Virus record (IMG/VR): IMGVR_UViG_3300009499_000019
Coordinates: 1-39,335 of that record
Direction: 5' to 3' (one strand)
Length of the DNA stretch: 39,335 bases
From: a virus
The notes under the pieces: generated by a model
Database searches by the model: none
What the model was told of the DNA's origin: nothing
Seen by the model: only the letters and a program-made list of their open reading frames with translations
Made by a program: the position numbers and the translations under genes
Part shown: piece after piece, positions 1 to 39,335 of the stretch
Layout of the letters: each line of letters opens with the position of its first letter
Position numbering within the stretch: position 1 is the stretch's first letter

Positions 1-13
1 TTGCAGTCTATTT

Positions 14-34
14 GGCACCCTATACGGCACCCTA
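14..34. other. Tandem 9-bp repeats, probable arm sites of a neighbouring element
   Basis: GGCACCCTA occurs at 14-22 and again at 26-34, exactly 12 bp apart. The prophage's own arm sites (GGGYATACA at 279-299 and 39169-39189) are also 9-bp words spaced 12 bp apart and lie a similar distance from the tRNA core. The sequence differs, so a different integrase would bind here. I infer that the bases left of 76 are the end of another element integrated earlier in the same tRNA. Plain chromosomal sequence remains possible. Confidence 0.45.
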
Positions 35-75
35 CAGAGAAAAATGAAACCACCAAGGTCGAAACCCGCATGGTT

Positions 76-130
76 ACGTAGTGGAGGCGCAGGGATTCGA
101 ACCCTGAACCAAGGGATTATGAGGCCCCTG
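76..130 (-). other. attL: Left attachment site with displaced 3' part of tRNA-Met
   Basis: Bases 76-123 are identical to 39213-39260. After one mismatch (124 against 39261) six more bases match. The repeat covers tRNA positions 32-73 plus six bases beyond the tRNA 3' end (ACGTAG). There is no 5' half of a tRNA here, so this copy is a remnant created by integration and not a functional gene. Identity stops in the anticodon stem, so strand exchange probably took place in or near the anticodon arm. Confidence 0.9.
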
Positions 131-145
131 GGGAGCCGCAAACCC

Positions 146-161
146 GCGAGATTCCGTGAGA
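146..161 (-). other. Two 10-bp-phased TCTCRC motifs, possible excisionase sites
   Basis: On the minus strand TCTCAC (161-156) and TCTCGC (151-146) lie 10 bp apart, one helical turn. Three related motifs with the same 10-bp phase lie in the right arm at 39127-39153. Phased short direct repeats inside attachment arms are typical for excisionase binding. The AlpA-type gene at 4648 could encode the partner. The motifs are short, so chance is a real alternative. Confidence 0.25.
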
Positions 162-278
162 CGCCATAAGATGGCACGAACATGGTCGGATTGCCTATGG
201 ATGAGCGTCCTTGCTGGGCATGGTCGTCTCACACAAGCTCAAGAATTGTCTCCGATTCTCGACCAAGCGCAGCCGATT

Positions 279-315
279 GGGTATACAGATGGGCATACAC
301 GGAGGATGTATGCCC
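279..315. other. Integrase arm-type sites overlapping the integrase start
   Basis: GGGTATACA (279-287) and GGGCATACA (291-299) form a direct pair with a 12-bp period. The reverse complement TGTATGCCC (307-315) follows and covers the integrase start codon. The same word pair with the same period is found in the right arm at 39169-39189. These are most simply the arm-type binding sites of the integrase. Binding at 307-315 would block translation-start DNA or the promoter region, suggesting autoregulation. Confidence 0.7.
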
Positions 316-1533
316 GAGCCAACCAAGAAACTCACGCAGCTCTGGATCGACAAGGGCAAAGTCGCCGAGGGGCGCGAGATCCGATCGGACACGATCGTCC
401 GGGCCCTCGCCATGCGAATGAGCCATACCGGCCGGAAGGTCTGGCAGATCACCTACCGCATGCCGGGCGAGCGACGCAAACAGGTGTTCGACCTGGGGCA
501 CTACTCCAAGGCTCACCTCGGCTTCGCAGAGGCCCGCAAGCGCGCGCAGGAAATTCTCGAGGGCGTGAGGGCCGGGATCGACCCGAAGAAGAAGCCCGAG
601 GAGCCTGACGTCCTCACCCTCAAGAAGCTGGCCGCACAGTATATCGAGCGCTACGCCAAAGCCAAGGGAAAGAAGACCTGGGACCGCGACCAGGAGCTCC
701 TTGATCGGAACGTCCTGGGCGATCTCGGCGATCGCCCGGCCCACGAGATCCGTAAGCGGGAGTTCATCGAGCTGCTCGAAGCGGTCGCCCGGACGGGCAA
801 GAAGGGGAATGGCGCCCCCATCGCCGCCAATCGCACGCTCGCGGTCCTCAAGACCATGTACAAGTGGGCTAACCAGGTCGACGTGCTCGAGAGCTACGAC
901 CCGGTACGGGACATCCCGAAGATCGCTCCCGAGAACCGGCGCGACCGCGTGCTCAGCGTGGAGGAGATTTGCAAGGTGTGGGCCGTGTTCGGCGACTCCA
1001 AGAAGCTGCGGGGCTGCAACGGCCCCATGTTCAAGATGCGCCTGATCACCGCCCAGCGTGGCGGCGAGATCGAACACATGCGCTGGCAGGATCTCGACCT
1101 CGAAGGGGGATGGTGGAACATCCCCAAAGAGTTCACCAAGCCCAACCGGGCTCACCGGGTGCCGCTGTCACCCATGGCTCTGGCTATTATCCAGGCCCAG
1201 CCGCGCACCTGGGCGAAGAAGGGGGAAGAGCCCAGCCCGTGCGAGTGGGTCTTTCCGAACCCCAAGACTGGCAAGCCCATCATGAACCCCCAGAAGGCAG
1301 CCGATCAGGTCGTGACGGAGTCGGGTGTCTCGTTCGTGCTCCATGACCTGCGCCGGACCGCTTCCACCTACATGGTAGAGCTTGGTATCCCGGAACTCCA
1401 CGTCGAGCGGGTCTTGAACCACGCCGAGAAGGGGGTCACCAACCAGGTCTACAACCGGCACAAGTACGACAAGGAGAAGCGTCAGGCACTGGAGCGGTGG
1501 GCGGCGAGGCTGGGGGAGATTGTGGGGGCCTAG
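310..1533 (+). CDS. int: P4-type tyrosine integrase
   Basis: Site-specific recombinase that inserts and excises the prophage at the tRNA core. With the ATG at 310 the protein has 407 residues. GGAGG at 301-305 supports this start; an upstream in-frame ATG at 211 would read through the arm sites. The N-terminal part resembles the DUF4102/SAM-like arm-binding domain of P4 integrases. The catalytic residues are visible: R250 in QRGGE, H345 and R348 in HDLRR, H371 in VLNH, and the nucleophile Y381 in VYNRH. Length and motif order fit an active enzyme. It lies next to the left attachment site and reads into the element, the usual arrangement for this family. A repeat of its arm site overlaps the start codon, so it may repress itself. 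Confidence 0.95.
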   Translation: MPEPTKKLTQLWIDKGKVAEGREIRSDTIVRALAMRMSHTGRKVWQITYRMPGERRKQVFDLGHYSKAHLGFAEARKRAQEILEGVRAGIDPKKKPEEPDVLTLKKLAAQYIERYAKAKGKKTWDRDQELLDRNVLGDLGDRPAHEIRKREFIELLEAVARTGKKGNGAPIAANRTLAVLKTMYKWANQVDVLESYDPVRDIPKIAPENRRDRVLSVEEICKVWAVFGDSKKLRGCNGPMFKMRLITAQRGGEIEHMRWQDLDLEGGWWNIPKEFTKPNRAHRVPLSPMALAIIQAQPRTWAKKGEEPSPCEWVFPNPKTGKPIMNPQKAADQVVTESGVSFVLHDLRRTASTYMVELGIPELHVERVLNHAEKGVTNQVYNRHKYDKEKRQALERWAARLGEIVGA

Positions 1534-1555
1534 TTCAACAGAGGGCAGATCCCCC

Positions 1556-1840
1556 TCAACCCTTCACTGTCTCCCCAATCGTCCCCATGTCCCATCCCCC
1601 GCTCAGCGCCCCAACGATCGCCCTCGCCAGCTCGACCGCCGTCTCCTCGTCTGGCACCGCCCGGGAGAAGACGCCGCGGGAGTCCTCGCCTTCGGCCTGG
1701 CGCCGGAAGACTTCGACGAACCACTCGCCTCTGACCCGCCAAGCCACGACCTCGCCCAGGCCGTCATCGGCAGCCAGGTAGAGGCCGTAGAGGTCGGGCA
1801 TGACCTGGGAGTAGTAGGCGGTTCGGTCAACGAAGGTCAT
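1556..1840 (-). CDS. Hypothetical protein, 94 aa
   Basis: A small minus-strand gene directly after the convergent integrase (22 bp between the stops). The protein is acidic, starts MTFVDRTAYYSQ and contains a pattern of short beta-like stretches (YGLYLAADD, VVAWRVRGEWFVEVF) followed by a helix rich in E and A. I do not recognise a family. No strong ribosome site is visible upstream, only GCAAGG about 15 bases from the ATG. It lies 53 bp downstream of the lipoprotein gene on the same strand and may be expressed with it during lysogeny, as cargo genes often are. The reading frame could also be chance in GC-rich DNA. Confidence 0.5.
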   Translation of the reverse strand: MTFVDRTAYYSQVMPDLYGLYLAADDGLGEVVAWRVRGEWFVEVFRRQAEGEDSRGVFSRAVPDEETAVELARAIVGALSGGWDMGTIGETVKG

Positions 1841-1893
1841 GGCTTGCAGACCTTGCAGGGGTTACGGTGTGATCCCGGTGGAAAGCCAGGCAC

Positions 1894-2316
1894 CTACTTG
1901 AACTCCACCTTCGAGAAGACAACCGATACAGAGGTAATCTCGGGGCTTGCCTTATGCATGATCTCGAACTTCTTTGAGGCTCCCGGCAGCAGGTCCTCCA
2001 GATCGTTGGTAAACGCGGAGTCAACGATATCGCCGCTCGAGTTCTTATAGAATGCTGTCAGCTTCCAATATCTAACAGTCTGATCGCTGCCATTCTGGAC
2101 AGATCCTCTGATGTAGTCATAACCCCCATCAAGTACCCATTGCTTATTGACAACCGTTACCAGGGTTGCAGGATTGGGGGTTGGGCTAGGTGACGGGACT
2201 GGCGTTGGCAGGGAATTGATTGCGTTCACCACCCCTTGACAACCCACAGCCGATGCCAACGAAATGCCGGTCAAAGCGACTAGCATCGCAGAGGACCACC
2301 CTAAGAACCCCTTCAT
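1894..2316 (-). CDS. Small secreted lipoprotein with FxLYD-like domain
   Basis: Predicted 140-residue lipoprotein. The start at 2316 (MKGFLGW) gives a clean signal peptide: Lys2, a hydrophobic stretch to about residue 24, and a lipobox-like AVG followed by Cys26. A GTG at 2337 in frame would only add seven residues before it. A Pro/Ser/Thr linker (LPTPVPSPSPTPNP) follows, then a compact beta domain of about 85 residues. That domain reads GSVQNGS, YWKLTAFYKN, GDIVDSAF and LLPGASKKFEI, the pattern of FxLYD domains of bacterial surface proteins. The gene runs opposite to the early genes and is AT-richer than its neighbours, so it looks like a lysogenic cargo gene. It might alter the cell surface or block superinfection; that part is inference. 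Confidence 0.75.
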   Translation of the reverse strand: MKGFLGWSSAMLVALTGISLASAVGCQGVVNAINSLPTPVPSPSPTPNPATLVTVVNKQWVLDGGYDYIRGSVQNGSDQTVRYWKLTAFYKNSSGDIVDSAFTNDLEDLLPGASKKFEIMHKASPEITSVSVVFSKVEFK

Positions 2317-2398
2317 AATCCTTAAGACTCCCTTCACGAGTCGCTCACAGCCTGACGGCCGTCTGCGTGATCCGCATCACCTGACGCTTTTACGACGC

Positions 2399-2428
2399 TT
2401 GATAGAACATTCGTTCGATTGCTACCAT
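2399..2428 (+). promoter_or_regulatory. Promoter with GAAC-N4-GTTC LexA-type box
   Basis: TTGATA (2399-2404) and TACCAT (2423-2428) are 18 bp apart and can serve as -35 and -10 boxes. The spacer starts with GAACATTCGTTC (2405-2416), a perfect GAAC-N4-GTTC dyad, the operator form of Gram-positive-type LexA. Its place inside the promoter is where a repressor would act. The first downstream gene starts at 2451. This suggests SOS control of the 2451-3052 operon. Confidence 0.6.
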
Positions 2429-2450
2429 ATGGATGCAAGGAGACACGGTC

Positions 2451-2747
2451 ATGGCAGCTCACAACGACGCCCCGATTCACGACCAGCTCGCCGACTTGGC
2501 GATGCGCAACGCCGAGCTGAGGGGCCGCATCGAAAACGACTTCATCCAGCTCCTGGGGGTGCTCATCGGTATCGAGCGGCAGACGGACCGGTGTCTGGAA
2601 ACCGTGAATCGGGCACTGGGCCTGCAAAGGGCTGAGCGGTATGAGCGAGAGACGCCCGCATACCTGGACCGCCTCTGCGAGGTCGTAGGCCCAGGCATGG
2701 CTACTTTCCTTCGCTCCCAGCTTGAAGCTGGATGGGGGGTGGCGTAA
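2451..2747 (+). CDS. Hypothetical helical protein, first gene of the putative SOS operon
   Basis: A 98-residue protein (MAAHNDAPIHDQL). The ATG at 2451 is preceded by AAGGAG at 2438-2443 with 8 bases between, which is better than the ATG at 2433. The sequence is charged and probably all helical: LADLAMRNAELRGRIENDFIQLLGVLIGIERQTDR, then a C-terminal part with AYLDRLCEVVGPGMATFLRSQLEAG. No family is recognised. It lies directly behind a promoter with a LexA-type box and overlaps the next gene by one base (TAATG), so the two are surely co-transcribed. The position beside a repressor that cannot self-cleave makes an antirepressor role plausible, but nothing in the sequence proves it. Confidence 0.7.
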   Translation: MAAHNDAPIHDQLADLAMRNAELRGRIENDFIQLLGVLIGIERQTDRCLETVNRALGLQRAERYERETPAYLDRLCEVVGPGMATFLRSQLEAGWGVA

Positions 2748-3052
2748 TGCGCAACAGCACCGATCGCCTGTACACTCCATACGACGACACCGAGATGGAA
2801 GCGACGCGGCAGCGCTTGCTGTCAGCGGTCCAGAATCGTGACTGGTTCGCCATCCTATCGGAGCGCGAGCTGGTCCGGCGCGAAATGCGAGAGGCCGGGA
2901 TGCCGGTCCCCGAGGATCCGCCCATTTCGGCAGAGGACCAGAGGAAGGTTGACCGCGCGGTCGCGATCATTCGGGAGTTCCTAGCCGAGCAAGAAGCTGG
3001 CGAAGCCGATCCGCTGGCAGTTGGCGAAGGGCTCGAATCTCTTCCGGCTTGA
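2747..3052 (+). CDS. Hypothetical protein convergent with the repressor
   Basis: A 101-residue protein starting at the ATG that overlaps the previous stop (TAATG at 2745-2749). It is hydrophilic and mostly helical (TEMEATRQRLLSAVQNRDWFAIL, then DRAVAIIREFLAEQEAGE) with a short proline-containing turn (GMPVPEDPP). No family is recognised. Its last 86 bases overlap the 3' end of the repressor gene on the opposite strand, so transcription of this operon runs directly into the repressor message. This could lower repressor levels by transcriptional collision or antisense RNA, or the protein itself could bind the repressor. The C-terminal tail in the overlap is the least certain part. Confidence 0.6.
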   Translation: MRNSTDRLYTPYDDTEMEATRQRLLSAVQNRDWFAILSERELVRREMREAGMPVPEDPPISAEDQRKVDRAVAIIREFLAEQEAGEADPLAVGEGLESLPA

Positions 3053-3653
3053 GGGTGGCGAGGATTTCGCGGGCATGCTGCTCAACGGGATCCATCTCGG
3101 ATGTGACCGCCGACTCCCTGGCCAACCGCTGCTCAGCCTCGGCCACGTCCCTGGGCGCGTATCGGCTGTCCACCGACCGAACCGCTATCGCATGGGAAAC
3201 CTGGCGAAGGCGCTCCTCCTCTTCCGGGGTCCGAGCCTTGCGGCGGAGCGCTTGCTCTTCGGCCTGAAGCGCGGCCAGCTCGGAGTCAATTCGCTCCTTG
3301 CGTTCGCGGTGCAGCTGCACCCTCTCTTTGGCCTCGAGGATCGATGAGGCGGCGCGCTCGAAGACTTCAGCGTCGCTCAGCAGCTCCTTGGCCATCTCGA
3401 CCCGAACTGCTTCATCCTGACCTTCTAGGGCGGCCCAGGCTTTCAGCTCGGCAAGTGGCACACCTAGGTGAGGGGCGATCGCCTTCAAGACGGAGTCGGT
3501 GAAGGCCTTCTTGCCGCCCTCCATCTTGCTCAGGTTGCTTTGATCGACCTCGGCTAGTTCGGCCAGGCGATTACAGCTGAGTCCCTTCTGGGCCCTCAGC
3601 TTCACCACTCTGTCGGCCAACGTATGTGTCAAATCTGACATAGCTTGCTTCAT
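2967..3653 (-). CDS. XRE-family prophage repressor without S24 domain
   Basis: Predicted DNA-binding lysogenic repressor, 228 residues. The N-terminal part carries an XRE/lambda-type helix-turn-helix: LADRVVKLRAQKG, CNRLAELAEVDQSNLSKMEGG, then LKAIAPHLGVPLAEL (about residues 12-70). The middle is a long charged coiled coil (about 85-155, rich in E, R, K, A). The C-terminal part contains DPVEQHAREILATLKPEEIRALRQLPADRLRQLLARL. There is no Ser/Lys pair or Ala-Gly cleavage site of the S24/LexA peptidase family, so RecA-driven self-cleavage is not expected. The start may be 3653 (MKQAM) or the second ATG at 3641 (MSDLTH); neither has a good ribosome site. It is divergent from the Cro-like gene across the ACCTA operator cluster. 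Confidence 0.88.
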   Translation of the reverse strand: MKQAMSDLTHTLADRVVKLRAQKGLSCNRLAELAEVDQSNLSKMEGGKKAFTDSVLKAIAPHLGVPLAELKAWAALEGQDEAVRVEMAKELLSDAEVFERAASSILEAKERVQLHRERKERIDSELAALQAEEQALRRKARTPEEEERLRQVSHAIAVRSVDSRYAPRDVAEAEQRLARESAVTSEMDPVEQHAREILATLKPEEIRALRQLPADRLRQLLARLGTPE

Positions 3654-3664
3654 CGTACCGGTTT

Positions 3665-3744
3665 ACCTAAATTTAACCTAGGTCTGTATTGACCTAAGGT
3701 TTATTTCGACCTATGCTGTTCACAGCTAGGTTGAATTGGACCTA
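3665..3744. promoter_or_regulatory. Operator cluster of six ACCTA half-sites
   Basis: The AT-rich gap between repressor and Cro-like gene holds ACCTA or its complement at 3665, 3676 (perfect palindrome ACCTAGGT, 3676-3683), 3692 (ACCTAAGGT), 3709, 3727 (TAGGT, inverted to 3709) and 3740. The 3709/3727 pair frames a further inner dyad, GCTGT-TC-ACAGC. Starts are spaced 11-18 bp. This is the expected binding region of the repressor and the Cro-like protein and overlaps the rightward promoter. Confidence 0.8.
3689..3717 (+). promoter_or_regulatory. Rightward early promoter
   Basis: TTGACC (3689-3694) and TATGCT (3712-3717) are separated by 17 bp, a good sigma-70-type match. Two ACCTA operators overlap it: ACCTAAGGT at 3692 covers the -35 edge and ACCTA at 3709 covers the -10. 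Transcription would begin shortly before the Cro-like gene at 3758 and drive the early operon. A leftward promoter for the repressor must lie in the same gap but is not clear by eye. Confidence 0.65.
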
Positions 3745-3757
3745 ACGGAGGAGCCAA

Positions 3758-3979
3758 ATGAAGAGCATCAAGGACGCCTGGAAGAAGGCGGGATTCGACA
3801 CCCGAGGAAAGGCCGCGGCCGCAGCGGGGATTCACCGGGACCAGCTTGCCAAGTACGAGCGCGGGACGCACAAGCCTGGTCTCGAGGTCTTGCAGCGGAT
3901 GGCCAACGGCTGGGGAACCACCATTGACGAGCTGACCGGCCGGCCCCCGAGCGCCACCCCCAATCCACCGGCGGCGTAA
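3758..3979 (+). CDS. Cro-like XRE regulator
   Basis: A 73-residue protein that is nearly only a helix-turn-helix. GKAAAAAGIHRDQLAKYERGTHKPGLEVLQRMANGWGTTIDELTG (about residues 17-61) has the XRE layout: helix 2, recognition helix, then the 'P-x-L-x-x-L' helix. A short Pro/Ala tail follows. GGAGGAG at 3747-3753 lies four bases before the ATG. The gene is the first one rightward of the operator cluster and divergent from the repressor, the classical place of Cro. It is expected to bind the ACCTA operators and turn down repressor and early transcription in the lytic cycle. Confidence 0.85.
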   Translation: MKSIKDAWKKAGFDTRGKAAAAAGIHRDQLAKYERGTHKPGLEVLQRMANGWGTTIDELTGRPPSATPNPPAA

Positions 3980-3992
3980 AGGGAGGACCACG

Positions 3993-4469
3993 ATGCTCGC
4001 ACCAAGTGATGTGGAACGCTTCTGGTCCAAGGTCGACAAGTCGGACGCTTGCTGGGTTTGGACGGGAATGCGGAACGATAGCGGCTACGGCCTGTTTATC
4101 CTGAAGGGGCGTTACCTCAGGGCTCACCGGATCGCTTTCCAACTGACCAGCGGAAACGTTCCGCAAGGGATCTGCGTTTGTCACCACTGCGACAATCCTC
4201 CCTGCGTGCGCCCTGACCACCTGTTTCTCGGGACCGTGGCAGACAACAACGCCGACATGGTCGCAAAGGGGCGAAACCGCAACAAAGTCCATCTAGGCGA
4301 ACAGAATGGCCAATCAAAGCTCACCTCCAAGCAGGTTGACGAGATCAGGTTTAGGTACGCAGCCGGAGGAATCACCCAACGAGAGCTTGCTCGTCAGTAC
4401 GGCGTTTCCAACTCCCTGATCGGCCACATCGTTACCCGTCGTTTCTGGCGGGACGGTGGGTCTGCCTAG
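3993..4469 (+). CDS. HNH homing-type endonuclease with C-terminal HTH
   Basis: A 158-residue free-standing HNH nuclease. The N-terminal half has the common phage pattern FWSKVDKSDACWVWTG, GYG, AHRIAFQLTSG, then CVCHHCDNPPCVRPDHLFLGT (about residues 58-80), where the His/Cys residues form the beta-beta-alpha metal site, and DNNADMVAKGR. The C-terminal part (LTSKQVDEIRFRYAAGGITQRELARQYGVSNSLIGHIV, about 110-150) is a helix-turn-helix that would give target specificity. GGGAGG precedes the ATG. Such genes usually spread as mobile intruders between phage genes and are not needed for growth. A relative of the same family lies at 8680. No intron or split gene is visible around it. Confidence 0.85.
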   Translation: MLAPSDVERFWSKVDKSDACWVWTGMRNDSGYGLFILKGRYLRAHRIAFQLTSGNVPQGICVCHHCDNPPCVRPDHLFLGTVADNNADMVAKGRNRNKVHLGEQNGQSKLTSKQVDEIRFRYAAGGITQRELARQYGVSNSLIGHIVTRRFWRDGGSA

Positions 4470-4522
4470 ATCTTCCCCAGTTTCCCCAACTTGTTAACAG
4501 ATGTAAAGGAGATCCGCACGCC

Positions 4523-4651
4523 ATGCCCAGCATCGGTCTGCTACTCGCCACGGACGGGCGCGGCAAGCTCGTCACCGGCCGCAAAGCCAAGTCACTGCGG
4601 CGCCGGACCTGGTGGTCGGCGATCGCCTCGCTCTTTGGGAGGCGGTCATGA
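4523..4651 (+). CDS. Small basic protein, 42 aa
   Basis: A short gene beginning ATGCCCAGC, preceded by AAAGGAG at about 4505-4511. The product (MPSIGLLLATDGRG... ending SLFGRRS) is strongly basic: a KLVTGRKAKSLRRR stretch is followed by a Trp-rich hydrophobic patch (TWWSAIASLF). It ends in an ATGA overlap (4648-4651) with the AlpA-like gene, a sign of translational coupling. No family is recognised. The long spacing of the ribosome site (about 11 bases) and small size leave some doubt whether it acts as a protein or as a leader peptide for the next gene. Confidence 0.5.
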   Translation: MPSIGLLLATDGRGKLVTGRKAKSLRRRTWWSAIASLFGRRS

Positions 4652-4824
4652 TTCTCCGCCTCAAGGACGTGATCACCCGGACAGGCCTCAGCCGCCCCAC
4701 CATCTACCGCCTCATCGCTCGAGGTGAGTTTCCTCGGCAGGTCGAGCTGGGGCCTAACAGCGTGGGGTGGCGAGCTGACAAGGTCCAGGAGTGGATCGAG
4801 ACCCGTGTGGAGCGCGGCGCATAG
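4648..4824 (+). CDS. AlpA-family regulator, likely excisionase
   Basis: A 58-residue winged-helix protein of the AlpA/MerR-like family. RLKDVITRTGLSRPTIYRLIARGEFPRQVELGPNSVGWRADKVQEWIETR has all the hallmarks: the helix-turn-helix 'TGLSRPTIYRLI', the 'GEFP' wing turn, 'VGW' and the C-terminal helix. GGGAGG at 4637-4642 supports the ATG at 4648, which overlaps the stop of the preceding small gene. AlpA-like proteins act as excisionases or activate excision in elements with P4-type integrases, and this prophage has no other excisionase candidate. The phased TCTCRC repeats in both arms are possible binding sites. Confidence 0.85.
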   Translation: MILRLKDVITRTGLSRPTIYRLIARGEFPRQVELGPNSVGWRADKVQEWIETRVERGA

Positions 4825-4844
4825 GCGCCAGGAAGGAGACCAAG

Positions 4845-5207
4845 GTGGACACGAACACCGCACAAAAGAATGAGGCCGCTGCGGCTGGTACCCGCAACGA
4901 CCTCGGAAGCCCTGTGGACAAGGCACAGTTCGATACTGCCACGCTTCGCGAGGTTCGGCAAGCCCTGGTGCGGCTCAAGCAGGAGGCAGAGGAGACGAAT
5001 CACAACGGCTTCCTCAACTTCTACCAAGGCGCCCTCTTGGACGAGATCCGGATGGTGGACAACGCCATCCAGAAGGCTATCTACCGCGACCTTCAGGCAT
5101 GGCGAAAGGCCAACGGCCACCACTACTACTCCCAGGCCGAGGCCTATTCGATCGCCCAGGAGCGCTTCGAGCAGTGGCAGGCCGAACAGGAAGGGCGGGT
5201 GGCGTGA
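4845..5207 (+). CDS. Hypothetical early protein, 120 aa
   Basis: Starts with GTG at 4845, six bases after AAGGAG (4833-4838); the upstream in-frame ATG at 4791 lies inside the AlpA-like gene and lacks such a site. The product is acidic and mostly helical, with a disordered N-terminus (MDTNTAQKNEAAAAGTRND) and a region rich in charged and aromatic residues (LREVRQALVRLKQEAEETNHNGFLNFYQGALLDEIRMVDNAIQ; YYSQAEAYSIAQERFEQW). No family is recognised. It overlaps the next gene by one base (TGATG) and belongs to the early operon of small genes. Confidence 0.75.
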   Translation: MDTNTAQKNEAAAAGTRNDLGSPVDKAQFDTATLREVRQALVRLKQEAEETNHNGFLNFYQGALLDEIRMVDNAIQKAIYRDLQAWRKANGHHYYSQAEAYSIAQERFEQWQAEQEGRVA

Positions 5208-5386
5208 TGCTGATCAACCGGGAAACTGGCCTGCCGGCCACTGAACTGGAATGGAAGCAGGTAATGGATCGCACCCGCGAGATTTTTGCCAGCCCCTATT
5301 CGTCGCCTGAACAGCTCGAGTGGGCGATCGCCGTGAACCCGGAGGGCTATATGGACGCGCCCGTGATCTACCGGAGGTATGCGTGA
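5207..5386 (+). CDS. Hypothetical early protein, 59 aa
   Basis: Starts at the ATG overlapping the previous stop (TGATG, 5205-5209) and ends in the same kind of overlap with the next gene. The protein (MLINRETGLPATELEWKQV... VIYRRYA) has no recognised domain. The stretch DRTREIFASPYSSPEQLEWAIAVNPEGY suggests two helices with a Pro/Gly-rich turn. Coupled translation with its neighbours and codon use like theirs support a real gene. Confidence 0.65.
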   Translation: MLINRETGLPATELEWKQVMDRTREIFASPYSSPEQLEWAIAVNPEGYMDAPVIYRRYA

Positions 5387-5598
5387 TGGACGACTTCAAC
5401 CCGCCCTTCACCAGCACCCCCCGCTGCCCCGAGTGCAACGGCACCGGCGGCTGGCACGAGGAAGGCGGAGCCTTCGAGTTCTGCGAGTGCGAGGTTGGGC
5501 GGTCCCGCTTCGCCCGCAACAATCCCGATCTCTGCCCCGCCTGCGTCGGACCCTGGAGCGCGCCCCACACATGCGAGAGCGAAAGGAAGGCCGCTTGA
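5386..5598 (+). CDS. Small zinc-ribbon protein, 70 aa
   Basis: Starts at 5386 within TGATG. Cysteines stand in paired motifs: CPECNGTGG (DnaJ-like CxxCxGxG), CEC a few residues later, and CPAC followed by HTCE near the C-terminus. This makes one or two zinc-binding knuckles likely. Such mini zinc fingers are common in phage early regions, where they bind nucleic acid or a host protein; which one cannot be read here. It overlaps the next gene by one base. Confidence 0.7.
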   Translation: MDDFNPPFTSTPRCPECNGTGGWHEEGGAFEFCECEVGRSRFARNNPDLCPACVGPWSAPHTCESERKAA

Positions 5599-5897
5599 TG
5601 ATGAGCGCATACGACCACTGGGTCACCCATGACCCGCGACCCGATGCCGAGATGGACAGCGACGAGGAGGTGGGGATCCTGCTCCGCGTCCTCGCGCGCA
5701 AGGTCAGGAACGAGTGGGGCCGCATTTCCTCGCAGCCGTGCCCTCCCAACCACATTCTCGATCACGTCCTCGAGATCGCCCTGGGCGATGGCGAGATCTG
5801 GGAAGCGGCGCTCCGCGAGCATCGCAAGGCGATCGACGAGGAATGGGCGGAGGCCTGCGCCGAGCGGGCCAACGATGGCCCGGATCACGACGAGTAG
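5598..5897 (+). CDS. Hypothetical acidic protein, 99 aa
   Basis: Two ATG codons in a row (5598 and 5601) follow the previous stop with a one-base overlap. The protein is acidic and helical: DEEVGILLRVLARKVRNEWGRI, then HILDHVLEIALGDGEIWEAALREHRKAIDEEWAEACAERAND. No family is recognised. It sits in the chain of overlapping early genes, so it is probably translated from the same message. Confidence 0.7.
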   Translation: MMSAYDHWVTHDPRPDAEMDSDEEVGILLRVLARKVRNEWGRISSQPCPPNHILDHVLEIALGDGEIWEAALREHRKAIDEEWAEACAERANDGPDHDE

Positions 5898-5904
5898 GTG
5901 CCCA

Positions 5905-6174
5905 ATGCCCTTCTGTGACACCTGCCAGACCGAGGCCGACCATGACCGCTCCACCGAGACGATGCGCGTCCGCTCCTGCGACTGCGGCAAGTACCAGCTG
6001 GTTCGCCTGACCGACCCCGCCGACCGCATCCGCGAGCAGCTGGAGGAGGCGGAGCGCCGAAACCCGCGCAACGGCTTCGTGGAGTCGCTGCGGAGTCAGT
6101 TCCAGTCCCGCGGAACGCTCTCACCCGCCCAGCTTGATGGCCTGGCCCGACTGGCCGGCGCCGCGACCAAGTGA
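5905..6174 (+). CDS. Hypothetical protein with two Cys pairs, 89 aa
   Basis: ATG at 5905 with a modest AGGTG upstream. The N-terminal half carries FCDTC (residues 3-7) and SCDCGKYQL (about 24-32), spaced like a small zinc finger. The C-terminal half is helical and charged (DRIREQLEEAERRNPRNGFVESLRSQF; LSPAQLDGLARLAGAA). No named family is recognised. It lies 11 bp before the ATPase gene. Confidence 0.65.
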   Translation: MPFCDTCQTEADHDRSTETMRVRSCDCGKYQLVRLTDPADRIREQLEEAERRNPRNGFVESLRSQFQSRGTLSPAQLDGLARLAGAATK

Positions 6175-6185
6175 GGAAAGAGAAG

Positions 6186-7130
6186 ATGCCAATCGCGAAG
6201 AAAGCAACGAAGTCCGACACCTACCTCAAGGTGATGGCATGGGGTGATCCCGGGTCCGGAAAGACCCGCCTCGCCCTCTCCTTCCCGGCTCCGATCCTAA
6301 TCGACCTTGAGCGCGGGTCGCGGCTGTATGCCGACCAGTTCGATTTCCTGGTGGCTGAGCCGACGCCCGAGCTTCCCGGCTTCGGCCTGGTCAAGGCGGT
6401 GGTGGATGAGATCGCCCGTGGTGAGTACCCCGACCGGCGAACCCTCATCATCGACCCGATCACCGACTACCTCGACCAGCTCGAGGTGCAGCTCCTCGAG
6501 GCGAAGAAGAAGAACGGCGTCAACCTGGACGCTCTGAGGGGCCTGCAGGCCGCCAAGGTGCGCGCCGAGGTCAAGGACGCCATCAAGGACCGCCTCGACA
6601 TCCTACTCCGCCTGCCCCTGCACATCGTGCTCGTGGCCCGGGTCAAGAACAACTGGGAAGGGTCGGCAGTGGTGGGGCAGAAGGCCGACGCGAACGACCT
6701 GGTGGAATCCCTCTGTGACGTGGTGCTCCACATCAAGAAGGGTGGGACGGCGGTGGTTCAGAAGAGCCGGATTGCCGAGCTGCCGGACACCATCAAGGCC
6801 GCCACCTACTCGGACCTAGAGGCAGCGGTCCATCTGTCCAGCAAGCCCAAGGCACCCCCGGCTGCCCCCACCGCTGCCCCATCCCTCCCTGACATCGACG
6901 CTCCGGCCATCACGCCCAACCAGCTCCAACGCCTCGCCCTGGAGTGCAAGCGGGTGTTCGGCGAGACCGAGGCGGACGCGGCCCGGAGCCGCGAGTTCCT
7001 GTCGAAGCAGGTCGGCCGCGAGATCGTCTCTCGCAAGGCTCTGACCGAAGCCGAGGCCGCGAAGCTCATCAAGCAACTGGAGGCGACTCCCAACGGCAAG
7101 CTCGCAGTTTCGAGCCAAGTCAGCGCATAG
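6186..7130 (+). CDS. Phage P-loop ATPase (AAA_24-like, possible Sak4-type recombinase)
   Basis: A 314-residue nucleotide-binding protein. The ATG at 6186 follows AGGAAAGAG; a GTG at 6171 is possible but less likely. The Walker A motif GDPGSGKT is at residues 20-27 and Walker B LIID at 87-90. The layout (KVMAWGDPGSGKTRLALSFPAPILIDLERGS, then HIVLVARVKNNWEGS, then DLVESLCDVVLHIKK) is that of the phage RecA-like ATPases of the AAA_24 family. Some members (Sak4) are single-strand annealing recombinases. A Pro/Ala-rich linker (about 222-245) separates a C-terminal helical domain (PNQLQRLALECKRVFGE...). It probably serves recombination or replication. The exact function is not proved by sequence alone. 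Confidence 0.8.
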   Translation: MPIAKKATKSDTYLKVMAWGDPGSGKTRLALSFPAPILIDLERGSRLYADQFDFLVAEPTPELPGFGLVKAVVDEIARGEYPDRRTLIIDPITDYLDQLEVQLLEAKKKNGVNLDALRGLQAAKVRAEVKDAIKDRLDILLRLPLHIVLVARVKNNWEGSAVVGQKADANDLVESLCDVVLHIKKGGTAVVQKSRIAELPDTIKAATYSDLEAAVHLSSKPKAPPAAPTAAPSLPDIDAPAITPNQLQRLALECKRVFGETEADAARSREFLSKQVGREIVSRKALTEAEAAKLIKQLEATPNGKLAVSSQVSA

Positions 7131-7140
7131 GAGACCACCC

Positions 7141-7629
7141 ATGACGAAGGACATCACCACCCTCGCTCCCGACCAGGCCGCCGCTTGGTTCCTCGGTGCC
7201 ATCCTCGGCTCCGAGCAGCTGGCTGCCGAGACCCGCGCCCGGTTCGAGGCAGAGGTCAAGGACCTGGAATCCTACCAAGCCATGAACGAGGCAGCGGAGT
7301 CGCTCGCCCGGATCAAGACCGACGCCCGCGCCTACTTCGAGTCCCAGGAGCCCGGGGTCATCACCACCGACTGGGGCAAGATCGGGATCCAGGTCCGCCG
7401 CACCCTCACCCACTCGCCCGCCGCCGTCCGCGAGCTGGCCTCGTCGATCGCCGACCTGGCGATCTCCGAGACGGTTAACGCGACCGACCTCAAGCGCTTC
7501 GTCGGGCCGCTCATTAAGTCGGGCAAAGCGCCGGCGGACCTGATGGCCCAGCTGGAGGCTCGCGCCACCGTGAAGGAGAGCAAGGCCTTCATCTGCGAGG
7601 CGGTGAAGGTGGCGGAGGTTGGCGCATGA
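7141..7629 (+). CDS. Hypothetical early protein, 162 aa
   Basis: Follows the ATPase by 10 bp with GGAGACCACCC before the ATG. The protein is acidic and almost wholly helical (DQAAAWFLGAILGSEQLAAETRARFEAEVKDLESYQAMNEAAESLARIK). The middle holds PGVITTDWGKIGIQVRRTLTHSP, and a repeat-poor helical C-terminus follows. I do not recognise it. Its position directly after the ATPase suggests a partner in the recombination or replication module. It ends in an ATGA overlap with the next gene. Confidence 0.75.
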   Translation: MTKDITTLAPDQAAAWFLGAILGSEQLAAETRARFEAEVKDLESYQAMNEAAESLARIKTDARAYFESQEPGVITTDWGKIGIQVRRTLTHSPAAVRELASSIADLAISETVNATDLKRFVGPLIKSGKAPADLMAQLEARATVKESKAFICEAVKVAEVGA

Positions 7630-7808
7630 CCACCACCACCCTCGCCGAACGCCTGGCCAAACGGATCCACAACATGGGCCCCGCGCACATCCCCTGGGAG
7701 ATGCTGGACGAGTCACTGCGCCAGGAGCTCACCCGTCAGATGGAGATCGCCCTGGCTGCCGAGGGAGTCAAGGCGCGTGGGGGGGGGGAGACGCTTGAGA
7801 GCGGATGA
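7626..7808 (+). CDS. Small protein cut short at a G10 tract
   Basis: A 60-residue product starting in an ATGA overlap with the previous gene. LAERLAKRIHNMGPAHIPWEMLDESLRQELTRQMEIALAAEGVKARGG is a credible short helical domain. The gene then enters ten consecutive G (7779-7788) and ends nine codons after the tract begins. If one G is removed, the frame stays open to 7911 and adds about 41 residues rich in Pro, Arg and Glu, filling an otherwise empty gap before the next gene at 7939. So the listed end may be a phase-off form or a sequence error. No family is recognised. Confidence 0.6.
   Translation: MTTTTLAERLAKRIHNMGPAHIPWEMLDESLRQELTRQMEIALAAEGVKARGGGETLESG
7779..7788 (+). repeat. G10 homopolymer, possible slippage site
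   Basis: Ten G in a row inside the small gene at 7626-7808. Losing one G joins the gene to an open frame running to the TAA at 7909-7911; gaining one G ends it six codons after the tract. Long G tracts are prone to polymerase slippage in cells and to errors in sequencing. Confidence 0.8.
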
Positions 7809-7938
7809 CCGACCCGTCTCGCCCTCGCCGGAGGAGTGGGGGGCTAGGAGGCCACCGCCCGTCCTGGAGGGACAGATGCCGCTCCCCTATGAGGCCCCCG
7901 CAACCGAGTAACGATGCCAAACATTCAAGGAGATAGAC

Positions 7939-8517
7939 ATGCTCTCAACCACCTTCGCCCTCCTGCGCCAGCACGACGCCTGTGAGGGCGGTTATCGAAA
8001 GCTCGCCAGGCACCTGGGCGGGATCGCCGCCTACGGCAAGGACACTCCGATCCCGCTGCTGACCATCCTGGAGAGCAACGGACTCAATGATTGTCTCTGG
8101 TCGCTCCGCGCGGTACCTGCCGAGCAAGAGGAGGATCGCGACCGGATCGCCCGGCTTTTTGCGATCGACTGCGCGGAGCGTTCTCTCGTCAACTGGGGGC
8201 AGTTTTCACGCGACGACCGCCGACCCCAAATGTCGATCGAGGTCGCACGTCGGTTTGCTGAGGGTCAAGCGACCGCTGAAGAACTGTCGGCGGCGTGGTC
8301 GGCGGCGTGGTCGGCGGCGTGGTCGGCGAGGTCGGCGGCGAGGTCGGCGGAGTCGGCGGAGTCGGCGGCGTGGTCGGCGGAGTCGGCGGCGTGGTCGGCG
8401 GAGTCGGCGGAGTCGGCGGCGTGGTCGGCGGAACGGGACTGGCAGGAGCAACTCCTGCGGAAGCACCTCACCCCTGAGCCCAAGGAAGAAGCGAAACCAC
8501 TGCCCGAGGCCGTCTAG
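7939..8517 (+). CDS. Phage protein with WSA/ESA repeats, family of unknown function
   Basis: A 192-residue protein preceded by AAGGAG. The first part (to about residue 115) has the conserved core of a family frequent in phages: ARLFAIDCAERS, DDRRPQMSIEVARRFAEGQATAEEL. Residues 117-164 are made of short Ala-rich repeats (SAAW, SAAR, SAE), then RDWQEQLLRKHL closes the fold. Proteins of this type resemble the Imm5-like group, but their role in phages is unknown. The Ala-rich repeat would form a long amphipathic helix with Trp or Glu at fixed faces. Number and type of repeat units normally vary between relatives, matching the near-perfect DNA repeat underneath. Confidence 0.75.
   Translation: MLSTTFALLRQHDACEGGYRKLARHLGGIAAYGKDTPIPLLTILESNGLNDCLWSLRAVPAEQEEDRDRIARLFAIDCAERSLVNWGQFSRDDRRPQMSIEVARRFAEGQATAEELSAAWSAAWSAAWSARSAARSAESAESAAWSAESAAWSAESAESAAWSAERDWQEQLLRKHLTPEPKEEAKPLPEAV
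8287..8432. repeat. Minisatellite coding for the WSA repeats
   Basis: Tandem array built from the blocks TCGGCGGCGTGG (Ser-Ala-Ala-Trp) and TCGGCGGAG (Ser-Ala-Glu), with a few TCGGCGAGG and TCGGCGGCGAGG variants. All units are multiples of three, so changes in copy number keep the frame. The first three 12-bp units are identical at the DNA level, which points to recent expansion. Confidence 0.9.
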
Positions 8518-8679
8518 CTCCCGCAATCCTTCGAGGACGCCCCCGCAAGGGGGGCTCTCAAAGGGCCCGAAGCGGACAAGCGTCCAAACGGTAACGGCCC
8601 GGAGCTAGTCCGGGCGACACCAATCCAGTTTGTAACTCTCACTTTATTACAAAGTTTTACGTAAGACAAGAGGTGCCGC
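8518..8679 (+). other. Intergenic region with three inverted repeats
   Basis: No gene is seen here. Three dyads follow each other: GCCCCC/GGGGGC around 8539-8555, GCCCGGA/TCCGGGC at 8597-8615, and AT-rich TTTGTAA/TTACAAA at 8629-8653. The palindrome TTACGTAA follows at 8657-8664. None has a proper U-run, so they are not clear terminators. The last 50 bases are strikingly AT-rich compared with the surroundings and directly precede the HNH gene, so they may have arrived with it or hold its promoter. Confidence 0.5.
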
Positions 8680-9183
8680 ATGGCCAGAGGACTCGTCCAC
8701 GAGAGCAGCCAGATCATCAGCCAGGAATGGATCGACAGCTTCTGGTCGTTGGTCAGCAAAACCGACGACTGCTGGAACTGGCAAGGTCGCCTCGACCGAG
8801 ACGGCTACGGAAACTATCGCCATGCGAACGGCGGCCCACGAGTTCATCGAATCTCTTGGACGTTGTCTAACGGTCTGATTCCGCCTGGTCTCTTTGTCTG
8901 CCACCACTGCGACAACCGGCGCTGCGTAAATCCGTCACACCTGTTTCTCGGGACAAGCCGCGACAACACGGCGGATCGCCACCAAAAGCGTCGGGATATG
9001 CACGGAGAGGGTCATTACAAGGCCGTCTTGACCGAGCGGGATGTCATTCTGATGCGCGTCCTCTACCGGACCGGGTGCGGAACGGTCCGTCAGCTCTCCC
9101 AGAGGTTCGGAGTCTCGTTTGCGACGGCCCGGGAGGCCATTCGCGGCATCAGTTGGAAACACGTCGAAGGAGCGGTTCGATGA
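8680..9183 (+). CDS. HNH homing-type endonuclease (second copy of the family)
   Basis: A 167-residue nuclease of the same family as the one at 3993. Motifs: FWSLVSKTDDCWNWQG (about 21-36), DGYGNY, RVHRISWTLSNG, then CHHCDNRRCVNPSHLFLGT with the metal and catalytic His/Asn residues (about 74-92), and DNTADRH. The C-terminal part (LTERDVILMRVLYRTGCGTVRQLSQRFGVSFATAREAIRG) is a helix-turn-helix. Its first residues (RGLVHESSQII) resemble the first residues of the methylase that follows (RGFAHESSRNI), as if the gene had entered at the start of the methylase and copied its 5' end. It overlaps that gene by four bases (ATGA). Confidence 0.85.
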   Translation: MARGLVHESSQIISQEWIDSFWSLVSKTDDCWNWQGRLDRDGYGNYRHANGGPRVHRISWTLSNGLIPPGLFVCHHCDNRRCVNPSHLFLGTSRDNTADRHQKRRDMHGEGHYKAVLTERDVILMRVLYRTGCGTVRQLSQRFGVSFATAREAIRGISWKHVEGAVR

Positions 9184-9674
9184 GAGGCTTTGCGCACGAG
9201 AGCTCGCGCAATATTACCTGCGAGCATTACACCCCGGCTTACATCTTCGAGCGCCTTGGCCTCGTCTTCGACCTGGATCCCTGCCACCCGGAGGGCGAGC
9301 GTCTTCCTTGGATCCCCGCTCGCCGTGTCTTCACGAAGGCGGATGATGGGCTGATCCAGCCATGGGTGGGCCGGGTGTGGCTGAACCCGCCGTACGGGTC
9401 TGAAACCAAGCACTGGCTCCAGCGCGTGCACCACCACAACCACGGGATCGCCCTGGTCTTCAGCCGGACCGACAACCGCTGGTTCCACGATTACGTGGCA
9501 CATGCCGCCGCCATCTGCTTCATCGAGAAACGCATCCGATTCGTCGACCGCGAGGGACGGGCTGGCGGATCGCCCGGCGCGGGCTCGATGCTTGTCGCCT
9601 GGGGCTCGGACTGCGTGGAGGCCATCCATCGGTCGAAGCTCGGTCTCGTCATGGCCCCCCAGCGCTGCCGGTAG
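9180..9674 (+). CDS. Phage DNA N-6-adenine methyltransferase (Dam type)
   Basis: A 164-residue protein of the short phage Dam family. The start at 9180 overlaps the HNH stop. Key features: EHYTPAYIFERLGLVFDLDPCHPEGE (S-adenosylmethionine-binding region, residues 15-40), the catalytic NPPYG at 69-73 (a DPPY-type motif), then IALVFSRTDNRWFHDYVAHAAAICFIEKRIRFVD and the C-terminal GSMLVAWG. It transfers a methyl group to adenine in phage DNA, probably to escape host restriction or to mark replication. Length fits the family (about 150-180 residues). The target sequence cannot be told from the protein. Confidence 0.87.
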   Translation: MRGFAHESSRNITCEHYTPAYIFERLGLVFDLDPCHPEGERLPWIPARRVFTKADDGLIQPWVGRVWLNPPYGSETKHWLQRVHHHNHGIALVFSRTDNRWFHDYVAHAAAICFIEKRIRFVDREGRAGGSPGAGSMLVAWGSDCVEAIHRSKLGLVMAPQRCR

Positions 9675-9682
9675 GAATCCCC

Positions 9683-10546
9683 ATGGCCCGCCACACCTGG
9701 CACAAAGCGCCCACTCGCCAGCGCGACATCCGGTACACGTCGATGACGGCCGGGGCCCGGTGCCTCTTGCGCGAGCTCGACGAGATCCTTGCCGATGATC
9801 CGACCCTGACGACCAACGTCAGCCGCCTGGCGGCCATGGTTGGACTCGATCGGAAGACGGTTCGGGAGGGCCTGGAGTCGATCGCCAATGCGGGCCTACT
9901 GCAGGTGAGCAAAGTCGAGCTGGGAAAGGAGGGGACTTTCTACACCCTGGCGGGCCCCCAACGAACCCCAGACGGACCCCAAACCAACCCCGAGCCAACC
10001 CCAAACCAACCCCCTACCGACCCCAAACCAGCCCCAGATAAATCGGCCAAAAATGCGGATCACGGCCCTGCCTCTCTTAGAGAAGAGAGGAGAGTAGAAG
10101 AGAACAGAGCAGCAGCGATCAGCGCGCGCGAGCCTGCCGCTGCCGAGCCGGTCAAGGATCTCGAGGAGCTGGAGGCGTTCTGGGCGGCCAAGAAGCGGCG
10201 CGCACCACCGCTCAGCCCCAATGAGCTGGCGGCGATCCGAGAGGCCCTGGCCATCCCAGGGGCGACCGTCGCGGGCATCAAGGCGACCGTCGAACGGGTG
10301 CTCGCCAAGAATCCGGACCGGCAAGTCTCGACGTTCAGTTACTTCAAGGGGGCGATCGCCGAAGACCTGGCCCGCCAGGGCTTGATGACCGCGCCTATCC
10401 CGGCAACCCCATCGCCCCCTTCCAGGGCAGGCCCCAAGAAGGGCAGGATTCAGGACCGCCGGCAGTACGAGGCCCTCCAGCGGGCCGGCCTGCTCGACCC
10501 CGACGACTGGGAAAACATTGCCGAGTTTGAGACGGAGGCGTCGTGA
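9683..10546 (+). CDS. Replication initiator-like protein with internal iterons
   Basis: A 287-residue protein. Residues 25-90 form a winged-helix domain (ARCLLRELDEILADDPTLTTNVSRLAAMVGLDRKTVREGLESIANAGLLQVSK) as in the N-terminal domain of lambda O-like and DnaD-like phage initiators. A low-complexity Pro/Asn/Thr linker (about 95-120) is encoded by the DNA iterons described separately. A helical C-terminal domain follows (LEELEAFWAAKKRRAPPLSPNELAAIREALAIPGATVAGIKATVERVLAKNPDRQVSTFSYFKGAIAEDLARQG), which could bind a helicase or loader. I infer that it starts phage replication at its own gene, as lambda O does. No DnaB- or DnaC-type gene is visible nearby, so host helicase loading or an unrecognised neighbour must help. 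It ends in a GTGA overlap with the next gene. Confidence 0.7.
   Translation: MARHTWHKAPTRQRDIRYTSMTAGARCLLRELDEILADDPTLTTNVSRLAAMVGLDRKTVREGLESIANAGLLQVSKVELGKEGTFYTLAGPQRTPDGPQTNPEPTPNQPPTDPKPAPDKSAKNADHGPASLREERRVEENRAAAISAREPAAAEPVKDLEELEAFWAAKKRRAPPLSPNELAAIREALAIPGATVAGIKATVERVLAKNPDRQVSTFSYFKGAIAEDLARQGLMTAPIPATPSPPSRAGPKKGRIQDRRQYEALQRAGLLDPDDWENIAEFETEAS
9954..10090. other. Putative replication origin: 22-bp-spaced iterons, A-rich stretch, palindrome
   Basis: ACCCCAAACCAACCCC occurs at 9976-9991 and 9998-10013, and with one change at 10020-10035. A fourth, weaker copy (13 of 16) is at 9954-9969. The starts are exactly 22 bp apart, about two helical turns. An A-rich stretch follows (10036-10054: AGATAAATCGGCCAAAAAT), then the perfect dyad CCTCTCTT-AGAG-AAGAGAGG (10071-10090) and a purine-rich strand. 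This is the layout of lambda ori inside gene O. Coding low-complexity is the alternative explanation. Confidence 0.6.
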
Positions 10547-11061
10547 CCACGCATATTTCAGACCTCATCCGCTTACCCGAGGGCGACTTCGAGGAGGAGC
10601 GCGTCATCGACCTCGAGACGCGGACGGTCCGGACGATCCGGCGGCCGCGGGAGTCGGGGAGCAACGAGCCGGCCCGGCGGCGCGACCCAGGATACCGGCA
10701 CCTGCTGTGCCAGGACCGCGGCGTCATCGACTACATCGAGCAGCGGCCCCACGGCGTCATCGGGGACGACCGGACCATCCCGTACGGCTACGTCGCTCGC
10801 TGCTACTGCAAGGCCTCGCTGAACGTGTCCCAGTCGATCCCACAGTTCGTGGACATCTTCGGGGCGTGGCCAGAGGAGCCGGGCCGGCAAGCGCCGCCGC
10901 GAGTGCAGGAGCCTGAGGCGCCGAAGCCTGCCGGCAACCTGCTCCGGTTCCCATCGTACACCGAGCCCCCCGAGGTCGTGCCCGAGGTGATCGTGCCGGC
11001 CCCGAGCCAGTCCACCCAATTCACCGGGACGCAAGTCCAGGATTTGAGCGACTTCGAGTGA
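10543..11061 (+). CDS. Hypothetical protein after the initiator, 172 aa
   Basis: Starts with GTG at 10543 in a GTGA overlap with the initiator gene. The first 110 residues look folded: ISDLIRLPEGDFEEERVIDLETRTVRTIRRP, then YRHLLCQDRGVIDYIEQRPHGVIGDDRTIPYGYVARCYCKASLN, with a CYCK motif. The rest is Pro/Glu-rich and probably disordered, ending in the acidic tip QVQDLSDFE. No helicase or loader motif is present. Co-translation with the initiator suggests a replication accessory role, which is inference only. The acidic C-terminal tip is reminiscent of single-strand DNA-binding proteins, but no OB fold can be recognised by eye. Confidence 0.65.
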   Translation: MTTHISDLIRLPEGDFEEERVIDLETRTVRTIRRPRESGSNEPARRRDPGYRHLLCQDRGVIDYIEQRPHGVIGDDRTIPYGYVARCYCKASLNVSQSIPQFVDIFGAWPEEPGRQAPPRVQEPEAPKPAGNLLRFPSYTEPPEVVPEVIVPAPSQSTQFTGTQVQDLSDFE

Positions 11062-11072
11062 GGAGAAACGAC

Positions 11073-12323
11073 GTGACTACGAGAACCGAGCCCGACACTT
11101 ACGCGAGCTACACCGGCGGCCAGGGCGACCGCGCCCCGTGGGAGCCGGCTCCTAGCAAGCCCATCTCGGATTACATCGGGCGCCACTACCTCTGGCAGGG
11201 GAACCCGCTCCGCAAGCCGACGCTCAAGGTCACCGCCATCGATGGCATCGGGGCTATGGCCGACGTGATCATGACCGACGTGGCCGACCCCACGCAGACC
11301 CGGCGGGTGCCGATCGGCGTCTTCCGCGCCGAGATCGCGAACGGCCAGCTGGCGGATGTGACGAGCTACGACGCCTACTCGGCCAAGGTCGAGAGCGCCA
11401 TCTTCGGGCCGGAGCCCAAGGCCGACAACCAGGGCGACAATGAGGACGCTTCCTCTTTTCCTGCCTCAAATGAGGCCGAAAAACAGGAAGCGGTGGCCGA
11501 GGAGAGCGAGTTCCCGGTCGACGACCCCGGGTGCGAGGGCGATCGCCACGATGCGCGCGAGCGGCCGACGATCGAGCGCGATTCGTGGTGGGAGGCCCGT
11601 CATCAAACCCGCCTTGGCGGTCCCGGAACCAAGTTCGAGGTGAGGGCAATCCTGGACAACGGCGACCTGCTGTTGATCCCGGCGCACATCGGGGATGCAA
11701 TCACCCAGTCCCCGGGCCAACTGCTCAACACTGACTTGTGGGCGCCGTGCGAACCCCCCACCCTGGCCGAGCAGGTCATGCCCGAGCTGTGCGAGCCCAT
11801 GGTGGGTGGCGAGTCGGCGGAATCCCATGGTGGTGCCCCGTCCGACGAGGCCGCCGCGCCCTACGTCAGCGACATCGACCCGGGCTACGCCGAGCGCGTG
11901 GCAAACGACACATGCCGGACGCCCGGAGGCGAGCACATCGAGGGGACCCCGGTGCTGGAATGCCCGGGATGCCAAGCGGTTAAGCGCAGCACCGACGAGT
12001 TCTTCAAGGTCAACGGGTACCAGCCTCCGGCTCCCGAGAAGCCGAAGCGCGGTGGCCGCAAGCCGAAGGCCCATCCCGAGCAGCCCGCCGAGGAAGCGCC
12101 CCTCACCGAGGAAGAGACCAACGACCGCATGGCGGCTGCATACCAGCACCGGATCGCCCACGCCCCGCAGACCGTGGATGACTGGTTGGAGCACGTCCGG
12201 CTCTGGTCCAACACCGTCGAGGCCCGGAAGGCCGACCTGGCCGAGGCCGTGACCAAGCTCGACGAGGCCAAGTCGCAGGCCCGCCGGATGTTCGAGGAGC
12301 GGCTGAGGAGGATGAGGGCGTGA
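11073..12323 (+). CDS. Large hypothetical early protein, 416 aa
   Basis: GTG at 11073 lies six bases after AGGAGA, better than the GTG at 11058. The N-terminal part (about 25-110) reads like a small beta domain: ISDYIGRHYLWQGNPLRKPTLKVTAIDGIGAMADVIMTDVADPTQTRRVPIGVF. A long acidic, Glu/Ala-rich section follows, then a second beta-like segment (TRLGGPGTKFEVRAILDNGDLLLIPAHIGDAI). Near residue 290 stand CRTPGG...LECPGCQAVKRSTDEFF, a small Cys cluster. The C-terminal 70 residues form a charged coiled coil. I do not recognise the family. The mosaic of small domains fits an early phage regulator or DNA-processing protein, without proof. Confidence 0.7.
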   Translation: MTTRTEPDTYASYTGGQGDRAPWEPAPSKPISDYIGRHYLWQGNPLRKPTLKVTAIDGIGAMADVIMTDVADPTQTRRVPIGVFRAEIANGQLADVTSYDAYSAKVESAIFGPEPKADNQGDNEDASSFPASNEAEKQEAVAEESEFPVDDPGCEGDRHDARERPTIERDSWWEARHQTRLGGPGTKFEVRAILDNGDLLLIPAHIGDAITQSPGQLLNTDLWAPCEPPTLAEQVMPELCEPMVGGESAESHGGAPSDEAAAPYVSDIDPGYAERVANDTCRTPGGEHIEGTPVLECPGCQAVKRSTDEFFKVNGYQPPAPEKPKRGGRKPKAHPEQPAEEAPLTEEETNDRMAAAYQHRIAHAPQTVDDWLEHVRLWSNTVEARKADLAEAVTKLDEAKSQARRMFEERLRRMRA

Positions 12324-12736
12324 GGAAATCGGAACTGGTGCCCTTGATGGGCAAGAGGGTCGTCGTCGAGAAGGTCTATCAGCGGACTTGGGGAGAGATC
12401 CGAACTTGGGAAGCTAACCCCCCATTCGAGATTCGCACCGGCTGGGTCGTCGGGATCCGATACCTGCAAACCGGAAAGAGGCGATACGTCGGCTACGAAG
12501 AGGGCTACGAGTGGGAGCAGACCGGCAAGCCGGTCGAAGCCCTGATGGTCTGCTACTGGCCGACTATGAAGCCGATCCCCGTACCGCTAGACGGTTTCAG
12601 GGTTGCGACCGACGGCGATCCCGATCCCTGCCCGTCCACGGGCGCCTGGCGTGATGTGGACCGCGAGTACCTCCGCCAGGAAATGAAGGACTGGCCCCGC
12701 GAGAAGGGGAAGTGGGTCAAGAAGCCAACGGCATAG
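12320..12736 (+). CDS. Hypothetical protein, 138 aa
   Basis: Starts with GTG in a GTGA overlap with the preceding gene. The protein contains many aromatic and basic residues in short beta-like segments: KRVVVEKVYQRTWGEIRTWEANPPFEIRTGWVVGIRYLQTGKRRYVGYEEGYEWEQTGKPVEALMVCYWPTMKPIPVPLDGF. Then comes a charged helix at the end (DREYLRQEMKDWPREKGKW). This suggests a compact beta-barrel or SH3-like fold. No family is recognised. Confidence 0.7.
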   Translation: MRKSELVPLMGKRVVVEKVYQRTWGEIRTWEANPPFEIRTGWVVGIRYLQTGKRRYVGYEEGYEWEQTGKPVEALMVCYWPTMKPIPVPLDGFRVATDGDPDPCPSTGAWRDVDREYLRQEMKDWPREKGKWVKKPTA

Positions 12737-12792
12737 GACAAACCCCGGCACGGGAGGGGATGCCCGGCGCTGGTGGATGCGGAGACGACGTA

Positions 12793-13095
12793 GTGAGCAA
12801 CATCGAGAGGGCAAGAGCATTGTTGAAATCAGCAGGATTCATCGAAGGGGAGCCGATCACTTACGGCCACTCGCCGGAGATCATGCGGGCGCAAGAGGAG
12901 TTCGCCTGCCTGGACTGCGGGCGGCCGGTCGGGGAGCAGGCGCGGGGCTCGGCCCAGTGCTGGGATTGCGTGGTCGCTGAAATCCGGGACGAGATCGCGA
13001 CCCACCTGGTCGAGCACAACAGGGAGCGGGCGAGAGGGCCCGTCATCGGGTGGCAGGAGCCCCGTTGGCGGCCTGGCGAGGTCGTGGGGCGATGA
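12793..13095 (+). CDS. Small zinc-finger protein, 100 aa
   Basis: The GTG at 12793 is seven bases after GGAGA and is my preferred start; an in-frame ATG at 12760 close behind GGGAGGGG would add eleven residues. Residues 41-58 form a C-x2-C-x13-C-x2-C ribbon (CLDCGRPVGEQ, QCWDC), similar to DksA/TraR-type zinc fingers, though the upstream coiled coil of DksA is missing. A helical tail (EIRDEIATHLVEHNRERARG) follows. It may act on RNA polymerase or DNA, but the function is open. It ends in an ATGA overlap. Confidence 0.65.
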   Translation: MSNIERARALLKSAGFIEGEPITYGHSPEIMRAQEEFACLDCGRPVGEQARGSAQCWDCVVAEIRDEIATHLVEHNRERARGPVIGWQEPRWRPGEVVGR

Positions 13096-13331
13096 GCGTT
13101 CACCACTTTCAGCTCGACGTTGAGGGTGCCCTGCTCAACTGGCCACTCAAGAGGTTCAAGGGGATGTTTCTGGACAGCAAGGGTGGGGTGATGTCGCCGG
13201 ACGAGGCGAAACGCCATCTATTGCGGTTGTTCGGAAAGGGCGTCAAGTACCTGCCCTTTGGCAACTGCGAGGGCTTCGACCCCGTGACCGGCTGCCCTGG
13301 GCACCCAGAAGACGGAGAGGTGACCCCATGA
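13092..13331 (+). CDS. Hypothetical protein, 79 aa
   Basis: Starts in the ATGA overlap with the preceding gene and ends four bases into the next. The sequence contains DEAKRHLLRLFGKGVKYLPFGNCEGFDPVTGCPGHPEDGE, with two Cys and one His in the last 25 residues that could bind a metal. No family is recognised. Its tight coupling to the RusA gene suggests it belongs to the same DNA-processing module. Confidence 0.65.
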   Translation: MSVHHFQLDVEGALLNWPLKRFKGMFLDSKGGVMSPDEAKRHLLRLFGKGVKYLPFGNCEGFDPVTGCPGHPEDGEVTP

Positions 13332-13765
13332 TCCGCATCGAGATCCCCGGACTCCCTCCGTCAGTCAACGCCGAACGGGGGAAGCTCCGGCAGGCCATGC
13401 GCAAGCGGCGGGAGTTCAAGGCCACCGTTCACGCGGCCGTGTTCGACGCGAACCTCGAGGGAATCGGCCTCGGCTCACGCGAGCGCCCAGTCCGGGTGGA
13501 GATCGTCTACGTCTTCGGGCCGCGTCGACGCTCGAGCGACACCTTCAACCGCGAGAAAGCGCTCCTCGATGCCCTAACCACCGCCGGGGTCCTCTATGAC
13601 GATCGCTGGGTCAAGATTGGCGAGATCACCTCAGTTTGGGGGCCAGAGGATCGAACACTCGTCAAGCTGTGGGAGGTCGATGAGCCAACGCTCGAACAGG
13701 TGATGGAGTGGTTTGACGCACCGCACCCGTTGATGGAGCGGGTAATGGGAGGGCGCCGTGGCTGA
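13328..13765 (+). CDS. rusA: RusA-like Holliday junction resolvase
   Basis: A 145-residue endonuclease of the RusA family that cuts four-way DNA junctions. The N-terminal IEIPGLPPSVN is the family signature. The catalytic acids are visible: D71 in SSDTFN, D81 in ALLDAL, and D91/D92 in VLYDDRWV, spaced as in E. coli RusA (D70, D72, D91) apart from a Ser-Asp-Thr change in the first cluster. Length fits the family (about 120-145). It probably resolves branched replication intermediates before packaging, acting with the P-loop ATPase. It overlaps both neighbours and lies near the end of the early operon. Confidence 0.85.
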   Translation: MIRIEIPGLPPSVNAERGKLRQAMRKRREFKATVHAAVFDANLEGIGLGSRERPVRVEIVYVFGPRRRSSDTFNREKALLDALTTAGVLYDDRWVKIGEITSVWGPEDRTLVKLWEVDEPTLEQVMEWFDAPHPLMERVMGGRRG

Positions 13766-13976
13766 GCAGCCGCCATTGCTCGCGGTCGACGCGACCGACC
13801 GCCTCTGGTGGGTTAGCCTCCTGCCAGCGCAGGACCGCGAGATGCTGGGCCACATCCTGCGCAAGTGGCGCCATTACTTCGGAGAGGGAGCATCCGCTGA
13901 ACGGGACGAGCAGGAGTGGGCTCGAGAGGTGCATGGCCGCGTGCGAGAAGGTCTCAGGCTTAACAAGGATTCATGA
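13758..13976 (+). CDS. Hypothetical protein, 72 aa
   Basis: Begins with GTG at 13758, eight bases inside the RusA gene. The product (MAEQPPLLAVDATDRLWWV...) has an aromatic N-terminal half (DRLWWVSLLPAQDREMLGHILRKWRHYFGEG) and a basic helical end. No family is recognised. After the stop the DNA turns AT-rich up to the next gene. Confidence 0.6.
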   Translation: MAEQPPLLAVDATDRLWWVSLLPAQDREMLGHILRKWRHYFGEGASAERDEQEWAREVHGRVREGLRLNKDS

Positions 13977-14037
13977 ACGCAACTTTTGGGAAATCTGCGC
14001 AGAAATCCGCGATGAAAAATTGAAGGAGTATGCTACG

Positions 14038-14340
14038 ATGGCCTCGACTAAGGTGTCGAAGAAGAAGCACGGCGTCTGGCACGAGCATTGCAAGAATGAA
14101 GTGAAGGGCCGCCGTTGTGGGGGCCAGATCATCACCTGGTACCACAAGAATTGGGACCGAGACCCGGTAACCCAGCTCGTCCTTCCGCATACCGAATACC
14201 GCGTCTGGGTATGCCAGCGGTGCGAGAAGGAGTACCGTGAGCCCATCGCTCAGCGAATCCTCTTCGACCCAGACAATCGCCAGCCGATGATTAGCGAGTA
14301 CAGCCAAGAGACAGCTCGCGACCCGTACAAAGCAGTTTGA
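14038..14340 (+). CDS. Zinc-ribbon protein at the end of the early region, 100 aa
   Basis: AAGGAG at 14023-14028, nine bases before the ATG at 14038, decides this start; the open frame reaches back to 13933 but overlaps the previous gene there. The protein is basic at the N-terminus (STKVSKKKHGVWHEHCKNEVKGRRCGG) and has four Cys in C-x8-C and C-x2-C pairs (EHC, RRC, VCQRC), a zinc ribbon over about residues 16-62. Then follows a short helical tail. It is the last gene before a strong terminator and the packaging genes, the place where many phages keep a late regulator. That role is only inferred from position. Confidence 0.7.
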   Translation: MASTKVSKKKHGVWHEHCKNEVKGRRCGGQIITWYHKNWDRDPVTQLVLPHTEYRVWVCQRCEKEYREPIAQRILFDPDNRQPMISEYSQETARDPYKAV

Positions 14341-14343
14341 GTG

Positions 14344-14367
14344 AAGCCGCCCAGTGGGGCGGCTTTT
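14344..14367 (+). terminator. Intrinsic terminator at the end of the early operon
   Basis: The stem GCCGCCC (14346-14352) pairs with GGGCGGC (14357-14363) around the loop AGTG, extended by AA/TT at the base and followed by TTTTCTCTT. It starts three bases after the stop of the zinc-ribbon gene. A classical Rho-independent terminator separating early and late regions. Confidence 0.9.
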
Positions 14368-14391
14368 CTCTTGCGGGATGCATAGTGCTGC

Positions 14392-14431
14392 TCGGGCTGG
14401 CACGGCCCGAACCACCCGGCGCACGTCCGGG
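14392..14431. other. Two inverted repeats before terS, candidate packaging site
   Basis: The gap between the terminator and terS (14368-14466) holds TCGGGC/GCCCGA (14392-14410) and CCCGG/CCGGG (14415-14431) in tandem. Cos and pac sites often lie just upstream of or inside terS and contain dyads. No sequence proof of cleavage exists here. A late promoter must also lie in or before this gap but is not obvious. Confidence 0.3.
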
Positions 14432-14466
14432 CTCCCGCTATGAGGGTTTGAGGGGGTGGTCGTGTT

Positions 14467-15045
14467 GTGGAATCAAAACGCAAACAACCCCATGTGTCTC
14501 GCGAGGGGAAGTGTACCGCACGAAGCAAACGCCGCCCCGGGGAGCCATGCGGAGCATGGGCCGTCAAGGGAAAGGATGTCTGTTACCATCACGGCGGGGC
14601 GAGCACAGGCGCCCCGGACCGCAACAAGAATGCGGTAACGACGGGCGAGCGGGAAACCATCTGGACCGATGTCCTGGACGAGACCGAGCAATCGATACTC
14701 GAGCGCAACCTCGACAAGCTGAAGCTGCTCGAGGAAGAGATCGGGCTCCTGACCATCCGCGAACGGCGGATGCTCGCGCGCATCAAGTCGCTCGCAGATG
14801 ACCCGGACGGCATGACCCTGGTTGAACAGACCGAGGAGTTCAGCGAGGACAGCCACAAGAGCAAGGCCAAGAGGATCGGCACGCTCGGACAGATCCAGCG
14901 AATCGAGGAGGCGCTGACCAGGGTCCAAGCCCAAAAGAATCGGGCGATCGAGCTGAAACACAAGCTTGAGATGGATAGCGGCGCGGCAGACGGGGGCAAC
15001 ATCCCGACCATTCGTGTCGTTCCACCGTCTGGGAAGACGATATGA
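14467..15045 (+). CDS. terS: Terminase small subunit with N-terminal zinc finger
   Basis: A 192-residue DNA-recognition subunit of the packaging motor. Start GTG at 14467 behind a G-rich stretch. Residues 16-42 hold C16, C28, C39 and H42 in the pattern CTARSKRRPGEPCGAWAVKGKDVCYHHGG. The signature HHGGASTGAPDRNKNA that follows is typical of terminase small subunits of this kind. The rest is a long charged coiled coil (TEQSILERNLDKLKLLEEEIGLLTIRERRMLARI; RIEEALTRVQAQKNRAIELKHKLE) for oligomer formation. The protein would bind the packaging site and hand the DNA to the large subunit, whose ATG overlaps the stop. Confidence 0.85.
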   Translation: MESKRKQPHVSREGKCTARSKRRPGEPCGAWAVKGKDVCYHHGGASTGAPDRNKNAVTTGERETIWTDVLDETEQSILERNLDKLKLLEEEIGLLTIRERRMLARIKSLADDPDGMTLVEQTEEFSEDSHKSKAKRIGTLGQIQRIEEALTRVQAQKNRAIELKHKLEMDSGAADGGNIPTIRVVPPSGKTI

Positions 15046-16481
15046 GCGAGTTCGTAATCGGGCCCGAATACTTCCTCCCCAAGCAAAACGAGTATGTGTG
15101 GACGCCGGACGATGGCCGTCCAAAGGATATCGCTCTGTACTTGGGCGGGGTTGGCTCCGGAAAGACCTTCTCGAGCGTGCGCAAAGGCTATCTCATCAGC
15201 CAGATTTACCCGGGCTCTCGGGGCCTGGTTGGCGGTGAGGACTACCCACTTATCCGCGACACGACGCTCGGAGGTGTACATGGCTGGCTCGACTTCATGG
15301 AGACGGAGTTAGGGCTCGTCGAGGGCAGGCACTTCCGGTTCAACCGAAACGAGCACAAGATCGGTTTCCCGAACGGATCCGAGGTGCTGTTCAGGGGGCT
15401 CCGGCACCAGCGAAAAATCAAGAGCTTGACGCTGACCTGGGCGCACATTGAAGAGGCGTCCGACATCACTCTCGAATCCTTCCTCCAGGTCGACGCGCGC
15501 CTTCGACAGGGCGCGCCCGCCGGTTGGATGGGGGATTGGCGCCGCTTTCTGTTTCTGAGCACCAACCCCGAAGAGGTGGCGGGCTGGATTCACGACCTTT
15601 TCATCGCGCAAGAGGACAATCCCGAGTGGACCGAGGGCAGGAAGAAGGCGATCGACAAGATCAGGCCATTCATCCGCTACGTGCACGCGCCGACGACCGA
15701 GAACGACCGGCTCCCAGATGGTTACCTAGATTCGATGCTCGCGCTGGGTGACGACGACTGGGTCGATGTCTACGTCCACGGAAAGACAGGGGGTAAGGGG
15801 AAGGGGCGGGTTTACCGAGCCTTCGACCGAGGGATCCACGTCGATGGGGTCGGCGATCGTGCATTCTATCGTCCTGACCTTCCCTTGAGGCTCGCGCTGG
15901 ATTTCAACGTTAACCCGATGACGGGGAGTATCCACCAAGTGCTGCCCGACAAAACGATCTTGACCTTCGATGAAATCAGCATCAAGGACAGCGGAACTCA
16001 GGACCTCTGCGAGGAATTCTTGCGGCGGTATGGTCCTTGGGGGCGGGCGCCGCACAAGGGACAGGTCATCGTCTATGGGGATGCGGCCGGCAACTCGCGT
16101 TCAACGAAAACTAGCGACTCGGATTACGACATCGTCCGACGAATGCTGTCCGGCAAGTTCAGTGGCGGCGTAGCGTTCCGCGTTCCAGAGGCTAACGGCC
16201 CGGTCAAGGATCGCGTCAATGCGGTCAATGCCAAGCTGAAGAGCGCCTCGGGTGTCGTGGGATGGGTGATTCATCAGCGATGCAAGACGCTGATCAAGGA
16301 CCTCGAGCTGGTGCGCTGGCGCGAGGGGACAACGGACATCGACAAGAAGACCGACCCGCGCCTGACGCACATGAGCGACAACGCGGGATACCTGGTCGTC
16401 TGGGAGTTTCCGGTGAAGCCACCCAGCGCGGGCGCGGTCACCGTTAACCAGCTACGGGCGATCCAACAAGGGAGGCGCTGA
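15042..16481 (+). CDS. terL: Terminase large subunit
   Basis: A 479-residue packaging ATPase and nuclease. Walker A GGVGSGKT is at residues 35-42, Walker B around TWAHIEEAS (132-140, E137/E138), and the coupling motif is FLSTNP near 170. The RNase H-like nuclease domain shows D287 in ALDFNVNP, D347 in VYGDAAG and D446 in MSDNAGY, the three metal-binding acids. It pumps DNA into the prohead and cuts it at the ends. The length and motifs fit the family well, and all catalytic residues are present. It starts in an ATGA overlap with terS and is followed with a TGATG overlap by a putative virion protein. Confidence 0.95.
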   Translation: MSEFVIGPEYFLPKQNEYVWTPDDGRPKDIALYLGGVGSGKTFSSVRKGYLISQIYPGSRGLVGGEDYPLIRDTTLGGVHGWLDFMETELGLVEGRHFRFNRNEHKIGFPNGSEVLFRGLRHQRKIKSLTLTWAHIEEASDITLESFLQVDARLRQGAPAGWMGDWRRFLFLSTNPEEVAGWIHDLFIAQEDNPEWTEGRKKAIDKIRPFIRYVHAPTTENDRLPDGYLDSMLALGDDDWVDVYVHGKTGGKGKGRVYRAFDRGIHVDGVGDRAFYRPDLPLRLALDFNVNPMTGSIHQVLPDKTILTFDEISIKDSGTQDLCEEFLRRYGPWGRAPHKGQVIVYGDAAGNSRSTKTSDSDYDIVRRMLSGKFSGGVAFRVPEANGPVKDRVNAVNAKLKSASGVVGWVIHQRCKTLIKDLELVRWREGTTDIDKKTDPRLTHMSDNAGYLVVWEFPVKPPSAGAVTVNQLRAIQQGRR

Positions 16482-16963
16482 TGCCCAACCAAATCAAGTG
16501 GGACGACAACAAGGTCCCGTACCAATCTGGCCTCGATGCTTCCGGTACCAACGCCCTCGTGGCTCAGCTCGACGCAAGCCCGACCGCTGGACAAGGCTTC
16601 CAGATCGTCAAGGTCAGCAACGTGCCATCGAGCACCGAGACGGACAAGCCGTTCACGGGCTCCTTCACGGTCCAGGCCGGTGCTCAGACCACCCAAAACC
16701 TGACGACCGTCACTACTGGTAAGACGCTTCGAATCACCGACATCTTCGTCTCGTCCAACTCGGCGACCTCCGAACAGGTTTCACTTCAGGCGAACGGGGT
16801 CACGATCTGGACCGGTTGGGTGTCCAGCTCGAGTCCGCTCGAGCTGTCGGGGCTCAAGAAGGGGCCATCGGCCAGCTCCGGTCAGGCGCTCACCTTGATT
16901 GCCCCGGCAAACGCCGCGACCCAGGGCATCGCGTACTACATCGGCTCGTTCGAATCGGCGTAA
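16481..16963 (+). CDS. Possible virion or decoration protein, 160 aa
   Basis: Starts in a TGATG overlap with terL. The protein is rich in Ser, Thr and Gly with alternating beta-like segments (GSFTVQAGAQTTQNLTTVTTGKTLRITDIFVSSNS, EQVSLQANGVTIWTGWVSSSSPLELSGLKKG, ALTLIAPANAATQGIAYYIGSFES), as in phage decoration or fibre-like proteins with a jelly-roll or Ig-like fold. No family is recognised. Its place between terL and portal is unusual for a major virion gene but common for small decoration or accessory proteins. Confidence 0.6.
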   Translation: MPNQIKWDDNKVPYQSGLDASGTNALVAQLDASPTAGQGFQIVKVSNVPSSTETDKPFTGSFTVQAGAQTTQNLTTVTTGKTLRITDIFVSSNSATSEQVSLQANGVTIWTGWVSSSSPLELSGLKKGPSASSGQALTLIAPANAATQGIAYYIGSFESA

Positions 16964-16973
16964 GGAGGGCCCC

Positions 16974-17333
16974 ATGTTCGCCACGCAGGACACCACCAAA
17001 GACACCAACGGCAACGAGGCCCAGTTCTCGATCGAGGACGACTCCAACGTCGTCAAGATCACGGGCAACTACATCACGGCGGCGGGCGTCGCGACCCCGT
17101 TCACCAACCTCCCCGGCGGCACCACCTTGCCTGCGGCCGACCCCGCGCTGACCACCTACGTCTCCTTCCAGGTGACCTCGGCGGGCGCCCTCTCGATGTT
17201 CAGCTCCACCTCCGGCGCCGTGCCCTTGCAGGGTGGCGAGTTCCTCGAGGTCTACCGGACGACCATCGCTCCGAATCAAGCGGCCTCGGCCGACGAGACC
17301 GCCGACATGGCGATCACGCCCGACCTCCAGTAG
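16974..17333 (+). CDS. Possible structural protein, 119 aa
   Basis: AAGGAGGG followed by CCCC precedes the ATG at 16974. The sequence is acidic and beta-rich: EAQFSIEDDSNVVKITGNYITAAGVATPFTNLPGGTTLPAADPALTTYVSFQVTSAGALSMFSSTSGAVPLQGGEFLEVYRTTIAP. It resembles small virion surface proteins in composition, and like the gene before it stands between terL and portal. No family can be named. The two may be partners. Confidence 0.6.
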   Translation: MFATQDTTKDTNGNEAQFSIEDDSNVVKITGNYITAAGVATPFTNLPGGTTLPAADPALTTYVSFQVTSAGALSMFSSTSGAVPLQGGEFLEVYRTTIAPNQAASADETADMAITPDLQ

Positions 17334-17345
17334 GAACGGCACGAG

Positions 17346-19001
17346 ATGGCAGGCACGGCCGCGAAGACTGGCGGCGATCCCATCAAGCGCCTGGTCGAGC
17401 GGCGTCACCCTGACCACAAGGCCAACCTCCCCGAGTGGCAATTCTTGCGCCAGGCGATCGAGGGCGGCCCTGCCTACGTCGATGGCAACCTCTTCCAGCA
17501 CCCGAAGGAAGACCCGACCGTCTACGCCGCGCGGAAGCAGCGGGCGGGCGACCACCACTACAACCTCACCGCGCAGGTGCTGCAGACCTACCTGGGGTAC
17601 CTGTTTCAAACCCCGCCGGCCATCGGCAACGGCATCCCCGCATGGCTCGCTGACTTCATCGCCGAAGCCGACGAGGACGGGCGCCCCCTGGTCGAGTTCG
17701 CCAAGGACGTGGCCCAGTGGCAGATGGGGTACGGCATTATCTGGATCGGGGTCGACAAGCCCCAGGCGGACCCCGAGGCGATCGCCAACGCGTCCGAGGC
17801 ACAAGAGAAGGAGAGCGGCCTCGCGCCGTACGCCTACCTCGCCCATCCGGACCATGTCCTCGACGGCAAGATCGAGCGCGGGGTGGTCAAGTGGCTGCTC
17901 GTCCAGGAGGACAAGCGCGACGACGACGACCCGATCGCCTCGAGCGGCGAGATGGTCACCAAATACCGGCTCTGGACCGAGACGGACTGGCGGCTCATCT
18001 CGCAGGCAAAGGGCGCCGATGGCTCGGTGCGCTGGGCGGTCGAGGCCGAGGGCCCAAACCCCGTGGGCCGCGTGCCGTTCGTGCCGTTCCGGTACGGCTC
18101 GGGCTCCGGGTTCGCGTCGCCGGGCCTGGTCGCCGACATCGCGCACCTCGACCGAGCGATCTGGAACAAGGCGAGCCTACTCGACGAGATCCACTATGCG
18201 GTGACCTTCCCGCAGTTCGCGATCCCGTACGTCGGGGATCTGTACGAGCAGACGGGAGAGGACGGCACCGGCAGCCCCATCTACGGCCTCACGGCCCAGG
18301 GGCACGGAATCCTGGCGATGGGCCTCCACTCGGTCATCCCCTATGCCAGCGAGGCCGGGGAGCCCCGCTACGTCACCCCGCCGAACGAGCCGGCCACCGC
18401 CTTGCAGGCCTCGATCGACAAGATGGTCCACCTCCTGCTCGGCCTCGCGCTGCTCGACGGCGAGTTCGCGCACAGCGACGGCCAGGTCGGGGTGAAGGCG
18501 GCCGCGTCTGGTATCTCAAAGGCCTACACGTTCGAGAAGCTGAACCGGCGGCTGGCGACCATCGGCGACAAGCTCGAGGCGGCCTTCGCCCTGGTGTTCG
18601 AGCTTGTCGCCCTGTGGCTCGGGAAGTCGCCCGACGACATTCCCGAGGGGGCCTGGGTCTTCAGCGACTCCTTCGAGGTGAGGTCGCTCGCGCAGGACCT
18701 CGAGGAGTTTGCCGCGCTGATGGGCAGCAACGTGCCCTCGGCGACGGCGCGCGCCGAGCTGTGGAAGCGCATCCTCCGCAAGGCCCTCCCGAAGCTCGAG
18801 GAGGACGAGTGGAAGAAGATCGAGGCCGAGATCGACGCCGGGGCCGAGCTGAGCGTGACCGGCACGATGGGGGCCCAGCTCGCCAAGCTGATGCTCGGAC
18901 CGGTCAACCCGAGCGAGCAGGGACAGACGGCGGCCGAGGGCGACGGGTTCGGCGAGGCACAGCCCCCAGGGGGCGGAAAGGCGGGAGCCCATGCTGCGTA
19001 G
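17346..19001 (+). CDS. Portal protein
   Basis: A 551-residue protein forming the dodecameric ring through which DNA enters the head. It stands directly after terminase and before the MuF-like gene, the canonical portal position. The pattern fits DUF4055-like portals: VYAARKQRAGDHHYNLTAQVLQTYLGYLFQTPP, then LAHPDHVLDGKIERG, GRVPFVPFRYGSG, LDRAIWNKASLLDEIHYAVTFPQFAIPYVG, and the helical stem/crown with GISKAYTFEKLNRRLATIGDKLEAAFALVFELVALWLG. The C-terminal tail (GEAQPPGGGKAGAHAA) is disordered. Length is normal. The identification rests on context and pattern, not on a single motif. Confidence 0.85.
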   Translation: MAGTAAKTGGDPIKRLVERRHPDHKANLPEWQFLRQAIEGGPAYVDGNLFQHPKEDPTVYAARKQRAGDHHYNLTAQVLQTYLGYLFQTPPAIGNGIPAWLADFIAEADEDGRPLVEFAKDVAQWQMGYGIIWIGVDKPQADPEAIANASEAQEKESGLAPYAYLAHPDHVLDGKIERGVVKWLLVQEDKRDDDDPIASSGEMVTKYRLWTETDWRLISQAKGADGSVRWAVEAEGPNPVGRVPFVPFRYGSGSGFASPGLVADIAHLDRAIWNKASLLDEIHYAVTFPQFAIPYVGDLYEQTGEDGTGSPIYGLTAQGHGILAMGLHSVIPYASEAGEPRYVTPPNEPATALQASIDKMVHLLLGLALLDGEFAHSDGQVGVKAAASGISKAYTFEKLNRRLATIGDKLEAAFALVFELVALWLGKSPDDIPEGAWVFSDSFEVRSLAQDLEEFAALMGSNVPSATARAELWKRILRKALPKLEEDEWKKIEAEIDAGAELSVTGTMGAQLAKLMLGPVNPSEQGQTAAEGDGFGEAQPPGGGKAGAHAA

Positions 19002-19176
19002 GTACCAGCTTTCGATCCGCATCCTGCCCGAGGTGGCCTGGCATGGCTCGAAGGCTGACCGGATTCAGAAGCTGATCGTGACCGACCCGGAGATCCGTAA
19101 GCGAATCTCGGAGCTGGCCTCCAGCGTCGACCCGCGGGCGATCGTCGAGCGGCGAACCGATGCCGCTGGCTCCTGA
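18991..19176 (+). CDS. Small protein between portal and MuF-like gene, 61 aa
   Basis: Starts eleven bases inside the portal gene behind GGCGGGAG and overlaps the next gene by 17 bases. The product (MLRRYQLSIRILPEVAWHGSKADRIQKLIVTDPEIRKRISELASSVDP...) is basic with two probable helices. No family is recognised. The long overlap on both sides suggests coupled translation; a shadow of the neighbouring frames cannot be excluded. Confidence 0.5.
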   Translation: MLRRYQLSIRILPEVAWHGSKADRIQKLIVTDPEIRKRISELASSVDPRAIVERRTDAAGS

Positions 19177-21004
19177 CGATCCGAAGCTCGTCCAGGTCAT
19201 CGGGGTCTCGAACGACGAACTCGAGCGGTTCACGGCGGATCGGCAGAAACGCCTCCTCGCGGTCTACCAGCGCGAACGGGACGTTCTCATCCACCGCTTG
19301 ATGAAGGTCGGGACGGGCGACACCTTCGGGGCCCGGCACATGGCTGCGTCACTGAGCGTGCTCGACGACGCGATCTCGCGCCTGCTCGATGAGCTGAACG
19401 GCGTGTTCAAGTCGGCATTCGTCGATCACGCCGAGACGGCGGCCGGCCAAGCGGTGCGGGAGGTCTCGCAGCTCGAGGGAGCGTTTGCCTCGGCGTCGAC
19501 AGCCCGGGCGATCGCCGCGCTCGATGGGGTGATCCCCCACCGGGCGATCGACCAGGTGGTCCAGCTCGGGAAGTTCGAGACCGAGGGGATCGTGCTCGAC
19601 ATCGACGCGACGACCAAGGCGATCCTACAGCGGGGTCTCCTCACCGGCCGCAACTCGCGGCAGCTGGTGGGCGAGCTGGCGCAGCAGGTGGGCGACAACA
19701 TGGACCGGCAGGCCTGGCGCCTCGAGACTACGCTCCGGACCGGGCTCAACGCGGCCCAGGCCAGGGCCCATAACGAGACGTACACCGAGATCCGCGACGA
19801 CCTCTTGCCCGACCTCAAGCGCCAGGGCCACGAGTTCCTGTTCAGCTACGCCAAGGAGCTGAGCACGCGGGGTGGGCGCCGGAGTCGCAACCATCCTTTT
19901 TCTGCCTACCTCGAAGGGAAGGTGACGGACCTCGACAAGCCATGGGTCGTCTCGTCGCCCGTCTTTCCGGTGATGTTCTGGGCGCGCGACGGCGGGGCCT
20001 ACACCGGCATGCACTACCCGGCGCACCTCCACGAGCGGGGCCGCCAGGTGCCCTACCATCCGGCGTGGGATGCCTCGAGGTCACAGGCGGCGACGCGGGT
20101 GGGCCAGGCCGCGAAGATGCAGGAGGACATCGAGGCGAAGATCGCGCGGAAGACTGGGGAGTCTCAAGGCTTGGCCGGCTCACCGGTTCCAGGGGCGCGC
20201 CAACGTCCCGCCCTTGGGGCTGACGCCCGCCGGGAGGTGCTGCGCCGGGCCGAGCGGCTACAGCGACGCCTCGACCGATCCGCGGACGAGATCGCGAGCC
20301 TGAACCGCAAGATGCGCGAGTTGTTTGGGTCAGACGACCCCGCGGCCGAGGCTCGGATGAAGGAGTTGACCAGGCGCCAACGGGACCTGATAGCCCGGCG
20401 CAACGCGATCTGGGAAAACCAGACCTCGATCGTCAGGAAAGGGATCGAAGCCCCGACACCGGCCGCTCCGGACATCACCTACTCCGGCCGTGGGCCGCGG
20501 ATCGCCAAGTGGAAGGAGGGGGCCGAGGTCTTCAACCGGCTGGTGGGTCCTGGCCTGGTCGATGGACAGGGCATCACCATCACAGGGATCCCATCCGGGA
20601 AGGCTCAGCGGGCGTTCTACAGCAACCTCCGCCGCACCGTGTTCCAGGACCGGCGCGACGAGCCGCGGGTGATCGTCCACGAGATGGGGCACTGGCTAGA
20701 GCACAACGCCCGGGGGGTCCAGGACAAGGCGATCGCCTTTTGGCGGCGTCGAACCCAGGGCGAGCCGGACAAGCGCCTCGTCGACCTGTTCCCGGATGCT
20801 GGCTACGACAAGAAGGAAACGACCAAGGTCGACCAGTTCATCCACCCGTACATGGGGAAGGTGTACTATCAGGGCGGCAAGATTGCGGCCACCGAGGTCA
20901 TCTCAATGGGCCTCGAGGAGCTGTATGCCGATCCGGTCGGGTTCGCGAAGCGTGACCCCGACTACTTCGACTTCATCTACGAGCTGGTTCGGGAGGGCGG
21001 CTAG
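19160..21004 (+). CDS. MuF-like head protein fused to a zinc metallopeptidase
   Basis: A 614-residue protein with two parts. Residues 1-320 have the character of MuF-type minor head proteins that bind the portal: helical N-terminus, LLTGRNSRQLVGELAQQV, RLETTLRTGLNAAQARAHNETYTEIRDDL (about 190-218), then HPAHLHERGRQVPYHP. A charged helical linker (about 330-420) leads to a C-terminal domain with HEMGHWLEH at 507-515: H507, E508 and H511 are the zinc and catalytic residues. ATEVISMGLEELYADP (577-592) supplies a likely third ligand (E579 or E586). Other MuF proteins carry C-terminal effector or toxin domains. A peptidase here could process virion proteins or be injected into the host. Which one is unknown. 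Confidence 0.8.
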   Translation: MPLAPDDPKLVQVIGVSNDELERFTADRQKRLLAVYQRERDVLIHRLMKVGTGDTFGARHMAASLSVLDDAISRLLDELNGVFKSAFVDHAETAAGQAVREVSQLEGAFASASTARAIAALDGVIPHRAIDQVVQLGKFETEGIVLDIDATTKAILQRGLLTGRNSRQLVGELAQQVGDNMDRQAWRLETTLRTGLNAAQARAHNETYTEIRDDLLPDLKRQGHEFLFSYAKELSTRGGRRSRNHPFSAYLEGKVTDLDKPWVVSSPVFPVMFWARDGGAYTGMHYPAHLHERGRQVPYHPAWDASRSQAATRVGQAAKMQEDIEAKIARKTGESQGLAGSPVPGARQRPALGADARREVLRRAERLQRRLDRSADEIASLNRKMRELFGSDDPAAEARMKELTRRQRDLIARRNAIWENQTSIVRKGIEAPTPAAPDITYSGRGPRIAKWKEGAEVFNRLVGPGLVDGQGITITGIPSGKAQRAFYSNLRRTVFQDRRDEPRVIVHEMGHWLEHNARGVQDKAIAFWRRRTQGEPDKRLVDLFPDAGYDKKETTKVDQFIHPYMGKVYYQGGKIAATEVISMGLEELYADPVGFAKRDPDYFDFIYELVREGG

Positions 21005-21237
21005 TGGTCAAGATCCGGTGGCGCCACCTCGAGGCGACGATCGAAGGGGGCCGGTGGCGCAGCTCCGACCCCGGCTTTCAAGGCATGCTGAACGTCATGC
21101 ACCCGCACGGCGTTTCGGCTGCGTGGCCCGACCCCGACTACGCCCAGGCCAAGGAGGTCGTCGACCAGATCGGCGGCGAAATCATCTACCGATCGCCGCC
21201 CGGCGAACCGCCCGAGGGCGAAGACATCGTGTACTGA
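21004..21237 (+). CDS. Small protein, paralogue of the next gene's N-terminus, 77 aa
   Basis: GTG at 21004 overlaps the preceding stop by one base. The protein (IRWRHLEATIEGGRWRSSDPGFQGMLNVMHP..., then DYAQAKEVVDQIGGEIIYRSP) matches in outline the first 60 residues of the product of 21281 (LWRGSWSCPENHDLQGLLNAHF..., EEAEQVAGALGGVVSVM). The shared pattern is G-x-W, six to seven residues, Q-G-[ML]-L-N, then an A-x-x-V helix ending in GG. No family is recognised. It is followed at once by an intrinsic terminator. Confidence 0.65.
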   Translation: MVKIRWRHLEATIEGGRWRSSDPGFQGMLNVMHPHGVSAAWPDPDYAQAKEVVDQIGGEIIYRSPPGEPPEGEDIVY

Positions 21238-21263
21238 CCCCGGCCGCTTGGCCGGGGTTTCTC
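21238..21263 (+). terminator. Intrinsic terminator inside the late operon
   Basis: CCCCGGCC (21238-21245) pairs with GGCCGGGG (21250-21257) around GCTT and is followed by TTTCTC. The hairpin begins directly after the TGA of the preceding gene. Since head genes continue downstream on the same strand with only 24 bp until the next ATG, it probably works as a partial terminator or protects the upstream mRNA end. Confidence 0.8.
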
Positions 21264-21280
21264 GTTGAAAGGAGGCCTCG

Positions 21281-21886
21281 ATGGCCATCAAGCTCCAAAC
21301 CCCGCAGGGCGCCGCGGTCCTCTGGCGGGGCTCCTGGTCGTGTCCCGAGAACCACGACCTGCAAGGTCTGCTCAATGCCCACTTCGCCGGCATGACCACC
21401 CTCGAGGAAGCCGAACAGGTCGCGGGCGCCCTGGGAGGCGTCGTGAGCGTCATGGGTCGATCCGCCGATGAATCTCCCCAGCCCGAGCCGGGCGGGGTGG
21501 TCCATCACGAGGTTCCGCCCGAGATCGCGGCGGCCCTCGAGGCCGAGCCGGAGCACGCGGCCGCACCTGCCGACCCAGCCCCCGTGGATCCCGCTCCCGC
21601 TCCGGAGCCTGCCGCGCCCGAGCCTCAGGCTCCCGCCGAGGCCGCGCCCGCGGCTGTCGAGGCTCCGAAGCTCGAGGGGGCGATCGCCGTCGCGCTGCCC
21701 GATGTGGAGCCCGGCCACTCCCAAGAGGAGCTGAACGCGATCGCGCTCGACCGGTTCACGGCTGCGGCGCAGACGGCGGCCGACGAGATCCGGGCGGACG
21801 GGGCCGAGGCGCATCCGGCCGCTCCGGCCGAGGCTCACGAGCCGGAGCCCGAGCACCAGGACGGGGACGAGCCGCCCACCTACTAG
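21281..21886 (+). CDS. Hypothetical head-region protein with Ala/Pro/Glu-rich middle
   Basis: A 201-residue protein with a strong ribosome site (GAAAGGAGG). Residues 1-60 form a small folded domain related to the 77-residue neighbour. Residues 66-130 are almost only Ala, Pro and Glu and surely disordered. A helical end follows (SQEELNAIALDRFTAAAQTAADEIRADG) and an acidic tail. Because it precedes the scaffold and coat genes, it may be a scaffold-like or coat-associated factor; this is weak inference. The low-complexity part is GC-rich and may vary in length between relatives. Confidence 0.65.
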   Translation: MAIKLQTPQGAAVLWRGSWSCPENHDLQGLLNAHFAGMTTLEEAEQVAGALGGVVSVMGRSADESPQPEPGGVVHHEVPPEIAAALEAEPEHAAAPADPAPVDPAPAPEPAAPEPQAPAEAAPAAVEAPKLEGAIAVALPDVEPGHSQEELNAIALDRFTAAAQTAADEIRADGAEAHPAAPAEAHEPEPEHQDGDEPPTY

Positions 21887-21905
21887 CGGACCTTCGAACC
21901 ATCTT

Positions 21906-21933
21906 GCGCCTCCCTTCGCATGAGGGGAGGCGC
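21906..21933 (+). terminator. Strong hairpin before the scaffold gene
   Basis: GCGCCTCCC (21906-21914) pairs perfectly with GGGAGGCGC (21925-21933). There is no U-run behind it, so it is more likely an RNA-stability or attenuation element than an efficient terminator. The rest of the 151-bp gap (21887-22037) shows no gene; the scaffold's ribosome site GAGGAGAG is at its end. Confidence 0.5.
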
Positions 21934-22037
21934 AGCCCTTACAGGGGGTCAATCCTGGGGCCTGACGCGCGGGCCTGTTCGCGTGGCAGCGGCCGACGAG
22001 GGGCCCTAAACCCTCGGCAGAAGAGGAGAGACGATCC

Positions 22038-22811
22038 ATGCACCTTCCCCGGAACCCAGTGAGCGCCCCCAGCCTCAGCATGAGGACCCCGTGGGGCCGG
22101 CCCCTTTTCCTGTTCGACTCCGACAACGGCGCGGGCGCCGGTGCCTCGAGCACCAGCGGCAACGCTGGGACGGGTGACCAGGGAACCGCCGCTCCCGCCA
22201 TCTCGTTCGCCAGCCAAGAGGACTTCGACGCGGTCATCGAGCAGCGGCTCTCGCGCGAGCGGACCAAGCTTCAGAAGACCATCGACGGCCTCACGGCCCA
22301 GGTGAACGAGCTGACTGGCAAGGGCAAGGGTGACGACAAGGGGAAGGGTCACGGCGACGGCGAGAAGCGATACACCCAGACCGAGGTCGAGACCCTCATC
22401 CAAGAGAAGTGGGCGCCCCAGATCAGCGAACGCGATGGACGGATCGCCAAGCTGGAAGGGGTGATGCGCGACAACGCTATCCTTCGGGCCGCGGCGGGCG
22501 CGATCGACCCGGACCAGGTCGCCAGGCTCCTGCGCGACGAGATCGGTTTCGACCAAGGGGGGAATCTCGTCGTCGTGGATGCCGAGGGGGAGCCCCGACT
22601 CAGCTCCAAGGGGAAACACATCCCCGCGGAAGACCGGGTCAAGGAATTCCTCGAGGCCAACAAGCATCTCGTCAAAGGCTCGGGTATCCCGGGCGTCGGC
22701 TCCTCCAACAGGAACGCAGCAACGCAAGCGCAGGGCCAGAAACAGGATCGCTCCGTCGACGGTGCGACCCGGGCCCTCGCGAATGCCTTCAGGAACCAGA
22801 AGCTCCTGTAG
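22038..22811 (+). CDS. Capsid scaffolding protein
   Basis: A 257-residue protein directly before the coat gene. After a disordered Gly/Ala/Ser N-terminus the core is a charged coiled coil: EDFDAVIEQRLSRERTKLQKTIDGLTAQVNELTGKGKGDDKGKG, then YTQTEVETLIQEKWAPQISERDGRIAKLEGVMRDNAILRAA. This is the classical pattern of phage scaffolds (DUF4355/GP20-like). A middle part (AGAIDPDQVARLLRDEIGFDQGGNLVVVDAEGEPRLS) is the conserved 'ID-P-D-Q-V' segment seen in many of them. The Arg-rich end (NQKLL) would contact coat protein. It guides assembly of the prohead and leaves before or during packaging. Confidence 0.83.
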   Translation: MHLPRNPVSAPSLSMRTPWGRPLFLFDSDNGAGAGASSTSGNAGTGDQGTAAPAISFASQEDFDAVIEQRLSRERTKLQKTIDGLTAQVNELTGKGKGDDKGKGHGDGEKRYTQTEVETLIQEKWAPQISERDGRIAKLEGVMRDNAILRAAAGAIDPDQVARLLRDEIGFDQGGNLVVVDAEGEPRLSSKGKHIPAEDRVKEFLEANKHLVKGSGIPGVGSSNRNAATQAQGQKQDRSVDGATRALANAFRNQKLL

Positions 22812-22846
22812 GCCAAGCGGGGCATGACCCCAGGGAGTAACCATCC

Positions 22847-23845
22847 ATGATCGATTTCAACGCGATTCAGGTCGTCCTGAATCAGACGTTCGCAAGCCCT
22901 GTCGCTGACCAGCTGAACAACCGCGTCCAGATCCTCCGCACCCTGAAGAAGACGATCGGGGGCGGGAAGAACATCAGCTGGCCCGTGAAGGTCGCGGCCA
23001 ACTACCAGGCGGCCTCCTACGCCTCGGGTGCCGTCATCAACTCGGGCGCCTCGGTGACCAACACCCGCGTCCCGGCCGTCCTGCAGTGGGCCCTCAACAA
23101 GGCCGAGTTCTCGGTCGCGGGCGACGCGCTCGCGATCGCCGCCACGTCCGGTCCCGAGGCCCTCGCCAACCTGTTCAAGGACGAGGTGATGGGGGCGGGC
23201 CGCGACCTCGCGGTCTCCCTCGCCACCCAGCTTTATGCCGCCAAGGTCCAGTCCACGGACATCGACGGGTTCGGCGTCGCGCTGACCAACACCGGCACCT
23301 ATGCGACGATCAACCGAGCCACCTACTCGGCATGGCAGGCCAACTACTACGCGAACGGTGGCGTGGGCCGCGCGCTCACCAAGGCCATGCTCGACCAGGG
23401 CGAGCGTGACTGCTTCGCCAACTCGGGGTTCACGCCGGACCTCATCATCACCACACCGACCCTCATCAACTCGTACGAGGGCCTGTTCACCTCGATCCAG
23501 CGACAGAACACCGATCAGCCCTACGACATCGCGCCGCGGCTGTCGGACATCCACTACCGCGGGATCCCGGTCATCCGGGACGCCCGGTGCCCGGCGGGGG
23601 CCCTCTTCATGCTGACCCTGGACTCGATGGAGTTCGAGCAGCTGCCTCCCCTCACCACCGCCGATGGGATCTCCCTGGTGGCCGGCACGGAGCCCCTGAT
23701 GGACCCGGATGGCAATGTCGGGCTCCAGGTCACGATCGAGCTGCTCGGCAAGACGGGTGACAAGGTCGACGGGTTCATCAAGTGCTACAACAACCTGGTG
23801 GTGAAGCACCCGAACATGAACGCGGTAATCAAGGACCTCCAGTAG
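22847..23845 (+). CDS. Major capsid protein
   Basis: A 332-residue coat protein following the scaffold. The start at 22847 is preceded by AGGGAG. The sequence resembles HK97-fold/P22-type coats: DQLNNRVQILRTLKKTIGGGKNISWPVKV (N-arm and E-loop region), NKAEFSVAGDALAIAATSGPEALANLFKDEVMGAGRDLAVSLATQLYA (spine helix), PDLIITTPTLINSYEGLFTSIQRQ, YRGIPVIRDARCPAGALFMLTLDSMEFEQLPPL, then KTGDKVDGFIKCYNNLVVKHPNMNAVIKDL in the C-terminal P-domain strand. It would form the icosahedral shell. No N-terminal cleavage site is obvious and no prohead protease gene is seen, matching a P22-like scaffold-release pathway. Confidence 0.88.
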   Translation: MIDFNAIQVVLNQTFASPVADQLNNRVQILRTLKKTIGGGKNISWPVKVAANYQAASYASGAVINSGASVTNTRVPAVLQWALNKAEFSVAGDALAIAATSGPEALANLFKDEVMGAGRDLAVSLATQLYAAKVQSTDIDGFGVALTNTGTYATINRATYSAWQANYYANGGVGRALTKAMLDQGERDCFANSGFTPDLIITTPTLINSYEGLFTSIQRQNTDQPYDIAPRLSDIHYRGIPVIRDARCPAGALFMLTLDSMEFEQLPPLTTADGISLVAGTEPLMDPDGNVGLQVTIELLGKTGDKVDGFIKCYNNLVVKHPNMNAVIKDLQ

Positions 23846-23868
23846 TCCGCCCAATCGAATAGCACATG

Positions 23869-23890
23869 GGGCCAGGCGATCGCCTGGCCC
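23869..23890 (+). terminator. 22-bp perfect palindrome after the coat gene
   Basis: GGGCCAGGC (23869-23877) pairs with GCCTGGCCC (23882-23890) around the loop GATC, followed by TCTTG. The centre contains GCGATCGC. Lying right after the coat stop, it likely lets only part of the transcripts continue or stabilises the abundant coat mRNA. The short U-run makes full termination unlikely. Confidence 0.6.
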
Positions 23891-23910
23891 TCTTGATGGA
23901 GGCCACCACC

Positions 23911-24324
23911 ATGGGAACGCAATCGACCCTCAACACCCAGTGTCCGGGCAACGCCGCGGCGGCGACCGGCGACAAGCTCCAGGGCTTGATTACCGCAGTC
24001 AACGAGCTCTTGAGCAAGTACAACGCTTGCCAAACGGACCTGGCGAACGTCCGCACCCAGTACAACAACGTTCAGACGGACCTGGCGAGCCTTCGGGCGC
24101 AGTACAACGCCCTCAGGGTCGATTTCATCGACCTCAGGACGAAGTACATCCAGCACCAGGCGGACGGTTCGCACACCGCTGCGGCCAACACGACCGCCGC
24201 CAACGTCACCGCAGACGCCCCCGCCGCGGCCACCTCGGCCACGATGGGCGCGCTCACCTCGGCGCAATTGGCCGCCCTTACTTCTGCCCAGGCAACGAGC
24301 GCCGCCGTCGCCGCTCTCACTTAA
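23911..24324 (+). CDS. Coiled-coil protein after the coat, possible fibre or decoration
   Basis: GGAGG eight bases before the ATG at 23911 decides the start. The 137-residue product has a heptad-like triple repeat: TDLANVRTQYNNV, TDLASLRAQYNAL, then VDFIDLRTKYIQH. An Ala/Thr-rich low-complexity end follows (AAANTTAANVTADAPAAATSATMGALTSAQLAALTSAQATS). This resembles trimeric coiled-coil spikes on heads or small coat-associated proteins. No family is recognised. The gene is well separated from the coat gene by a hairpin and expressed in the same direction. Confidence 0.65.
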   Translation: MGTQSTLNTQCPGNAAAATGDKLQGLITAVNELLSKYNACQTDLANVRTQYNNVQTDLASLRAQYNALRVDFIDLRTKYIQHQADGSHTAAANTTAANVTADAPAAATSATMGALTSAQLAALTSAQATSAAVAALT

Positions 24325-24334
24325 AGGAGGACCC

Positions 24335-24541
24335 ATGTCCGTTTGGATGAACAAGACCAAGGAAACGCTCCACCTCGAGCTGGAAGGCTCGGATCCGGAG
24401 GGCTTCCGGGACGTGGCTGCCGGCGAACTTCTCATCATCGACGACAAGCTCGACTACGTCATCGGCACGCACACGACTCTCGGCCAATTCGAGAAGGTCG
24501 ACCCGGCCAAGATCAAGGCCGCGGCTAAGGACGACAAGTAA
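24335..24541 (+). CDS. Small head-region protein, 68 aa
   Basis: AAGGAGG immediately precedes the ATG at 24335. The protein (MSVWMNKTKETLHLELEGSDPEGFRDVAAGELLIIDDKLDYVIGTHTTLGQFEKVDP...) ends in a Lys/Asp-rich tail. Short beta strands fit a tiny beta domain like those found between coat and connector genes of siphoviruses. No family is recognised. Confidence 0.7.
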   Translation: MSVWMNKTKETLHLELEGSDPEGFRDVAAGELLIIDDKLDYVIGTHTTLGQFEKVDPAKIKAAAKDDK

Positions 24542-24553
24542 GGGAGGTGCGGG

Positions 24554-24901
24554 ATGGCCCTGGCAGAAGCAGACATCCTCGATTGCCTGGTGATGCTAGG
24601 GCTTCCCGCCCGCATCGACATCGCGAGCGGTTACTCGGGCGGCGATGGCGAGGCCATGCGCTGGTCGTCGATCGTCCGACAACTCCTCACCGCCCCGCAG
24701 CTCTCGGCCGACCAAGAGACGGCAGTCCGGAGCCTCCTGAACGCCTGGCGGGCGGTTCAAAACGATGCCGACCGGATCAAGGCTGAGGGGCTCGACTCCA
24801 ACCCTTTCCGCACCCGCGCGCGCCTTGCGGCCCAGCTCGCCAACTACATTGGCTTCAGCACCTACCGCGGGGGTGGTGGGATCCAGATCCGGAGGGCCTA
24901 G
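24554..24901 (+). CDS. Probable head-tail connector (adaptor)
   Basis: A 115-residue helical protein at the place where siphoviruses encode the first head-tail connector (gp6/gp15-like). Segments: ADILDCLVMLGLPARIDIASGY, WSSIVRQLLTAPQLSADQETAVRSLLNAWRAVQND, then NPFRTRARLAAQLANYIGF. The alternation of three or four helices fits the all-helical adaptor ring that binds the portal. The identification is by position and predicted fold, not by a motif. Confidence 0.6.
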   Translation: MALAEADILDCLVMLGLPARIDIASGYSGGDGEAMRWSSIVRQLLTAPQLSADQETAVRSLLNAWRAVQNDADRIKAEGLDSNPFRTRARLAAQLANYIGFSTYRGGGGIQIRRA

Positions 24902-24904
24902 GCC

Positions 24905-25306
24905 ATGCCCGATGCCCTTTCGAAGCTCCAGGCCGGGATGGACAAGGCCCGGGGTAAGCTCGCCGCGCAGCGCCTCGGCGGCCGCGAGTGGGACGTGACG
25001 GTATCCATCTGGACACCGGGCGATGACCTGGTCGGGACGGCCGGGACCTGGGGCGGGGCGATCACCCTCTCCCCGCGGCCCAAAGTCGTGGTCAAGGCTG
25101 TCTTCCGGATGACCGAGAACGGCCCCCTCCTGGTCGGCGACGCCACAGTTTCTGGGATCTCTCGTGTCAACTACACGGAGGCCCAGCTCAAGCCGGCGAA
25201 CTCGGTTCCCTCCCGCTGGACGATCAACGGCAAGAACTACTCGCTGGTAGAGCTGCAGCCGAAGCCCACCGAGTGGATCGCCATCCTCAAAGAGGAGATG
25301 CAGTGA
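24905..25306 (+). CDS. Probable head closure (stopper) protein
   Basis: A 133-residue protein following the adaptor. A short helical start (DALSKLQAGMDKARGKLAAQ) is followed by beta-rich sequence (WDVTVSIWTPGDDLVGTAGTWGGAITLSPRPKVVVKAVFRMTENGPLLVGDATVSGIS, then SRWTINGKNYSLVELQPKPTEWIAILKEE), the usual layout of a beta-barrel stopper that closes the portal after packaging. The fold is inferred; no motif proves it. Its stop overlaps the next start. Confidence 0.6.
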   Translation: MPDALSKLQAGMDKARGKLAAQRLGGREWDVTVSIWTPGDDLVGTAGTWGGAITLSPRPKVVVKAVFRMTENGPLLVGDATVSGISRVNYTEAQLKPANSVPSRWTINGKNYSLVELQPKPTEWIAILKEEMQ

Positions 25307-25815
25307 TGGGTTCGACGGGCATCGAGATCACGGGCGGTGGCAACCTCGCGGCCTTGGGCCCGCTGTTCGCGCGCGAGGCGATGGCCCTCATCGCGGAGAC
25401 GGTCCTGTTTGCCGAGGTGGCGATCGCCGACCAGATCGACGCGATGCACGCCGTCGACACCGGCCGCCTCAAGGCCTCGATTTCGGCCAAGACCGCTTTC
25501 AACTCCAAGGACACGGCAACGGCCATCGATTCGGACGGACTCGGCGCGGTGGTCGGCACGAACATCGCCTATGCGATCCCGGTCCATGAGGGCTACACCC
25601 GCACGCTCCGGTTCGACACCAAGGTCAAGGCGATCAAGCTCAAGAAGAACGGCGAGCTGACCAAGGAGAGCCTGAGGCGCGGCTACTCGTTCCACGAGAA
25701 GACGGGGGCTCCTGTCCTGACGGTCGCGGGCCGGCCCTATGTGCGCGCAGCCGTGCCTGACATCGAGGCCTTCTTTCAGAAGCGGGCTCGAGAGAGGTTC
25801 GGCACGCTGGTATGA
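25306..25815 (+). CDS. HK97 gp10-like tail completion protein
   Basis: A 169-residue protein. The ATG at 25306 overlaps the preceding stop. The segment DAMHAVDTGRLKASISAKT followed by VVGTNIAYAIPVHEGYTR and GRPYVRAAVPDIEAFFQKRARERF is the hallmark of the gp10 family of neck and tail completion proteins ('DTGrLr.Si...vgT...YA...E.Gt..., arPflrpA'). It joins head and tail. Length is typical (about 130-170). It overlaps the tail terminator gene by four bases. Confidence 0.8.
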   Translation: MGSTGIEITGGGNLAALGPLFAREAMALIAETVLFAEVAIADQIDAMHAVDTGRLKASISAKTAFNSKDTATAIDSDGLGAVVGTNIAYAIPVHEGYTRTLRFDTKVKAIKLKKNGELTKESLRRGYSFHEKTGAPVLTVAGRPYVRAAVPDIEAFFQKRARERFGTLV

Positions 25816-26240
25816 ACAACGTCCGCGCCTCGTTCAACAAGCTCGTCGCTACCCTCACCGACTCCGGAGTTCCGGTGATCGCCGAGCCGTCGAAGCCATG
25901 GCAGGACCCCTGCTATCGGATCGAGTGGCTCGACGCCGAGGTTCCCCGGGGCGTCTATCTGGCCACCCGGAACGTGCGGGTCCACATCCGGCAGAGCGAC
26001 AGCACGGCCAACGCCGATGCCCGCATGGATCGTCTGATCAGGGCGCTTGGACTCGGGAATCAGGCATCCCTTACGCCGTCGAACCTGTACGACTACACCA
26101 GCTCGCCCACGTCCCCGCCGCTCATCGGGACGTTCCAGATCGAGAGATCCCCTCGAGGCGTCACCGTCCTGCCGCCTCCCATTGAGAACCCGCAGATTCG
26201 ACACCTGGTCCTCAACCTGGTGGTCGTCTACCGCTTGTAA
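25812..26240 (+). CDS. Probable tail terminator protein
   Basis: A 142-residue protein between the gp10-like gene and the tail tube gene, where gpU-type tail terminators are encoded. It begins in an ATGA overlap. Features: a helix (RASFNKLVATLTDSGVPVI), strands with YRIEWLDAEVPRGVYLATRNVRVHIRQSD, a helix ANADARMDRLIRALGLGN, and beta strands at the end (HLVLNLVVVYRL). The alpha/beta layout matches gpU. It would stop tail-tube growth and bind the head. Position and predicted fold support this; no single motif does. Confidence 0.65.
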   Translation: MNNVRASFNKLVATLTDSGVPVIAEPSKPWQDPCYRIEWLDAEVPRGVYLATRNVRVHIRQSDSTANADARMDRLIRALGLGNQASLTPSNLYDYTSSPTSPPLIGTFQIERSPRGVTVLPPPIENPQIRHLVLNLVVVYRL

Positions 26241-26252
26241 AGGAGTAGCCCC

Positions 26253-27044
26253 ATGGCAGATCCTCGCCTGGCACAAAACCCGACAGTCGCCGGTGGCGTC
26301 CGCGTCGGCGTCGTCGACTTCGAAGTCTCCCCCCTCGGCACGGCGTACAGCGCCGATGCCTCGTTCGAGCGCCTGGGAACCATCGTCCCCGGCTCCTTCA
26401 AGAACAACATCGCCCGCAAGATGTTTGACTACGCCCGCGGCCTGCCTAAGGTCGCGATCAAGCCGTACGCCATCGGCACGGAGGGTGTCATCTCGTTCGA
26501 CTTGGACGAGTGGACGGCTCGGGCTGTGGACGTGCAGAACGGCGGCGTGCCGATCGTCCGCACGCTCACCGCGGCGACGACCGTGTCCGTCGCCCCGGCG
26601 CCGACCAACACCGGCTTCACGACCGCGGCGGCCATAACGGGCGCAGTGGTCGGGTCCTGGATTGCGATCACCACGGGCGGCAACACCTACGACCGCAAGG
26701 TCCTGACCATCAGCGGTACGGCCGTGACCTTCGACCCCCTGCCGGGCGGCATCGTTCCCGTATCGGGCGACAGCGTCGCCAGGATCACCGCGTCGCAGGT
26801 CGCGGGTGGCGGCGGTCAGACCGTGCTCCGGACCGGTCGCATGATCTTTACCGACAACTACGGGGACAAGAGCTACCTCTATCTCCCTCAGATCGCGACC
26901 ACCGGCAAGTTCGCGATCGACCCCAAGAACACCCAGGAGAACGCCATCATCCCGATGGAGTTCCGCTTGTACGGGGTCCAGTCGACCGTCAACGGCGTGC
27001 TCGACACCTACCTGTTCCACCACTACTTCGTCCCGGCTGTCTAA
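26253..27044 (+). CDS. Major tail tube protein
   Basis: A 263-residue protein ahead of the tail chaperone pair, in the position of the tail tube subunit. AAAGGAG precedes the ATG. It is mostly beta: VRVGVVDFEVSPLGTAYSADASFERLGTIVPGSF, YAIGTEGVISFDLDEWTARAVDVQNGG, TVLTISGTAVTFDPLPGG-like strands, and FAIDPKNTQENAIIPMEFRLYG near the end. Such patterns fit the tube fold (gpV/Hcp-like). No sheath gene follows, so the tail is non-contractile. The Ala/Thr-rich insertion at about 105-150 could be an Ig-like or surface-exposed part. Confidence 0.8.
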   Translation: MADPRLAQNPTVAGGVRVGVVDFEVSPLGTAYSADASFERLGTIVPGSFKNNIARKMFDYARGLPKVAIKPYAIGTEGVISFDLDEWTARAVDVQNGGVPIVRTLTAATTVSVAPAPTNTGFTTAAAITGAVVGSWIAITTGGNTYDRKVLTISGTAVTFDPLPGGIVPVSGDSVARITASQVAGGGGQTVLRTGRMIFTDNYGDKSYLYLPQIATTGKFAIDPKNTQENAIIPMEFRLYGVQSTVNGVLDTYLFHHYFVPAV

Positions 27045-27046
27045 GC

Positions 27047-27073
27047 CAATCCGCCCGCCTGGGCGGTGGATTG
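27047..27073 (+). terminator. Hairpin between tail tube and chaperone genes
   Basis: CAAT-CCGCCC (27047-27056) pairs with GGGCGG and, after a short bulge, ATTG (27061-27073) around GCCT. No U-run follows. It probably reduces readthrough from the abundantly needed tail-tube gene into the chaperone or stabilises its mRNA. In the same 123-bp gap GGGCCC occurs twice (27113-27118 and 27135-27140). Confidence 0.5.
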
Positions 27074-27167
27074 AAACGTCCCGGCGGTGTAGCCGGCCAA
27101 CTGAATACCCCCTCGGGCCCTGGCGGCATGGCTGGGGCCCTCACCTTGCGCAAAGGAGACCATCCCC

Positions 27168-27605
27168 ATGGCCGAAGCTACCTCGAGCCCCCTTCCCATC
27201 AGCGACGAGCAGGTCGCGGACCTGCTCGACGAGGCACTCGACCCCGCGCTCTCGAAGGACTGGGTCATGTTCGGCGAGGGCGAGCACGCCAAGAGGTGCC
27301 AGGTGCGGTACCTCAATCTCCGGGCGGAACGGCGCATCGCCAAGGCCCTCGCGCCCCACCTCCACCTCCTGAACGGCATCGAGACCGGCAACCTCGCGGG
27401 CATGGGGGCGATCATCGAGCAGCTCGCCGACGTGCTGCCCGAGTGCGTCGCGGCCGCCTTCGATCGCGACGGGATCACCGTCGAGTGGCTCGACGAGCAC
27501 GCGACCTCCAAGCAGGTGCTCGAGGCGGTCCGGTCCCAGCTTGGCAAGATGGCCCTGGCAGACCTCCTGGGAAAGCTCTTCAGGACCGGAGGCCCGTCAA
27601 GCTAA
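27168..27605 (+). CDS. Tail assembly chaperone, short form (gpG-like)
   Basis: A 145-residue protein preceded by AAAGGAG. Acidic and helical: ISDEQVADLLDEALDPALSKDWVMFGEGEHAKRCQVRYLNLRAERRIAKALAPHLHLL, then GAIIEQLADVLPECVAAAFDRDGITVEWLDEHATSKQVLEAVRSQLGKMALADLLGKLF. This is the pattern of gpG-type chaperones that coat the tape measure before tube assembly. Near its end the gene contains the slippery heptamer GGGAAAG in the right frame, so some ribosomes produce a longer gpGT-like fusion (27168-27575 plus 27575-27865, 232 residues). Position between the tube gene and the tape measure gene fits exactly. Confidence 0.85.
   Translation: MAEATSSPLPISDEQVADLLDEALDPALSKDWVMFGEGEHAKRCQVRYLNLRAERRIAKALAPHLHLLNGIETGNLAGMGAIIEQLADVLPECVAAAFDRDGITVEWLDEHATSKQVLEAVRSQLGKMALADLLGKLFRTGGPSS
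27569..27575 (+). promoter_or_regulatory. -1 ribosomal frameshift site GGGAAAG
   Basis: In the chaperone frame the bases read G-GGA-AAG (27569-27575), an X-XXY-YYZ slippery heptamer identical to that of lambda gpG/gpGT. A -1 slip reads GCT-CTT-CAG next and stays open until 27865. The short form ends 30 bases downstream. Everything in frame and spacing matches a programmed frameshift. Confidence 0.88.
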
Positions 27606-27865
27606 GGTCCGACGAGGACTCCAAGTTCCTCTCCACCCCCGACGCGATGGCCGATCGGGCCTGCTGGGATGCCGTGATGGAGCGATACGGGCTCCGGTCG
27701 TTCGAGGAATTCACGACGACGTGGAACCGGGCGCAACTGCTCGTCGCCATCGACGCGATGTTCTGGAACGCCGCCAAGGAGCGCGAGAAGTACGGGCGCT
27801 CCCCGATGGCGGCTGATACCCGCTCCCTGCGCGCGGCCGACGTGTTCGCGGGGCTGGGATTCTGA
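27575..27865 (+). CDS. Tail assembly chaperone T domain (made by -1 frameshift)
   Basis: The second frame has no good start codon of its own near its beginning, so it is expressed as extension of the chaperone after the slip at 27569-27575. The extension is 96 residues: ALQDRRPVKLRSDEDSKFL, then AMADRACWDAVMERYGLRSFEEFTTTWNRAQLLVAIDAMFWNAAKEREKYGRSP, ending in AADVFAGLGF. The C-terminal part of lambda gpGT (T domain) binds the tail tube protein while G binds the tape measure; the same division is expected here. The end overlaps the leader of the tape measure gene by nothing, with 10 bp between. Confidence 0.83.
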   Translation, partial: ALQDRRPVKLRSDEDSKFLSTPDAMADRACWDAVMERYGLRSFEEFTTTWNRAQLLVAIDAMFWNAAKEREKYGRSPMAADTRSLRAADVFAGLGF

Positions 27866-27875
27866 TGGAGGTCGC

Positions 27876-30800
27876 ATGTCCGACCAGATCGTTGACTCGC
27901 TCGTCGTACAACTGAAGACGGACCTGACCGCGCTCACGGCGGGCCTGACCCAGGCCGGCGAACAGGTCAAGGTCTGGTCCGTCGACGCCTCGGCCCAGCT
28001 CAAGGCCCTCGAGGTGACGGCGAACGTCACCAAGCTCGCGGGGGACCTCGCGAAGGCCACGACCCTGCTTACCGAGTGGGTGACCAGCGCCAAGGAGCGG
28101 GCCAAGGTCACGATCAAGGCCAACCTCGACCCGAAGGCCGTCGAAGACGAGATGGGCAAGGTCGCCCAGCACCTCCAGGACCAGCGATTCGCCAAGATCA
28201 AGGCCGAGTTCGACCAGGCCTCGTTTACCCACCAGCTCGAGCAGCTCGGGACCAAAGCCAAGCAGTGGGCCAAGGACACCGGCGAGAAGCTCAAAGACTT
28301 CAAAGAGGGGGCCATGGCCCTCGCGGCCGGGGGAGCGGCGATCGCCATCCCTATCGGCGAAGCGGTCAAGCAGTTCGGCGACTTCGAGAAGAGCTTGATC
28401 CGGGTCCAGTCGGTCTCCAAGGCGACCGAAGGTGAGATGGCCCAGATGAAGGCCATGATGCACCAGATCGGTATGGACACCCAATTCTCGGCCAAGCAGG
28501 CCGGGGAGGGCTTCGCCGAGCTGGCCGATCGTGGCTACAAGGCTCAGCAGATGCTCAGCGCCATGCCCGGCATCGTGAACCTGGCATCGGCGGCCCAGGT
28601 CTCGATCGGCGAGGCCGCGGCGGTCACGGGCGAGATCCTCCACGGCTTCGGGATGCAGGCCGACCAGGCGACGGCGATCGCCGACCACCTCGCCTACGCG
28701 GCCAACAACTCGGCCATCTCGATCTCCGACCTGTCGGAGTCCATGAAGTTCGTGGCGCCCGTCGCCCACTCCTCGAACCAGTCGCTGGGCGAGGTGTCGG
28801 CGATCCTCATGGCGCTCGCCAACAACGGGATCCGCGGGACGATGGGAGGCACGGCCGTCCGCGAGATGCTCACCCTCCTGCAACGGCCCAGCATGGAGGC
28901 CTCCTTCCGGCTCAAGGAGCTGGGCATCTCGATCCAGGACACGAACGGGAAGATGCTGCCCCTGACGGACATCATCGACCAGCTGCGCGAGAAGACGGCC
29001 AAGTTCACCGAGGTCAAGCGGAACGAGACGATCGCGACCATCTTCGGCATGGAGGCCCAGACCTCGGTGCTCGCCCTCATGGGACTCCACAAGGGCAAGA
29101 TCGAGGAGCTGGTGGCCGCCCAGGAGAAAGCCGCAGGGTCGGCGCAGCGGGTGGCTGATGGCGTCAACACCGGTCTGAACTTCTCGTTGAAGCAGCTCCA
29201 GGGCTCGATCGAAACGCTGGTGATCAAGGTGGGGGAGGACTTTGCCCCCGCCATCGAGTCGATCAACCTCGCCCTCACCCAGTTCACCAACTTCCTGATC
29301 CAGATCCCCGAGCCCATCCGGACGGCGGTGGAGACGCTCGCGGCGATCGCCGCGGTCTCCGGGCTGGTCGCGGGAGCGATCGGGGCGATCCTGAACGTCC
29401 TGCCGGCGGTCGCAGCTGGTTTCGCCGCGCTCGCGAGCCCCGCGGGCCTCGCCATCATCGCGACGGCTGGGCTCGCGGCAGCGGTCATGGCCGTGGTGGG
29501 CGCGCTGAAGCAAGCCCAGGATCAGGAGGACAAGCGCAAAGCGGGGCTCGCGGGGACCCTCAAGTCCACCGAGGACCTCATCAAGCGGTACGAGGAGCTG
29601 AAGACCAAGACGCACCTGACCAAAGCCGAGGAGGAAGAGCGTCACGCTATCTTGGCCAAGCTGGACGCCATCTCTCCGGACCTGGTGACGGGCTACGACT
29701 CCCAGGGCCGCGCTCTCGACGCGAACACCGACGCGGCCAAGCGCTACATCGCGACGCTCAAGGAGCAACTGGCGCTCGAGAAGCAGGTGGCGCAGCAGCA
29801 CCTCGAGGGGGCCCGGAACAAGGTCGCGGAGTTGCACGTCAAGCTCCTCGAGGCGCAGGAGCAGCTCCGGAACACCGGGACCGCCGACAACACGACGATC
29901 GTGGGCGGCATCCAGGTCGGCGACAAGCGGGCCGAGCTGGCGGCCTACATCCAGGATCTCCGGAAGGAAATCTCGGCGGCCCAGGCGGACTACGACAAGC
30001 TCAAGGCCAAGATCAAGGGGGCGGACGCCGCCGGGGATGGCCACGGCGGCACCACCCAGCGCGGCAAGTCGGTCGAGATCCGGACCCGGCACCACCTGCC
30101 GAGGGCCAAAAAGGAGAAGGAGGACGATCCCCTCGACCCCGTGCGAGAGGCCATGAGCCTGGACGACGCCAAGCACTCGGCTGGCGCCCTCTCGGACGAG
30201 GCCTATCTCCAGCGCCTGATCGCGCACCAAAAGAACTTCAACCAAGCGAGCACCGAATACTGGCAGATCCAGGAGGAGATCAAGCGCACCCGCCAGGACA
30301 TCGCCGACAAGGCCGACGAGCGCGAGGACAAGGAGCGGAAGGCGGCCAAGGACTCGACGGATGCCAACCTCGCGGCGGCCGCCCTGATGGACAACAAATC
30401 GGCGGTCCTGAACGTTCAGCTGGCCAGCTACGAGCACCAGCTCGACGTGCTCAAGGCCCACCACGGGAAGGCCGTCGACATCCTCGACATCGAGAAGAAG
30501 ATCCGCGACGTCAAGAAGAAACAGACCGACTACCAGCAACAGCAGCTGGACAAGGCGCTCCAGACCATGCAGACCATGGCCGGACTCGCCGACGGGATGT
30601 TCAAGGCGTCCGACACCTCGAAGCTCGACGAGCTGACGGCCAAGGCCGCGGTGATCCAAGACAACCTGGACCGGATGCACAAGGCTGGGATCGACCCAAG
30701 CAACCCCGAGTTCGCCAAGCAGCAACGGGAGCTGGACGCCACTCACACGGACATTCAGAAGGCCCAGGACACGCAGGACGGGGCCGTCCCTGGGTTTCTA

Positions 30801-31748
30801 GCGGGTCACGCTCAGGCGCTCGCCGAGTTGCCCGGCAAGCTCAAGGACATGGGCGAAGGCCTACAGTCCTTCGTCAAGACGCTGACCGCTGCGGTCCCGT
30901 CCCTCGCCCCCCTGTTCTCGCAGCTCGGGGCGGCCCTCGCCCCGGTCATCGCGGCCCTGCCGCCCCTCTGGGTGATCGTGGCCGCGGTTGTCGCGGTGCT
31001 GACCCTGTTCGCGCTTGCGTGGCAGCAGAACGTGGCCGGCATCCAAGAGGCCTTCGGCAATCTGATGAGGGGAGTCCTGTACCTCTGGAACGCCCTGGTC
31101 AACTTCCTGGCCCCCGCCGTACAAGTGGTCGGGACCGTCTTCTCGGCCCTATTCAACGTCCTCGGCGTCCTGTTCACCGTCGTTGGCGCGGTCGTGAACG
31201 GGATCGCCTCCCTGGTCAACTGGGTCTGGAACGTCATCAGCGCGTTCACGCCGCTCAAGGCCATCATCGATGGTATCTCATGGGTCTTCGGGCAGCTTGG
31301 AAGCGCCATCGAGTGGCTTATCAATTGGGTCATGGATCGCTTCGGCGGCAAGCATGTGCACTTCAGCTCCGCCGGGGACAACCAGCAGCAGCTGCAACGG
31401 CAGGCGGCCGATCAATATGGCCTGACTAACGCGGACATCGGCAAGATCCTGATTCAGCAGCTCGGGACGGCGGTCAAACAGGGGCTCGTCGAGGCCCTCG
31501 GCTCCGTCACTTCGTTCAACCCGCTCCCGGTGGCCGACGTGACCAAGCAGGGCTTTTTCAGCGTCGGGCCCGCCTCCCGGTTCTTCATCGAGCGGGAGGT
31601 GACGCTGAAGCACGAGCTGACCATCCAGGGGACCATGGACAAGAGTCAGCTGGTGCAGCTCGCCGGGGACAAGGACGTCCGGGCCGCGTTCCAGAAAGCA
31701 GTTACCACCGAGGCCCAGACGGTGAGCCTCATGCCGAAGTTCGCTTAG
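27876..31748 (+). CDS. Tape measure protein
   Basis: At 1290 residues the largest protein, lying after the chaperone pair, with GGAGG before the ATG. It sets tail length; at about 0.15 nm per residue the tail would be near 190 nm. The N-terminal third is helical and contains the conserved TP901-type segment (AKQAGEGFAELADRGYKAQQMLSAMPGIVNLASAAQVSIGEAAAVTGEILHGFGM, about 205-265). Hydrophobic stretches lie at about 485-545 and 1028-1050 (WVIVAAVVAVLTLFALAW), able to enter the host membrane at infection. Long charged coiled coils cover about 550-960. The C-terminal part ends with a beta-like portion (FFIEREVTLKHELTIQGTM). No peptidase motif is apparent. Confidence 0.92.
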   Translation: MSDQIVDSLVVQLKTDLTALTAGLTQAGEQVKVWSVDASAQLKALEVTANVTKLAGDLAKATTLLTEWVTSAKERAKVTIKANLDPKAVEDEMGKVAQHLQDQRFAKIKAEFDQASFTHQLEQLGTKAKQWAKDTGEKLKDFKEGAMALAAGGAAIAIPIGEAVKQFGDFEKSLIRVQSVSKATEGEMAQMKAMMHQIGMDTQFSAKQAGEGFAELADRGYKAQQMLSAMPGIVNLASAAQVSIGEAAAVTGEILHGFGMQADQATAIADHLAYAANNSAISISDLSESMKFVAPVAHSSNQSLGEVSAILMALANNGIRGTMGGTAVREMLTLLQRPSMEASFRLKELGISIQDTNGKMLPLTDIIDQLREKTAKFTEVKRNETIATIFGMEAQTSVLALMGLHKGKIEELVAAQEKAAGSAQRVADGVNTGLNFSLKQLQGSIETLVIKVGEDFAPAIESINLALTQFTNFLIQIPEPIRTAVETLAAIAAVSGLVAGAIGAILNVLPAVAAGFAALASPAGLAIIATAGLAAAVMAVVGALKQAQDQEDKRKAGLAGTLKSTEDLIKRYEELKTKTHLTKAEEEERHAILAKLDAISPDLVTGYDSQGRALDANTDAAKRYIATLKEQLALEKQVAQQHLEGARNKVAELHVKLLEAQEQLRNTGTADNTTIVGGIQVGDKRAELAAYIQDLRKEISAAQADYDKLKAKIKGADAAGDGHGGTTQRGKSVEIRTRHHLPRAKKEKEDDPLDPVREAMSLDDAKHSAGALSDEAYLQRLIAHQKNFNQASTEYWQIQEEIKRTRQDIADKADEREDKERKAAKDSTDANLAAAALMDNKSAVLNVQLASYEHQLDVLKAHHGKAVDILDIEKKIRDVKKKQTDYQQQQLDKALQTMQTMAGLADGMFKASDTSKLDELTAKAAVIQDNLDRMHKAGIDPSNPEFAKQQRELDATHTDIQKAQDTQDGAVPGFLAGHAQALAELPGKLKDMGEGLQSFVKTLTAAVPSLAPLFSQLGAALAPVIAALPPLWVIVAAVVAVLTLFALAWQQNVAGIQEAFGNLMRGVLYLWNALVNFLAPAVQVVGTVFSALFNVLGVLFTVVGAVVNGIASLVNWVWNVISAFTPLKAIIDGISWVFGQLGSAIEWLINWVMDRFGGKHVHFSSAGDNQQQLQRQAADQYGLTNADIGKILIQQLGTAVKQGLVEALGSVTSFNPLPVADVTKQGFFSVGPASRFFIEREVTLKHELTIQGTMDKSQLVQLAGDKDVRAAFQKAVTTEAQTVSLMPKFA

Positions 31749-31757
31749 GGGGCCGGT

Positions 31758-34613
31758 ATGCGCACGGTCGGACCCAACACCCAAGCCGAAATCGACGCCC
31801 AGGTCTTCAAGCGGAGCATCCGGATCTCCGTCTACGACGAGAGCGGGAACGAGATCCCGGTCCCGTTCGACGCGATCCGGAAGTGGCCGAAGGTAGAGAG
31901 CGACCTCGACAAGGTCACCTGGCGCATGGATGCCGTCTTCAACCGGAACCCCACGACGACCGGCATCTTCCTGCGCGGTCGAACGATCAAGGCTTGGGAC
32001 GTTTTTGCCACGGGCGAGGATCTGCCGCTCTTCTCGGGCTACATCGCCGATGCTCTCGAGACAGACGACTATGCGAGCGGCTACGCCGAAGACACCTACT
32101 CCGTTACCTGCATGGGCGAGTTGGCCCGCAAGTGGGATACCTTCTTCACCCGCTACGAGTGGCGGCCGGCGACCTTCAACCCAGGGGCTGGATCCCCCGA
32201 TGAATCGAACCACTCCCCTCGCCTCACTGGGATCGTCCGGAAGTACCGGCTGACGGTCACCTACACCCACGATGCCACCCAGGCGACCACATCGGCGGCT
32301 GCGTGGAACGCAACGGGGGGATCGCCCCCCCAGACCTACGCCTATACGACCCTTTCGGCGGCGCCCCCATTCTCCGTGGGCGATCGCGTTTTCGTCTCCA
32401 GCGGCCATCGGGTCGAGAAGTTCGACATTGCGGCCGTCAACGCGGGAAACCAGCTTCAGATGCAGGTGCCGGACGACACCAGCCACACGGTCGGGTTCAC
32501 GAACGTCACCTTTTACCCCTCGGGATCCAAGGTCACCAAGTCGGGCGTCGCCGTACCCATGGCGGCCCCACTCTACTTCGGCGATACGAACCTCGAGAAC
32601 TGGATCACCGTCTACAAGAGCGACGGCGTGACGGTCATGACCTCGGGCACCGACTACAACGCCTTCATCGACATGGTATCGGGGCTCCTCACGCTTGTTT
32701 TCTGGAACTCGCCGGGCTCGACCTTCACGATCGACGTGTACGCGGTTGAGCGCTGGTGCATCCTCAACCACCGGCGGTACAACGGGACGGTCGTCGCCCC
32801 GTACTACTACATCCTGTCGGGCATCGCGGGCCAGACGGGCGCCGAGCGCTGGAACGACCTCGCCAAGACCACCGTCCGGGCCGACAAGACCCACACGAAC
32901 GCCGAGGTCTGGGCCGCCGATCCCTCGGGCATCTTCGCCTCCGACTCCCTCACCACGCGCTGGATCTCGGTCTGGTTGGGTGGCGTGGAATACTTCGGCA
33001 AGGCCGCGAGCGTCGACAAGAGCGGGGGCGCCAATAACGGTCAAATCCTGCTCGACGCCTCGTACCCCCTGCGGTCCTACTCAGGAACACTCCTCACGGG
33101 GCTCCAGGGCGGCGAGCAGCTCGGCAACACCTCGACGACCTGTTACGAGATCCTCGACCCTGGTTGCCGCTACATGGTCCTCTTCGAGCCGAATGGCGGC
33201 AACAGCGCTGGGTCGGCCTTCAAGGGTGAGCACCAAGGGGGATGGTTCATCCTCGGGGCCAAGACAAAGAAAGCCGCCATCGTGATCCCAGGCTACGCCC
33301 AGGACCTGACGACGTCCGCTATGAACTGGCAGTTTTCGATCGACTGCTACAACAACCCGTCGCCCTTCGTCGCTCCGGCGGCGAGCGGCTACAACCCCTC
33401 AGACGCGAACGCCTCGAACGACGTGGCCCAGTGCATGCAGTCGATGCTTCTTACTTGCGGCATCCCCTCGGGCAACTTCCAGGTGACTCCGACTGGCTAC
33501 ACGCTCGCCCCCTTCGCTCGAGCCCAGACCAAGGCTGGGGACATGCTCGACCAGATCCGGAAGGACACGATCCCCCCGAACTACCGGGTCCGGGAGGACG
33601 AGTCGGGCAACGTCGTGATGGGCTACGTGGCCCAGCTGCCCACAGCCCAGTTCACGCTCCGCAGCGTCGAGAATTTCAAACCGAAGGAAAATCCGAAGGC
33701 GGTGACTCGAGTCATCGTCAGGGGGAAGCAGACCGAGGTCAGCCGCGCTGGCCAACTGAATCCGGTATACCTGAACATCCAAGATACCCAAAAGCTCTTC
33801 GACGGCTTCAATCAGAACTTCCAGCAAGCAGCGGTCATGACGACGAGCTACGCGAGCGTGACGTTCACGATCCCGAACATCGAGCCGGGGCGGTGGCCGA
33901 TCGTCTCAAAGGTCGTCACGTCCAACTCGTCTACGGGCCAGGCCTTCGTGGGGGCCCGCAAGACGACGAGCGACCCGATCCGCTGGCTGCCGACCGGAGT
34001 CAAGCAGAACGACGGGACCCAGAATTTCAACAAGCAGGAGTGGACGGGGTTTGAGGCCGGCGGCTTCTCGAACCTCGACCTCCAACCCAACATCCCATGG
34101 CTACTGATCGCCCAGTTCGAGGCTTACGGCCTCCCTGGCCAGACCGACAGCACCTCCTACTGGATCGACGAGGTGGAGGTCTGGGTGAAGGAGGGGCCCT
34201 ACTGGGAGGCGGCCCTCACCTCGGGCACGGCGAACGCCCCAGCTGATGGCCCTCTCGGGACGGCCGGATTCGGGGCGAGCTGGAACGTGCCCAACCGGCT
34301 GCTATCCCAGTCCTACCGGTTTGCGCCGCTCACCTACATGCAGCGCAACGCCCCGGTGACGCACCAGGTCCTAGTGGTCGACGTGCCCGGCGCGACGGTC
34401 GGCCAGTGCCGAGACATCGCCGAGGCGTACATCAACCAAGCGGTGAGGGGCGCCGAGTTCTACACCTGCCAGGCGGCCTATGACCCGCGCGTCCAGCAAG
34501 GAGACACCGTCGCCGTGAACCTCGACGACGGCAGTACCAAGACCCTGCTCGTCTGGGGCCTCTCGAAGGAGGAACAGACGATGCAGCTCACCATAGCCGA
34601 CTACAGCCTGTAA
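31758..34613 (+). CDS. Tail tip / hub-like protein
   Basis: A 951-residue protein following the tape measure. The N-terminal 130 residues (FKRSIRISVYDESGNEIPVPFDAIRKWPKVESDLDKVTWRMDAVFNRNPTTTGIFLRGRTIKAWDVFATGEDLPLFSGYIADALETD) look like the first hub domain: a structure in which a domain is measured against a local frame. Beta-rich domains occupy the middle, one with Tyr/Ser-rich loops (about 150-480). The end reads AYDPRVQQGDTVAVNLDDGSTKTLLVWGLSKEEQTMQLTIADYSL, typical for hub proteins (gp27/gpJ-like domain ends). It could anchor fibres and contact the host. The identification rests on position, size and the end motif. Confidence 0.7.
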   Translation: MRTVGPNTQAEIDAQVFKRSIRISVYDESGNEIPVPFDAIRKWPKVESDLDKVTWRMDAVFNRNPTTTGIFLRGRTIKAWDVFATGEDLPLFSGYIADALETDDYASGYAEDTYSVTCMGELARKWDTFFTRYEWRPATFNPGAGSPDESNHSPRLTGIVRKYRLTVTYTHDATQATTSAAAWNATGGSPPQTYAYTTLSAAPPFSVGDRVFVSSGHRVEKFDIAAVNAGNQLQMQVPDDTSHTVGFTNVTFYPSGSKVTKSGVAVPMAAPLYFGDTNLENWITVYKSDGVTVMTSGTDYNAFIDMVSGLLTLVFWNSPGSTFTIDVYAVERWCILNHRRYNGTVVAPYYYILSGIAGQTGAERWNDLAKTTVRADKTHTNAEVWAADPSGIFASDSLTTRWISVWLGGVEYFGKAASVDKSGGANNGQILLDASYPLRSYSGTLLTGLQGGEQLGNTSTTCYEILDPGCRYMVLFEPNGGNSAGSAFKGEHQGGWFILGAKTKKAAIVIPGYAQDLTTSAMNWQFSIDCYNNPSPFVAPAASGYNPSDANASNDVAQCMQSMLLTCGIPSGNFQVTPTGYTLAPFARAQTKAGDMLDQIRKDTIPPNYRVREDESGNVVMGYVAQLPTAQFTLRSVENFKPKENPKAVTRVIVRGKQTEVSRAGQLNPVYLNIQDTQKLFDGFNQNFQQAAVMTTSYASVTFTIPNIEPGRWPIVSKVVTSNSSTGQAFVGARKTTSDPIRWLPTGVKQNDGTQNFNKQEWTGFEAGGFSNLDLQPNIPWLLIAQFEAYGLPGQTDSTSYWIDEVEVWVKEGPYWEAALTSGTANAPADGPLGTAGFGASWNVPNRLLSQSYRFAPLTYMQRNAPVTHQVLVVDVPGATVGQCRDIAEAYINQAVRGAEFYTCQAAYDPRVQQGDTVAVNLDDGSTKTLLVWGLSKEEQTMQLTIADYSL

Positions 34614-34625
34614 CGGAGGCCACCC

Positions 34626-35510
34626 ATGCCCGACTTCACGATCCGCGCCCAGGGCGCGGCTCGCTCAACCGAGTTCGACCTCGATTCATGGCCGAGCGGA
34701 GGCTCCTACCACCTTGACCTCGAGCTGACCGATTGGGGGGTGTCCAACCAGTCCGAGCCCAAGGAGGTCCAGACAGCCGAGGGCGCCGTCCTGTACCTGC
34801 CGCTCGATCAGGCCTGGGGCCGCCGGGTCATCAAGCTATCGGGCGCCGTCGACTGCTCAAGCATCAACGACAAGGACTACAAGCGGTCGTACCTGACCTC
34901 CTTCATCCGGGGCAACAAGACCATCCGGCGCAAGAGCTGGGAGATCAACGTGTTCGGGATGGCCCCGGTCGAGGTCGGTATGAGCAAGAAGACGCCGCTC
35001 CTCTTGATGTACGAGGCGACGTGCTACGCGACGCCCCCGTTCTGGAACCACGCCGTCCAGCTGAACCAGATCGCCTACACGACGCTCCTCTATCCGGACT
35101 TCGGCACCCCCTACGCCGAGGCCATGCCCTCGTACGTCTTCGCGGTCACGCCGAGCACCATTCCCTCGAGCAAGTCGCCCTCGACGCCGGTCGGCACGAT
35201 CACGGCGAGCCCTGGGGCCTACCCGAATCCCCACCTGACCATCAACAACTGGGGCACGGCCTTCTTCTACGGGACGATCGCACTCGCCGGCTTCCCCGCA
35301 AGCACCGACGTTTACCTCCGGGGTCAGGGCATCTACCGCATCAAGGTCACCACGAACGGATCCGGGGCGGCCAACGTCGTCGCGTCCCAGCGATTCATGG
35401 TCTACGCCGGTCTCAACTCGATCCGCTTCGAAGACGTCAACGGCAACGCGCTGAACCTCGGGGCCTCGGCCTCGGTAGACTTCGGGGCGTCCACCGTCCG
35501 CTACCTGTAA
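34626..35510 (+). CDS. Distal tail protein-like
   Basis: A 294-residue protein with GGAGG before its ATG. The pattern FDLDSWPSGGSYHLDLELTDWGVSNQSEPKEVQTAEG, RRVIKLSGAVDCSSINDKDYKRSYLTSFIRGNKTIRRKSWEINVFGM (about 80-125) and LMYEATCYATPPFWNHAVQLNQ resembles the N-terminal ring-forming domain of Dit proteins ('...G..i.l.G.i......e..e...l...L.g......w...g...y.v...'). The C-terminal half is beta-rich (SPGAYPNPHLTINNWGTAFFYGTIALAGFPASTDVYLRG) and fits the outer galectin- or carbohydrate-type domain. The order hub then Dit is reversed from the usual, so the two calls could be exchanged. Confidence 0.65.
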   Translation: MPDFTIRAQGAARSTEFDLDSWPSGGSYHLDLELTDWGVSNQSEPKEVQTAEGAVLYLPLDQAWGRRVIKLSGAVDCSSINDKDYKRSYLTSFIRGNKTIRRKSWEINVFGMAPVEVGMSKKTPLLLMYEATCYATPPFWNHAVQLNQIAYTTLLYPDFGTPYAEAMPSYVFAVTPSTIPSSKSPSTPVGTITASPGAYPNPHLTINNWGTAFFYGTIALAGFPASTDVYLRGQGIYRIKVTTNGSGAANVVASQRFMVYAGLNSIRFEDVNGNALNLGASASVDFGASTVRYL

Positions 35511-35522
35511 AGGAGGAAACCG

Positions 35523-36668
35523 ATGTCCCTCACCCTGACCTACTCGTCCCGCCAGCAAGATTTCACGACCGGCACCCATGACGGAGCGCGCGTCAACACC
35601 GCACTGGATCAACTTTACGCCACATTCGCCTCCATCAAGGCGTTTCTCGACGCTATCACGGTCACCAACGCGGGGACGACACTCAACTTGACGAACATCC
35701 CGGTCACGAGCGCTCCCAATACATGGACGGCAAAGCAAACGATCGACGCTGGGAACACGGCTGGATCAACGGATCTATTCGTGCTAACCCGTGGGGCCGG
35801 TGGTGGATACGGTCAGACTGTTTTCACGCAATATTACGGGACCGCGTCCGATTCCGCCCTTCGAATCTCTACGGGGGGCGTCACCAATGCCGTCACGTTG
35901 CTGAATAGCTCTGGGAATGTGGGCATAGGCACGACCACGCCCGCCTATGCTCTGACGACGCAGAACAACCAAAACGCCGAGACGGGCATCCAGGTGCGCA
36001 ATGACACGAGCGGGACCGGCGCGTCAGCGATGCTCTCCGCCAGCCTCGGAAATAACGTGCAATATTTGCGCGCGGGGGCCATTTCCGCGGGCTACACCGC
36101 TAACGGGATGGTGGCTCCGAATACGTGCGCGCTATTCTCCTACGGAGCAACCGGCGGGCTAGGGGTGTTCACGTTCGACAATACCGTCCTCACGCTCGGC
36201 ACCAACAACGCCCCGCGCGTGTTGCTCGGCACGACCGGTCACACCTACCCGAACGTCGACAACTCGCAGAACCTGGGGACCGGCACAAATCGCTGGGCCG
36301 CTGTCTATGCGGGGAACGGCGTGATCCAGACATCGGATGCCCGGCGCAAGACCGAAGTTGCACCGCTCGCCCCGGGCCTCGGCCTGGTCAAGGCCCTTCG
36401 GCCGGTCTCGTTTAGGTACACGGAGGAGGGGAGCCGGACGCATTTCGGCCTGATCGCTCAGGACCTGGTCGAGGCCCTCAAGGAAAACGGCGTGGATGCA
36501 GCGGACTTTGCCGGCCTAATGACCCACGCCGAGGCCGACGAGGATGGCAACGAGGTCGAGCTCTACGGCCTCAACTACTCGTCCCTGATCGCCCCGATGG
36601 TCAAGGCGATCCAGGAGCTCTCGGCAAAGGTCACGGCTCTCGAGGCCCAGCTGGCGAGCAATTCATGA
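35523..36668 (+). CDS. Tail fibre with S74 self-cleaving chaperone
   Basis: A 381-residue receptor-binding fibre. AAAGGAGG precedes the ATG. The N-terminal part is fibrous with Gly, Ser and Thr-rich repeats (GTGTNRWAAVYAGNGVIQ and similar). The C-terminal 110 residues form the intramolecular chaperone (Peptidase S74): TSDARRKTEVAPLAPGLGLVKALRPVSFRY, SRTHFGLIAQDLVEAL, LYGLNYSSLIAPMVKAIQELSAKVTALEAQL. The cleavage site is S271-D272 in the SDARRK motif, with the catalytic Ser/Lys pair. It folds the fibre as a trimer and then cuts itself off. The gene ends in an ATGA overlap with the next one. Confidence 0.88.
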   Translation: MSLTLTYSSRQQDFTTGTHDGARVNTALDQLYATFASIKAFLDAITVTNAGTTLNLTNIPVTSAPNTWTAKQTIDAGNTAGSTDLFVLTRGAGGGYGQTVFTQYYGTASDSALRISTGGVTNAVTLLNSSGNVGIGTTTPAYALTTQNNQNAETGIQVRNDTSGTGASAMLSASLGNNVQYLRAGAISAGYTANGMVAPNTCALFSYGATGGLGVFTFDNTVLTLGTNNAPRVLLGTTGHTYPNVDNSQNLGTGTNRWAAVYAGNGVIQTSDARRKTEVAPLAPGLGLVKALRPVSFRYTEEGSRTHFGLIAQDLVEALKENGVDAADFAGLMTHAEADEDGNEVELYGLNYSSLIAPMVKAIQELSAKVTALEAQLASNS

Positions 36669-37288
36669 ACCCGCCTATCGCGAACGCCTTCGGGCGCTGG
36701 TGGCTCGGCGGAGCCAAGTACCAGGCCTCGGCTTTCCTGGCTGGTGCCTCCTGGCGCGTGGGCATCGTCGAGGCGCTTCGGCCAAGCGGTCGTACACTTG
36801 CCGGGTGCCGGGGCCTCGAGGATATCGTCGACGTGTTCCGGGGCCGCTGGCATTGGCTCCCCGATCCGCTTTGGCAGGCCTGGGATCAGGTCTTCCCGCC
36901 GGTCATGCTGCTCGCGCGAGGCGGCGATGACTGTGACGGATGGGCGATGACCCATGCCCAAGCCGTCGAGGCCGTGCTCGAGGCCTACGGCTGGCACTCA
37001 TGGATTGTCTCCTACCTGGCCGACCCATGGCAGGAATCGCACCACTTCGCCGCGGCCGTCGACCCCCGGGGGCGGGTCTGGGCTATCCAGCCTCAGCCCT
37101 CCATTCTGCAGCGATCGGACCTGCAGATCGTCTATGGACCCTATCCGTCGGTCGGAGAGGCCGTCCGAGCGATCGCCGCCGGCTATGGGGCCGAGGTCGT
37201 CTGGTACGACGTGCGATACCCCGACTGGCGCCCCTACATCCCGAACATCACCCCCGGATCCCCCGCTTCGGCGGGGGGCTTTTCTTGA
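36665..37288 (+). CDS. Transglutaminase-like cysteine hydrolase
   Basis: A 207-residue protein with the catalytic pattern of the transglutaminase/BTLCP group: Cys90 in GGDDCDGWAMTHAQAVEAVLEAYGWHSWIV, His127 in ESHHFAAAVD and Asp133 shortly behind, then RVWAIQPQPSI. It lies between the fibre and lysis genes. No signal peptide or transmembrane segment is present. It could be a virion-bound enzyme acting on peptide cross-links of the cell wall at entry, or an accessory of lysis; the sequence cannot decide. The last codons are themselves part of an intrinsic terminator (Ser-Ala-Gly-Gly-Phe-Ser). Confidence 0.7.
   Translation: MNPPIANAFGRWWLGGAKYQASAFLAGASWRVGIVEALRPSGRTLAGCRGLEDIVDVFRGRWHWLPDPLWQAWDQVFPPVMLLARGGDDCDGWAMTHAQAVEAVLEAYGWHSWIVSYLADPWQESHHFAAAVDPRGRVWAIQPQPSILQRSDLQIVYGPYPSVGEAVRAIAAGYGAEVVWYDVRYPDWRPYIPNITPGSPASAGGFS
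37260..37286 (+). terminator. Intrinsic terminator with TTCG loop at the end of the tail genes
   Basis: CCCCCGC (37260-37266) pairs with GCGGGGG (37271-37277) around a stable TTCG tetraloop and is followed by GCTTTTCTT. It overlaps the 3' end of the hydrolase gene. The lysis genes follow at 37301, so they are probably reached by readthrough or have a promoter that I cannot identify. Confidence 0.9.
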
Positions 37289-37300
37289 GAGGACCTGCCC

Positions 37301-37519
37301 GTGAGCCAAACCCTCATTGCAGCCTTGATCTCGGGCAGCGTCTCCGTGGTCTCCTCCCTCATCGTGTTCGCCGCCTTCTTCGGCGGCGTCATCGAGCGGA
37401 TCAAGGCGCTCGAGCGGCACATCGATCGAACCGTCACGCGCGTCGAGTTCGAGCGCCTGGTTACCGAGATCAAGGGCCTGCGCAAAGACCTGATGAATAT
37501 CCTTCTGCGGGAGCGCTAG
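37301..37519 (+). CDS. Membrane-anchored small protein (holin-like / XhlA-like)
   Basis: A 72-residue protein with GTG start behind GAGAGGA. Residues 5-29 (LIAALISGSVSVVSSLIVFAAFFGGVI) form one transmembrane helix, and the remainder is a charged coiled coil (ERIKALERHIDRTVTRVEFERLVTEIKGLRKDLMNILLRER). This layout recalls one-TM lysis accessory proteins such as XhlA. It precedes a two-segment membrane protein and the amidase, so it belongs to the lysis cassette. Which of the two membrane proteins is the holin cannot be decided. Confidence 0.7.
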   Translation: MSQTLIAALISGSVSVVSSLIVFAAFFGGVIERIKALERHIDRTVTRVEFERLVTEIKGLRKDLMNILLRER

Positions 37520-37521
37520 CG

Positions 37522-37875
37522 ATGGGCCGGCTGCATGAGTTCCTCGAGGATGAGACGGGCCGGCTCTCGGTCTCCCGCCTGGTCCCCTTGCTCACCTTCT
37601 GGGCCATCCTCGCGGGGGCGATCGCCCAGGCCATCAAGACCCGGGCATGGCCCGACGTACCTGCCGGCTGGCTCCAGCTGATGGGCATCACGCTCGGGGG
37701 CTACGCGGCCCGGGCCGGCGTGTCGCAGTTCGCGAGCGCGTACGGCCAGCGCCCGATTATGGCCCCCGGAACCCCTCCGCCCCTCCCCCCGCCGGCCCCA
37801 CCCAAGGGCCGGAGCACCACCCCGAATCCCCACCCGGCCCCCGTGGCCGGCGAAGACGCCAACTCGGCAGATTAG
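37522..37875 (+). CDS. Holin candidate
   Basis: A 117-residue protein. Two hydrophobic segments: VPLLTFWAILAGAIAQAI (about 21-38) and GWLQLMGITLGGYAARAGVSQF (about 49-70), then a Pro-rich disordered tail (TPPPLPPPAPPKGRS). The N-terminus is MGRLHEFLEDETGRLSVSRL, a pattern common in phage membrane proteins annotated as holins. It would open the cytoplasmic membrane for the amidase. It begins two bases after the previous stop and is followed by the amidase gene. The second segment is only mildly hydrophobic, so one membrane pass is possible. Confidence 0.7.
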   Translation: MGRLHEFLEDETGRLSVSRLVPLLTFWAILAGAIAQAIKTRAWPDVPAGWLQLMGITLGGYAARAGVSQFASAYGQRPIMAPGTPPPLPPPAPPKGRSTTPNPHPAPVAGEDANSAD

Positions 37876-37885
37876 GAGCGACCCC

Positions 37886-38359
37886 ATGGCAGAGCTGCAA
37901 CCCCGCGACACCTCGGAGATCCACTACCTCGTCGTCCACTGCTCGGACAGCCCGAAGGCGACCACGACCACCGAAGACATCGACCAATGGCACAAGGACC
38001 GCGGTTGGGTCTGCATCGGCTACAACGGGGTCATCGAGGGCGACGGGAGCTTCCACGTCGGCCGCCCAGACGACGTGATGCCCGCCCACGCCGAGGGCTT
38101 CAACCACTGCAGCCTCGGGATTTGCGTCACGGGCCGCTTCGACGAGGAGACGATCGAGGAGGGAGACTCCCAGTTCGAGGCCCTCGTCCAGGTCGTGGCG
38201 GCCAAGTGCAAGGAGTACGACATCCCGGTCCAACAGGTGATCGGGCACCGGGACGTTTATACGCTTCAGGGCGTGCCTCAGGCGAAGACGTGTCCTGGCC
38301 ACAACCTGTACGCGCTCCTGCCGCGGCTGCGCGAGCGCGTCGCGGGGTACCTCGCATGA
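37886..38359 (+). CDS. N-acetylmuramoyl-L-alanine amidase, T7 lysozyme type
   Basis: A 157-residue zinc amidase that cuts peptidoglycan between MurNAc and the stem peptide. Zinc ligands H18 (VVHCSDS), H121 (GHRDV) and C136 (KTCPGH) correspond to T7 lysozyme H17, H122 and C130, and Y46 (GYN) and the Lys in AKTC (134) match the catalytic Y46 and K128. AGGAG precedes the ATG. There is no signal peptide, so it depends on a holin for export. In T7 the homologue also inhibits RNA polymerase; nothing here suggests that. It lies right after the holin candidate and overlaps the last gene by four bases. Confidence 0.92.
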   Translation: MAELQPRDTSEIHYLVVHCSDSPKATTTTEDIDQWHKDRGWVCIGYNGVIEGDGSFHVGRPDDVMPAHAEGFNHCSLGICVTGRFDEETIEEGDSQFEALVQVVAAKCKEYDIPVQQVIGHRDVYTLQGVPQAKTCPGHNLYALLPRLRERVAGYLA

Positions 38360-39117
38360 TCCGGCTGATCAAGAGCATCGATGAGCTGCCCAAGGGGCCC
38401 GTCCCCGGAATCGCCACTCTCGCCGCCCTCGCCTTCCTGGTGGGGGCGGCTGTGCTTGGGGTTGCCCACTGCGGCCACCCCGTTCCCACCCCGGCTCCGA
38501 CCATCCGGCCCGCGCCATGGGAGACCTCGGCGCGACCGGCGCTGATCGCCACCACCTCGGCTCAGGCGATCGCTACCCAGAGCATCCGGATCACCATCCG
38601 TCGGCGGCGAGCCCCGCAGGTCCGCCACGCTCCCGCAGGACCTGCAGGTGACGCAGCCAGCCGGCGCCCACCCGAGCAGCCGACGCCGGCCGACGCCACC
38701 CAAGACACGCCGGAGGAAGAGACGATCGAGGTCGAGGCCTCCCAGGCCATAGAGGCAACGGCAACCGCGAGCGCCCAGGCGTCCGCATCGGCATCACCGC
38801 CCCCGGACCACACCATCGATGGCGGCCACCAACCAGGGTACAAGTTGTACCCCCCTTCGAATGAACACGGCCGAATCGGAGTGATCGCCGGCCTCATGCC
38901 CGGCGTGCTCGCAGCCGACCTCGAGCTGGTCAAGGTCGACGTGCCCCATGGACTGGTCGGCGTCCCGTTCGAGGTGGGCGTCGACCTGGAGGCCAACCAC
39001 CTCCAGGCGGGCGCGGCGGTGACCGTCGGAGCGAAGGCCTTCGGGATGGCCGGAGCGTTCACCACCTGGCGTGGGGATCAGAGAGGGCTCCTCCTGGGGG
39101 CAGGGCTACGGTTCTGA
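38356..39117 (+). CDS. Membrane-anchored lysis-end protein, possible spanin
   Basis: A 253-residue protein starting in the ATGA overlap with the amidase. Residues 17-39 (PGIATLAALAFLVGAAVLGVAHC) form one N-terminal transmembrane helix. A long Pro/Ala/Thr and Glu-rich part follows (about 44-165), surely extended in the periplasm. The C-terminal 80 residues are beta-like: GRIGVIAGLMPGVLAADLELVKVDVPHGLVGVPFEVGVDLEANHLQAGAAVTVGAKAFG, ending GLLLGAGLRF with the terminal Phe usual in outer-membrane barrels. I infer a protein spanning from inner to outer membrane, like a spanin. The ordinary Rz/Rz1 pair and a lipobox are missing. A cargo envelope protein is an alternative. Confidence 0.6.
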   Translation: MIRLIKSIDELPKGPVPGIATLAALAFLVGAAVLGVAHCGHPVPTPAPTIRPAPWETSARPALIATTSAQAIATQSIRITIRRRRAPQVRHAPAGPAGDAASRRPPEQPTPADATQDTPEEETIEVEASQAIEATATASAQASASASPPPDHTIDGGHQPGYKLYPPSNEHGRIGVIAGLMPGVLAADLELVKVDVPHGLVGVPFEVGVDLEANHLQAGAAVTVGAKAFGMAGAFTTWRGDQRGLLLGAGLRF

Positions 39118-39126
39118 CGTTTACCG

Positions 39127-39153
39127 TCTCGCCCGATCTCGCCAAATCTCACC
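39127..39153. other. Three 10-bp-phased TCTCRCC motifs in the right arm
   Basis: TCTCGCC (39127-39133), TCTCGCC (39137-39143) and TCTCACC (39147-39153) repeat with a strict 10-bp period directly after the last gene. Two motifs with the same phase lie in the left arm (146-161, minus strand). They could be binding sites for the AlpA-like excisionase or for a bending protein. Confidence 0.4.
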
Positions 39154-39168
39154 CAGGCTCGGCAAATT

Positions 39169-39189
39169 GGGCATACAAGGGGGCATACA
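39169..39189. other. Right integrase arm-type sites
   Basis: GGGCATACA occurs at 39169-39177 and 39181-39189 with a 12-bp period, the same word and period as the pair at 279-299. Together they fit arm-type sites of the integrase flanking the core on both sides of the circular attP. Confidence 0.75.
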
Positions 39190-39212
39190 AAAGCGGGTGC
39201 TTAATCCCTGAA

Positions 39213-39267
39213 ACGTAGTGGAGGCGCAGGGATTCGAACCCTGAACCAAGGGATTATGAGTCCCCTG
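39213..39267 (-). other. attR: Right attachment site
   Basis: Bases 39213-39260 are identical to 76-123. The right copy is inside an intact tRNA gene, so the prophage end restores the 3' part of the tRNA and leaves the host gene functional. The repeat includes six bases past the tRNA end. Confidence 0.9.
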
Positions 39268-39291
39268 CTCTGACCGTTGAGCTACACCTCC
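39219..39291 (-). tRNA. tRNA with CAT anticodon (tRNA-Met), integration target
   Basis: The minus strand folds into a full cloverleaf of 73 bases: acceptor GGAGGTG/CGCCTCC, D stem GCTC/GAGC, anticodon stem GGGGA/TCCCT with loop CTCATAA, and T arm CAGGG-TTCGAAT-CCCTG. The discriminator base is A. The anticodon is CAT. CCA is not encoded, so it is added by enzyme. Elongator Met is most likely; tRNA-Ile with a lysidine-modified CAT cannot be excluded by eye. It lacks the three consecutive G-C pairs expected in the anticodon stem of an initiator. Confidence 0.93.
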
Positions 39292-39315
39292 GGGGCCCGG
39301 TCGCCCGGAATGGCC

Positions 39316-39321
39316 ATTATC
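39316..39321 (-). promoter_or_regulatory. -10 box of the tRNA promoter
   Basis: On the minus strand GATAAT (5 of 6 to TATAAT) lies 24 bases before the tRNA 5' end. The matching -35 would fall outside the window. The tRNA therefore still has its own promoter after integration. Confidence 0.5.
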
Positions 39322-39335
39322 GCACAGCTCCGAAA

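Follow-up and report, generated by a model that had tools for sequence, protein, structure and literature searches.

Does the proline-rich linker of a viral replication initiator serve the protein, or is it the by-product of a signal written in the DNA that encodes it? The question is raised by a tandem repeat in one gene of a complete virus record from IMG/VR (39,335 bp), the whole of which is referred to here as the window.

An out-of-frame array in the initiator gene

The gene (9683..10546, plus strand) encodes 287 aa arranged as a predicted N-terminal winged helix, a proline-rich linker and a C-terminal domain. Its product matches PHROG 270, 'replication initiation protein' (E 2.8e-7, residues 16-209 of 287), over both the DNA-binding and the C-terminal parts. 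Weaker family matches are to DnaD-like loaders and O-like initiators (E 0.002-0.2), including a weak match to the O-like PHROG 391 (E 0.0031). Winged-helix Pfam matches are weak and lie under their cut-offs; family matches together with a reading of the sequence suggest a winged-helix-like fold for the putative N-terminal DNA-binding domain (9683..9952, plus strand). The surroundings include two members of a replication/recombination module, a Sak4-like single-strand annealing protein (6171..7130, plus strand; PHROG 124, E 3.8e-17) and a RusA-like resolvase (13328..13765, plus strand; PHROG 34, E 6.8e-16; Pfam PF05866), as well as a Dam methylase at 9075 and a terminase at 15042. The next gene (10543..11061, plus strand) carries a CQDRGVI...VARC motif and had no match in family searches (Pfam, PHROG), and no helicase-loader (P-type) gene was recognised adjoining the initiator. 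At the extreme end of the record, a tRNA-Met (CAT) on the minus strand (39218-39291) is possibly an attachment site remnant or a phage tRNA.

Within the linker, between the N-terminal domain and the C-terminal part, eight CCCC tracts follow one another at an exact 11-bp spacing (9955..10035, plus strand; consensus CCCCAAACCAA), with CCCC-N7 copies starting at 9955, 9966, 9977, 9988, 9999, 10010, 10021 and 10032. We propose that these tracts are half-sites for the initiator. The first-pass annotation, made from the letters alone, had correctly placed repeats inside the linker codons of an initiator gene, and had described them as four 16-bp iterons with an exact 22-bp period. The period stands: Tandem Repeats Finder (TRF) assigns both period 22 (score 103) and period 11 to 9955-10038, and four imperfect 22-bp iterons can be delimited on the plus strand (9959-9980, 9981-10002, 10003-10024 and 10025-10046) with a lag-22 identity of 51/66. 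The 16-bp unit does not, as the 16-mers of the 22-bp units agree at 10-13 of 16 positions and the basic unit of the array is 11 bp, not 22 bp. No inverted repeat was found inside the array; its units are direct repeats.

Periods of 11 and 22 bp do not fit a whole number of codons, and the period of the array is a DNA-level feature. Inside the initiator gene, the 51 matches at lag 22 compare with a maximum of 41 among 200 local codon shuffles. The values observed at lags 11 and 22 were reached by 0 of 20,000 shuffles, by synonymous recoding or codon shuffling alike, and the synonymous p-value for the maximum across all non-frame lags is 0.0002. The same lag test applied to the terminase, Sak4, Dam and 11058 genes of the window revealed no such signal, and the 39-kb record contains no other strong out-of-frame tandem array than that at 9955-10038. 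Because its period is out of frame, the same linker stretch also gives a frameshifted self-match in tblastn. Elsewhere in the window, the gene at 7939-8517 contains an in-frame tandem repeat (8286-8431) coding SAAWSAES-type repeats; its periods (9, 12, 21 and 51) all respect the codon frame, which those of the initiator array do not.

These tests bear directly on a protein-driven pattern, in which a flexible proline-rich linker would use CCN codons and thereby yield C-rich DNA. The linker is indeed proline-rich, here and in the close relative described below, and its prolines recur at 4, 3, 4 residues. However, the period runs across the codon frame, and lags 11 and 22 were never reproduced by synonymous recoding; the protein-driven repeat was rejected by both the synonymous and the codon shuffles, and we regard it as very improbable. 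Given the DNA signal, we read the peptide as mostly dictated by the letters of the array, so that the odd proline-rich linker is probably a side effect, as had been suggested at first pass.

A relative with the same period and different letters

Only one close relative was found, IMGVR_UViG_3300042922_000689 (L003), whose N-terminal domain is 53% identical to that of the window initiator over 90 aa. Searches of a phage database with the full protein and with the array DNA gave no match, genome contigs scanned with the window protein and with a two-sequence profile yielded no relative, and IMG/VR scans with the N-terminal domain, the neighbour gene and a block of shared DNA returned only L003 again. 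A further candidate, L004, was discarded since the shared block occurs there by chance in an unrelated gene, and terminase relatives are too distant to inform the comparison. The L003 linker, also proline-rich, has an exact 22-bp period equal in strength to that of the window (51/66). Its iteron letters differ (about ACCGTCACCC where the window has AACCAACCCC), the array being mostly CCC with longer gaps, and the linker peptide has drifted as well. A homologue that keeps the DNA period while the peptide drifts is the outcome that the first-pass annotation had named as a check on its claim.

The same comparison speaks to the idea that the array is a non-functional tandem duplication, a slippage minisatellite lying in an initiator gene by chance. 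Perfect-copy out-of-frame arrays do occur, and most of the 10-bp matches in the survey below are of this kind. Here the copies have diverged between the C4 tracts yet remain exactly in register, and L003 keeps the period and not the letters.

The two initiator genes (L003 5001-5888 and window 9683-10546) have the N-terminal domain and the linker design in common, and their C-terminal parts look unrelated. Most of the L003 protein is O-like (PHROG 391, E 1.5e-22), and its C-terminal part has a tblastn match to lambda O. The gene 3' of it resembles the SPP1 G39P loader (PF11417, E 0.0013; PHROG 2289, helicase loader) and is followed by the CQDRGVI...VARC neighbour (L003 6376-6819, 38% identity to the window gene). 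It looks as if the C-terminal part was swapped at, near or downstream of the array.

Both arrays end at the same place, and DNA alignment reveals a block common to these two closely related sequences (CCCAGATAAATC..C.A..AATGCGG; 10033..10058, plus strand), at the start of an AT-richer stretch; a small pyrimidine/purine dyad follows, with a purine tract after it. As to the A-rich stretch claimed to come after the iterons, AT content rises to 60% over 10036-10060 against 34% for the gene; the stretch is short (25 bp, and 49% AT over 85 bp), the lambda-type yardstick being ~40 bp of AT-rich DNA adjoining the iterons. The dyad at 10071..10090 (plus strand), previously called perfect, is not a perfect 20-bp palindrome and consists of 8-bp arms (CCTCTCTT/AAGAGAGG) around AGAG. 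In L003 a dyad with 7-bp arms occupies the matching position (5449-5465). The folding z-score is only -1.3, and the record has 13 similar hairpins (overlapping registers counted); a dyad-centred reading is disfavoured. The purine (AGAGA) tract 3' of the dyad (10080..10109, plus strand) has a counterpart in L003. As lambda-like parts, the AT stretch and the dyad are weak here. GC skew, which had been put forward as a check, is low over 0-12 kb and after detrending reaches its maximum at 22.6 kb; it is compatible with an origin in the initiator gene and does not pinpoint one.

Arrays at 11-bp spacing in other viral initiators

We scanned IMG/VR for five CCCC tracts at 11-bp spacing. About half of the first matches were poly-C, and at least 54 clean loci remained after poly-C removal. 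When 30 array-containing ORFs among the 11-bp matches listed were scanned against PHROGs, 16 were replication-linked, comprising replication initiators, DnaD-like loaders, primosomal proteins and a DUF6291 group (PHROG 15768/16304/19415). Initiator families with such arrays are DUF6291, DnaD-like, and PHROG 270, 1701, 2514 and 1408. Two findings led us to count DUF6291 among the initiators: one member (L143) has additional matches to primosomal and O-like families, and a Porphyromonas phage encodes a C-terminal homologue that carries the annotation replication initiation protein. In the 11-bp subset with non-C letters beside each tract, initiators account for 13 of 24 distinct ORFs among the matches listed, whereas 10-bp spacing, with 48 loci in the whole collection, gave 0 of 20 scanned ORFs (Fisher p 5e-5 for these two fractions). 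The in-frame 12-bp spacing is common and mostly represents tetrapeptide repeats. For a sample of 50, the 25 families shown include no more than 13 member matches to replication families, so that this class includes some initiators and offers a weaker contrast than 10 bp. For each spacing class, the contrast draws on 20-50 ORFs annotated with PHROGs. That such arrays are strongly enriched in initiators at 11 bp and not at 10 bp is a third point against the minisatellite, a reading to which we attach very little weight.

The arrays occur on either strand, and the linkers are accordingly proline-rich or glycine-rich (glycine-rich in, for example, L061, L077, L106 and L116). That the strand decides the reading again points to the DNA, and further argues against the protein-driven pattern. 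Across 21 array genes, the AT excess over the gene is ~9-11 points after the array and ~2-4 points before it. Seven loci with DUF6291-type initiators (L030, L044, L086, L090, L132, L143 and L317) have AT-rich 6-bp repeats (AATGTA/AATGAT, encoding NVND) just beyond the C4 array or the linker; these are possibly the unwinding element. One CCCC 11-bp array (L133, minus strand) lies in a DNA primase gene (5663-8098) rather than in a separate initiator, and primases may also carry such putative origins. Six further arrays (L058, L064, L105, L115, L121 and L129) have no ORF of at least 100 aa across them; they may represent similar origins in intergenic DNA.

The out-of-frame period test was also applied to initiators of named phages picked by homology alone; it is blind to periods that are multiples of 3, such as the 21 of phi80. 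Period 11/22 was found in the initiators of Staphylococcus phage SAP33, Vibrio phage 1.133.O, Riemerella phage GRNRAP2, Klebsiella phi18.2, Acinetobacter A3926.3 and Gordonia Hortense. SAP33 has six near-perfect 11-mers (e.g., GACAACAAATC). The lambda initiator shows period 23, and Nitratiruptor phage NrS-3 shows 23 and 11. Some Streptomyces and Gordonia phage initiators have period 7 or 8 with GGGAACA-type repeats, another DNA-level array in initiators; out-of-frame 7-/8-bp repeats coding GNREQGT-like peptides were seen in the initiator linkers of L025 (Gordonia ClubL), L014 (SpeedDemon), and L010 and L011 (Streptomyces phages). Several of the phage initiators tested had no out-of-frame period. 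Phage 80alpha, chosen as an expected 11-bp positive control, instead has a 15/30-bp in-frame array in its annotated putative origin. The 11-bp spacing is thus frequent in phage initiators and not universal. We found no description of 11-bp C-tract arrays in phage initiators in the open-access literature, a scope outside which most subscription journals fall.

The breadth of these arrays also bears on whether the G-rich strand opens the DNA as a G-quadruplex or R-loop without iteron recognition. The minus strand of the window array, (GGGG N7)x8, does fit the canonical quadruplex pattern. An exact 11-bp register is unnecessary for a quadruplex, though, and the mostly CCC tracts and longer gaps of L003 suit one poorly. 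In addition, 10-bp arrays, whose loops are shorter, were not in initiators among the 20 ORFs scanned, and the related Riemerella and Staphylococcus phage arrays have only CC or a single C. This makes a quadruplex or R-loop a highly unlikely explanation.

A predicted origin and its place among known embedded origins

Taken together, the array is probably an iteron replication origin bound by the initiator and embedded in the initiator's own gene. This prediction from sequence is founded on an out-of-frame period that exceeds protein-level nulls and is kept in L003 with other letters, on the initiator family matches and the enrichment of 11-bp arrays in other initiators, and on the precedents of lambda, SPP1 gene 38 and 80alpha ORF20 (PMC5043065, PMC6316719, PMC5499656). 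In the mechanism that we propose, the winged-helix domain would bind head-to-tail half-sites, each a CCCC tract with a few flanking bases, one per 11 bp, which is about one helical turn; the half-sites would be paired as 22-bp iterons. The bound initiator would bend or wrap the array, the adjoining AT-richer stretch from 10036 (AGATAAATC) would open, and the C-terminal part of the initiator and/or a loader would recruit the host DnaB-type helicase at the opened stretch. The linker peptide would be mostly whatever the letters of the array encode. We infer initiator binding, DNA opening and helicase loading by analogy with known systems.

Binding by the initiator could also serve another end. 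In iteron plasmids, iterons also control copy number, and by this parallel the array might restrain initiator expression as an operator, copy-number or handcuffing site, with replication starting elsewhere; binding alone would account for the kept period. Several observations weigh against it: the array lies 270 bp into the gene, away from promoters, in both relatives it is followed by an AT-richer block, the embedded arrays of lambda, SPP1 and 80alpha are origins, and the record holds no second comparable out-of-frame array. We therefore consider a purely regulatory site unlikely, if somewhat less so than the three alternatives above, and retain the embedded origin.

Whether several unrelated initiator families have repeatedly evolved linker-encoded origins made of C/G tracts at exact 11-bp spacing is, in our judgement, evenly balanced. 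If they have, any gene with an out-of-frame 11-bp array would be marked as an initiator gene and as the site of its origin, and the array would dictate the amino acids of the linker. In-gene tandem periods not divisible by 3 would offer a sequence-only route to origin and initiator in uncultured phages, and the low-complexity linkers of such initiators would be explained as a consequence of DNA function. The difference in enrichment between 11 and 10 bp makes it testable why several initiator families have the 11-bp spacing.

Among the closest known systems is lambda, whose origin is embedded in the initiator gene and whose helicase is loaded at opened AT-rich DNA (PMC5043065). In lambda O/ori (as in the phi80 gene 15 sites and Stx phages) and in the window, repeats lie mid-gene in the initiator linker and are followed by AT-rich or, in the window, AT-richer DNA. 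The lambda iterons are pairs of C-tract and G-tract half-sites, and O protects or contacts G residues of these tracts (PMC7466680); short C/G tracts spaced by about one helical turn are thus common to both. In lambda the iterons are inverted repeats and lie 20-24 bp from one another, whereas the window half-sites are direct repeats at exactly 11/22 bp, in agreement with the earlier remark that iteron sequence and period are unlike those of lambda. The O-like family match is weak in the window and its AT stretch is shorter. Of the lambda-type features, repeats inside the initiator gene and predicted to bind the initiator were found. Inverted-repeat iterons and a loader gene next to the initiator were looked for in the window and not found, and for this reason we do not class the array as a lambda O-type origin. 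The first-pass interpretation is supported by the period kept in L003, by the initiator family matches, by the O-like matches of L003 and by the enrichment of arrays with this spacing in other phage initiators; its lambda-specific parts, the AT stretch and the dyad, are weak here.

In SPP1 the initiator gene, gene 38, contains an origin with direct repeats and an AT-rich element, and the helicase is loaded there (PMC6316719). SPP1 gene 38/oriL and the window share repeats in the initiator gene, and the gene following the L003 initiator is G39P-like; SPP1 has its G39P loader, whereas none was recognised beside the window initiator. In 80alpha, genetics placed the origin in ORF20, deletion of ORF20 is not complemented in trans, and ORF20 plus ORF21 are enough for replication (PMC5499656). 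This annotated, genetically inferred origin also lies within an initiator gene, but its repeats have a 15/30-bp in-frame period and dyad character. The 11-bp initiators of IMG/VR, SAP33 and GRNRAP2 have the out-of-frame 11/22-bp arrays of the window, often with AT-rich DNA after them, and differ in family, in the letters between tracts and, for some, in a G-strand reading. By analogy with these systems, the best reading is that the window array would work like lambda ori, SPP1 oriL and the origin of 80alpha.
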